Source: Sphaerolaimus hirsutus
Lineage: Eukaryota; Nematoda; Chromadorea; Monhysterida; Sphaerolaimidae
Assembly (NCBI GenBank): GCA_964036195.1
Contig: OZ038452.1
Coordinates: forward strand, 8,426,704-8,490,703
Direction: 5' to 3'
Length of the DNA: 64,000 bases
The position numbers were made by a program, and so were the translations under genes. This document shows positions 1-64,000 of this stretch, piece after piece. Each line of letters starts with the position of its first letter. The first letter of the stretch is position 1. Below the pieces are notes generated by a model. The model was given only the letters and a program-made list of their open reading frames with translations, ran no database searches and had not been told where the DNA came from.

Positions 1-425
1 CAGCGTATTTGAAGGGGACATAAAAAGTGACATTTGACGGACAGAAATTGACAAATGTTGGATATTTCCATAAAAGAAATACTTATCAGGAGAGAAAAAA
101 ACATATTTGATATAGGTATTCATTAGTAAAAATTGGAAAAATTCTGACTGTTACGTTTTCCGTGAGTGAAAATACACAAGTTTACATCTTCTGTGAGATA
201 AAAATACCCACTTTTAGGTTTTCTGTGAGCAAAAATACTCACTTTTTACGTTTTATGTAAGAAAAAAACCCCCACTTTTACGTTTTCCTGGAAAAAAGTA
301 TTTTACTCACGTTTTAAGCAGGGTAAAAGTAAAAAAAATTCTTTACGTTTTCTGTACTCAGCCATGAGTAAAATAAAAATAATTTACGTTTACTTTGAAA
401 AAAGTTCAGTACTTTAACAACTCTG
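1..425. mobile_element. Partial hAT-like element, CAGAGTTG family
   Basis: AT-rich repeats of the type TTACGTTTTCTGTGAGTAAAAATACTCAC run from the window edge to the terminus TTTAACAACTCTG at 425. The same terminus and internal repeats occur in the complete copy at 37168-37869, which has a perfect 8-bp duplication, so this is read as the right part of another copy cut by the window edge. The segment 426-1000 shows no supported gene. Confidence 0.55.
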
Positions 426-1080
426 GTGAAGTGCGCCGCAAAAGTTGTATTGACGCAATATTATTCGGGCAGTTCACGGTAGCGCATCGTAGACTATAAA
501 AGTTGGATAGTACCTATGTAAAAACTGAATGCAGTTTTGTTATTTTAGTCGTGTCGGTGAGGGGACAGAATGAGCTAAAATATTGGTAAATCGACATTTC
601 CATTCGGGTGAAGAATCGTTCAATTTTTTTGATTATTAGATCTTTTGAGGTACCGATTATTTTTGGTGTTTTTTTGGAATAAAGGATGCAATGAAGGGAA
701 GGTTTTGGTATTTATATGCGACCACACTTTCCATCGCACACAAGTGGGAATAAAATAGATAGTATACCTATCGTGAGCAAAAAAATATGACAAAAAATTG
801 AAGAAAAATTGCAAAGTTGTCAGAAGATCCATTCACGATGCCTCTCGGTCGCGAGTTTTCACTAATGCCCGTATTTGATTAGATAACAGCGTCCATAAAA
901 TGAAGAAAAAACACAAATGGACGCTAAAAAGAAGCAAAGACACGAAACCAAAAATGTGAATGCACTGCACCGTTTTGGCTGATCCTGGAATTAACCGGCT
1001 AGAATTCCAATCGCATAATCGGGAATCGTCAAAAAAGTGACCACTCGCGCCCGGTTTAAAATTCGGCCGCAAACGAAAAG

Positions 1081-2968
1081 AGTACGAAGAAATCGACGCG
1101 AGCCAATGGCGGCCGGTGGAGATGCGCTGGCACCCGTTCGAGACCGTGGACAGGGGCTGGCGGCCGCAGTCCGTCGAGGAGGCCAGGCAGGCGGGCGTCA
1201 ACCCGCACGTGTCGCCGCCCACCGAGCGCAGACTCAGACCCGGCTTGCAGGTGCCGGTTTCGATTAGGGCGTAAGGCGCGGGTAAGGCGCCAGGCACGCG
1301 AGTAGGCGCAATTTTCAGTCACGTCGTCGCTGCACGCACGAGTTTCAAAATAGTCATATATGACTGTTTATACACATAAACCCTTCCCTAACGTCACTCA
1401 ATTATCGGTTTTAACGTGTGTTCTGCATTGTACAGATCACAAACTGTGGTATTTGTCATGTACCTTCTCTTCACATTCAATTTTAGAGGGGTATTTCGAG
1501 GGGGGGGGGGTTATTTCCTCAGCCAAATTTTAGGGCAGGGGTATTTCGAGGGGGGGGGGGGTAATTCAAGGGGGGCGTTAATGCGAGGTAATACGGTATA
1601 CATATTTTGGAACAAGTCACCCATCAAGTACTCGACTTGCAAGCCAGTCAGAGTGAGAAAAACCTCCCCTCTGTAAAATGGGTATGGCATACCGAAGCGC
1701 AGGAATACCGCACAAGTATGAAGCTATTTATATTGAGCTGCTTATTAAATACCTATTTGTAAAAAACGAAACTATATTAAGTTTGCTAATATTTAACTTA
1801 TTCCAGTCAACACTGTAGCTTGAATAGCTTCAATTCTACCAAAAATATATACTGGCATATAATATACGCACCGAAAGCCCCCCTCCCGTCCAAATGACCC
1901 GGCGAAAAACAAACCCCCTGGACATCTGATTCAAAACAATACGGCAACTACATACACACGGAACCTTCAGTACGCGTCGCCGCTGGTGCGATCGACCTCC
2001 AGCCGCACTAACGCGGCGCAGCCGAGGTCGCGCGCCAGGCAAAAGCAAAGCGACCAAGGCTGGCAGCAGGTGCAGCAGGGCGCCGGTGCCGAACAGGTCG
2101 TTGACAAGCCGGATGCACGCAGTCGACGCCAGCTGAAGGATGCTGCACAGGGACAGCTAGCTGCGGTGCGCTTGGGGGGCACTTCAAGACTCTGGAAAGT
2201 GTGAAAAGTCATGCAAAATACCCTGGAAAATGGCTAACTAGTGTCTAAAACATCGAATAATCAATCTCGATACCATCGATCGCAGAACCTGTGGCCCAGT
2301 GGCGCATTCAACCAAACCATTTGTCAATACTTTGTCGACCCTTCAACGTACATACCTATATCATTTTACAGGGCATGACTATTGACAGTTTGCATGACAT
2401 TTGACATATACAGGGTCTGGCATTGCCACCTGGCCAGTTGTACGCTCACTATCCCGCAAAAGGCGGTCGCAGGGCTCGTCCGAACGGCCGTCGAGCGACA
2501 GAGCGACCGGCGGCGCTGCGGCACCGGCGCCCACTCAACCGGCAGCGCAGCAGAGCGCACCACCTGCCGGGGCTAACTACGCTACTGTAGGACCCACTGT
2601 GTGTGGGGCTAGAGTGTCAAGTGTTTGAGGGGTTATTTGAGTTTGTGTTTTAATGTGTGCAGTGAATCATGCTGGTGCGAAATTTGATCGAATCCACACG
2701 ATTTTCGTAGGGGGACAGATTAAATGTAATGAACATTTACGCTGTCCGATTCACTGTGGTTCTGACCGACAGACAAGCAGAACTAAACTGTAAAAAATTT
2801 TATTTTATGTTAACAATAATATCTGATAGAGATTTATTGAGGTAGGTACATAAATAATACAAATCGTGTGCGCAGGAGGACATGCCCTACCAGAACCTGG
2901 CCTCGTTGTGGACATCGGCAAAGACACAGAAAGACGAGTCTCGGTATCAGAACTTCATGAAGCAGTGA
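1081..2968 (+). CDS. 3' end of an unidentified protein-coding gene (4 exons)
   Basis: Not recognised. Four exons join in one frame: 1081-1250, 1971-2165, 2473-2586 and 2876-2968 (stop TGA). Donors are GTGCCG, GTGCGC and GTAGGA; every acceptor ends in AG; the last three exons are exact codon multiples. The first exon encodes a Trp/Pro/Arg-rich stretch (SQWRPVEMRWHPFETVDRGW), the second and third a Gln/Ala/Pro-rich low-complexity region, and the last ends in ESRYQNFMKQ. The 5' part lies outside the window or upstream of 1081 in sequence I could not assign. An AATAAA 199 bp after the stop supports the 3' end. The gene converges on the sarcoglycan gene, leaving 303 bp between stop codons. Intron 3 of this model (2166-2472) contains a CACTCCC-family MITE. 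The exact acceptor of exon 3 is the least certain join. Confidence 0.6.
1480..1605. repeat. Poly-G/TATTTCGAGG repeat
   Basis: Repeated TATTTCGAGGGGGGG units ending in TAATACGGTAT. Related repeats occur at 18763-18883, 47960-48365 and 51875-52000, always associated with an end of the type TACCGTATTTCC. Lies in intron 1 of the unidentified gene in this model. Short ORFs here are repeat translations. Confidence 0.55.
2180..2425. mobile_element. CACTCCC-family MITE, diverged copy
   Basis: Left end CACTTCAAGACTCTGG and right end GGGTCTGGCATTG are degenerate inverted copies of the family ends CACTCCCAGACCCTG and GGGTCTGGGAGTG. The core carries the family motif CATTTTACAGGGCATGAC. The element occupies most of the intron between two coding exons (2165 to 2473). 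Confidence 0.6.
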
Positions 2969-3166
2969 TGAATCAAACAAAATCTATATCTCGACAGCAT
3001 AAAAACCTTGTAATTACATACTTAAATCAATTAATTTATTTACAAATATACCCAATGAGTATGTATGTACTTATAAACATGGAGTGCAATCAATGATTGG
3101 TGAATATTTATCTGACCAAATGAGATAATTCATCTGACCATACTGTAATTCAACTGATATTTGTGT

Positions 3167-3172
3167 CGAATA
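3167..3172 (+). promoter_or_regulatory. Polyadenylation signal AATAAA
   Basis: AATAAA 199 bp downstream of the stop codon of the plus-strand gene ending at 2968, and before the convergent sarcoglycan stop at 3272. Confidence 0.5.
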
Positions 3173-3271
3173 AACGTGAACATAATTAAAGCTGTACAGA
3201 CTAGATAAAATTGTTTGAAAGCCGTGAACATATATGTTATTTCATTCAAAACCCAACAAACTAGAAAAAAG

Positions 3272-5503
3272 TCAATAACAAAATCCCTGATCAATGGTAC
3301 ATGGCATATTGCCAGGAACTGTGAACAACCGATCAGTTTGAATGCAAGCGCACAGCCGCCGGCCCAAAGCGGTCGCGCTCAAAGCTGGTGATGAACTGAT
3401 TGAAAGGCTTTTTGGTAGGTAAGTGCCGCCTGCTGCTTTAAAGCGGATGGCGCCGTTTGCCTGTGGAGGGGATTGTTCAAGGGTCATGGTGGAGGTATGA
3501 AAAGTGATGAAAAAGGTAAGACCGTTCACCGGGCTCTGTAAACAAACAGCCCCCCCCCCAGATGTTGTTATTCAAATGTTGTTTTTCCACCAATACTCAC
3601 ACTTGTCTGAATGTTGATGCTCCCTAGCGCAGTAGCGTTGAAAGCTCTGGATGTGAACGCATTGCCTTCATTACCGCGGAATGCCACATTTTCTACTGAG
3701 AATTTCAGCTGCTCACCAACTGGAGCTCGCAGCTGTAAGTAGAATTTTTTAAAAATTTTTTATTTTATTGTACATAAAATTTATTATTAATAAACACAAA
3801 GATGGATCTTCTTCACTAACCTTGTTAGTGATGATTTGGTGCATCGATATTTCCTTTATCTTTTTCTCAGTAATAAACTTTGGCAGACTGGCTTTGAAGA
3901 ATAGCATGGGATTTTTCACGTCATTTGAATAAATCTCAAAATCCTTGACATTTTCGAGTCTAATGCGGCCATCCTCCAAGATAAATTGCGCCTTCATGTT
4001 TGTTGTATTGTGTGGCAGCTGACTTGACAACAACACCTGTGTATTTTGGCAGGTTTTAGTCACACGACTTTCTATTCGATGTTAATATTATATAAGAAAA
4101 AATACTCGATAGTCGATATAAAAATAAATAGCTCTTCGACATAACGATTGGTGGACAGCGTGAATCCGACATTCGATAAAGGTCATCTAAAAAGGCCCAT
4201 CTCTGTCTGGATATTATATAACCCTGACATTTGCTTGTGGAAAACAGAAACAAATCTATAACCAACCCTGGCACCCTGCACATATAAATCTTTGCCCTTG
4301 TAGCCGCCGATGTGTCCATCACTCGTCACAACTGAATTTAGCTCCACATTATCCCCTCTGAATTCTACGATGTGCTCAGTTTCTCCTGAAAAACCCAATC
4401 GCAAATGAATAATTATAATGAAAATTGATCACTTTATATATTGTATTTTGACCCTACATGGGTTGGATAGATTGCAAATAGCTCCTCCGGAGGGATAGAT
4501 AATTAACTTTTTTAAATCTATAAAAATGTGCGAAAATTGAAAAAAAATTTGGGTTAAATTTTTCTAAAATCGCGCCAGATAGCTAGATCGCTGTGTGATT
4601 TAGGAGGGGGAGGGTTTCACGGTAAAGTAGCCAAAAAATTTGCCTCTGGGATAAATACCTAGATAGCTGAGCAGAATCCGGGTTAGATAGATAGCTGTGC
4701 GATTGGGGGGGGGGGGTACCCTCCCATTCCAGACCTGTGTCAGCATTGGGCAGCTGGTGGAACTGCAACTGGTCCATCCCGCGGTGACCGACGCGTAGAA
4801 ACGACAGCAGCAGTAGGTTGCACTGTGTTGCATACTTTATTGTAGGTTGTAGTACATTTGCGCGTGGAGACCCAGCGGGATAGGCATGTTGGGCAAGTGA
4901 AGATCACAACACAAGACACAGTCACCACTCTTTTGTGCAACAAAAAAATTAATTGCAATAATCAAAAAGCTATTTAATCACACATTACCCACAATCGTTT
5001 CGATTTCTCAACTCCCATTCTGCATACGCAAATACGCAACCATGAACCAAACCCCACCGCAGAAAACCAACCAAGAGCGTGATGGCGGCCAAAAGTGCCA
5101 GCACCGCCAACGCGATCAGCAACAACATGAGTTGCCTGCCGCGCAAGCCGCTCGACCTGGGGCACTACCAGACCCTGCAACAAGCCATGTAAAATGTTAA
5201 ATGTCATTTAAAATGCCCTGTGAAATGGTCATATACATGACGTATACATACCTACGTTTACATGGCGTAAAAAACGAACGTTTACCATTTTACAGGGCAT
5301 TTTACATGACATTTGACTATTTACATAACATTTTACAGGGTCTGGGAGTGGTACCTGTCCTCGTCCGGGCCCGGGTCGCGCCAATTTGCATAGTTTGCAG
5401 CCGTGACTGCGTGTTTTTGGCACTTAAAAGATTTCGGGGCGTTGGGATCTGAAACTTAGAACTTACCTAGCCCCACTGGCTTCGCGTCACGCTCGTAATA
5501 CAT
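3272..5503 (-). CDS. SGCB: Beta-type sarcoglycan (8 exons, 319 aa)
   Basis: Single-pass type II membrane glycoprotein of the sarcoglycan subcomplex in the dystrophin-glycoprotein complex of muscle membrane. Exons in transcription order: 5467-5503, 5355-5448, 5072-5156, 4735-4822, 4267-4385, 3821-4036, 3601-3732, 3272-3460; total 960 nt with continuous phase. Visible marks: an N-terminal DEDR...SSGLRGR stretch like vertebrate beta-sarcoglycan, followed directly by a hydrophobic segment (LMLLLIALAVLALLAAITLL), RVGHRGMDQLQFHQLP just outside the membrane, FRGNEG in the ectodomain, and a Cys-rich C-terminus (LCACIQTDRLFTVPG, then MPCTI and GFC) matching the conserved extracellular cysteine motif. 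The length is close to human beta-sarcoglycan (318). The first exon is the weak point: its gap to exon 2 is only 18 nt, so the true first exon may lie elsewhere. Shares a divergent promoter interval with PRODH. Confidence 0.9.
4440..4737. mobile_element. hAT-like element forming most of sarcoglycan intron 4
   Basis: Shares the motifs TTGACCCTACATGGGTTGGATAG-type start, CTCCTCCGGAGGGATAGATA, poly-G run and TCCCATTCCAGACCTG end with the elements at 6058-6519, 7165-7682 and 9068-10340, whose ends read CAGGGGT. Read on the minus strand the terminus is CAGGTCTGGAATGGG, and its CAG/GT is exactly the donor of sarcoglycan exon 4. The other end is decayed and its position approximate; no target duplication could be seen. 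Confidence 0.6.
5163..5350. mobile_element. CACTCCC-family MITE that constitutes sarcoglycan intron 2
   Basis: Inverted ends CACTACCAGACCCTG (left) and GGGTCTGGGAGTG (right); the body is a long imperfect hairpin with ATGTAAAATGTTAAATGTCA and TTTTACAGGGCATTTTACAT motifs. It is bracketed by the 5-bp direct repeat ACCTG (CAGGT on the minus strand) at 5155-5159 and 5353-5357. On the minus strand the upstream copy gives the donor AG/GTAC and the downstream copy the acceptor CCAG/GTCG; splicing there joins DEDR to SSGLRGR in frame, matching the uninterrupted vertebrate beta-sarcoglycan arrangement. Confidence 0.8.
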
Positions 5504-5764
5504 TGTTAGTGGGAATTTTTGATCGGTTTAAGTGGATGGCCGAAGTTTTAATCCTTCTACCGGAATGAGGATTCCCTATTTCATTATTTGGCAAGACTCC
5601 AAAAAATATTTTCCTGAAGACCAAGGTTGCGTTGCATACCATTTTTCACATCAAAGTGAAATTTTGGCAAGTTGCCCTGTGCAAAAACGGATCAGCTGAT
5701 CTGGGCGCGCCTACGTTGCTATCCGTCAACAGCTTTTTCCTATATTCAGCCGCGACGATTTACA
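5504..5764. promoter_or_regulatory. Divergent promoter interval between sarcoglycan and PRODH start codons
   Basis: The interval separates the ATG of sarcoglycan (minus, 5503) from the ATG of PRODH (plus, 5765). It must hold the transcription starts of both genes unless either has a further untranslated 5' exon. No clear TATA box is placed at a convincing distance from either start. A bidirectional promoter is inferred from layout alone. Confidence 0.45.
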
Positions 5765-8700
5765 ATGATTTCCAAGCAATTAATCAAACAATTTCCGAAA
5801 TATTGCACGGCTGGCAGCGTGAGAATTCTATCCACAAGTGTTCGATTACGGACGCCCGGGGATGCGGAACGTAAAAGCAGTGAGAGGATTGAAGAATGTT
5901 TCAATCGACTCGACTTGTCGTTCCGAAACACGCAGGAGGCTTATCGGGTTAGGTTTATTTCAGTCTGGGGGCACTCCCAGACCATGTTAAGAGCCCTGTA
6001 AAATGACAAACGAGTTTTTTTCTCCATTTTACAGGGCTTTTTCATGACATGACAAAGCAGGGGTTTTGTAGACGGGGGTTCATATAGATAGTAAATCGTT
6101 CCTCCGGAGGGATAGATAGCTGAAATTGTTTGGGGGGTGCTTCGCGGGGGTTCAATATATAGGCTTTTCCGAGGTATAGAAGGAAGAAAAGGGAAAAAAT
6201 CGCTAAAAGTAGCAGAAAAACAGCTAAAAATAGGTATATAAGTACATATAGTACAAAAAGAAGCCGAAAATAGGCAGTACGGAACATGAATAAGAATTTT
6301 GAAGGTGAAAAACTATAAAAAGGTACGAAAATTAGCGATTTTGAGCGAAAATTCTTTAAAATCGTTCCAGATAGCTGGCCTATTGGGGGGGGGGGGGTTT
6401 AGGGGGTAGTACACCAAAATGTTGCCTCCGGGGTAGATAGATAGCTGAGCGGGCATTCGGGATAGATAGATAGCTGGCGGATTTGAGGGGTAACCCCCAA
6501 CCCCCCTACTAAACCCCTGTGACAAAGGTCACCCGACGGATAAAATTACGGGACATTTTACATGACTTTTGGTACTTTGCATGACGTTTGACGTTTTACA
6601 GGGCATTTTAAACGGTCTGGGAGTAGCATGCAATAACACCCAGTAAGTTTTTCAGCGTCGTACAAAGTTGACAAAGTCGTACTTTTGCACATGGAAAACT
6701 GCGCAGCAAACTTTATCAACAAACATGGATAAATGTGTCTCACTGCACATCGCTTCGTTTTCCCGCCGATGATTTTGCGTAACTGATTCTGCATGTGCAA
6801 AATGTGCGCCAGCTTGCCTACACTCTAAAAATTCAAAAGTTCACATTTTAAAAGCACCTCATACCTTAAAAACGCAGTCGAAAACGAACTACGAACTGGT
6901 GCGGGCGCTGTTCGTTCTGCGCATGTGCGACGTGCGGCCGCTGGTGCACAACAACGAGGTGGTGCTCAAGGCCGTGCGCAAGTTGCTCGGCCAGCGGCTC
7001 TTCGAGTGGCTCATGCGCGCCAGCATATATGGACACTTTGTCGCCGGTAGTACACAGCAGGAGGTTTGGTTTATGAATGAGCGAGTGAAGTTTGGTTTTG
7101 CAAAATCGAAATGATGAGAAGTGTGTTGAAAAACTAGAACTTTGGAAAACAGGTTTCAGTGCTTCAGGGGTATCTTGAATTTTGACCCTCCGAGTGGTTG
7201 GATAGATAGCAAATCGCTCCTCCGGAGGGATAGATAGCTGAAAAATTTTCTGGGGGGGTTTGGGGGGGGTTGTGGTGGCTCGATATATAGGCTTTTTCGG
7301 GGCATAGAAGGAAGAAAAGGGAGAAAAATCGCTAAAAGTAGGTGTAAAATAGCTCAAAATGGGTATACAAGAGCATATAATACTTAAAATAGCTGAAAAT
7401 AGGCAGTTAGACGCATGAACCAGTGATTTTGGAGGTGAAAATCTATATATAGGTATGAAAAATAGCGATTTTGAGCGAAAATTGGGGTATAGTTTCTGAA
7501 AAATCGCTCCAGATAGGTAGGCTGAGCGATTTGGGGGGGGGGGTTTAGGGGGTAGTAGCCAAAAATTTTGCCTCCGGGATAGATAGATAGCTGAGCGGCC
7601 TCCGGGATAGATAGATAGCTGGGCGGTTTGGGGGGGGGGGTAACCCCCCCCCCCCCCAACCCCCCCCCATTCGAGACCCCTGCAGTGCTTGCACCGTCAC
7701 GTTGCCTCATGCATCATATTCATGTGATTAAACAAAGGGCGTGTATTTCATCGCACAGTTTTTCTTTCTGACACACGCTTTTACGCCGGCAAGTCATCTA
7801 CCCACCAATATCAAACTTAAAAACCTCATAAATACGATATAAACGACTCAGATCAGGCCGACGGTGATGCGCATGCGCGACTACGGCGTGAAGAGCATCA
7901 TGGACTACTCCGTGGAGAAGGACACCGTCGAGGCGGACGAGGTCATCCAGGAGGAGGAGCTTGTCGAGGTGGACGCTCAGGACGCTTTGCCGCTGGTCAG
8001 TGCGTTTTTTGATCGATTTAAGTGACGAGAGTGATTGATTGTTTGGATGATGATGATTGATGATTTCAATAGAAATGTAAGAATATGGGAAATGCATGGT
8101 ATTTTTTGCGGTGTTGAACCATGCTTTGTCGTATCCAATCCTATCAAAAGGAATACGAAATTTACGGTATTTTTGATAATTGTTGATAGCCCAAATTGTA
8201 TCCAAAGGCCCAAATGCTGAAATTTCCAGAATTTCGGCGAGTAATGTTTAATTAATCACGCACTAAAAATATTCCGCACTCCCCAACATTATTCGCACAG
8301 CCCAAACCGGTACCAGCGGAAGACGCAAAAAGTCTGGCCGCCAGCCAATTGGCAGAATCTTTGGAACGCTACAAAGGGTACCAGCCATTTTGGGACAGGC
8401 GGGAAGGTGTGGTCAGCGCTAGGACTTACTTTTATCGCGGCGAACCAGAGTGTGACAGAAATATGGAGATTTTTTGCGACAGCGCCAGGGCTGTGGCGCA
8501 GGTTTGTGCATTTAAAGGTTTCAGTTGCGTCGGGGCTAGGGCTGGCAACAATAAATTTTGAATTGCAGATGAAATTTTTAGTACTTTCTCACTGGTATTT
8601 TGCGAAATTTTCGCGCGCAAGCGCCACTTATTTGATGTATGTACCTGTATATGTTGACTCACAACCATATTTTGCCTCTGCTAAAAAACAGTTTCGAATA

Positions 8701-11700
8701 AAAAATTGTTTGAAACTTTTTCTATCGCCAATCAGGGCGATATCTATGCATTGCATATCACAGTATTCAGTAAAAAAGTTCGTCATTTTCTAGGCGACCG
8801 ATGGCACAGGTTTCGTGGCTGTCAAACTGACCGCACTGGGCCGCCCAAAACTCCTGGCTACTGTCTCCATGGCAAATATTGATGTTCCACGGAAATTGTT
8901 TAACAACGATAAAATTCCAAACCTGTGAATGCATTTTCGCAGGTGCTGGAGCGTTCGCGCATGTTCTACAAGTTGCTTACCGGCGTGCCGTGGAACAAGA
9001 TCCTCGATGTGCGTCTCAGCCGCGACGACCTACTCAATAGGCTGCAGGTGTGCAAAAGTAATGTCGTCAGGGGTCTCCAATGGGTCTGGGGGGTGGCGCC
9101 GCCCAAATCGCTAGCTGTCTATCTATGTTGTGCAAATTTGGAGCGATTTTTCCCCAATTTTCACTCAAAATCGCTAATTTTTGTTCCATTCAACCAGTTT
9201 TCACCTTCAAAATGTCTATTTTCGGCTATATACATGGTTATATATTTACCTATTTTTAGGCATTTTTACCTATTTTGGTAGTTGTCAATCAATTATCTCC
9301 GCTTTCTGCCTTATATACCTTGAAAAAGCATATATATTTTTCCCCCGCGACCCCCCTAGGCCCCCAGCCCCCCAGAACAAATAAGCTATCTAGCTATCCG
9401 GAGGAGCGATTCGCTATCTATCACCCCCCGGTCAAAATCCTGGAGACCCCCGAATAGGGTTCAAACGATATATCGTATCGAATATCGAATATCGGATATC
9501 GACCATTTTTTAATATCGAATATCGATATCGAAAATTTTGAAAAAATATCGAATATCGATATCGAAAATTTTGAAAAAATATCGAATATCGATATCGAAT
9601 ATCGACCATATTTTCGATATATCGAACCTGTATAATGTCCTTAATTAAGTTATTATTTTTGTTTTGAGATATTTGTGATTAATTTGATTTGCTTATAGTA
9701 TCTAAGTTGATGAGTAAAAGTAAAGTATTTAATGTTATCTTTGTTGGAGTGCTTACTCCACATTTCTTGTATTTGGTTTGGCCACATACCTACTGAACTA
9801 CCTACCTCATATTTGAAGCCAGAAAATGCTGATATGCTGCTTTTTTGCAACATGCCCTTAAACAATTGGGTTATAAGTATGAATTGTTATATCTACCAAT
9901 TTTTGTTTGTCTGATACAATTTGATTCGTCATGTTTTTTCTTCGATTTTATCATTCTGACCATTGTAAACCTTGTTAAAATCAATTGTACTTTTCAGTAA
10001 AGAGGTAATCAACCATGTTTGCAACCATATGAAAATACAACATGCTGCTTGAAATATGCCTTGCTATACCAAAAGCTAAATATCGAATATCGAAAATATT
10101 GAAATATCGATATCGAATATCGACCATTTTTTAGTATCGAATATCGAATATCGATATCGAGGGTCCATATCGTATCGAATATCGATATCGAAAATTTTGA
10201 AAAACTATCGAATATCGAATATCGATATCGAAAATTTTGAAAAAATATCGAATATCGAATATCGATATCGAAAATTTTGAAAAAATATCGAATATCGAAT
10301 ATCGATATCGAAAAGTGATATCGTTTGAACCCTACCCCCGAATGTCGCCTTTAAAATCAGAACCACCTCAAAAGCACCGCCATTGTTCACCAAGGAGCTC
10401 GGCGTGCAGCGCGACAACGACCAAGTGAAGGAGTGGTTCGCTCAGCTTGATTTCGACTCTGACGGCTTCGTAGACTTGTTCGAATGGCGTCGTCTATTGG
10501 ACCACTCACTCAAGTTGGGACAGCTGTTTCGCATATTGGACATTCGCACGGGCACGGTGCAGCCGCTGGCGCCCAATGTGACCGCGCACGAGGAAAGACA
10601 GTTCGCTAATATGATCGGTAGAGTGAACAATATTGTGGAGACGGCCATGGAACATGGTGGGATTTTCCATGTCAATGTTCAAAGCATTTTTTTAAAGATG
10701 ATCTATATTCAATACAAAATCTTATATGCGATTTTGATTCATTGTTGCATGGCACACTCAAATTTTCAGTTGCAGTTCGAACACTTTTTCAAGGGCGGAA
10801 TTAAAAACGGGGGTGGAAAATCCAAAAACGTTCGAAATGCCCTCGATTTCAATTCCGCACATGAAACGTTTGAACACTTTGCACGATGGCAGAATTGCCC
10901 CGGATTGTGCATGGGCGGAATTATTTCAGACAGGTAGGAAAGTGCAAAATGTCTGAACCGCCCTTGGAATTCCGCCTTGGTGGAACTCAAAAACGTACGA
11001 ACCGCCCTTGACAATTTTGAGTGTGCAGTGCAATCTAGGCAAGAAAACATTCAGACACGTTCTAGAGGGTGGAATTCAGTTTCGGTTTACACAAATATGC
11101 CACATGGTGAACTTCAATATCTTTTTAACAAGTGGATATTACTAAAAAAATTTCTCGATTCATTTTTGAAGACAAAGCCTAGATCTACCTATAAAATTTT
11201 TCTCACAAATATGTTTGGTATAATAAATAAGATGTGTTTCTCATAACAACCTTCTCTAATAGGGCATATCTCTTAAGTCAAGGGTGGAATTGAAAGTGTC
11301 CCAATGTTTTTGAAATGTTTTGTTATGATATGCCAATGGACAAAAACTGTGTGAATTCATCCGGATTCATGTGAATTTCATCTGAATGACCTAAAAATTC
11401 CACATTTTTCCCAAATAAAAATGTTCAAACCGCCCTTGGAGTTCTGCCTTGACGGAACTCAAAAACGTTTGAACCGCCCTTGAAAATTTTGAGTGTGCGG
11501 TGCGCCAATATTTCAGATGGGCGAATTTCTAATTTTTGGGTAGCTGCACTCTCATTTGTGCAGGCGTGCGTGTGATGATCGATGCTGAACAAACCTACTA
11601 CCAGCCTGCTATCAGTCGCTTAGTACTGGAAATGATGAGAAAGTTTGTTCAAATAATAAAAAACTCTAGGGTTCAAACGAGACCGAGACTGACATTGAAA

Positions 11701-14700
11701 TTTTTCCGTGACGTGGCTGCGGTCTCGTTTGAATTCTATTATTCACTATAGTTTCTACTATTCAAACCATTGTGGGGTATGGTCCGTATTTATTTAAATA
11801 TGTATTTACACGCGCAGTAAATCGCGTTTAAATATTCCGTATTTATATCCCCGAATCATTTGTCAGCAGGGACGTATCCAGGATTTTTGAGCGGGGGGGG
11901 CTGCTTGTTTACGGAGGCCGGCGAGCGGGGGGGGGGGGGCTCAGCCCCCCCCCCCCTAAAATTTTACGTACGAAGTGGCGGAATGGCGCCATTAGTAGGC
12001 GCAACGCCATGGCGCTATTGGCGTTGGCGCCAACGACATGGAACGCTGTATATGTATGTAAATATACATACAAATACAGCAAACAGCACACAATTGAGTA
12101 TATTTATACCGATTTTGGCCACAGGGAGCAAATATGCTGATAATACATCACGTCTGGTGAAAAATACGCGCTTGCGCGCAAAATTTTTTTACGCTGACGT
12201 TGAAAAAGTGGCATTTTCCGGCCACTTTCTGGTCTCACCCCGGGAAGGGGGGGGCTGCAGCCCCCCTCCCGCCCCCCCCCCCTGGATACGGCCCTGTTTG
12301 TCAGGGATGTTATTTTTCGACATACTATTGACTGGGGAGTTGTTCGAGCGGAGGAGGCTTGCTCAAGTTTGCTGGGAGTAGACCCCGAGATAAAAAAAAT
12401 TAATTATTATTGAAATATTTTAGGCGCGAAACGTACGTTGGTTGTACTCGACTCCGCCTTTCTCTTTTTAAATATTTTTCGTTTTGTGAAAATGCTGGCA
12501 TAAGTATCCTGCTCGACTAAGACATAAGTAATTTTGGGCGCATACTTAGCGGTCCACCAAATATACGCGTTCATTAAAATTATCACAATCAATAATCCTC
12601 AACCCCCCCCCCCCTAGATACAACGGCAACGGGGGTATAGTATTCAACACATATCAAGCCTACCTCCGCTCAACCCTAACCGACGTCCAAATGGACATGC
12701 AGTGGGCGCGTCGGGAAAACTTCCACTTCGGCTGCAAGTTGGTCCGCGGCGCGTACATGCAGCAGGAGAGGCAGCGCGCTCAGGCTATTGGCTATGATGA
12801 CCCCATAAATCCTGATTATCAGGTGGGTTTGTGGGGTAGTGCTGGGAAGTGAAGGTGATTGTGAGTGGAAGGTAGATAGAAGATTAGATAAGGATTGGGA
12901 AAGATCAGGGTTTTTGGTGGTATGGAAAAAATGTCTTTGTGTTCTTGTTTCAAACACGTTGATTTAAAGAAATCAAAAAAATTAATGATAATAAACGTTT
13001 TCTACCCTGTGATATTTTCTTTACAAATTGAATTTTTTAAATAAAAATCAGCTAAAAAATCAAGTGCCAGTTCTGTCCTAGTTTTTATGTCTTCAGTATG
13101 GAGCAGCCTGATTTACCTTCCAGTAAACTACTGTTAAATAGGTAATCTCAATTGACTCATCAAGTTTTATACATCATCTAAATTTTCACGTTTTGCCGTC
13201 GATATCTTACAATCACGGTGAACATTGGTGCTGTACCATGCGAGAACGCACAGTGTACAATACAATACAAAGTAAGAATTGTGGATTGAGATCACACGCT
13301 CCTGGGCCACACAATTTCCTCAAACGAGACACTGGTCCAGTGAATCGATTAATCGATCGCCCCGCTGTCTGCATGTGATTTCTCAGCGGCCAACAATTGT
13401 CAATGCACGCCGCTCCTGTATGCGTTTAAAAACGCCAGTAATTAATGAGGCATAACGAACAGGAATGCATACATATATCGTAGCCGTACCTATTTTACCC
13501 GACGAAAACTCCAATAATATCATGGTAACCATATCATAAATATATATTACCTATCCACACATATTATGTGAAATCCCGAGGTAAGTTTTCCCGTCCCATT
13601 TTGTGCGTATTTCATTTTCGAAAATCTTACATCTTTTCAAATATGTCATCCATTTTCTGAGTGACACCTGTCTACTCTGGAGTGGCGCCGACTCTTATCA
13701 GTTATTTTGCCGATTTTGTCAAGCAAGAATTTCATATAAGTCTTGAGATACATGAAGATATGTCTAATATATTCACCCCCTGTGGGCAAAACATCTACTC
13801 ACTCTCTGACAGGTAGTCTGTTATCCCCATTTCAATCAAAAGTGGATATTACCATTTAAACAATTCCGCAGTGCCCAGACATTGCTTCACACCGCACGTG
13901 GCACACGTATTGGGTGTCTAGTCGAGCGTCATGCCCGCCACAGCTGCCATAATGATAATCTGCATGAAGTTATTATAGATTAGAAATCTTAAGTTTATTA
14001 TCCATCAGGATATTTATTTAAATGTGTCTGTGTTTTCCGACCATATGTACATTGAAATTATCACCAGGCCGAGTTGCCTCGTCTGCGGACATCTCCATTG
14101 TGAGTATCCATTTATGTTACATTTGCACAAATCTCAATTTACATTTCCACAAATGTCATTTTACATTTGCACAAAACAGTGTACCTTATCAAAAGTATGA
14201 CGACTAAAAGTGATTTGTCTCACACCTAGGGAACGTCGCCACTGACGCCTCACTTCCATTTGTCGCCACGCACTGCGGAACCCGTTGTCTGTCGAGTATC
14301 GTCGAGCAAGCGAGCTGCCTGCAGTGGTGGGGAAAAGAGTATCGTGGAGATTATATTTATAATGTAGAGCATTTGACGATGTTAAATACAAGTTTGTTTG
14401 ACCTAATAAGCAAAGCCGTGTACTCATGTACCAAACTCCCACCCCTATAAGTCACATGATCAAACGGTTATCCGCCTCTTTCTGAACCCGCGAATCCCAC
14501 ACATGGTTTTATCAACTACAAATTGTGTTTACCTGGAAAAGTGTCCAGATTTCGCAACAAAATGCAGATATTTCCCATGTGTATATTTTCACTGGGTCCA
14601 GTAAGACAGAATGTCACGCACACGTTCCTTACAGGAGTGGGAGATTTGACACGTACTATACGGCTTCATCCGTCATCCATGAGAAACCCAACATTAGCAT

Positions 14701-17700
14701 GTCATTAATTAGAACCATATGCTTACGGCAGATGTGTGCACTGAGCCAATTGTTTTTAAGTACGCAATCAGAAATGCATTTCATCAATTTTGTCTGATTT
14801 CTGTATGCATCTAGGTGAGGACAGATATGAAGCATGTGATAGACTCCACACACTATTTTAACGTGTACTGAGCTACATTTTGAGCAGTATTTTTTACCAT
14901 GTTTTCCATATTGTCTTGCCGCATTATGTCGCGCACCAAACCAAGTTAGATTACCATTATATGGTAACTTAGTCGGATGTAATTGCGTACCAACATCCGG
15001 TCTTAATTCACTTATTTTGTGTGAGGCCACTGAATTTACACAACTGACATGATGATATTTTCTGATAGATAATTTCACATTTGTTTTAGAGAGCATTTTC
15101 AACTCTGAGATGGGGTGAGAGCAAAATCCAGAGCTTTCTACATAACGGTCTTTGATCCTATCCGATGTACCCAATTTTGAGATAAAATTCATGTTATTTT
15201 CCACAGCTATAGCACGTTTCAAAAGTCTGTGGTCATCTAGCTTATTCATATAATTAAAGTAGGTTATGGTCATCTGATGGTACCTGTCTGAGGGTAATTC
15301 CCCACCCATATCTATAAGCAGACTAGCAGTACTCGCGTTTATAGGCAAGTGGACACATTTTTTAATCGTTTGCCAGTAAATTTTGTCTAGTTCAAGCAGT
15401 AGTTTTTTTGGCGCCCCTGTCACTTCCAACCCATACATAGAAGCTGGTTCTATGTAGCTTTTAAAGGCCATTTTGCCATACAAGGCCGGTTTTGTAGTAT
15501 TAGAGGATGATAAAATGGCTAAAGAGCTATGTTTTAACATTTTTAATCTAGCATTTTCTCTATGCTTATGATATGGATCAGTGTCACTAGTTATGGTTAT
15601 CCCCAAGTACTTGGATTCATTTGTTTCACTGATGTTTTGCAACTCTCTTAGAATTGTACCCAAGAAACCAAGTTTTATTGGATGCTCTCTTACCCCATCT
15701 CAGAATATGCGATTTTTCTTTATTTATGGCAATGTTCCAATCCCAAGCCCATTCTGTAAAGGTTTTCATCAGATCTTGCAGTTCAATATCATTATTTGCC
15801 ATAAGTATAATGTCATCAGCGAAAAATAGGCCGGGCAATTTTGGTTGGCCCCACCCTAGTTTAGCACCTTTTCTAGTTTCGAGTAACTTACCAGCTAGGT
15901 CGTGCATGTAAATTGCGTAAAGTGTGGGACTTAAGGCACAACCTTGCGCAACCCCTATAGGATATTCCATTTCATCAGATAAAAAGTCATCATATGTCAT
16001 TTTCACTGAAATGTTATCATAAGCAGATTTTATCGCCCTAATAAACTTTTGTGGTATCCCCACTTTTTCAAGTTTAAACCATAGTTTTTCTCTATTAACT
16101 CTACAAATGCCTTTACTGCATCGACAAAACATGTCACTAACTTGTTCCCATTACATAATGAGTAATTATGACATGTGCGTAAAATTTGTACATTGTCACA
16201 AGTTCGTCTGTTGGGTCTAAACCCCCCTTGTAGCTCACTGAATAAATCAATTTCCTCACATATTCTCATTAAGTGATTGTTCAGTAGAAGCATATACAGT
16301 TTTTTCACATTGCAGCTTATACCAAGGGTCCTATAATTCTTCATATCGGATTTACATCCCTTCTTATGCAGTAGTACCATTTTGCACACTTTTGCTATGT
16401 CAGGAATTTCCTTTCCTGAGAACTAATCATTGTAGATCATTAAAAGGAGCCTGTGCCGCTGTGCATTTTTACCTGCTGTGCATGGTTACCTGGTGTGCAT
16501 TTTTCGCTGCCCGGTGTGCATTGTTGCCCGGTGTGCATGGCGGCCGCCCTAGGGTGTCAAAAAATTTTTTTTACGGAAAACGGAAAACGGAAAGGTAAAA
16601 ATTTTTCACTTTACGGAAAACAGAAAACGGAAAGGTAAAAAAAAATTTTCTACCGGAAAACGGAAAACGGAAAGGTAAAAAAATTTCACTCAGCGGAAAA
16701 CGGAAAACAGAAAGGTAAAAAAAAATTGTTGGCCGGAAAACGGAAAAATGAAATGCCGGAAAACGGAAAACGGAAAGCCAAATTTTCACGGAAACGAAAA
16801 AAAGTGAAATTAGCACGGTAATAGACAAATTTGCAGAAGGAAAACCTGCATGCAGGTTTGCCTGTTTGGCTTTGATTGTGGTAGCTGTACATTCTGCAAC
16901 TTTGGATCATGCCTGTAACTTCACTTGTAGTTCAAGCTTAACTGAACCAACAAAAAATCATCAAAAAGTAGCCATAGTGGCCATAGGAAAGGAAACACTA
17001 CAACAATTTCACAGTCTAGAAGCAGTGGGAATCACTGATGACCCCTATGCAATTGATGACGACATTGCAGAGGAGATGATAATAAATAGCATAAAATTCA
17101 ACGACAACATCAAACAATAGTATATTGACTGGCCGTATAAAGAGAGTATCAGTGACCTGCCCACAGGAAAAGCAGAAGCCTTGGTGCGGTTTAAATCACT
17201 GATAAGAAGATTCAACAAAGATCCAAACTTATTTGAACAATACCGGAAAGTTTTGGATGACCAACTAGAAAAGGGAATAATTGAGATCTGTGATGACAAA
17301 ACAGACAACAAGGGGATTCATTACCTGCCACACCAGCCAGTAATCACACCGGGCAAATCGACATCACGCAGAATCGTGTACGATGGGTCGGCAGGTAAGC
17401 CCAGTTTCAACAAGTGCCTTTTTAGAGGACCAATTACAACACCATTAGCACTGGGCTTACTCCTGCGGTTCAGGGCAGGCAATCTAGCATTAATTGCCGA
17501 TATTGAAAAGGCATTTTTGCAAATAGGATTGCATGACCAAGCTAGAGACTACACACGATTTTTCTGGCTGAAAGATGCCTCAAAACCAGTAACTGAAAAT
17601 AACTTCATAGTACTTCGTTTTAAATGCGTACTGTTTGGACTTGTCTGCAGCCCAGCAAATTTTGGGAGCAGTCATAAAAACCATTTAAATGTGACAATAA

Positions 17701-20700
17701 ACAACATGAATGAATATGAAGAAAATGAAGGGGAACGAAACCAGTTGGCGATGATAATAAACAACATTTACGTCGATAACTTCATCATGAGTGTTACAAA
17801 TGAAGTTGAAGCTTTAGAACTATATTACAAAGTCAAAGCTTTATTTAACCAATGTTCTATGAACACGAGGGAATGGCTGTCAAACTCCAGATCAGTCATG
17901 AATGAAATAGCAGAAAACGATAGGAGTCCAAAGGTGAATAAAATTGTCACAGTAATGGGCATGAAATAAAATCACCGAACGGACATGCTGGCAATATCAA
18001 CACCAAAATTGCAAATTGACAGCATCACAACACCAACCAGACAAAACTTGAATAAATTATTGGTGTCAGCATATGACCCAATTGGGTTCACCTGTTCAGA
18101 GCACCTGTTTCACTGACCCTGAAATCCCAGTTGTCAATGCTGCTCCAAGAGACAAAAACAACACAATGAGATGAGCCAACTGAAGATAAATACAGATTGG
18201 AAAAACAATGGAAAAATGCCAGAAAACTGAAAATTGAGCCAGAAAATGGAAAAATGGCCTGGTAAAACGGAAACGGAAAGGTAAAAATTTTTCAGCCGGA
18301 AAACGGAAAAATGGGCCGGAAAAACGGAAACGGAAAGGTAAAAAATTTTCAGCTGCCAGAAAATGGAAAACGGAAAGGTAAAAATTTTTCAGCTGCCGGA
18401 AAATGGAAAACGGAAAGGTAAAATTTTTTCGGCTGCCGGAAAACGGAAAACGGAAAGGTAAAAATTTTTCCTGCGGAAAGACGGAAACGGAAAACGGAAA
18501 CGGAAATTTGACACCCTAGGCCACCCCTCCATGCACACCGGGCCGCCATGCACACCGGGCACCACCATGCGCGCCGGGTAACCATGCACAGCGGGTAAAA
18601 ATGCACGCCGGGTAACAAACATCATGTGACCAGGGCGGCAAACACAAAAGATAGCGTACAGAATCCTATTGTTTGCCTTTGTGTTCGCCGCCGGCCTCTG
18701 TGGCTCTGTGACTTGACAGAGTTGTTGAAAGTACCAAACTTTTTTACCAGTAGTACCGTATTTCCGCGATTTATCCCCCCCTTGAATTATCCCCTCGAAT
18801 AAGCCCCCCTCGAATTAACCCCCCTCAAGATTTGCTGGTGAAATAATAAACCCCCATGGGGATATTTCAAGGAAATATGGTATATGTAGACGTAATGTAT
18901 TATTTTTTACACACCTCCGTGAACATAAAATGAAAAGTAGAATTTTTGTTAGTAGAAATATGTTTCATGTACTCAACTATACTCTACTCCAGTACTCAAA
19001 AATTATACGTAAAGGTGAGTATAAATGTGAACGTATTTACTCTGTCAACTCGTCAACTCTGTCAACTCGTCAACTTAATTTTGGCTTAATTTCAGTCACA
19101 GAACGATATTCAAGGGCACATGCCACAATGTTGAAAAGGAATGATAGCGCACAAAGAAAGCAGCTTAAAGTTATGAAAATGGCATAGTTAAATAACGCCT
19201 AGAAACTACCTGGGCATGCGTGGAGCAATTTAATTTATGGTGCATCAAATGGCAGGCCGCTTTTTAAAGCTGGGCAAGTGTTTTTTGGGCCGGGCGTGCA
19301 TGGTGCTATAACTCGGCGGACATCAGGCTTACAGTGCGCACAGAAATTTCTGTTTTTTATTTTTATTTTTTGGCTATGTAAACAACCAGACGAAGAGAGC
19401 CTGTATGGGAACTCGGCAGCCAGCCAAAAACTGCTGGCGGAAAATTGTTTCGAAATTGATTAAATAAAATAGGCTAAAAATAAGTATATAACCATCTATA
19501 TAGACGAAAATAGCGAAAATACGTCTCTGCACCTCAAAATATGTGCGTTCCATGCGAAATGTAAGATATATAGCAATTTGCCTTCATTGTTGAGCCACAC
19601 ACAAAAGTGACACGCCTGACCGAAAATGCGTGCTTACCGCTCGCGGGCATTCACACCAAAGTGAGCGGAGCTTATGCGGACCGGCGCATGCAAAGCAAAA
19701 TATCTGCGCGCACTGTAGTATGGAAACCTACCATAACCAATCTGAATAATGAACCAAAATTATACATTAAAACGCGGGCCGGCGGCGAACACAAAGGCAA
19801 ACAATAGGATTCTGTACGCTATCTTTTGTGTTTGCCGCCCTGGTCACATGATGTTTGTTACCTGGCATGCATTTTTACCCGCTGTGCATGGTTACCCAGC
19901 GCGCATGGTGGTGCCCAGTGTGCATGGCGGCCTGGTGTGCATGGAGGGGCGGCCGCCATGCACACCGGGCAACAATGCACACCGGGCAACAATGCACACC
20001 GGGCAGCGAAAAATGCACGCCGGGTAACCATGCACAGCGGGTAAAAATGCACAGCGAGTCTAGCCCCATTAAAAGACTTTCCCTACCTGAGATAGGCATG
20101 TGCTTCAGATATTCATGGTATATGTCTGTCGTTCCAGCTGATTTGTTGTTTTTCAGCTGCTTTATCCCATTTGTAAGTTCCATCATTGTAAATGGATCCA
20201 CCATTACACTCCCGTCATCCTGAGAAAGTTTTTGAGCTACATCAGCAAAATTTAACGATCCAGGATTAGGTGCTATAACAATGTCCCATACTTTACGCAT
20301 TTCAACATTCATCTTATTCAGTGTATCGACTATTTCCCCCATGGAGTTTTTTATCTGTGCCACAGGGCCACGTTCTCTCCAATTTCGATTGATATGCTTG
20401 TATACTGCGTTAATTTCCTTACATTTATTCAATTCTAAAATATCTAGGTTTTTTTCCTTACGTATTCTATTTAATAACCGTTTCTCCTTGTTTAGCTGCC
20501 ATTTCAATCTAGATATTGAAACTTTTATATCATCAGAAGGAGATTTTTTTGTTTTCTCCTTAATTTCCCTATTTTCCGATGCAATTTTTTTATAGCAGTT
20601 GGCACAATGATCTTATTTACCTGTTTATCAACACGAGAACTTGTGGCGAGTAAGGCTGCGTTTTTTATTGTATTGATAAAATCATCATAATTGGTTGGAT

Positions 20701-23700
20701 TTTGATCTATTAGCGAACCGGTGAACGCTGCCCATTCTTCACCCCTAGGTTTTTTCTGTATATTCACGACTTCCTTTAAATTTGGTTTTTGAGTATTTAG
20801 ATAGAGTAAAATAGCATGGTGATCAGACATTAAGGGACAGATTTCACCTGTGTGGTCAATCTTCCCCCACAGACTCTCATCATGGATATTTGTAATACAA
20901 AAGTCAATTATTGTTTTACAATTTTTCCTTTCAAATGTCCAAAGGTACTTAAATGTCCTATTAAGAATACAAGGTCCGATTTTAGCCAACCAGTCTCGGA
21001 CAATCTTACCATTGATATTGATTTCTGAGGCATTCCCCGCAATACCGAGCATATCATTACCTATATGCCTGTTGAAGTCACCAACTATGATGATTTTATC
21101 CCCAATTAGTGTATTTTTCTCATAATGAGCTCCTAGTTCCTCAAGTATTTCTATATTTTTCCTCAAAATTGATTGTGATTTCTGACTTTTACTGTTATTT
21201 TCCAGGTAGCAGGTAAGTAACACATATCGCATACCCGCACACTCTAAGGTAACACCTTTTATATTGTCACTATTTCTAAAATCACCATTTTGTGTCGAAT
21301 ATCCATTTTAACATAAATTGAGATACCCCCCGCCTCCACACCTGTTTTGTAGCTGTGGTAGGCCGCATAGCCCAGAATAACGATGGCATCCATAGCGCAC
21401 CTGAAATGTGTTTCCACGAAGCACAGTATGGAGCTACAGCTATTTTGAACTGCACTCAGAACTTCTTCACGTTTCCATTTCAGGTGTCGTGCATTTTGAT
21501 ATAATATAGTAAAGGGTAATGATAACCCAGATGTCAAATAAGTCTCATGTTCAAGATCAAAATTGCTAAAATCGTTTATTCCCTGCACTGCATCGAGTAG
21601 AAAAAGTAACACAATGGCACTTAGCCAAAAACGCGACAAAAAATGCACGTATATATCGTGTAGTATTGACCGAAAAGTAAAAAACACCACAGTCATGAAG
21701 TAGATATGGGTTATGATAGATAGATGCTTTTGAAGTGATAAAATATGAATTTGATGATTTTGTTCAAGTATTGTACCTCCAAGTGCGACGATGAAATTTA
21801 ACATATAAAGTATCCATCTAGCATAACAGGGGAATGTTCCATATGAGAAGTGTGTATTTGACATCCAGAAAAGTAAAAATACCACTATAACTAAGACTAG
21901 TGGGCATAGCAATTCGGAACCGGACATATTCACTGTTGTCGGGCGAAATGTTGACTCAGGGGGAGTGTGTTTGCTGGTGTACGCATCATGTTGCTCTGCT
22001 GTCCCCCGCCTCGGCCCTTTCCGGCGCCCTATGAAGTGGGTAAAAGAATAGGTTGCATTGTAGCGTAAGACAGGTAAATTTTCAGTAACCCACAGTTTTA
22101 ACAGCTCTTTTTGAACCAAATGGCTAATGACGGCATTACCCACGCGAGAGGTATGTAGGCCGTCTCTGCAGACCATCTGCAGGAATGCATCGGTCTCGCT
22201 GTCACAGTGCATGTCCTTGTGGTTCCAACGTAAAAATGACATCATAGGCAAGATTACAACATCAGTAAACGATTCCGATACCAAATCCACAAGTGCACAC
22301 TCTAATTTAACGAAAAATTCGAAAGTTTCCACCAAAAGTTCCTGGCTCCACCCATTTTTCATGTGGCGGGGCATGGTTGGGCCTATAATACTCAAAATCA
22401 CTTTGCCCGTTGGCTGGAAGGAAATACCCGCAGCGTTGACAATTTCCGATAAACATTGGGACACACCGGAGATAAAGTAGGTTTCGACAGCTTCTACACC
22501 GTGTCCAGATGAAAAAATGTTCTCGGCATCACATGCGTTGAGAACACATCTTAGCAGCACAGCATCATACGAGCTGGTCAAAGATATCTCACTGATCGCA
22601 GCAGCGATTGTGGGAAGCCTTTTGCCGCTAAATAGTGCTTTCGACGTATGCACAATTATCGGCAAATTGTACTTCGCACAGTCGCGGGACAGCATATTGT
22701 TCAGTGAGCTACCTGCACTGTCGCCAAAAAGTAAAATAGTGTAGAAATCGCCAGCGGGAAGGTAGGTGGATCCACGCGAATGGCACATGTGTAATCTATT
22801 TTGCGGTAGGAGCAGGTGGGCCCCATATTGACCCCATTATTCAACATTCTGACCACATCACTCATATTTTTTGGCTGCCTGCCAAGTACGGGGTCAGTCA
22901 GCTGGGTGGAATCATCAAATAAGTGGGGGCTCTCGACGTAATGCGCAAAACATTTCGCGCATTTTTGGCTGGTTGCCGGTGATAATTGGCCCAGTCTGAA
23001 CGTCTTGCACAGTTTCGTCTTCAGCGATTTCCACCCCGCTCCACGAACCTGTTTGGTTAATTTGGCGTGAAGGTGTGTAGTGCGTAAAGATGTTGCAACG
23101 CTAGCCTGCGCGTGGCCCGCGTACGTTCCATCTGTCGGTTGCGCAGCGCCCGCGTTAGCACCACCGCCCGATCCTAAAATGTGGGCGGAGTTTGTAGATG
23201 CGAAATAGGTCCGAATAATTTGAATATGTGGTAGTGGAACAGCATGAAAAAACAAGTCACCTTGGTCCTTTTCATCGCCACCACACAGAATAACATCCAC
23301 GCCATCGGCGTGTTCATCGGCATTGACCTGTGCAGAGTTGTTGTCGAACTGGGACTGCCTCTCTACATGTGAAAAAAAACGTAGTAAAGTACAAAAGTAT
23401 AGCGTTTGAAAATTGTATGTAAAGTATGAATTTTTTGCAAATAGACAGCTACATTTCTGTATATTTACATACTTTATAAATACCGATTCATGGAACCATG
23501 AGATTCCCCCCAAGTAACTGAGTCTGAACGAACCATTTGCGTGTTGAGTTTGCGCCACTACAACTTGATCGCTCTCGATAACGGGCTCACGGAGCGCTGC
23601 GAAAACACGTTGCGTCTTCTGGTAGGCCGTTTTTTGTTTGGGGACCGCGGCCGCCGCGCCCTGTGATTGGCAAGTGTCCAACTACAAGTGCACTGCATGA

Positions 23701-26700
23701 AACATCAACCAATGGTATTACCAGGGCCATAAATAGCAGTATTGAAAACCAACCCCTTTGTCCGCCGTGTGCATTTCCACGGCCACCCCGATCATTGCGA
23801 TTTCCTCCGCGTTGTTGTCCAGTGCCCCTGCCATTCCTGCCGTGGCCCGCGACACGCTGGCCACCGTTGGCATTTGCATTTTGCTGTTTTGCAACATTTT
23901 CGAGGATAGCGGGCATGTACCCGCGTCGCAAGGTCGCATTGCTCCGTTGCTGTGTGGGGGGTGTCTGAATGATGTTAGTATATAACACCTTACTTGTAGT
24001 TGTATTGATATTTCTTGACATAGAATTAATAAAACGGTTTGGTTTACAATCGCATACGGAAACGTTATCACAGACAGTTTCCAGTTTGTCATACAATTTT
24101 ACATATATATAACTTTCACACAAAAAATTTGCGTTTGAGCACATACGTACCTTTTCGAGGTACGTTTCTGGAGCGATCATATTGGCTTGGACGTTTGCGT
24201 AAACGTTGGCTGTGTCTCTCGCATCCCATTGTTTGGCATCATCGAAGGCCGCGAATAAACCTTCATCGGCCAATTCTTCTATTTCGCCCGTCTCCGTTCG
24301 ATGGGAAAATGCGCTTTCTTGGCTTATGGTCGAGCGTACCTCCATCCACGCCATGCCGTATAAATTCATATACGGTGCCAGGAAGTACGGTCCATGGGAC
24401 GTAGGTATTGCGCACTGCATAGGTAGCATATATATTTGTGAAAATACGTAAACATGTGAGCATGTATCACACGTAAAAACGTTTGACGCATTCATAGATT
24501 CCATATTTGAGACTTTCGTGACATACATTCTATTCAATATTAGTACGTCCCTAGATCTGGGATTTTTCCTATTCAAAATATTAAAAAACAAGCTCACTTC
24601 AAGTTTGCCCTTGATACTTCCGCATAACAGCGCGCCCTGCCAGCCCGAAGGTGGAAATTCACCAGCACATCTAAGTAACACTGTTTTACTATCAAGTGGA
24701 TGCTCAAAAGTTTTCCAAAAAGTTTTTACAGTGGGGGTGAATTTATCCAAAATATTTTTCAGACTCAATTTATTCAAAATTTTAAACTAAGTAAAATTAA
24801 ATGCCTCTTCCCACTCCACCCAATCAATGTGTACTTATAAAACATTTTTTCTTGAAAAACAGTTATCGAAAAGGATTGTTTACTGGTGGGAAAAAACAAT
24901 CGACTTCACCAAATTTGGAATGTTCTCAAGGAGCGAAAGGCTAAATATCCCTCACATTGCCCACAAAGGTAACCTAAGGGGGTGGGCCGTGTGGGTTGTG
25001 AGGGTCACATTGTAGGGGAATTTCCAACCCCATGTACGGTGCTACATGGGATCAGTAATTCAACATAAACAGGCATTTTGAGAGAATTAGAGCACCGTAA
25101 CAAAAGCACAAAACCCTCTCTCACAACCAAATAAACCAAACACACCAATTAAACCAAACAAAACCAACCAAATCTGTCTTTGGGCATTCCTTCTTCGCCA
25201 GTAAAGCCTCCCTTTTCTTGTACAGGATGTCCACGTAACGCTGGTGAATGCGCGGTTCTTTGTTTGACTGCTTTGCCGGAATATTTGCGCCATCCAGATG
25301 AGCAGCCGTGCGTTTTCCAGATTTAGCGGCAGCCGCAGTCGAGTATGCCATCTGGGTTAGTGTGTCGCTTGGATGATAAATGATAAGTGAAAGTTCAAAA
25401 ATCTTGACTATTTAAGCGAAATCCAGATACTGGATTTCCATGAAACAAGTTTTCCCCAGATCTCAAAAACTGGTTTTTATACTGAACTTGACAATCAGAG
25501 TGGTTTAATACTGAACCTGACGTTCAGGAGACAAATTGCGAAATCTCATTTCGCAATTTGAAAAACAAAAACAAAATTGAAAAACACTACTATTTAATTT
25601 GTCAAAATGTTATTGATTTGCTGCAAAATTGTCTGCTCTGTCAGTGCTCCTAATCTCAACAAATCAATTTTATATTTTGTCAAAAAATTAAGAATTTTTT
25701 GAAGCAGGATACTTCTATTGTAATCCTGATCCAAAAAATGAAAAATTAACTCTGCACATCTTTTTATAAAGCCATCGTATGTGCCAGAGAGTCTCACCAT
25801 TCTTATAAGTTGACTATAAAAAGTGTCATAACCAAGACGCTTTTGCTGATTGGTATCAGAATGAGTGAATCTGATTACCTTAAAGGAAAAGGAATCAGTC
25901 TTGTTAAACACTTCTTGGTTATTTTGACTTTTTATATCAATGGACAGATCTAAAAAATCAGTTTTACTGGCACTACTATTAGTAATATTGATCTCTAAAT
26001 CATTACCATAAATTTTTTGAATGACACTCATCGGATCAAGTCCATTCAGTACCACCCCAAAAACATCGTCTATGTACCGAGAGAAAAATCGCATATTTTT
26101 GATGGTGTCTGCATTAGACTTGTCCGTGCAAAACTTCAATTCTGCCCATGTTAAACAGAGGTCCGCACACATGGGGCTGGAGGCCCCACCTTGCGCAATA
26201 CCTGTAATTTGCTTGAATATTATACCTGCGAAGTTTATATAAGACTCAGTAACCACTAGATGTATGAGGGTTAGTACATCAAAACGATCCAGACAGTGTT
26301 CAGTTGCTATATTAGAGTACCAAGTTTTTTTGTACCCAAAACTCAAGTATTTCTTCTTACTTTTTGTGAAACAAAAAGTAGCAATTTCCTTTAAATTTGT
26401 CAGGATGTACTTTTGAGGGAGAGAGGGGTACATTGAGGAAAAATCGCCACTGAACACTGTCCCTTCACACCCTAACATTTTATACTCCTTCAACTTTCGA
26501 ACCATTTCCAGGGAAGAGTTAATTGACCAAAATGAACAACACTTATTTCTCTCGTGGCACTCAAACAAACCATAGTAGTTGCGCAAATGGGATCTGAAAT
26601 GTTGAAGCGTCTGGTGCAGTAAAAACGATAATCCCTTCATTGAGCTGTGCGTCCCACTAGCTATCGACCTGAATTTATGTGGGTGTTTGTGTAGCTTAGG

Positions 26701-29700
26701 TATTATAAATACATGTGGTAGATTGTTATCAGAATCTGGAATTTTCAAACCATAGGACTTATTTAATTCACCATGCCTTTTAAGTATACTTTCCATACTT
26801 TCATTGACAGGAAAATATGTGGCATTACCTGTCACCAATAGTTTGTCATTTTCAACACCAATTCCTAAGTCTTTGCACAGTACTTCACAGTTATATTTGG
26901 CACACGTTACCACAGCATTGTTTGAAGCTTTGTCAGCTGGCGCCAACACAAATTTTGACAGAACATTTTGTGCCAGCCTCAAATAAGTGTTTCTAGGCAA
27001 ATAAGTATTAACTAGGGTTTCAATGTCTAAGGACAATCGCTGTTTGACCATTTTTTCCAAAAATTCAAAAATCTCAGAACGTTTGTTCACATCTTTAGTC
27101 ACCCGGTCACAAAACAGCGATATTACCCTCATAGATTCCGTAAAAGCTTCCTTATAATCCACTTTTTCAGGTAACACAAACTTGGAACCTTTCTGCAGGA
27201 GCTGTGCCAACGGATCGCACCCGAGAACTTTCAAATCGCCAGTTATGATGTGTCCAGCTGGTGCATGGATGTAATCTGAAATGGCACAGTCACAGTTCGA
27301 TTTTAGTATTTGTAAAAGATCAGTGGTTCCAATGTCACGATAGATTTTATTGTGATTAAAAAATTGGGACGAAATTGGTTGCTTATATTTAAAAACAACC
27401 ATCGGTTTGTTAAGTTTGTAAAAATCAGCTCCAATTATTCTTTTTACCACCTTGCAGTTCAACAAATTTTGCAAATCTACGTTTTCCAAGTATCTATTGA
27501 CATAAAGACTCAGAAACCTAATTGATTTGCGCTCATCTTTTAACTTGGGGCTACCAATATTAAATTTGCACACAAAAGCTTTTACCAGGTAGAGTGTTTG
27601 TAAATCAACACTCTCAAGTAAATTTTTGTCAAAAAGTCTAAAACTGTCAAGTAAAAGTTTCTTTTCCTGGTTATTTAAACCCTTTAGCACACACGAAATT
27701 TTAGAGGCAAGTTGTCTACCTTTTAAACTATTTTCATTGTATAAAAGTGACTCTAAAATAGTGGAAACGTCAACCCGCCCACTTTTTCTATTATTTTTAC
27801 GTTTACCGTGTTTTCGGAACCTTCTAGGTAGTTTCACACCTCCAAATGGAAGATTACCCTTTACCGAATTTTCTATACTCCCAATTTCTTCTGTTGCAAT
27901 ACCAAACCTACGTACTTTATCATTCAGTCCAGCAGGGAATGCTGAACCAGACGCACGAATAAAAAAGTCCTCCATCTGTACAAGATCACCTTGCCGACCT
28001 GTACACAGTATTTGAAAGGTAGGTACATGTTTGGTGGATTTCGCAAAGTGAGAAACTAGTGGAGTGGTTTTACTACCCTTACGTATATCACATAGATGCT
28101 GGCGCATCCTGTCATGAAATTGTTGGCCAGTTTGACCAATATATACAAGTGAGCAACAGCGACACTTTATACAGTAAATGACATTTTGAGTTTTGCAATT
28201 TAAAGGTGTTGTTTCATTGCAAAACAATTTACTGTTGGAGCAAAAACCCTCCAAAAAAATTTGCGAATTAATCATTGGACATAATTTACAAGGATAGTTA
28301 CAAGGTAGTGTTGAGGCGCCGGTACAGTGGATTTTTCTAGTAAGTTTTACAGAGAAAGTGGGTGTACTTTGAAAATCAACTTGAACATAATGTCCATACT
28401 TGTCATTCCCACTTGAAGTTGAATTGATAGTTTGAAAGGAAGTGGACGCTAAACTGCGAGAAAGGGCTGTCCAGGCCCGGACTCTAGGAAACCCTCAGGG
28501 AGGGGTTTTTTTCAAGCGGAACCACCCGCATTTTTCAGAACAAAATTAGTTCATAAAAAATAGACAAAATATCTTGGTCAGCCAATATGGCTACCTCTTG
28601 CAGTTATTAACCTTCATAGTGAACTCAAAAATTCACCACTATGAATGTGTTTAGCGCCCACACTACCAACCTCACACTACTTATGTAAAACCGATGTAAA
28701 TTATACAATCATAATCCTGCCAAACAATCAGCACAAAGAAAATCAATATTGTCAACCACAGCTGCAACGGTCACCTATTGAAAGACAGTTTTGTAAACAA
28801 GGAAAAAGGGGTTCCAAACCTAAACAAGTGAAACATAACAAAAAACTGTCTTTCCTTAGGTGGAAAATGTCCTAAATTTGGAAAACGCCACAAAAAACTT
28901 TTTGAGCGTCAATGGCGAATTGCCAGACCACCACCCAATTACTCCGCCTCCTTACCATTGTCCCACATTTTGCCAGGGACAAACTGCGCGACGATCTGAC
29001 TGTCAGTTGACAGACCAGCGCACTGTTTATCCGTGCCAACTTGTGAGGCACCGGGAAGGAGATCCAAGAAACTGGTGTAGTGCTGCGCTCTCTCACCATT
29101 CACCTTCAAAAGACACCTATTTACTACCTCCACCTTCCCCTTCTGCCAGACATTTTCGGAAATTAATTTGCGCATTAGCGTCACACACAACATTTTCTGC
29201 TCGTAATCAAACTTTGGCAGATTCATGACGCACTGTACCGACTTATCATTCTGGCCCGGGTACCACGGGTTGGGCCACCCGCGCGAGTGCTGGCGCGAGC
29301 CGTCCACCGCCAAGCGAGCATCATCAATGGAACCGCATTGCAGCATGAGCACCGGCGCCTGGCCCTCGCCCACACCCTCGCGGCGCAGCTCCACGCGTCG
29401 ATTTAGGATGCCAGTGGCAGTTTTGTCCGACAACTTGCAGCACCCGGTAAGCACCTTGAAGGTAAAAAAGGCGTTCTATAAATCACTTTGCATTTTACCA
29501 TTTGACTGGAAACTCGGCCAATTTTCAGGAAACTCATGTAAACCAGTATGATGAGGGGGGGGGGAGAAGGGGTCAAGTAAAATTTTTTTTTTTTTTTTTA
29601 AGGAGGGAGAAAAGTAACTAAAATAGCTTTCAGAATCGACATTACTTTTTCGGTCATATTTGACACAAATATTTTCAAGTAGGTGTTTAGAAAACAGGGT

Positions 29701-32700
29701 GTGACCGAACATGATATCGAAGCCCAAAACAACAGCGTAATCAAAAAATGTCAAAAGAAACCAAATTATACTTTTCTAGCCAACTCCTCAAGCGTCTCCG
29801 AACTTTTGGGAACGTTGATTATCCTAATTTGGCACTTCGAACCATCCCTCTGCAAACGCTTGACGTTTTCTTCCAAATCGTCCAAACGTTTGTCCTGTAG
29901 CGCGTCCACGTTTTCTTGCACTTGCAGGTGCCGATCCCACGTGGCCACCAAATCTTCATCCGTGGATTGCTCCAGGGCGTCGCGAAATTGGGCTCGCAGA
30001 CCGGTGGAATGACGCCTCGAATGCCAGCGTGCCAAATCAGGATCCGTGTACATCTGTGTCAGTTTAAAACAAATAAGTTATAACCGGACCACAAGGGCCC
30101 ATTGTCCGTTGCCGAGGCAACAAAATTGGCGACTAACGTTGGACAAGCCAACCGCGCCACAAGAAGCACATAAAATGTGTGAAAAAGGTTTAACATTTTA
30201 CATAGAGGCAACCATAACTTGTGTTTTACAAATATAAGTCAATTCTGACAATGTCTAGGTTGGGGCGGACCACCAGCACCAGGACAAGTCAGAAAAAAGG
30301 CAATAAGTAACACTGTTTTACTATCAAGTGGATGCTCAAAAGTTTTCCAAAAAGTTTTTACAGTGGGGGTGAATTTATCCAAAATATTTTTCAGACTCAA
30401 TTTATTCAAAATTTTAAACTAAGTAAAATTAAATGCCTCTTCCCACCCCACCCAATCAATGTGTACTTATAAAACATTTTTTCTTGAAAAACAGTTATCG
30501 AAAAGGATTGTTTACTGGTGGGAAAAAACAATCGACTTCACCAAATTTGGAATGTTCTCAAGGAGCGAAAGGCTAAATATCCCTCACATTGCCCACAAAG
30601 GTAACCTAAGGGGGTGGGCCGTGTGGGTTGTGAGGGTCACATTGTAGGGGAATTTCCAACCCCATGTACGGTGCTACATGGGATCAGTAATTCAACATAA
30701 ACAGGCATTTTGAGAGAATTAGAGCACCGTAACAAAAGCACAAAACCCTCTCTCACAACCAAATAAACCAAACACACCAATTAAACCAAACAAAACCAAC
30801 CAAATCTGTCTTTGGGCATTCCTTCTTCGCCAGTAAAGCCTCCCTTTTCTTGTACAGGATGTCCACGTAACGCTGGTGAATGCGCGGTTCTTTGTTTGAC
30901 TGCTTTGCCGGAATATTTGCGCCATCCAGATGAGCAGCCGTGCATTTTCCAGATTTAGCGGCAGCCGCAGTCGAGTACGCCATCTGGGTTAGTGTGTCGC
31001 TTGGATGATAAATGATAAGTGACAGTTCAAAAATCTTGACTATTTAAGCAAAATCCAGATACTGGATTTCCATGAAACAAGTTTTCCCCAGATCTCAAAA
31101 ACTGGTTTTTATACTGAACTTGACAATCAGAGTGGTTTAATACTGAACCTGACGTTCAGGAGACAAATTGCGAAACCTCATTTCGCAATTTGAAAAACAA
31201 AAACAAAATTGAAAAACACTACTATTTAATTTGTCAAAATGTTATTGATTTGCTGCAAAATTGTCTGCTCTGTCGGTGCTCCTAATCTCAACAAATCAAT
31301 TTTATATTTTGTCAAAAAATTAAGAATTTTTCAAAGCAGGATACTTCTATTGTAATCCTGATCCAAAAAATGAAAAATTAACTCTGCACATCTTTTTATA
31401 AAGCCATCGTATGTGCCAGAGAGTCTCACCATTCTTATAAGTTGACTATAAAAAGTGTCATAACCAAGACGCTTTTGCTGATTGGTATCAGAATGAGTGA
31501 ATCTGATTACCTTAAAGGAAAAGGAATCAGTCTTGTTAAACACTTCTTGGTTATTTTGACTTTTTATATCAATGGACATATCTAAAAAATCAGTTTTACT
31601 GGCACTACTATTAGTAATATTGATCTCTAAATCATTACCATAAATTTTTTGAATGACACTCATCGGATCAAGTCCATTCAGTACCACCCCAAAAACATCG
31701 TCTATGTACCGAGAGAAAAATCGCATATTTTTGATGGTGTCTGCATTAGACTTGTCTGTGCAAAACTTCAATTCTGCCCATGTTAAACAGAGGTCCGCAC
31801 ACATGGGGCTGGAGGCCCCACCTTGCGCAATACCTGTAATTTGCTTGAATATTATACCTGCGAAGTTTATATAAGACTCAGTAACCACTAGATGTATGAG
31901 GGTTAGTACATCAAAACGATCCAGACAGTGTTCAGTTGCTATATTAGAGTACCAAGTTTTTTTGTACCCAAAACTCAAGTATTTCTTCTTACTTTTTGTG
32001 AAACAAAAAGTAGCAATTTCCTTTAAATTTGTCAGGATGTACTTTTGAGGGAGAGAGGGGTACATTGAGGAAAAATCGCCACTGAACACTGTCCCTTCAC
32101 ACCCTAACATTTTATACTCCTTCAACTTTCGAACCATTTCCAGGGAAGAGTTAATTGACCAAAATGAACAACACTTATTTCTCTCGTGGCACTCAAACAA
32201 ACCATAGTAGTTGCGCAAATGGGATCTGAAATGTTGAAGCGTCTGGTGCAGTAAAAACGATAATCCCTTCATTGAGCTGTGCGTCCCACTAGCTATCGAC
32301 CTGAATTTATGTGGGTGTTTGTGTAGCTTAGGTATTATAAATACATGTGGTAGATTGTTATCAGAATCTGGAATTTTCAAACCATAGGACTTATTTAATT
32401 CACCATGCCTTTTAAGTATACTTTCCATACTTTCATTGACAGGAAAATATGTGGCATTACCTGTCACCAATAGTTTGTCATTTTCAATTCAGTCATAATA
32501 TCTAATTACGCGGTCGGTTCTGACCCAGCCATTCGGACCGCACGCGTTGCCAGACGACCATAGGAGTTGTGTGTGTAATAATATTGAACACGGGATTTGT
32601 GGCAGTGGGGGTAGACCAGGGGTCGCCAAGGGGGTTGCCATCTGCAGCATGTATTTTCTATTAAAGTCGAAAACCGATAAAAGATATGTAGTAGCCTTTT

Positions 32701-35700
32701 TTAGCTCAGTTAAAGATATCAATATGTTATCATCCTGAAATATATAGTTTATTTTTACAGTAGCCATGTATTTCAAATTTAATCCGTAATGTAAAAATTT
32801 TGACCCCCAGTTGAAAATTACAATTTGTAAAATTACCTCAGTCCCAACTTGAACTGTATGCACCCGCTTCGGTTGCGTTGACGATTGGGAGCCTCCCATA
32901 TCAATCCTGCGCTTTGGCGCGGCGGACCGCTGAACCGTCGACATTTGGCTCGCTGCCAAAGTTCTGTCGGCCGCCATGATCACCTTCGCAGGCACTTGGG
33001 ACGAATTGTGCGCATTCTGGACAAGTGCCAATTGCTTTTTGCATTGGTTCATTAGCGTCGCATATGTGGAATGACTCTGAGTATGGATGAAGTGAAATTT
33101 AGGGGTACATCGCTTTATATACCCAGATTGTATGTATCCATGTAAGATCACAATGTATTTTATTGGTACCGTTACAGCAACGAAGGCATTTATTAACCCC
33201 CCCCCCCCGTGAACACGTAATATATATTTTTAATTGTCCCATCCATAAAAGCATTATCACATTTTAAAGCATCCCCCCTGCTCACATTTTGCAGTTCTTT
33301 AATGCCGGTTTTGATCGCTGACATTCGATTCGACAGCGCTGTCAGCTGGCCCTGAATATCCGCATTTTCAAATTTCAGAGCACCACATGCATTAGCGCAT
33401 TCCACCTCGAGCTGCAAAGATATTCCGAAAGTAAACAACGTAACATTTTCAGAGATAAACACTGTAACTGTACACCGTAATTTCTTTTCAATGAAAATAC
33501 AAATATTCTTATAAATATGCATATGTAACTTCCATTTTGTTAGCACTTCAAAAGGGCAGACATTATATTTCATGTTCCACTGCATATAGAACCCCCCCAT
33601 ACTCACATGTCTCATGTAGTCCCCCTGCAAATTTCGTGACTCTTCTAAATATAGTTAGTAGTTATATACGATAGTTGCCAAGTAGCTCAGTTCAAGTGCG
33701 TTTGGGGTACCAAGGGGGTTGTCTTTGAAGCACTTGATCATGCAGCTCGCCATTTCAAAGGGGTGTAGCTTTGTACCACCCACCAAGTAGCCGTTGCAAG
33801 CATCAGCTGTAGCGGTCTCCCAGTCCATCACGCCCTTAGCCGAGACAAAGTCTGTAACACAGTGATAAAGAATTTGCAACTCATTGATAACCCCCATAGA
33901 TGATATGTAAATGCTGATATTTTCATTTTTTAATTTTACGCAATTAACCGTAGGATTGTACCAAAATATTATCTCATAAATTTTGTGAAATCTATTTTTT
34001 GTTACTGAGTTCTGAACTGATATTACAATCATCTCAAAGAACTGACCCATTGCACTGGCCAATTTTGACGCCGATCTGCATCGCCCCCGCAGGTCGGGTT
34101 CCATAATCCGACCCGTGGTCAACTGGATTTGACCAGATACAGCATATCCGCCCACAATACAACCCGGCTCAAATCCGATGCCATAGTTATAATCATCGAC
34201 CACTTCTTCGCCTTCACCGTCATCTTGAGACCCGTCTTGAGGCTGTGGGTCGGGATTTGGCACTGGTCCAACAAGTTCCGCACCGTCGTGGGAGCGGCGC
34301 TCTGGCTCGAGATTTTTGTCCGAGTAATACCATAATTAGGCTGAATGTCAACCACGGCATGGATGTAGTTCATGAAAAGTAAATCTATGTCTATGTAGAG
34401 CTCTACGTAACCCCCAACTATCATGTTATAAATTCAGATAGCACAAGTTACCCCTTGGACTAACACACCTGTCTCAACACGGTGCGGCGTAGAAGCCTCA
34501 TTTTTAGTCTGAATTACGGCCACCGGCTTTACCAATCGGCTTCGCCTGGTTTTGTTGACATTCAAGTCATCGCTTACATTCGGACCAACGTTGCCTTCTT
34601 AAGTGTCGCTAGCCAACACGCGAGCGACCAGACCCTGGCCCGGCATCTGTGGTAATGGTATATATTGGATTGTAAACACGTAGAGTTCATACTGACATCG
34701 GTTCATATTTGTCAACAATTTGGTAACGATTGAGTATGTAGGTTCGTTAAAAATCACCCCTATTGTACTCACCGAAATTTCATCCGTAAATACGTCACCG
34801 TCCGACATGTCGATAGAACCGAGTAATATCAACGTAGGCGAGCGGCCTCGATAGCGCTCTTGCCTGAGAGTTAACGATGTATGTATTTCTGACTTGATTA
34901 TAGTTCAACAGTTTATGTATACAGTTATTTCGTAATCTTGGCACTTGGCCAGAGTTATTTGGCACGATGCCAAAAACTGTCGCGGACACATGTCCGACTG
35001 GGACGCAATAAATGCGATGGTAGATGGTTTGTCGGACATTTGTCGCGACAAATGAATATCCTCATAGAGGAGTTCACCCCTGTAAGGGGACCATATTGGT
35101 AGTATGGTTATACCGTAAGTTTGGCACAATGCCAGATACAGTATATGTCTCGCAGAACATGCCGAGGCTTGGTTCTGGGACGCTACAAAATGTAGCTTGA
35201 GCGTTTTATGCTCAACATCCACCAAACACACCTCCACACACGAAACAGCATTGCTTAACCGCCGCAGTGCGTCGTATCGCTATCCCACACCAGGAAGAAA
35301 TTTTTCCCCGGTTTTTCTTTTTCCAGCGTTGCTTAACCGCCGCAGTGCGTCGTATCGCTATCCCACACCAGGAAGAAATACTGACAGGTGTCTGACACTC
35401 TATTATAAAAAATTCAATTTTTTGACGGATTCTTGTTTTCCGACATTTTTCTTTTCAAACTATCTCACTCTCTTTTTATCCACCCGCCCAGTCAAAATAA
35501 CTCGCAACAACACAACACTCTCATCCACCCAGGCCACGTCGGACATGTACCACCGGGTGCTGTTAGCCATCCTGGACGAGATGTCGGCGCGGCCCAAGGG
35601 CGACGTGAGCATCATGTGCGCCACGCACAACGAAGACACGGTGCGCTTCGGGGTGCGCCAGATGCGCGGCAGACAGATCAACCCCGATGATAGACTCGTC

Positions 35701-36605
35701 TGCTTCGGACAGCTGTACGGCATGTGCGATCAGGTGTGATTTTGGGCTGTTTTTTGGTGGTGGTTTGATGTTTGATTGTGATGGGAGGAGCCTTATTGCG
35801 TTCTTTGAAAATGTTCAGTAGGGCTGTGGCTGTGATGTTTTTCGGGGAGTGGTGGGGGGCAGGGTCGTATCCAGGGGGGGGGGCGGGGGGGGGGGGGGGG
35901 CTGCAGCCCCCCCCCCCTCTCCTGGGGCGAGACCAAAAAGTGACCGGAAAATGCGGCTTTTTCAACGTCAGCGTAAAAAATTTTACCAGACTATTATCAT
36001 CGGATTTGCTCCATGTGGCCACATATCATTATAAATACACTCAATTTTGTGTTTTTTTGCTGTTTTGTATGTATATTTACATACATATACAGCATTCCAT
36101 GGCGCTGACGCCAACGCCAATGGCGTCATGGCGTGGCGCCTACTAATGGCGCCAGCGCCATGGCGCCATTCCGCCACTATGTAGCTAAAATTTTAGGGGG
36201 GGGGTTGAGCCCCCCCCCCTCGCCGGCCTCCGTAAACAAGCAGCCCCCCCCGCTCAAAAATCCTGGATACGTCCCTGGTGTGGGGGGGGGGGGTTTCTGC
36301 GCAAGTAAACGCATCACACATCATGTTTACGCATCACTTATAACTTATTTGTCACAGTGAACTTCCATCATCAGGTATCCTTCTCGCTGGGCCAAGCGGG
36401 CTACTCAGTCTACAAATACGTGCCCTACGGGCCCGTGGATGAAGTTCTGCCCTACCTATCGCGTAGGGCGCTGGAAAATTCCACATTGATGGGCTCGTCG
36501 GGTCTGGAAAGGACGCTCATGTGGACGGAAGTGAAGCGTAGATTGGCGGCTGGCCAATGGTGGTACACGCCCAGTCCTCCGCCGCAAAGCACTGTGGTTG
36601 TTTGA
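5765..36605 (+). CDS. PRODH: Proline dehydrogenase, mitochondrial (11 exons, 621 aa)
   Basis: FAD enzyme of the mitochondrial inner membrane that oxidises L-proline to pyrroline-5-carboxylate and passes electrons to ubiquinone; fly orthologue sluggish-A. Exons: 5765-5947, 6878-7063, 7852-7995, 8301-8501, 8794-8862, 8943-9047, 10395-10656, 11564-11642, 12618-12822, 35533-35733, 36375-36605; 1,866 nt with continuous phase. The start gives a basic, hydroxylated, acid-poor N-terminus ([13 protein letters not shown]) typical of a mitochondrial presequence. Family marks: [101 protein letters not shown] and the substrate-binding arginine pair in YLSRRALEN. Exon 7 carries an EF-hand-like loop ([12 protein letters not shown]). 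Intron 9 is 22.7 kb and full of mobile DNA. AATAAA follows the stop by 113 bp. No frameshift or stop was seen in any exon. Confidence 0.97.
5972..6625. mobile_element. CACTCCC-family MITE in PRODH intron 1, split by a hAT-like insertion
   Basis: Left end CACTCCCAGACC at 5972 and right end GGTCTGGGAGTAG at 6613-6625 are inverted. Inner motifs CATTTTACAGGGC and TTTTACAGGGCATTTT match the sarcoglycan copy. A 462-bp hAT-like element (6058-6519) with its own duplication interrupts it, so the MITE is the older insertion. It begins 25 bp after the PRODH exon 1 donor. Confidence 0.75.
6058..6519. mobile_element. hAT-like non-autonomous element (CAGGGGT ends)
   Basis: Ends CAGGGGTTTTGTAG and CTACTAAACCCCTG are inverted; the flanking 8-bp duplication TGACAAAG at 6050-6057 and 6520-6527 is perfect. 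CAGGG-type ends with 8-bp duplications are typical of hAT transposons. No transposase is encoded; the core has GATAGATAGCTG repeats and poly-G runs. Confidence 0.85.
7165..7682. mobile_element. hAT-like non-autonomous element in PRODH intron 2
   Basis: Ends CAGGGGTATCTTGAAT and ATTCGAGACCCCTG are inverted, and the 8-bp duplication CAGTGCTT (7157-7164 and 7683-7690) is perfect. Same family as 6058-6519: CTCCTCCGGAGGGATAGATAG, GATAGATAGCTGAGCG and long G runs. No coding capacity. Confidence 0.88.
9068..10340. mobile_element. hAT-like element in PRODH intron 6, with a nested element at its end
   Basis: Left end CAGGGGTCTCCAATGGG follows AATGTCGT; the right end (GGAGACCCCCG) is followed, once the nested 9456-10333 element is removed, by AATGTCGC, a 7 of 8 match to the left duplication. 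Internal motifs (CCGGAGGAGCGATT, GCTATCTATC) mark the same family in inverse orientation to 7165-7682. It starts 20 bp after the PRODH exon 6 donor. Confidence 0.75.
9456..10333. mobile_element. MITE with ATCGAATATCGAT subterminal arrays and 10-bp duplication
   Basis: Ends AGGGTTCAAACGATAT and ATATCGTTTGAACCCT are inverted; the sequence ACCCCCGAAT stands on both sides (9446-9455 and 10334-10343). Both arms carry tandem units of ATATCGATATCGAAAATTTTG, with a non-repetitive AT-rich centre (about 9640-10070) and no plausible ORF. The duplication length does not settle the superfamily. Confidence 0.8.
10765..11505. repeat. Repeat pair with CCGCCCTTG motifs in PRODH intron 7
   Basis: Two direct repeats of about 75 bp (10958-11030 and 11428-11502) share GAACCGCCCTTGGA, GGAACTCAAAAACGT and TTTTGAGTGTGC; inverted partners such as AAGGGCGGAATT lie at 10790-10920. 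Probably remains of one or two mobile elements; no termini could be defined. Confidence 0.5.
11867..12296. mobile_element. hAT-like element, CAGGGACGTATCC family
   Basis: Ends CAGGGACGTATCCAGG and CCTGGATACGGCCCTG are inverted; the 8-bp duplication TTTGTCAG (11859-11866 and 12297-12304) is perfect. The core holds long G and C runs and GGCGCCAT motifs. An inverted copy is at 35860-36277. It sits in PRODH intron 8. Confidence 0.88.
12823..14655. other. AT-rich part of PRODH intron 9 without recognised feature
   Basis: Begins at the donor GTGGGT of PRODH exon 9. Apart from a few short ORFs with no coding character I see no gene, RNA or transposon terminus. The 3' end of the minus-strand LINE may reach into about 14.2-14.65 kb. 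Confidence 0.4.
16550..18518. mobile_element. hAT-like element with GGAAAACGG arrays carrying a BEL/Pao fragment
   Basis: Ends TAGGGTGTCAAA and TTTGACACCCTA are inverted; flanks GGCCGCCC (16542-16549) and GGCCACCC (18519-18526) match at 7 of 8 positions. Both arms are arrays of GGAAAACGGAAA units (16567-16800, 18190-18510), and the centre is a retrotransposon pol fragment. A right end with the same array and GACACCCTA is at 46200-46450. Confidence 0.75.
16866..18200 (+). pseudogene. BEL/Pao retrotransposon pol fragment (broken)
   Basis: Translated pieces match BEL/Pao pol: [20 protein letters not shown] upstream, then after a stop near 17119 a reverse transcriptase stretch with [37 protein letters not shown] and the catalytic-region YVDNF, then a remnant of the post-RT AYDPIGF motif near 18075. 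The longest open part is 17181-17969. No LTR, gag or integrase is visible, and the fragment is wrapped between GGAAAACGG arrays, so it looks captured rather than independently inserted. Confidence 0.85.
18763..18883. mobile_element. Small MITE with TACCGTATTTCC ends
   Basis: Left end TACCGTATTTCCGCG and right end GGAAATATGGTAT are inverted around about 120 bp of C-rich repeats (GAATTATCCCC, GAATAAGCCCC). The same ends and repeat type occur at 47960-48365 and 51875-52000. Confidence 0.6.
22701..24671 (-). CDS. Spliced exons upstream of the LINE: RGG-rich, ORF1-like
   Basis: Minus-strand exon-like blocks with good splice sites: 24151-24414 (88 codons, acceptor TATGCAG, donor GTACGT), 23754-23964 (acceptor CATTCAG; encodes an RGG-box stretch, [18 protein letters not shown], typical of RNA-binding proteins), about 23530-23670, and about 22740-23367 (acceptor CACATGTAG; contains CKTFRLGQ and QKCAKC). 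A fragment at 24604-24671 ([16 protein letters not shown]) weakly resembles the helical C-terminal region of some LINE ORF1 proteins. These exons lie directly upstream of the esterase ORF and may be its ORF1. Exon joins inside this part were not all phase-checked. Confidence 0.5.
24672..28500 (-). mobile_element. Penelope-like element with N-terminal GIY-YIG domain (copy 1, near full length)
   Basis: One uninterrupted ORF runs 28275-25594 (893 residues from the first Met; the frame is open to about 28497). Upstream and N-terminal cysteines ([17 protein letters not shown]) surround a GIY-YIG-type endonuclease start (VYIGQTGQ near residue 45). The reverse transcriptase follows: [35 protein letters not shown] near residue 695 and the catalytic RYIDD near 732. 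Penelope-like elements usually carry GIY-YIG at the C-terminus; an N-terminal position is known for the Chlamys and Naiad groups. The 3' untranslated part (24672-25593) ends at TTACTTA and is shared with copy 2. The 5' limit is approximate. Intact frame implies recent activity. Confidence 0.85.
28956..34808 (-). CDS. Spliced minus-strand gene in PRODH intron 9: coiled coil and RRM-like ORF1
   Basis: Phase-checked exons: about 34312-34047, 33851-33670, 33624-33607 (18-nt microexon), 33411-33286, 33076-32837, an exon starting 32641; and, beyond Penelope copy 2, 30053-29772 joined to 29454-28956. Donors include GTCAGT, GTGAGT, GTGAGC and GTAATT; one intron of 45 nt contains TACTAAC. A possible start ([12 protein letters not shown], 34808) has a good donor but its link to the next exon was not resolved. 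The 30053-28956 product has a charged coiled-coil-like stretch then IRIINVP and an RRM-like region, as in LINE ORF1 proteins. Two Penelope elements interrupt it. It could be the ORF1 of the downstream LINE, a separate element, or a captured gene. Confidence 0.55.
30304..32486 (-). mobile_element. Penelope-like element, 5'-truncated copy 2
   Basis: Nearly identical to copy 1 over its whole length, from the shared 3' end TTACTTA (30304) to a break at 32486 inside the ORF (after [11 protein letters not shown] in copy 1 terms). The RT core including [11 protein letters not shown] and RYIDD is intact; the GIY-YIG region is missing. Differences are scattered single bases. 5' truncation with a shared 3' end is expected of target-primed reverse transcription. 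A clear target duplication was not seen. Confidence 0.85.
35860..36277. mobile_element. hAT-like element, CAGGG..CGTATCC family, in PRODH intron 10
   Basis: Ends CAGGGTCGTATCCAGG and CCTGGATACGTCCCTG are inverted; flanking octamers GTGGGGGG and GTGTGGGG match at 7 of 8. The core matches 11867-12296 in the opposite orientation, so two copies lie in neighbouring introns of the same gene. Confidence 0.8.
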
Positions 36606-36718
36606 TTTGGTTGAGTTATTGGTCAGTTTGATGGTTCATGTTGGTTCCATTGTGGGCGGGGTTTGTGGGACGGAGCGGTCACGCTGGGATTGATTTTGTG
36701 TGTGATCAAAATGTACGA

Positions 36719-36724
36719 ATAAAA
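36719..36724 (+). promoter_or_regulatory. Polyadenylation signal of PRODH
   Basis: AATAAA 113 bp after the PRODH stop codon, in otherwise unremarkable 3' flank. Confidence 0.65.
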
Positions 36725-37167
36725 GGTTCTGTTTGATATCTAAAAAAAGTCCCCAGTGCTTCGATATTTAAAACTTTAAGATCCGTTTCACTATTTCAAG
36801 CATTTTCAAGCAATATCAAAATCTCACTTCGATAACGTTTAACAAATAAAAAAAAATACTAAATACTACCTACTCGAATACAGATTTCGAATAGGTAGGT
36901 CACAACTGCATGATGGCAGAATGAGATCGACCAACTTCCACAATTCGAACAATAGTTTTTTATTTGTGATAGGTTTTATAAATTTAATGTAATAAAATTT
37001 TCGTCTTTCCCGGTGTTTATTATAGCCAAAGTTGAGTTTATTAGTGTTACCTCATTAACTGTTCACTGGTGTTACTTTTGTTCTTCCGGTGCCTGTCTAC
37101 GCGGTTGTGCAGGGAGTTGTTGCTTTGCACGCAGCGATGTAAGAGCGCCGTGGTGCTAGCGCCAACC

Positions 37168-37869
37168 AGAGTTGCGAAAGCGTATTTACGCTTACCCAAA
37201 ATACCCGGGTAAATGGGTATTTATACTTACGCTTACGCTTACGCTTTCATAAAATACCTGTACGTTTTTTTACGCTTTCCCGGCCAAAATACCCGGGTAC
37301 TAAAAGCGTAAAAAAGCTATTCACACGGTTCAGTTTTACGCTTTTGAAAAAGTGTAAACCACAAAAAAAAGAGTGAACGAAACCGCGTACCAGAAAAAAA
37401 TGACTGTGTGTGTGCAGTAGTGATGGAAAAGCACCAGGAAAAATTGCGCTAGGCGCCAATGGCGCCATGGCGCCATTCAAATAAATGGCGCCAGCGCCAA
37501 GATGGCGCCAGAGAAAATGGCGCCAGGCGCCAATGGCGGCACGGCGCCATTGGAAAAAATGGCGCCAGGTGCCAAAGGGCGCCAGAAACAATGGCGCCAA
37601 CAATAAATCTTACCATTTTAGCATTTATATTCTAACAGAAGCATTTTTCTGTTAAGGGCAATATGTTAAAAATGTTGCTGAGGTCTTGATTTGGAAAGAA
37701 TTCACTAAGCAAAAAGCCTCTTAAAATTTTTTACGCTTACGCTTTTATTTACGCTTTCCCAGGTATTTTAAAAATACCTTACGCTTTTAGTATCCATACT
37801 CAAAATTTTGAAAGTGTATTTACGCTTACGCTTACGCTTTCCAAAAATACCCGTATTTTAACAACTCTG
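37168..37869. mobile_element. hAT-like element, CAGAGTTG family, with nested GGCGCC element
   Basis: Ends CAGAGTTGCGAAAGC and TTTTAACAACTCTG are inverted; the duplication GCGCCAAC (37160-37167 and 37870-37877) is perfect. The body is made of TACGCTTACGCTTTCC-type repeats. A GGCGCC-cored element (about 37425-37610) sits inside. A related element with GTTGTTAAAA ends spans about 45659-46099. Confidence 0.85.
37425..37610. repeat. GGCGCC-cored repeat element
   Basis: Begins AGTGATGGAAAAGCACC and continues as GGCGCCATGGCGCCATT palindromic units separated by AAAAATGGCGCCAG. It is one of a family with copies at 39655-39890, 41376-41565, 42676-42830 and 50230-50372. All ORFs in it are repeat translations. 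Confidence 0.7.
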
Positions 37870-38824
37870 GCGCCAACGCGGAAAGCGCCATGGTTCTTGG
37901 CGCTATCATTTTGGCGCTTTTATATCGACTCGCCTTTACATCACTGTTATCCTGCAATATCAGTATGTATATAAATATTTATATTACACATTGGCGTTGT
38001 GTTTTTTCAGCTTTATGGTCAGTTAAACTCGGTATACTCAGTTAAAGCTTTGAGGTTTTCATTTTTGGAGCTTTTTGAGATATTCTACCCAGGGTCTCTT
38101 TTGGGATTTTTGTTTTCATTTTTGATATTTTATGTATGTTGCCTGATTTGCACTTTTTTGTCTGACCTAAAAAATTTGGAAATCGATTTTGCATATTACG
38201 TGGCTCAGGTTGCTAGTCATTTTCGTAGATAAATGTTTATGAATATTTAGATAATCTTTTCCTAGTTTTTTTTTTCATGGATGCAGAAATACGTACATAT
38301 TATACCTATATCGCTATATGGATATTTTCACTCCTAGTTCCCTGTATTTCGGGCCTTTATTATAACTACGCTTAGTGATAAACATTGCTAATATGGAAAG
38401 ATTATCAATGCTAACCAAGTGTTCAAAAAGTGTTGAAAAATTAAATTTTACGAGGTTTTTCTGCGGCAGTGTTTTTCGAATGGAAGCAGGTATTTATATC
38501 CATTTCTAGGTTGAGTACTTGCAATGACTGTAGAATACATGCGTAAATATTTTTTTCGCGTACACTTTTATGCACAGTGCACTGACTTATCGAGGATATA
38601 ACCTATTGAGGTGTACCTACCGTATTCAACAAAATTTATGACTAAATACTAGAGATATTAAAGGTAGCGTGAAAAAAATTCACAACGGCGTTTTCCCTTC
38701 TTTCCCTCTCCCACAGCTGGAGATATGGTGGTGCTTAACTTAACTTGGAACGTCAATATTAGGCAGATTTGATATTTTCACATTTCTGGGGGCAGCGCTC
38801 CGGCAACTTGCGACAAGTGATGAC

Positions 38825-39045
38825 TAGTGATGTTTAAGGCACCGGGAAAAATGGCACCGCACCGCACCGGCACCTTTGCCAACGCATGAAAGAAAAGGGC
38901 ACCTGGCACCTTGGGGCACCGGCCAGAAAATGGCACCGCACCGCACCGGCACCGGTGCCTTTTGGAAAAAATGGCACCGGCACCGAAGGGCACCGGCGGG
39001 TTGCCGGTGCTAGCACCGAAAGGCACCGCACCGGGCTGGAATTTC
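38825..39045. repeat. GGCACC-cored repeat element
   Basis: Begins CTAGTGATGTTTAAGGCACCGG and consists of GCACCGCACCGGCACC units. Copies at 43785-43960 and 45300-45530; the flanks of the first two copies are also similar for about 100 bp (GGGCTGGAATTTC against GGGCTGAAAGTTTC), so more than the array is shared. Confidence 0.7.
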
Positions 39046-39654
39046 TGAAGTAAATATCGGGCAGTTTCTCAGTGGTCTCACCTTTGGAAGTGCATATTTC
39101 CATGAATTTTCAACCGATTTTGATGGTTGAGCACTTAAAATGATCAGAATGATGTGGCAATCACTTTTATGAAGCAATTACAATGATTACAAATGAAAGA
39201 TAAAATATTTAATTCACTACAATGTCCATAGCCACTATTGTCTACTGATCGGAGTCGTTAGTGATTTACATCACTGTGCCTTTACATCACTAGTGATGAC
39301 AAATGTACATAGTGTTTTGTTTTTCCTGCTGCCAATTTTTTTTACCGAAATAGGTACGGTACACGTTATCTGTAGAAAAAATTTTGTTTGGCACCCTAGA
39401 CTGTCTGTTTTTGTGTGTAATCGCTGCAAAATGAGGTGTCATAACGGTAACAGTCACTGCCCCATTAGATCGGTGGTTCAGTGTACTACTTTTTGTTTGT
39501 ACACATTCTATTGAAGCAGCATCAAAATAGGGGCATGAAATTAGCAGTCAGCAGGCAAAAAAAAATATTTGCGCTGAATGTCCCAACCCGCTGCATGCGG
39601 GATATTCAAATTCAACCTGTACACCTAGCTTTGTACATAAAAGTTTAGTGTTGG

Positions 39655-39890
39655 AAGTAGTGATGGAAAAGCGCCAGAAAAAAGGGCGCCAGGCGCCAAT
39701 GGCGCCATGGCGCCATTCAGAAAGTGGGCGCCACAGAAAAAGGGCGCCATGGCGCCATTCGGAAAGCGGGCGCCAGGCGCCAAGGGCGCCACGGAAAGAG
39801 GGCGCCAAGCGCCAAGGGCGCCATGGCGCCATTTGAAAAATAGGGCGCCAGGCACCAAGGGCGCCAGGAAAATTAGTGCATACAACACCC
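39655..39890. repeat. GGCGCC-cored repeat element
   Basis: Starts AGTGATGGAAAAGCGCCAG and continues as GGCGCCATGGCGCCATT and GGGCGCCAAG units. No gene. Flanking sequence 39050-39650 and 39900-41120 is AT-rich with no supported feature. Confidence 0.7.
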
Positions 39891-41375
39891 TGCATGTGCT
39901 AAAAGTGTTTCTACAGCACCCTAGCACATGCATTCACTACTTAATTTGACTCCCTATGTTTCTATCAAAACGCATTTTTGTCATACGAATAAGTTTTGCA
40001 TATTTTTTTGCCTATTTGTTAAACTGAATATTTGTCATACACGCGGGCAATTTGCCAGTTGGTGAGGGCAATTTGTCATAGGATTAAGTTTCAAGTGCAG
40101 GCAATTCGTCATACTAACAGAATATTTATCATACTGCAAGGTATGGCACTCTATTCAAAGGAGTATAAGTGAAAGTGTAAATATTTTTAATAATACCATG
40201 TATTGGGCAGTTCATTCTAAGGAGGAAAGTGTGCTAGTAATTGTGGGATGTGTAATGTGTGTAATGTGTGTGTAAAATATTTATACCTGAATTCAATTTA
40301 AAGGAGTTACATCTATTTAAGTTTATATAGTTCCTGAAGGGACTGTCTCCATGGAAAGCTGTGATGCCACTTGAAGTGTTGCATTCCAGCAGTGCTCAAA
40401 TTTTTGCACACTTAAATTTTGATATTCACACATAACTCTATGTTTTTGCAAATTGAAATTTCAAATAATTCTCAAATTTCAAAAAATATTGTTTGCAAAT
40501 CGATTTTGAATCGAATTTTTGATTAGCAGATGTAAATTTATTGTATTTTTATTTTTATATTATTGCAAATCGAAATTTGAATTGATTTCCAAAGACATTT
40601 ATTAAAATGTTCAAATCAAAATTTACATCTGCAAAATATGCTTATTTGCATGTGCAAAACAAAATCGCAATTTGCAAAAAAAATAAAAACAAACACATTT
40701 ATTTATGTGTGCAAATTGAAGGATTTAAGGATACTCCTGCTGGGATTTATTTACACAGGCCAACAGGCAATATGATAAATCTTAAGTCTATATTTGACAT
40801 AAACAGCTGCGCTATACTTTGTGTTATGACGAATATATACCCCTCTCAATGTTAAATATTCCGCTATGTATGACAAAACTTCCGCGAAACTGGCAAATTG
40901 ATTCGTATGACAAAAGCACCGTCAAATTGACAAATTTATTAGTAAAGCAAATGCGCGTTATAATAAATAGGTATTTGCCCCTTAATTTGCGTTCTCCAGG
41001 GTGTATGTAATGAACAAAGACAACACTAGCAACAAAAAAATTCGAGTAAAATGCACATAACAATTCAAACACAATGGATATTGTCATTTGACAACAATCC
41101 ATTCACTTCAAATTGACTTTTCCAATCAATGTTTCCTCGAAATGGACAAAAAAAAACGGAATTGCAACGATTTGAATATGTTAATTTATGTTTTGCAAGT
41201 TCAACGTTCCATCATTCTTGTCTTCTGATCTGTCATACACATCTGATGAACCGTTGCACAAAAGATTTATACCCACCCACACCACTACGTCCATTTTTCT
41301 GGCGAATTCAGATCATCCATGAATGCGTTTTTCATCTTTTTTCCATTTATACAGCACTCACCTTGAAACCCTGCT

Positions 41376-41565
41376 GGCGCCCTTTAAAAGCAGGGCGTCA
41401 GGCGCCACGGAAAAAGGGCGCCATGGCGCCTTTCAGAATGTGGGCGCCAGGCGCCAAGGGCGCCACAGAAAAAGGGCGCCAAGCGCCAATGGCGCCATGG
41501 CGCGGCGCCCTTTGGCGCCCTCAAATGGCGCCAGCGCCATGGCGCCATTCCATCACTAGTTGGAA
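41376..41565. repeat. GGCGCC-cored repeat element, opposite orientation
   Basis: Ends in GGCGCCATTCCATCACTAG, the inverse of the AGTGATGGAA start seen in other copies. Core is GGCGCCATGGCGCC units. Confidence 0.7.
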
Positions 41566-41891
41566 GGAGTGAAATACTTGTAAAAATTGTAGTCGTTTTT
41601 CAGAATATTGATTTTATCATATTTTTGTATTTAATTCGTTGTCTTGGCGTGTATGTGTCACTGCATAAAAATACACATCACACACTGTCACCACCAGAAA
41701 AGTGAACCATCTTTCTGAGAAGTTTTCATCTATGCTTGGGACAAACTCCAAACATATTTAGCAGCTTTCCAACTTTTTACAATGCAGAATACAATAATGC
41801 CCTGCCGCCTACCCATCACTAACAGCTACTTCTCTAATAAACCTTTGTTTATAGTGGTGATTCCTGAGTACAGTAATTTGCCAAGTAAATA

Positions 41892-42446
41892 CAGGGTGCG
41901 GCAATTGAGACGGACGCTCTAGATTTCGAATAACTCGTCACTGGGTGGTCGGATTAACATCAAATTTTAGGTCAACATTGACAACAAAATAGGAAAGAAT
42001 CCCTGAAGTGTCGCTGCGATAGCTCCACTCGTTCGTAAGTTATTCATGCAAATGCGTAATTGTCACTACATGCACCTCGTGACCATAGGCATTGAGCGAT
42101 AAAAACGCACAAAAACCAGTGCAAAATTTCTTTAATGAAGGAGTGATATGCACCGACTCACAAAAGGCACTCAATGTAACCAACACTCTTATCAATAGCC
42201 AACTGCAACCGATCTGGGTTTCATCTGCAGCTTCAGTTTTGCTGAAGTGTATTGCCATGAGGTGGTAGTAAAGCGACAATTATTGGTGTTTGCGTGAATA
42301 ACTTAAGAGTGGAGCAATCGCAGCCATATTTTCAGGGTTCCTTTCCTATTTAGTTGTTAATGTTGACCTAAAATTTGACGTTAATCCGACCACCCAGTGA
42401 CGAGTTATTCGAAATCTAGAGCGTCCGTCTAAATTGCCGCACCCTG
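41892..42446. mobile_element. Tc1/mariner-like MITE with long inverted repeats
   Basis: Begins CAGGGTGCGGCAATTGAGAC and ends in its inverse; about 110 bp of each end pair with few mismatches (CTCTAGATTTCGAATAACTC, GGGTGGTCGGATTAAC). TA stands on both sides (41890-41891 and 42447-42448), the mariner/Tc1 target. No transposase. Confidence 0.8.
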
Positions 42447-42675
42447 TACATTGGTATTTCCAATGTATTTATAGGAGTGTCTAATTGCACGGTAAATTTC
42501 TGCGGAGCGGCGGGTCTACCTCACTCGATTCGCTTGAAGCAACACTGCTCATGTTCACAAAAACGAAAATTTTAAAGAAAGAAACTAATGACAGCGCACG
42601 TGGCCCGTTCCTTTTGGAAACCTGTAGGCATTTAAAAATTGAAATTAAAAAATTTGTGTTCGTTTTATCTTCCGA

Positions 42676-42830
42676 ATGAGCATGCTGGCGATGGAATGGC
42701 GCTGGCACCATTTGAGTTAGCCAAGGGGCGCCGCGCCATTGGCGCTTGGTGCCTTTTTCTCTGGTGCCTGGCGCCCTCTTTTCAAATTGCACTATAATAG
42801 CGCCTCTTTTCTATGGCGCCTAGTGTAGTT
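42676..42830. repeat. GGCGCC-type repeat remnant
   Basis: Decayed units (GGAATGGCGCTGGCACCATT, GGCGCCGCGCCATTGGCGC). Shorter and more diverged than other copies. Confidence 0.5.
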
Positions 42831-43784
42831 TGAAAAGGGGGAAACAGAGCGAAACAAAACTAAAAGACTACTAAAAGAGCGAAACAGTGGCGCCAACATC
42901 AAAAATTCATTTTTCACTGAAAATTCCTGAACTAAACAGCTTGTTGTAACAATTCATCGGATTTATTTGATGGATATGTGTGGGGATTTGGTTGGTGCGT
43001 TTTAACGGTCTGATTTATTACCTAACAAAATATTTACCAATACTATACTGAAGTACAATTTTCGAAGCACCCCCTTGTACTGGCGCTTTTCCATCACTAG
43101 TGCAGCCCCGGACAATTGACATGTTTCACACATGGCGCTTCGGCACTCGTCTCCCTTATCATTATTTAGCTGGATTAGCCGTTATTGGAATGTCATAAAT
43201 AATCTCGATTAGTGCGATAGGTTTTAATTCGAAGTGGACTAATTATTTGGCTGCAATAATTGCTTCTTTAATTGGTCGACATCCTTTACAGAATTCTTTT
43301 CCTTGTGCGCTACGGTGCTTCTATTGACGGTCCCAGCTCCCTTGTAAATAATTGTTTGAAGTTGGAATGTTTCACTGTCCAATAAATTTACACCTACTTC
43401 AAATAAGTCAGTAGTCACTGCTCTATCCCGTTTCACTGTGCTACTGTTCGTCTTTTGGCCTTGATTTTAAAATCATCCGATTTTTATATTTAAAAAATAA
43501 AAATACGGACCTATACATTGGAGAAGAATTGTGAAAAGATGAAAAGACTGCGGGCACATACAATGATGAGCAGCCGACGCACCCCGGCTGCGAGGAAAAA
43601 CGCCGTGAATATTTTGCACTGTTCTCCCTACGATGGCTACCTTTCTGAAAAAGTGTCAAAGTTTTTCCGTTTGTTGAAAAGTCAATGTTTTGTTCTGGAA
43701 TGAGTTTTTCAATGTCTAGGTTATGTGACTTCCGACAACCAAACGAATGGCGACGGAGAAAATTAAAAAAATCTCGAGAAGTGA

Positions 43785-43960
43785 TTAGTGATGGAAAAGG
43801 CACCGGTGCCATTCCTAAGAAAGGGCACCTGGCATCTTGGGCACCGGCAAAAAAATGGCACCGCACCGGCACCGGCGCCATTTTGAAAAAATAGCACCGA
43901 CACCCTGGAACACCGGCCGGCGGCCGGTGCCAGCACCGAAAGGCACCGCACCGGGCTGAA
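43785..43960. repeat. GGCACC-cored repeat element
   Basis: Starts AGTGATGGAAAAGGCACCGG, so it combines the end motif of the GGCGCC family with a GGCACC core. Confidence 0.7.
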
Positions 43961-44684
43961 AGTTTCGAAGGATTTATCGGGTATTTTCTTAAACGCCGCA
44001 CCTTCGGATATGCATTTTTCCATGAATTCTCTATCGATTTTGATGTTTGAGCATTCAAAATGATCAGAATGATGTGGCGATCACTTAATGAAGCAATTAG
44101 CGAAATTACAAATGATAGCTCAAATATTTTATTTGCTCAAATACACATACCAGTAGTCACTATTATCTACTGTTTGGGGTGGATATTGTACAGGAAATGT
44201 TACTATAAACCCCTGTTTACCTAGGTCCGAATGCTTACGAATTTTTGAAAAACGATTCATTCACGGCCCCCCCTAAACTTTTTGGGAAAATTCACCCCAT
44301 ACAAAAGATAGCCCAAAGAGTCGTCTAAATGATGTATGGTATGCCCCCCAATATAAGGCCGCGTGGGCCGTGTAAACGGCCCACGCATTTTTTAATACAA
44401 AAATGCACTGATCGCCTTGCTCCGAACGTTTCTTTTTATATGCTTATATTCTGTTTTTCAAGGCCAGAATTTGGCCATAATACAGAACAGAGTCCTGGCT
44501 TAGTGCCAAATGCCATTTCAACGGTTTCTTTCCAGGCAGAAATAAGATTAGGATATTTTCAATTTTCACTGTTTTGTATTGCGATCACGATCAGCTGTGA
44601 TTGTGATCATTTTATCTCCTAATGTGAGATCTATTAACACAGAAAATGCTTCCACCAGAAAGAGAAATCTTAAGCGTTTTTTTT

Positions 44685-45066
44685 AAAACCTACACCGCTT
44701 AAATTCACCTACCCAAACATTAGAATTTGAGGGGCGAAATTTATTAAACATTGTTAAATTTTACTTACTACTAATTTCCTTCCCCGGACGAAATGTACTA
44801 AGTTTAAAAAATTTCGCCCCTCAAATTCTAATGTTTGGGTAGGTGAATTTAAGCGGTGTAGGTTTTNNNNNNNNNNNNNNNNNNNNNNNNNNNNNNNNNN
44901 NNNNNNNNNNNNNNNNNNNNNNNNNNNNNNNNNNNNNNNNNNNNNNNNNNNNNNNNNNNNNNNNNNNNNNNNNNNNNNNNNNNNNNNNNNNNNNNNNNNN
45001 NNNNNNNNNNNNNNNNNNNNNNNNNNNNNNNNNNNNNNNNNNNNNNNNNNNNNNNNNNNNNNNNNN
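44685..45066. other. Inverted repeat running into a 200-base assembly gap
   Basis: 44685-44743 is the inverse of 44808-44866 (AAAACCTACACCGCTTAAATT and its complement), and the right arm ends at the run of N at 44867-45066. The gap length of exactly 200 suggests a placeholder. ORFs containing X here are artefacts. Confidence 0.85.
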
Positions 45067-45299
45067 TATTTTGTCATATACTGACAACAAATTATGAACA
45101 TAATTGGCAAAGCACATGCAATGTTTATGATTGAAGAAAATACAATCATGTATTCCCTCTTCAGAAGGGTATAGCACATTTCAAAGTAAATTTGATGAGA
45201 TGCTTTTTCTAAAAATGACTAAAAACAGTTGAATCTAGGATATTGATCTTATAAATATGAATAAGTACCAGCTTTTGACGAAACTTTACACCCTATAAC

Positions 45300-45530
45300 G
45301 ACTTGACCGGTGCCTTTACCGGTGCCTTTTACTTTGGCCCTGGTACTAGCACCTTTTCACCGGCTGAAAAATGGCACCGCACCGCACCGGCACCAGTGCC
45401 ATTCTGGAAAAAATGGCACCGGCACCGGCAGGGCATCCCGAAAAATGGCACCGCACCAGCACCGGTGCTGGTGCCCTTCGGTGCCCAGCACCGGGGCACC
45501 AGTGCCCCGGTGCCTTTCCATCACTAGAAG
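45300..45530. repeat. GGCACC-cored repeat element, opposite orientation
   Basis: Core of CACCGCACCGGCACC units ending GGTGCCTTTCCATCACTAG, the inverse of the AGTGATGGAAAAGGCACC start at 43785. Confidence 0.7.
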
Positions 45531-45658
45531 TGATATCCGGACGGGTGATATCCTCAATTCAATAACCGGCTGTCCGAGTTTCTGAGAAAATGCAGAACCA
45601 AGTCCCGGCTACCGCAGCCCAACACCCAGCCCAAATTCAATTAGAACGTGAGGCCATA

Positions 45659-46099
45659 GTTGTTAAAACATATTTACGTTTACTCGAAAAATACACATGC
45701 TGGAGACGAGAGTACTGCATAAATATATTTCCTCTGAAAGTAAGTAGCTAAAATTGTACTCACGTTTATGCATACTTTCTTAAAATAATGGTGTGCAGAA
45801 AACGTATTCCATATTGGCTTTTATTGCAGCTTTTTCAAGGTATAGAAGGAAAAAGCAAAAAAAAATACAGCTAAAAATAGTAAAAAAGGCATGAAAATTG
45901 GTCATTTTGTATGAAGATTGGGGAAAAGTTCTCAAAAATACTCACTCTATGTTTTAAGAGAAAAAAGTATTTTGCTCACGTTTACCCCACAAGTAAAAGT
46001 TAAAAAAATTTACTGAATCTTTCCTGTACTCAGTCAGGGGTGAGTAAAAAATGAATACTTTTCGTCTAGTTGTAAAAAGTTCAGTACTTTTAACAACTG
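45659..46099. mobile_element. Element with GTTGTTAAAA ends
   Basis: Ends AGTTGTTAAAACAT and ACTTTTAACAACT are inverted; interior has TTACGTTTACTCG and TACTCACGTTTA repeats as in 1-425. No target duplication could be identified. Confidence 0.5.
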
Positions 46100-46199
46100 T
46101 GCACCTGCACCGCGCATGTATGTAAGCACTGAAATTGTCTGCGAACGCGCGCCTGCTCTAGTCTTACGCGCCGCCTTACGTTCTAATTAGAGTCAACGA

Positions 46200-46452
46200 A
46201 AAACATGTTTACGGAAAACGGAAACAGAAAAAAATTTTGCACTTACCGGAAAGCAGAAATGGAAACGGAAAAAATTTTGTGCTTGTCGGAAAATGGAAAC
46301 GGAAACGGAAAAAAATTAGCCTGCGGAAAGCGTAAACGGAAAAATATGGCCCGCAGAAAGCGGAAATTGAAAAAAGATTTGCACTTGCCGAAAAACGGAT
46401 AAAAATTTGCCTGCGGAAAGTGGAAACGGAAAACGGAAAGTTGACACCCTAG
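46200..46452. mobile_element. GGAAAACGG-array element, right end
   Basis: Tandem ACGGAAAACGGAAA units ending in GTTGACACCCTA, the end type of the element at 16550-18518. It abuts the first visible exon of the membrane-protein gene. A matching left end was not found. Confidence 0.6.
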
Positions 46453-46501
46453 TTCTACTCGTACCTGGCCCCGTGCCAAATTCACGACGCACGCGGCGCA
46501 G

Positions 46502-49500
46502 ACGGACGAGGCGACCGAGTGTTCGGAGGCGGGGCGTCTGAACGAGCTGCTGGCGGCGGTGGGCGTGCCTCACGGGTCGGCCGTACACGCGCCCATCGAC
46601 GTGTCCATGGTGCCCTTCTTCCTGGCGCGCTCCACCCCCCTCGCTGCCCTTAGACAATTCGGCAGGTACGATGGACTAGGTGTACACTGTGGGTGGGTTG
46701 GCTCGTGATTTGTGATGCGTTATTGCGTTGCGACTGACTGATGTGTGGTTAGCATTGAAAAAAAATAATAATTAAATATTATCTCAGAAAATCTTTCGAG
46801 AAAAAAATATAATTAAATCTCTTGGGTCATTTTCAAATATATAATTAAATCTCTGAGAAAATCTCTTTCAGTTCAAAAAATCTCAAAAAATCTCTCAACT
46901 TAAATTGTTTTTATTGATATTTCAAGGTGTTTGAATCATTTAGAGTAGATATTAGGCACCTTATGTGTTGTTTAAGCCCTTCATTCTCACAACTTCAAAT
47001 GATAACAACCATTGTTTACTGACAGCACACTTTGAACTACCATATACTGTACTATCTGAATAATCAACAAAAGTATGATTGAGGTACATTTTTCCTCATA
47101 ATAGAATACAGTACTTTCATGTGTAGTCATCCCCACAGAATTTATAAGTTACCTTTTTCACTAAATTTTGGTAGGTAACTATATTTGATAAATACATATA
47201 GTTGAGTACTGAGTAAATACATTTACATTTCCTCTGAAAAACTTACGTATACCCTTACGTATACTTTTTGGCAGTACTTGAGGAGATAAAATGTATTTAA
47301 ATAGAATCTTATAAAGGCTTTTTCAAGCCATACAGGGAGAAGAGGGGAATAACCCCAAAAATATGGTATATAAAAATGGGTATATAATCACATATTTATA
47401 TTGTTGAGAATAGCTGAAAATAGTATAAAAAATCACATGGATTGTGAATTTGAAGGTGAAAATGGGGAAAACTTAAGAAAATTGGTGATTCAGTGGAAAT
47501 TTGGGGCAAAAGTTCTCAAAAATACTAGCTTTTACATTTTCTGGGGGAAAAGTATTTTATTTATGTTTTTTTTTATATGAGTATAAAATTTCACTTTACA
47601 TTTTCTGCAAATATTCACTATTAAACGAATTTTCACTTTCAGTCATTTAAAATTATTGCATTTTGTTCATTTTTTCAGCTGAATATGTAATCATTGCTTG
47701 AAATCAATGCATCACACATGTTCTTATAGAGAGATTTTCTCGAGAGATTTTCTCAATCAGACAAAAATATAATTAAATCTCTCTGGAAAATCATGAAAAA
47801 AATATAAATATCAGAAAATCTTATATTTTCTGAGATTTCCTGAGATTTTTTATATATAAATCTCCGAGAGATTTTTTCAATGCTATGTGTGGTGAACTCG
47901 TATAGGTGCCACTCGGAGTGACATGTGCTGTCGTGGAACGGAACTCATGAATCAACACCGTATTTTTTCAAAATACCCCAGGGGGTTTATTATTTCGTCA
48001 GTAAATTTTAGATGGGTTAATTCAAAAAGGGTATTCGAGGGGGTCTGTTATTTCGCCAGAAATTTGACTAAATTCCACATATTCCGACGTAGTAAAATTC
48101 AATAATGACAGAGATGTATAAGTGTCTATAGACACAGATAAATACATTCATCCCGTCCTAACGTAACTCAGTCATTGGTTTTAACGTGTGGTTCTGCATT
48201 ATACGGATCACAAACTGTGGTATTTGTCATCTAAATTCTCATCAGACTCAATTTGCGTGGGTATTTCTTGGGGGGGGGGGTATTTTTTTGGCCAACTCAG
48301 ACCTGGGCGTCTTTCTTGGGCGGGTTAATTCAAGGGGGGATAATTCGAGGAAATATGGTATTTATGGCCTAACCACCACTCAGCAGATTGACTTAGAAAC
48401 ATCTATTTCACCTATTTTCGAGCCCAGTTCTCCCACATCGGCCATGGTCTCGTACACCGGCCTGCTGCCGCTGGCCTGCACCTGCGCCGCCGCCCAGGAG
48501 CCAATTCCACACTTTGTCAAGTGACAAGCAAAATGTCATGTTTATGCTCCGATTACAGCTCAGGCGTAAAATTGACCGGGTGAAAAATTGATTTGGGGCG
48601 TAAAATTAATTAACGATGAATGGGTAAAGATACGACATTGTTATTTCAATCAAAGAAAGCTTAGATGCAGACGTTTCTTGTGTCCAAAGCTCATGAGTTT
48701 ATTTTAATCGTACTGGGAGTTATGAATTTTAGTACAATTTTTTCAATTATGCGCTGTAAGTTGTGTAAAATTAGGGTGTAAAATATAAAAAAATTGTGCC
48801 AAAATTCATAACTTCTAGTACAATTAAAATAAACTAATGAGCTTTGGACACAAGCAACATCTGCATGTGCGCTTTCTTTGACTGAAATTACAACCCCATA
48901 TCTTTATCCATGCACCTGTAATTAATTTTACACCAAAAAAATCAATTTTACGCCTGGTCAATTTTACGCCCGAGCTGTAATCGCAGCATTAGAAAAAATT
49001 CACAAATCACAAGTCAAGTGCAACTGCATGTTTGGCTGGCATTTGATGATTTGACATGTGATTTGTGACATTTCTTCATGTTTGACACTTCCCTTGTCAC
49101 CTAACATGGAGTGGATTTTGCTCCAGGCATTTTTCGCTGGCGTCTTACTGGTCACCGCGCCCGAGTACCTCACGAGGGACGGCCATCTTTTCTACACGGA
49201 CTTCTTTGAGCAGAAAGGCCTGGCCATGTTCACGGCCAGTTGCGCTAGTGGGTTATCCCAAGTGTTTAGCGGGTCTGCGCTCTGGTGTGAAATTGAAAAA
49301 CTATTGAACGTGCGAATTAAAATCCGGAAAATGTCCGCGTTAAAGCCGGAATTACAGCTCAGCGGCGTTTGACGTGAAATGATTACGTCGTAAAATTGAT
49401 TACATCAAAATGGACAAAGGTACAGCATTGAAATTTCAGAATTAGATAGTTCTAGTAATTGTGTGTAATCATAGGCGGCGCAAGGTCCCAACTTGTGCTT

Positions 49501-51763
49501 GTGACATTCACAATCACATTGGCCAAAATTTGACCTTGTGCACTTTTTACTAGGTAAACTAGGTATTTTTGCTTGTGACACCGAAAAATCCGCTTGTGAC
49601 ATTCACAAGCGCACAAGCACTTACGCCGCCAATGTGTGTAATGTCCCAAAAAAAAATTTATCAAATAATCATTATTTAAGTAGTTATACATTTACCGTCG
49701 AAATTTACACATTCTACGTCAACATTTCACATCAAACATTTTACGTAATCAAAAAAATTTGACGGTAAATTAATAACTACTTAAATAATGATTATTTGAT
49801 AAATTTTTTTTGGGACATTACACCCAATTACTAGAACTATCTCATTCTGAAATTTCAATGCTGTACCTTTGTCCATTTTGATGTAATCAATTTTACGACG
49901 TAATCATTTCACGTCAAACGCCGCTGAGCTGTAATTCCGGCTTAAAACACAGACATTGGCTATTTATCGATGATTTTCCATATGCTGGTTTGTTGTCAAC
50001 ATCCTTTGAGTTTGAGTGTATACTCGGCGGACATCACACTTATGGAAATCACCATAACCCATCTGAAAACTGAACCAAAAACTATACAGTATTTTCATCA
50101 TAATGTTTCGTTTTTACTATGGAGTAATTAATTGCGAAATATTCACAAGACCTTTTCATTTAATTATGGTAGTATTCTGCACATACTTTGCTGTCCGCCG
50201 AGTATACCTAACCTACTTTTTTACTACATATAAGTGATCGAAAAGCGCCAGGAAAAATGGTGCCAGGTGCCAATGGCGCCATGGCGCCATTCGAAAAAAT
50301 GGCGCCAGAGAAAAACGCGCCAAGCGCCAATGGCGCCATGACGCTGGCGCCCTTTGGCGCCATTCCATCACTGCTACATATTTACTAAGGTAGATAGATG
50401 TTAATGCGGACAATTACCCGAATCCTTTTGTATGTGCAAATCGATTTCGATGCCAGCTCGCAGATCAGCTAATTATTTTATAACGTTACTAGATAACGCC
50501 AGAATTTTCACTGGTTGATCCGGGACCGGGTACACATGTAAATAGTTACCTATACTTTTACGTTGCACCTTTTACGTTACTTAGGTACTTTTTCATTTGA
50601 TTTGAAACAACCGCAGTGCAGCTTCAAAGTGATTTGATGCAACTGTTCTATTTAAAGAGAATGTGAGCCGTGAGGCAACTGCGATTTCCTGTTTTAAGTG
50701 AATTTCAAGCAACTGCACAGTTTGTTTGGTGTCGTTAGGGCGATGACATTCCTCCACCACATCTTCACACAAGCACAAACAAGCGTTCCAGTGTGCTCGT
50801 GGTGCATCAGCTCGGTGGGCATGTTCATGGTGGGCGTGCAGCGGTCGATGGAGTGTCTGCTGCTGCCGCACATGGCCTGGCAGCTCGCCTTCGTGCTGTC
50901 GCTGCTCGGCCAGGGGGCACTCCCGGACCCTGTAAAATGCCGTGTAAAATGCAAAATGCAATGCAAAATGTCTAAAGTCATATAAATGCCCTGAAAAATG
51001 GCAATCGTACGTTTGCCATTTTACAGGGCATTTACATGTCTTTTGACGCTTTGCATTACATTTAGCATTTACACAGTTTTGCACAAGGTCTGGGAGTGGC
51101 ATCAGATCGTTCTGTATGTCGGCCTGGCTGTGGTCAGCCGCATGCTCAGCGCCTCCGCGGCGCTGTTTTGTGCCACAAACGTATGTCTAATTATACTCGA
51201 ACTCTGGCTCCTGTCGCTCAACTTTGGTCAGTTACCGTAGCGTACTCGAAAACTACGCGCACGCGAGTACGCGGTAAATACATTTACATATACTTTAAAA
51301 AAGTTATATACCCACTTTATAAAGTTAAAAGTACACGCGTACAGAGAAAATGTATTTTTGTTTGCTAAAATCACAATTTTCTGTCGCTAAAATCAAACAA
51401 TTTTGAAGAAATCATATCATTTTTCTACAAAATACTAAATAAAATAATCATTAAAAAGGACATCTATTATGTCTTCCAGTGTAAAACTCACTCTCACATG
51501 TAAAACGTAGTAGCTTTTACGTTTTCAAGGTAAAAACTTTTTACTAAAAAGTACTCGCTCTTACATTTTCTATATTTTTCGCTATCATATACTTCGCTTC
51601 CATATTTGTGAAACTGCATTTCACGACTACAAATTAAAAAAACCCAAACAACGCAGCGTGCGTGTCGCTGCTGCGAACGCGCAACTCGGTCAGCACGATG
51701 ATCAGCGAGCAGGGCGGCAGCAGCGACGTTCTGCAGCGGCGCAATGCAGTCAAGTGCGCCAAC
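46502..51763 (+). CDS. Multi-pass membrane protein, unidentified (partial, 6 exons)
   Basis: Not recognised. Phase-consistent exons: 46502-46665, 48428-48515, 49127-49272, 50811-50931, 51106-51180, and an exon near 51655-51763 whose acceptor is uncertain. Hydrophobic segments: VSYTGLLPLACTCAA, AFFAGVLLVTA, HMAWQLAFVLSLLG and IVLYVGLAVVSRMLSASAAL; between them a polar stretch EYLTRDGHLFYTDFFEQKG. The segments suggest at least four membrane passes, so a transporter or membrane enzyme is possible but not shown. 5' and 3' ends were not found. Introns hold several mobile elements, and the fourth (50932-51105) is a CACTCCC-family MITE whose end supplies the donor. Exon GC content and codon use match PRODH and sarcoglycan. 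Confidence 0.6.
46750..47885. mobile_element. hAT-like element with TAGCATTGAAAAAA ends
   Basis: Ends TAGCATTGAAAAAA and TTTTTTCAATGCTA are inverted, and the duplication TGTGTGGT (46742-46749 and 47886-47893) is perfect. Subterminal GAGATTTTCTCGAGAG-type repeats. No transposase. Confidence 0.85.
47960..48365. repeat. Poly-G/TATTTCGAGG repeat cluster
   Basis: TATTCGAGGGGGTCTGTTATTT-type units ending GAGGAAATATGGTAT. Same family as 1480-1605 and 18763-18883. Lies in an intron of the membrane-protein gene. Confidence 0.5.
48545..48988. mobile_element. PIF/Harbinger-like foldback MITE with TTA duplication
   Basis: TGCTCCGATTACAGCTC and GAGCTGTAATCGCAGCA form near-perfect ends of arms that pair for about 190 bp (GGCGTAAAATTGACC). 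TTA stands on both sides (48542-48544, 48989-48991), the usual Harbinger-type target. Confidence 0.8.
49346..49946. mobile_element. Foldback element (AAGCCGGAATTACAG ends) with a nested MITE
   Basis: Arms AAGCCGGAATTACAGCTCAGCGG and inverse pair for more than 120 bp. A 164-bp element at 49470-49633 (ends TAGGCGGCG and CGCCGCC) with the 9-bp duplication GTGTGTAAT interrupts the left arm. Subterminal TTACAGCTC is shared with the 48545 MITE. Confidence 0.75.
50230..50372. repeat. GGCGCC-cored repeat element, complete short copy
   Basis: Begins AAGTGATCGAAAAGCGCCAGG and ends GGCGCCATTCCATCACTGC, showing both inverted ends around GGCGCCATGGCGCC units. Confidence 0.75.
50918..51098. mobile_element. 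CACTCCC-family MITE within a coding region of the membrane-protein gene
   Basis: Ends CACTCCCGGACCCTGTAAAATG and GGTCTGGGAGTG are inverted around a hairpin core with GTTTGCCATTTTACAGGGC. The coding frame reads into it (GQG) and out of it (IVLYVG). Splicing from the donor CCT/GTAAAA inside the left end to ATCAG/ATCG just beyond the right end keeps the frame. Confidence 0.7.
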
Positions 51764-51874
51764 GTTACGCTGTTTTTGCCACTTCCTGCAAATCCTTGTG
51801 TGTGTTTCCGAAGCTGCAGGGCAGTTGTTTTTTCGGCAGATGACCTATTTAGGTAGATAAGGTCTGATCTACCG

Positions 51875-52000
51875 TATTTCCTCGAAATACCCCCTGGGGG
51901 TTTATTTTTTCAGAGTGGAAATTTTGAGGGGGGTATTTCGAGGGGGGGGGGGGCTTATTCGAGGGGGGTTTATTATTTCGCCAGAAATTTTCGTAAAGGG
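51875..52000. repeat. Poly-G repeat with TACCGTATTTCC end
   Basis: TACCGTATTTCCTCGAAATAC followed by G-rich TATTTCGAGG units; same family as 18763-18883. Confidence 0.55.
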
Positions 52001-52164
52001 TGGTAGTAAAGAATGGGCTTTGACCTACCCAAAACAGTGATAAAGGTGACTTCTCACACGATATTTCAATACATCGGGTGGGCGCGCCAGCGCCATCCCT
52101 CGCTGCCGAGGGAGGGCGCAAGCGACCCACCCATAATATGGTCAGAGACAGCAAAGTGGCTGTA

Positions 52165-52440
52165 CACGCTAGTTTACCAACACGGCACGTCGATCAAAAA
52201 TGTAAACTGAAACGCGACGCGTCGCGTGTCGGTTTACATTTTTGATCGACGTGTGTACTTTAGTTTACGTTGGTGTTTCACTTTCTGGGGTTAGTGGTTT
52301 CGGCAAGTCACAAAAGTGCGACGCGTCGCACGATTACACACGAATGTGACACAGCTGGGTAAACTGGAAGTGACAATTATGCGACGCGTCGCATTCGTCG
52401 CGCGACGCGTCGTATGCGACTCGCGACGCGTCGTACAGCC
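52165..52440. repeat. GACGCGTCGC palindrome cluster with a perfect-stem hairpin
   Basis: CACGTCGATCAAAAATGTAAAC and its inverse stand either side of CGCGACGCGTCGCG, giving a stem of about 22 bp plus the palindromic loop. Further GCGACGCGTCGC copies follow at 52318-52440. No gene. The adjacent 52500-53480 is AT-rich with no supported feature. Confidence 0.6.
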
Positions 52441-53523
52441 AAAAATAAGGAAGGATTTATTTCCCGAGACTTATCAGGTGAGCAGTAAACTAATTTTTTT
52501 GACTTTTCAAATTCCCTAACGTATCTTTGTTGCGAAACGTAGACAATTTAGACGTGACAATTACGTTTGTGTGTGTCTGCTAACATTTGTTCTTTATCGT
52601 GACTGTTGATATTTCGTTTTTTATCGTGACTGTTAATAATTCGTTTTTGTTACTTTTTACTTCAATTTACAAATTGAAATCTACCTAACAGATTTATTGC
52701 GTGATTTCATCATGTTGTTACGGATAGAAAAATTAAAAATTACATGGACACGTGATTTGTATGGAAGTTCGACAAAAAGAAATGCAAGTGCGACAAAATA
52801 AAATCCGAACTTTGTACTCGCGAATTTTCAATGTATATCTAAAAGTGTAAAAAAAGAAATCATTCTCCTTCTTGCTTCGACAAAAAGAAAGGAAGTGCGA
52901 CAAAAAAAAATCCAAACTTTGTACTCGCCAATTTTCAATTTAAATCTAAAACTGTAAAAAGAAATCATTCTCCTTCTCGCTGTAACAAAAACTAAGAAAA
53001 AACAAAAACAAGACTATATTGCTGTTGACAAGAGTTACACTTTTGAGCAAAATTTAAAACTTGTTTACCTATCTCACAATGCGAAATTTGACAATTGTAT
53101 ATGGAAGAAACTTAAAAAGTACATAACGTTTTCACTTTGAAATGTGATAATTTGCGAATGATGGAAATGTTACAAAAAAGGAACTGTATGAAAACGTAAA
53201 ATGATAAGAAACTGCATTAAAACGTATTCACTACTTTCAGCACTTTCACATGACTGAAGCGTTCTGTGCATGTAAACCCAGTGTGCATGTGGACCATAAT
53301 TTTAACTCAAATTCGACAATTTCCATAACTTTTTATATATTTTCACCTTTGAAACGACTAGTCCATGTGTTTTATTTGTAAGAACTATCAATTGCTCCAG
53401 AGGAGTCTACCGAATCCCCTGGAGCGTCGTGGAAAGTCAACATGTAGAATACCGCTGACATGCACATGGGGTAAACATGCACAGAGGCACACGCCCCTTT
53501 CACATTACCAAAAAAAACACATT

Positions 53524-56500
53524 TCAATCATCAAAATCCTCCAGTTCCTCATAGTAGTCTTCATTGATCGCCTGAGAATGTGTGCAATTTCAGTATACCG
53601 TTCTATTTGTTAAAAAGAAGTAAACAGTTTACATCTATGAACATCTGTAATGGTAAACTTATAGAAAAGTTTCCAACTGTTTCCCAGATATATATATATG
53701 CACACTGGGGACTGTACATATCAATTACTGTAGAAATACTAAAGTCTAGTAGACACTGCACATAGAAACATGTACAACACCGAAAACCACAATTGAACCC
53801 AAGACGTACCGCCAGTCGTTTTGCGTAGCCCTCCTCATCCAAAGGGCAATTGCGCGGCGTCGTACCGGCGCGCGATTGGCGGATCGGCTGTGGCACGGTA
53901 CGGCGCTGTTCACTGGTCGGCGGCGGTTCGCTTGTCTGCACATTTTCATACTGTAAACATAGATTACAGTACGAAGCAAAATATCGAAGCAATTTTCTAT
54001 CCTAACCGTTTTGGTCCCGGCAGCCGCTTGCTTGCTCTTCTTTGCACTTTTGCGCGCGCTGGCCGGGGAACTGGCAGCAGTCTGATTCTGAGTTTATATT
54101 TTCATTTTATAATGGCAACAAAGTTGTACAACAGAAGCACTGCAGACAGAAACTTACTGTCAGGCGGTACCGCTTCGCAGCACATTCTGTGTCCGGTACA
54201 GGCTGGCCAGTGCGTTTCTGGGCACTTTGCAACAGCACGACGCCATCGTCGTTCTCGCAGTCCATTTCAGCGGGCTGTAAAAAAGCGGATAGAATTTACT
54301 TGCTTCTTAACACTGAATTATAAGTAGGAAAAAAAAACAGAAACTGTCAGTCACCTCGGCATACTGCAGCTGTTGATGCTGCCGCTGCGGCGCCTGCGAT
54401 GCCACAAACGAGTACGTGATGCCGTCTTCAGTGGCATCGACCTGGTGGCACGACTGCGAATATACATGAGAAATTTCAATTTGCATATGGTATTGCACAT
54501 GAAGAAGTAATGAAATGTCTTACTAACGTTAACGTTTTGCAGGGCTTGCTGCAAGTGCTGCACTTCAAAGCGGGTCGCCTGAAGCTTGGCAGCCAGGGCA
54601 ACCTCGGAAGCCTGCCTTTGCATCAAGTGTGCGGCGATGGTCGTCGCTGTGTTCACATTCACCGGTGACGTGTACGGCAAACTCGGTGCTTGCACGTTCT
54701 GTTGCGGAGTCGGCAATTTCTGCACCGTGGGCAATTTGCCCTTTTCCGTCGGCACGGATTTCTTGGCTTTTTTCATAGACCCGGCAAGTTGGTCCAGTTG
54801 TTGCGTCGGCTGTAAGTACGATATGTCACTTTATCATAATCATAAAGAAATGCACTACTACAAATAAGTACCACTGTGCACACTGATTTACCGAAATATG
54901 TATAAGAATGTGTAAATTGGATTTCATCAAAAGTAACAAGAAGTAAATCTTTTAAATTACACATTTTCAATTTACGAAAAGATGCATCTTAAGTAGTTTG
55001 TTGACACAAAAGAAAGAGTGCAATCCTCACAATTTGAGCCAGGTATTGTACCAGACTGTCATCTTGGTCCGGTTCGGCAACTTTCGCCTCCTGCTGCGGA
55101 AACGCAAAGTTGCCCGGGTTTGTTTTCTGATGTAAGTAACATTAGTAGTTAGTACAGGGTTGTTAGTTACATGCTGTTTACGTACATCATGAAACACCAC
55201 CGTTATACTCACCTGCACCGGCGTGACGTTGTAGTCCATTTCCGCGTTCTTTTGCGGCGCGGCGAGGGGCGACACAACGAGCCCGCTGGTCCTGCGGCGG
55301 CGGCGTTCGAGCAGCGCACTGCCAGACGGATTGGCAGGCGGAGCCGCAACGATCAGCAAACTGGTCGTTCCAGTATTGGCGGATTCCTACGAAAAGTTAA
55401 CATCATTTACGAAACGTTTCAAGTAAATTACTTTTTCCTACTTTTAAGTGGTGACGTTGAGATACGTTCAAGGCAACAGTCCCGAAAACACACACACTCC
55501 ATTCTCAAAATGTTTATCAATCAAATAACCTGGTTCATGATGAAGTCCTCGATCATGTCACAGAACTTGTTCATATCGGCCTTCAGCAGCGTGTTGATCA
55601 CGCCGATTTCCTGCTGCACCACGCCGATGAACCGGATGTTCTTGATGAAGGAGCAAATGCAGGGCAGTTTGCTGCGCTTCACGCTGTCCGCATTCACGCT
55701 TGTGCTCTGCAAATTAGCACATTTGAAAGATATGGTAGAATTGACTGAATACATGACAATAAAGAATAGTTTACCGATTGGGTGCACTGCGACAGCATCC
55801 TTTCCATATTTTGGCGCATTGCACGGATCGCTGCAACGTCCATCTTGTCGATAATGGGCGCGAACTGTTTCAGCACGCTGTGAAACTGGGGGTTCCTCAA
55901 CGGCTCGTGCTCGCGGCATGTCTGGCGGTGGTTACGGCAATTTAAAAAAGTGTATATTAAAAACGGGAAATAAAACTAAAATGGTCAAAACGTAACAGTT
56001 AACAAAAACAATTTACTATTACACTTTAACGTTAACACAAAGTACATTTTTATTCACTCCTTACAATTTTCCTGTTACATTCATGCAACTCGCACCTGGT
56101 TGTTGTCCTGCGCCATGATGGGCGCGTTGTCCTGCGCCATGATGGGCGCGTTGTCCTGCGCCATGTCGGGCGCCTCGTGAAAGTCCTCCGGCAGTGGGCT
56201 ATCGACCGTTTGCACCGTCCCTGGCGCGGGGGGAACGGCACTCGCAGCCTGTTTCACTCGGTAATCCACGAGTTGCACCGCCATACTTTGCGGCTCAATT
56301 TTCTCCGGCGTGAACGTGGTTTTTACCAATTTGCCCAGCATGATGTAGAAGTTTCCCTGGCACACGTTGTGCCAGTAAACTTGCATTGCCCGGCGCCAAT
56401 CGGTCGCTGTAAAGTGCACAACCACTGCTACAAACGTACAAACATAAAAACAACATTAAATGATACATTTCAGTAAACCAACATCTACTGGCCTTTCCGT

Positions 56501-59500
56501 CTTTGAACACAATCATGGGCATGGTGGAGAACTGGATCATTTCTTCCGCCAGTTGCATAGCCTGGGCCTCCGATTGCCGCATTTGGTGCACCAGGGTAAA
56601 CACGATGTCCGCCTTCAAGTCGGTTCGCACCTTGTCCAACTCGATTTTCCACGCGTAGTGCCCCAGCTCGCGCCGGCTGATCTGAATAAACGTGTTGAAA
56701 AGGTTAGTACTGTTCCCCAAACTGTGATAATTCACTGACGCAAGGCTTATCTGAATCAACCTGGGGCAGTTCTCCTGGCGCCACTTTCGGAATGGCGGCT
56801 TTTTGTTCAGCGGTGCGGCCCTGACTGCGCATGCGTTCCACGATGTCGGGAAACACTGAGTAGTTGTACCATTTTTGCGTAATGCAAATGCGAAGTTTAC
56901 ATCTACATGGCCCGGAAAGGGTAAACTCACCGGACTCGTCTGCATAGTAGTCCATGTGCTTCAGAGTTGCGAAATTGAGCTCCATGATCCTCTTGTAGTA
57001 GTGCGCCCCGAGGTCCTCGTTTGACACGCCGCTCAGACGGCCGCCGTAAAGTATGCGCGCTTGGGTCAACGCTCTCTGAAAGGACAGTGAAACAGTGTTA
57101 CGTGTACGGTGTAAAACAAAGTTGCTTACTTGAAACTGAAAGTAAAAGATTGTTTTCACTTGCTGTAAAACGGAAACTGAAAGCTGTTTGCACTTGCACA
57201 AAAACAAATACTGCGAAATGTTTTGCACTTGCCAGAAAAGGGAAACAGATACATTTCCCGCACTTGCCGTAAAACGGCATACAGAAATTTGACACAGCAG
57301 TACTCGTCAACTGTAAACTGAGAAGTCTAAAACATGGTTAACCTTGAACTGCCGCTTTTTCGTGTCCCACATCGACTGCAACATGCCGCGGCGGGCCACC
57401 AGAGCGTTCTGGTTTGTTTTGGCGGACTCGTTCGCCACCTCGCGGGTCAACCACATCTTGTTGTCGGGGTAGTTGTCGTACGGGGGCTCGAAGTAGCTCT
57501 CCCTCGTGAAGTTGTTCCACGACCTGTTCACCGCCGGGTGATCGGACCGCTGAAAAAAGAAATGAAAGAATGGTTACAGAAAGGAATCTTTAACTCTCAA
57601 ATGAAAGTAAGCGGTAAACTGCAACTAACGTTCGTTTGCCTTTCCGGGTGATGCAGGTCGTACTTGGTGCACTCCTTCATGCTCCAGCACCTGTGAGTAA
57701 TGTACGTGTTCACAACGTCCATTTACTTGTGTGATAAAAAAATACAAACAGAAACAAACAGCGGGTATTTCTGGAACAGCTCGTGGAACTTCTCCCAGAA
57801 TTCTTCCGATTTCTCGGCCGGAATCAGCACGCTCGGCCGGCCTCCGACGCCGACGCGGCTCACATCGCCGGTAATCTGAGGTCACTCACACACCGTCTTA
57901 ACTGTCCAGTATACTGTTTCCAGCCATGCACGTTTGTAAATATCCTGTTAAATACAGGTAGCCTTCCGGCTAACCGTTTTATCATGATATTGTACGAATT
58001 GCAAGGCAAGCAACAGTTTACATTTACTTGCAGATGGTGTGTGACTGTCACCGGTTTTTTCGGTTTTTTCCCGGCCACTTTCAGCTTGCTCGGGCGCTTT
58101 TCAGTCTTTGACTGGGCCACCGCCAGCGACCGCTCATCGTCATCGGATGGCGTTTGCGACCCATCGTTGGGCCCGCGGCCGCGCGGCCCCAACGGATTCA
58201 TTTCCTGAGTTACGGGAGGTATGTGAGATTGTCACGTAACTGAAAATGTATGGGAAAGTCACAATTATGCACGATCCGGAACTATCCAAACCGAAGGGGT
58301 CCGAATCGTAAGCTACCTCTTGTTCATCATCCTCCTGGGCGAAGTCCTCCACCCAGTCCTTGTCCTTCTGTGGATCGTCCTCGTCCACTTGGCCATCCTG
58401 AAGCTGTTTCAGTTGCTTTGTGGCATTCACGCGAGAGCGGCGCACGCTGCTGTTGTTGCGGCCGATGACTGGCACTTGCTGTATACAAGAAAGTGCTACT
58501 GTAAATGCAAACTCTTCTTTTGAAAATGTCAAAAACGGTCATTTAAACGTACCACTTTAGCGACCTGTGCAGCCAGCGCCCTCGTTTGCTCCTCCAGTCT
58601 CTTGGCATTTTCCTTCCTCCGCCTTTCCATTTCCACGTCCACTGCGCTCGGTGGCGACTTGGCGGTCTGACTGTACCGCGGCGTGATGAAGTCGTCATCA
58701 TCGTCCTGCAGTTTACAACGCTAAGTTTACTGTTTCATGTAAAGAGAACTTAAAAAGAAGTTTACTACATCTGCGCATGCACATGGTAAACTGCAAACTT
58801 TGTGCTTGTAGGCATTCATAAATGTGTTTGGAACGGATTGCAGTTTACTTGAATGAGTTATGCCCCACTAATTGCGTTTGACATATACATTATTTTGGTG
58901 AACTGACATGCATTCAAAGCTGATTTATGACGTTTCCAGCACACAGTTTGCAGTTCAGCGTGTGTACCCAAGTTAAATTAACCTCCCAGTCGTCCCACTT
59001 CACCTTGGCGCGCCCATTTTCTTTTTTCACGCGTTCTTCGTGCAGGCTCCTTTTGCTTTTGGACGCCTTGCTCTTCAGCGCCACGTGTCGCTCGTACTCG
59101 AGCTTTGCCTGAGAGATATTTCAAAGTAGTGTTTTGCAGTGACAATTACACAGTGTTTTAAAACACAGTGTGTTTCAAATTCATGTATACAGCAAGACTC
59201 GCTGGTGGATTTTAGAACGGTACAAATCGTGGAATGTGTCTATATAGTTACTGCTTGAAAGATGAAAGATGCGGGTTCAAGTCCCTATCCCGATCCCCAT
59301 TCGTATGCCGATCCCGATCCCCATCCCGATCCCAATCCCCATCCCGATCCCAATCCCCATCCCGATCACGAAAAGTCAATCCACTTTGAACCGTACTGAC
59401 AATGACACACTGTTTTTAAACACAGTGTGTTCCAAATAGAGGATGCATTTATGTTCTGGCAACCCATAGCAACGCTTGGTTCGCTAGAGAGTTTTGAAAC

Positions 59501-62500
59501 GGTAGAAATAGTGCAACGTGTGTATATAGTTACTGCTTGAAACATGATAGATGTGGGTTCAAGTCCGTATCCCGATCCCCATTCGTATGCTTATCCCGAT
59601 CCCGATCCCGATCCCCATTCGTATGCCGATCCCGATCCCCATCCCCATCCCGATCCCCATCCCGATCCCCATCCCGATCCCCATCCCGATAAGTAAATTC
59701 CCTTTGAACCGTTTTGAAAATAACACACTGTTTTTAACACAGTGTGTTCAAAATATTGGGAAAGCTTGCACGTGTGGGCCTACACACGAATCGCAAGAAT
59801 CTCCATTTGTACTGTAGAAATAGTGGAATGTGTGTATATAAATGTGTGCTTGAAACATGAAAAAAGCGGGTTCAAGCAAATCACGTTTACTGTGAGGAAC
59901 GTGATTCCCATCCCGATTCCCATGCCCATCCCGATCCCGATCCCGATCCCGATCCCGAAAACTCAATCCCCCTTGAATTCTACTGACAATGACACACTGT
60001 TTAAGTACAGTGCGTTTCAAATAAATTTTCGCTGTAATATTTTCATGTAAATACACGAATATTTGCACAATTTGTTTTGCTGTATGGAAGAAATCGTGCA
60101 AGGTGTCTACAGTGTGTGCTTGAAACATGAAAGATTTGGGTTCAAGTCCCTATCCCAATCCCCATCCCGATCCCCATCCCGATCCCCATCCCGATCCCCA
60201 TCCCGATCCCCATCCCGATCCCCATCCCGATCCCGATCCCCATCCGTATGCCGATTCCCATGCCCATCCCAATCCCAATCCCGATCCCGATCCGGAAAAC
60301 TCAATCCCCTTTGAATCCTACTGCCAATGACACACTGTTTAACTACAGTGCGTTTCAAATAAATTTTCGCTGTAATATTTTCATGTAAATACACGAATAT
60401 TTCCAGATTTATAGTGTTTTGCTGTATGGAAGAAATCGTGCAAGGTTTCTACAGTGTGTGCTTGAAACATGAAAGATTTGGGTTCAAGCCAAAAATGTCC
60501 AAAACATTTCAACGTGAGAATGACACACGGTTGTTAAAAACCGCGTGTTTCAAATAATAGAAGGTAACTCAACCTGTCAACTGCACACAGGTATTTTTGG
60601 CATGACATTCATGTGTACAGTGCGTGCTTGAAACATGAATGATGTGGGTTCAAGCAAAAAATGTCCAAAATTTAAACGTCCAAAATTTAAATGTCCAAAA
60701 GTCAAACGTCACCTTCTCAGTCAGCGTCAGATCATACTCCGATGGCGGGTGGGCAGTCTGAAAAAAATTTAAGTCGGAAGTGCGCACACGTCTAACGTGT
60801 CATACAACAGAATAAAAGCAGTATGCCTAGCCTAACTGAACAACTTAATTCACTGGCAGTTGGGAACAAGAGCGTCATGTCGCAGCAAGGGCAGCAATCC
60901 AGCGGGCCTTACGCTGCGCAACAGTCGCAGTCCGATTTCAGTCGCACTTTCTCACATGGCATGTTCCAGTTTCCCGCCACAACGAACACCTCAGCCTACC
61001 CCTTTCCACCACCGCCCCCAAACAGGTGCTTGTGTACACATTTCAGTATCGTTTCTCTAAAGCTACCTGCCTATCAAGAACCAATTAAAATTTAAACAGC
61101 ACATTCTAATAAAGAATGTGCTCCAAATAGTGACGTATGATCGTTTTGGACAAGGATTTACGCAACAACATTCTGCTTGAGACTGCCACCAAACACTAAA
61201 AATGCATGCCATGATCATTTTCCCTGAAACATGACATTAGCGGGTTTCACTTTTCACACTGCTAAATGCTTTTTGTGATTGCAGGTGCAGCAAACAGTTC
61301 TTATGTGATAAGGTTTGTGTATGAGAAAATGTAACAGTGTGTACACAAGCACAGTTTTCGTTTTCCGGTACCCGGTGCGTCTACACCCAATCAAACAACA
61401 CAAGTGCAAAGCGGAACTTCAGTGTCCACAGCGGAAGGCATGAGTATTGACAGGAGGAGGAGGATGCAGGCCCCAGAATGACACCATTTCAAGCTGTTAG
61501 TTTACAGTGCAGTAAAAACTGACCATGTTGACAAAAATTTGTCCAAGTTGATCACGTGTTATTCTTCAAGAAATACGGTTTTTTCCCATTTCTTTCAAAA
61601 TGCAGATGGATGAGCTCATCAACTTCACGAAAACCACCGAGAACAACATCGTACACGTGAACACGCAAGTGCAGAAACTGGTGAACACAGTGAACCAGTT
61701 TACGGGCAAGATGCATATGGCCAGTAAAGCTACGGAGGTTCTGTTGGAACACACTAAGTTGCTCGAAAAGAAAGAGAAGGCTTATGAGCGCATGGTGACA
61801 GAGCTCGTTCCGCGTGACCTGCAGCGTACCCATCCTGTCAATCGCTACATGTGAAACACTGAACCAACTGATTCCCCCCTTTTTATACAGAGAACCGTGA
61901 TGTTCAGAAAGTACTGCTTAAAAGTGAACCGTTCTTGTAATAAATGTCTCGGAAAGCGCAACAGAAGTGCAAACTCACTTTACTATTGTCAAAATTCAAA
62001 TTTCGCTTCACGTCGGACGCTGTGGGCGTGGCTGTGTCAGCGGGTTTGCCCGGCGGTGCGGTCCGGACAGGCTCAGCGGGCTTGGCGGGCTCGGCGGGCA
62101 TGTCGGGCTCGGCATTCTCGGGTGGGTTCTGCTTATCCGCACACCACGGAACACGCTCGTTTGCACTCTGAAAAAATGAGAAATGTTGAAAGAATTTTGC
62201 ATTAGAAAAAGCTGTAAAGTAGCGCATGCACACGCTAGTTTACTGCCACATGTAGGTAAACTGATAAAGCAGCTTTGAACGCATTTCAGTTCACTGAAAT
62301 GGTTTATTCATTGACTGCAGTTGCCAGAGACATCACTGTATGAAACGCAAATGCGTTATAAGTTGAGGTATCAGTTTACAAAAATGTTGCGGTAAAGTAG
62401 TGTGTGCATGACCATTAGTACAACAGAAGCTGGATTACAGGGAAGCTAACTAACACCAAAGAATGACACCGAAAATGAGGGAAAAAAGGTATAGATGGTG

Positions 62501-63012
62501 CATGTACTTCAGCGATGTACATGCTTAATAATTAGTTGAAATCAGAATCCACCTTCCTTTCACCAAAACCGGGAAAGTGCACAGTTAATAGTCCTAGAAG
62601 CTACAAAAAACTTGAAACGGTAAGTGCCACTTACAGTTAAACTTACACTGTCGAACAGCCTACCTGCCATTCAGAAAGTTATTCGAAAAAAGTTAACAGT
62701 AAAATGGTAAACAGTGTCGGGCTAACGATATCCATCAGGCGACGCGGAAGCGAATCTGTGCGGTGGTAAATTGGAACGGGGCAAAACGGGCCCGGTGTCC
62801 TCGTCGTGTGCCGAATCCAACCGTCGTCACCGGGACCCGAGTGAACCCAGCCCTGGCCCTCGTCCAAAACATCTGCACAAAGAGCACGTTACAATGAATG
62901 TTTCGTTTCCATGTTAAACTGACAGTTAGAAAAGAGTACCGTCTTTGTACATGGCCGGCAACGGGGTAGTGCACGTGGGCATGGCCAACTCGTTCCGGAT
63001 TTCTTGCAGGGT
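53524..63012 (-). CDS. Large unidentified protein, at least 25 exons (1,182 aa visible)
   Basis: Not recognised. Minus-strand exons: 62940-63012, 62727-62872, 61979-62167, 60713-60757, 58983-59108, 58553-58705, 58317-58478, 58052-58204, 57760-57875, 57630-57690, 57343-57549, 56931-57075, 56761-56855, 56489-56681, 56096-56424, 55775-55921, 55530-55706, 55213-55386, 55031-55126, 54528-54809, 54355-54453, 54158-54274, 54007-54081, 53810-53950, 53524-53571 (stop). All joins keep phase and have GT-AG ends. The N-terminal half has charged, Lys-rich, coiled-coil-like stretches and acidic runs (WDDWEDDDDDF). The middle is more ordered (EEFWEKFHELFQKYP, YWHNVCQGNFYIMLGKL). The 56096-56424 exon holds three tandem octads beginning near DMAQDNAPI. 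The C-terminal third is Gln/Pro/Ser-rich with basic patches (ARKSAKKSKQ); the tail is EDYYEELEDFDD. Probably nuclear, by composition only. The 5' end lies beyond 63 kb. Confidence 0.75.
59150..60660. repeat. Tandem array of 170-340-bp units with GATCCCCATCCC microsatellite
   Basis: About six units each contain a palindrome like CACACTGTTTTTAAACACAG, then GCTTGAAACATGAAAGAT and GGGTTCAAGTCC, then a variable run of GATCCCCATCCC. Starts of the GCTTGAAA motif fall near 59253, 59536, 59850, 60118, 60460 and 60628. The array fills the intron between exons 60713 and 59108 of the large minus-strand gene. GGTTCAAGTCC resembles a tRNA T-arm/B box. Confidence 0.75.
60823..61854 (+). CDS. Small unidentified gene nested in an intron of the large gene
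   Basis: Plus strand, wholly inside the intron between exons 61979 and 60757 of the minus gene. Exon 1 60823-61025 starts MPSLTEQLNSLAVG and is Gln/Ser-rich ending in a proline run; donor AAACAG/GTGCTT. Exon 2 begins 61355 (acceptor AAGCACAG) in matching phase with FRFPVPGASTPN and reads to a stop near 61481, or is cut at an internal GT. Exon 3 61606-61854 (acceptor AAAATGCAG) reads MDELINFTKTTENN and is predicted helical (QVQKLVNTVNQFTG; KLLEKKEKAYERMV). AATAAA at 61939-61944 lies 85 bp after its stop. The link between exons 2 and 3 is unresolved. No family recognised. Confidence 0.5.
61939..61944 (+). promoter_or_regulatory. Polyadenylation signal of the nested gene
   Basis: AATAAA 85 bp after the stop at 61852-61854 on the plus strand. 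Confidence 0.5.
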
Positions 63013-63162
63013 CTGCGAAATAGGAGAAACATTTTGAGAAAATGTTTTGCAAAAGGAAATTAGCCATGTATAATTTTGTAAATACAAAATTATAAAATCA
63101 GAGCAGTTGAAGCCAGTTTCGATTCAGCCAATGTAATTCTCACTTTGTAAGAAACAATTAAA

Positions 63163-63960
63163 ATTTTAAGACAGTGAAAAAGTGGGCATTTTGATCGCTG
63201 AAAAATATATATATGGCACACACTGAGACATTTTTGATTCCAAGAATATACACCTTTCTAAGAACCAATTAAAATTGTCAGCCAGTGAAACAGTGAGAAA
63301 TTTGATGGCTGAAAAATATATATATGGAACAGACAGAGACATTTTCGATTCCATCAATCTACACCTTTCTAAGAACCAATTAAAATTGTCAGCCAGTGAA
63401 ACAGTGAGAATTTTGATGGCTGAAAAATATATATATGGCACACACTGAGACATTTTTGATCCCAACTTCTGATGCATGAGGTGAACAATTTTAAAAAGAT
63501 GGGAAAAAGTGATTTTACAGAAGGATTTTGGTATAACAAAAATTTAAATATGGAACCCACTTAGACATTTTTTGATTCCAAACATACCTGCAGAATGTGC
63601 AAAATTTTCAAAACAGAAACATGGGGAAATTTTATTTCACATGAAAGATTTTGGTTATACACAAATATAAATATGGAAGCCACTTAGACACTTTTGATTC
63701 CAACGGAATATGCAGAAGGTGAAAAATTTTCAAAAGAGAAACATGTGAAAAATGGATCTCACATGAAACATTTTGGTTGAACAAAACTATATATGGAACC
63801 CTGTCAGACACTTTTTGATTTCATACATATACGCAGAGTTTGCCAAAACTTAGAAACGGAATTATGGGAAAAAGTCATTTTACATGACCGATTTTTGGTA
63901 TAACAAAAATATAAATATGAGCCCATTTCCCTACTTTTTTGATTAGTATACGTCTCCATA
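63163..63960. repeat. Degenerating tandem repeat, unit about 130 bp
   Basis: Units share AACCAATTAAAATTGTCAGC, GATGGCTGAAAAATATATAT, GAGACATTTTTGATTCC. The first two and a half units are near-identical and later units diverge but keep GGAACCCACTTAGACA-type motifs. The ORF across it is a repeat translation. Confidence 0.8.
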
Positions 63961-64000
63961 TTTCACCAAAAAACAATCGTACTGAACTAACTTCGGCGGT

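Follow-up and report, generated by a model that had tools for sequence, protein, structure and literature searches.

Can a transposable element that lands in an exon become a complete intron, and which of its splice sites would then come from the element and which from the target? The beta-sarcoglycan gene in the window (the whole stretch of 64,000 nucleotides that was analysed, C3:8426704-8490703) raises this question, and searches in the same genome (348 Mb) were used to answer it. Judged from the DNA, the element in this gene (element 1) is very probably a non-autonomous cut-and-paste MITE whose insertion into a CAG of a beta-sarcoglycan exon created a new putative spliceosomal intron.

The putative intron of beta-sarcoglycan

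The original prediction held that a MITE forms an entire intron of this gene, with its target duplication (TSD) supplying both splice sites. The features of the locus are the following:

3400-5521, minus strand: the gene of beta-sarcoglycan, with limits that are approximate and some uncertainty at several exon ends
5157-5354, minus strand: 198-nt putative intron with GT-AG ends and a net change of 0 nt
5160-5354, minus strand: element 1, a 195-bp MITE, with T-end GTACCACTCCCAGACC at 5354 and G-end GGGCACTACCAGACC at 5160
5157-5159: TSD copy, CTG on the plus strand and CAG in the transcript, putative 3' splice site
5355-5357: TSD copy, CTG on the plus strand and CAG in the transcript, final three bases of the upstream exon

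The predicted inverted repeat is present, with arms at 5163-5229 and 5284-5350 (67 nt, 84% complementary), as is the direct repeat ACCTG (5155-5159 and 5353-5357), and the whole putative intron is taken up by element 1. As predicted, the reading frame is kept once the element and one copy of the duplication are removed, and the flanks on the minus strand read ...DPGPDED|RSSGLRGRQLMLLL... across the junction. Their assignment to beta-sarcoglycan was also borne out: the joined exons match Pfam Sarcoglycan_1 (E 9e-11, or 2e-13 when another junction is given two more residues), although this match begins at residue 33, just past the element 1 junction. Across the junction itself there is a single PDB alignment, to chain 9c3c_b (E 0.00025, over DEDR..GLRGR), and the match to chain 8yt8_B covers the sequence from GLRGR onward only. 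The gene model is incomplete, with about 36 residues after LPNADT missing relative to the human protein.

Element 1 might instead have entered a pre-existing intron whose old ends were lost. A second copy of the family, element 2 (5968-6629), does sit in an apparently ordinary intron, namely intron 1 of PRODH, about 19 nt past the donor (by eye); it has other repeat sequence inside and no matching duplication. In the putative beta-sarcoglycan intron, however, the element alone is left, with no other intron sequence, and the duplication adjoins both exons. For three other copies, uninterrupted paralogues exist (see below). Human SGCB, which is not known to have an intron at DEDR and whose intron after codon 81 corresponds to the next intron here, also counts against this origin, which we regard as highly improbable.

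Element ends, target duplication and relatives

A BLAST search of the genome with element 1 gave at least 95 matches at 40 scored places, out of 978 first-look candidates. The genome-wide search for the terminal pattern, proposed earlier as a check, was carried out and found 2957 exact T-ends after CAG or CTG (1604 and 1353, respectively) and 0 for the reversed-pattern control; the TIR pattern had 0 matches in viral and prokaryote contigs. For comparison, the window, 39 other BLAST places (among which L048 repeats the window) and 20 loci chosen by the T-end pattern were used. Paired ends in these loci gave 67 copies, of which 64 were left after removal of 3 duplicates; 11 CAG copies originate from the pattern-selected loci.

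The two ends of the family are unlike, the T-end being GTGCCASTCCCAGACC (GTGCC..) and the G-end GGGGCASTCCCAGACC (GGGGC..), and 59 of the 64 copies have one of each. CWG adjoins both ends in 46 of the 64 paired copies, where the number of Gs at the G-end was chosen by the script so as to find CWG, and the W, on which this choice exerts no bias, is the same on both sides in 39 of the 46. Identical CWG stands on both sides of 38 of the 59 complete copies, and the T-end starts with GT in 35 of these. The predicted 5-bp duplication was not upheld: because GT follows the second TSD in only 8 of the 38 copies, and because the empty site of another copy (L043, see below) has a single CAG, the TSD is 3 bp (CWG, here CAG in sense). 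A 4-bp TSD was dropped once more copies were compared.

The claim that the duplication supplies both splice sites is not supported: it provides the CAG of the acceptor and the CAG at the exon end, and the donor GT is the element's own end (GTACC in element 1, GTGCC in the commonest form of the family). In place of the earlier reading we infer a division of labour, with the GT of the T-end as donor and the CAG of the TSD as acceptor. The MITE would have inserted into an exonic CAG. The family duplicates 3 bp (CWG), and with the T-end lying 5' in the beta-sarcoglycan transcript the junctions read CAG|GT...CCC CAG|. For the spliceosome the donor would then be the terminal GT of the element and the acceptor the second CAG, the protein would be unchanged by such splicing, and the family would have acted likewise in other genes. 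With one of the two letters possible in CWG, the insertion would itself create a 3' end in AG, and the T-end would give GT; this would be a simple route from MITE to intron.

The TIR of CACTA elements starts at CACT, and their TSD is unspecific. This class was rejected, as most copies have GTGC or GGGG separating CAST from the TSD and the TSD is CWG; PIF/Harbinger in the narrow sense was rejected as well, as it requires a TWA TSD. Because of the CWG TSD, to which the GGG of one terminus may be added, the family appears to belong nearest to NuwaI within the PIF/Harbinger (PHIS) superfamily. For the NuwaI group, the available part of its description (PMC4482050) gives a CWG TSD, TIRs usually starting with GGG, and animal hosts including one crustacean. 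The G-end here begins with GGGG; unlike what that text describes, the other end begins with GTG, only a non-autonomous element was seen, and no transposase with these ends was found.

An amplified DDE_Tnp_4 family is present in the genome (at least 163 matches, with 150 scored of 306 candidates; for example C3:8274064-8274696), and the matches listed mostly contain four TGA each. This suggests that they share a short intron or that the family had decayed before it was amplified. No DDE_Tnp_4 match was seen to share the ends of the MITE family; around four DDE places, which lie on C1 at less than 18.6 Mb, a comparison by eye with the exact T-ends listed gave none within 50 kb.

Introners are already known, copepods included: the available part of one survey names copepods among the hosts and reports introners in just two animal groups (PMC9860276; Gozashti et al. 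2022). As there described, introners are multi-copy transposable elements with TIRs and TSDs that form whole introns, as would be the case here, and that of Chrysochromulina, which has a 4-bp TSD, resembles the proposed mode of element 1 in that it brings its own 5' site and obtains the 3' site from the target. In contrast to the introners in that text, the present family has a 3-bp CWG TSD, unlike ends and GT on one end only. In a literature search by titles and the beginnings of abstracts, with subscription papers and preprints largely outside its coverage, nothing joined introners with Harbinger elements or CWG targets; the one match for introner together with Harbinger was a work on fungi. 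The CWG mode was not found described in the literature searched.

Copies in other genes and their empty sites

For 20 other copies that looked coding by eye, the flanks were joined without the element and one TSD and compared with Pfam. In six of the 20, a match better than the curated cut-off runs through the junction; the remaining 14 have no match of this strength, and 12 of them gave nothing useful. These six, two matches below the cut-off, and two further copies in the window are:

L066, CAG, T-end first: OSCP1 (Pfam 4.9e-19)
L085, CTG, T-end first: OSCP1, second copy about 0.8 kb farther (Pfam 7.1e-17)
L043, CAG, T-end first: WHEP (Pfam 1.4e-13)
L010, sense CAG, G-end first: Myb/SANT, DNAJC2 type (Pfam 2e-11; gapless to DNAJC2 2m2e)
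L074, CTG and CCG, T-end first: Neur_chan_LBD, nicotinic-type receptor (Pfam 1e-18)
L040, ATG on both sides: 7TM_GPCR_Srx, a GPCR (Pfam 2.3e-5)
L026, CTG: chemoreceptor (7tm_6 8e-5, below cut-off)
L023: EGF (Pfam, below cut-off)
50914-51102, plus strand: element 3, in the gene of a 4-TM protein, where it separates LSLLGQ from IVLYVG, with the G-end first in sense
2176-2429: element 4, a diverged copy in a GC-rich, coding-like stretch

The TSD of element 3 is CAG (50911-50913 and 51103-51105), and exact removal gives GG-AG; its host gene has weak Pfam family matches only. As in introners, similar sequences occupy putative intron positions of several unrelated genes, and their likeness reaches both ends.

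Thirteen joined flanks, strung together to 2080 nt, served as a query against the same genome, and element-free matches across the junction were obtained for three of the 13 sites:

C14:18304806, 93% identity: tandem paralogue of the WHEP gene (L043), with one CAG
C15:10905797, 85% identity: paralogue of the 4-TM host gene of element 3
C16:12619985, 79% identity: paralogue of the receptor gene (L074)

The last match extends just 13 bases past the junction, yet its translation reads KFGSWTYDG onward. The other 10 flank sets, beta-sarcoglycan among them, gave no empty site, and the joined-flank search of the same genome found no relative for beta-sarcoglycan itself; at the L026 junction, chemoreceptor paralogues at 25-31% identity run across. 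The sequences show insertion into exons with a 3-bp CWG duplication and with the frame kept. The earlier introner reading is supported in that a multi-copy MITE fills the putative intron exactly and three other exonic copies have uninterrupted paralogues; its detail of a TSD that supplies both splice sites is not. By its sequence, the family behaves as an introner on a probable Harbinger-superfamily (NuwaI-like) MITE.

Such an exon insertion could also be spliced differently. A second in-frame GT donor (GTAAAA) lies 18 nt inside the T-end of element 1, and its use would leave six element codons in the protein; in elements 1 and 3, CCT|GTAAAA joined to the CAG acceptor keeps the frame and brings in no stop, and the PDB match with the six residues is not worse (25.5 vs 24.2 bits). 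The Pfam scores do not discriminate (50.5 and 50.7 bits), but in joined OSCP1 (two sites) and WHEP the matched profile positions equal the residues, the joined SANT sequence shows no gap against 2m2e, in every case without an insert, and the inner donor has no AG before it. We consider use of the inner donor quite unlikely and keep the terminal GT as the preferred donor. The insertion may, on the other hand, be unspliced, young, possibly polymorphic and gene-disrupting; copies with TG, CG or GG at their precise ends in conserved exons are as expected if some are unspliced. Against this, it is conserved genes that carry the copies (OSCP1 even two) with their flanking frames intact, and the GT-AG arrangement is present at beta-sarcoglycan, which makes an unspliced element 1 unlikely.

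Two further loci were noted. In a SMYD-like gene (by eye), a likely exon lies between two family members that are spaced by about 350 bp (L059:401 with CAG and L059:753 with CTG). The gene flanks of L067 recur on a small contig (C709:12255-14483), with about 2 kb between them there versus about 0.3 kb.

Splice-site pairs, target letters and other repeats

A precise join at CTG copies gives GT-TG, and inverted copies (element 3, L010) would need a GG donor, unless a GC donor that adds one codon or a GT donor that adds six is used. Within the scanned ranges, no GT-AG pair that spares the gain or loss of several residues was present for the second OSCP1 copy (KLYDL|MTMACKYQ), a GPCR (CEM|IYFP) or a third gene (EDAL|VASGA); L040 had no in-frame splice pair, L085 and L071 had only pairs deleting or adding at least two residues, and all pairs for L012 used a GC donor and added 12-21 nt. 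Modest in-frame AG alternatives exist at L018, L026, L074 and L075. CTG copies in exons would need GT-TG splicing and inverted ones GG donors, both of which speak against the simple model. Transposon-born introns with such ends might be spliced in this genome (CTG insertions as GT-TG, inverted ones as GG-AG), and any exonic CWG would then be a safe landing site, but we find this rather doubtful. A general habit of GG donors is not visible, because the PRODH donors placed by eye are all readable as GT (one possibly GC).

Human GT-TG introns have the ends that CTG copies would need; the available part of that report (PMC2374985) describes verified alternative sites in 36 human genes, whereas GT-TG is here suggested by DNA alone. 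The GA- and GG-donor introns of Eurytemora affinis (PMC5714493) are recent and idiosyncratic, with AG before the non-GT donor, and inverted copies here would be AG|GG; unlike here, no repeat origin is reported for them, and intron position 3 is mostly A versus GGGG in this family. With thousands of copies in both orientations and with both target letters, some with uninterrupted paralogues, the family amounts to a natural experiment on accepted splice-site pairs.

The coding character of the flanks was scored by a codon model for which window genes alone served as training set, for 57 copies (59 less 2 with short flanks) and with mispaired flanks as control; the element 1 case is not independent in this model, because the exon next to that element was part of the training. 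A score of at least 6 in some joined frame was reached by 13 of the 57 copies versus 3.9 by mispairing; at other thresholds the observed and mispaired numbers were 19 vs 10.5 (4), 7 vs 1.5 (8), 3 vs 0.8 (10) and 1 vs 0.4 (12). The sense TSD of the 13 best cases is CAG in 10, CTG in 2 and ATG in 1 (8, 1 and 1 without L063, L066 and L067, which come from CAG-picked loci), and the T-end comes first in 9, with 4 inverted (GG at the donor). Sense CAG is favoured by this test of putative coding flanks. Among the pattern-picked loci on C1, Pfam-backed exonic copies number 2 of 12 for CTG (L074 and L085; 4 given to Pfam) and 1 of 20 for CAG (L066; 5 given to Pfam), and CTG is for this reason without clear counter-selection there. 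By eye, L071, L075 and perhaps L072 and L084 are exonic CTG loci, and L059, L067, L068 and perhaps L054, L061 and L062 exonic CAG loci; two CTG places inside fetched CAG loci (one being L059 at 753) were left out of the CTG count. On CAG versus CTG, the codon-score test and the count at pattern-picked loci do not agree, and each has small numbers. A first codon model, trained partly on the tested flanks, was dropped as evidence in favour of the window-trained one, and a plain joined-ORF test proved powerless in GC-rich flanks (29 CAG copies, 21 observed vs 21.9 expected by mispairing, 60 nt).

Another repeat family (TCCGGAGGGATAGATAG.., with G-runs) lies in beta-sarcoglycan and PRODH introns (4437-4728, 6084-6490 and 7171-7660). 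The beta-sarcoglycan intron that holds it begins ACACAG|GTCTGGAATGGGAGGG (by eye) and the PRODH copy contains GGTCTCGAATGGGAGGG, for which reason this may be a second intron-making family. PRODH itself (5766-36602, plus strand) is divergent from beta-sarcoglycan and has roughly 23 kb between its Pro_dh matches at 12550-12849 and 36309-36602. The window has a stretch of unknown bases at about 44.8-45.2 kb, and a 2.2-kb direct repeat (24672-26855 and 30304-32487) has 99.5% identity between its copies.
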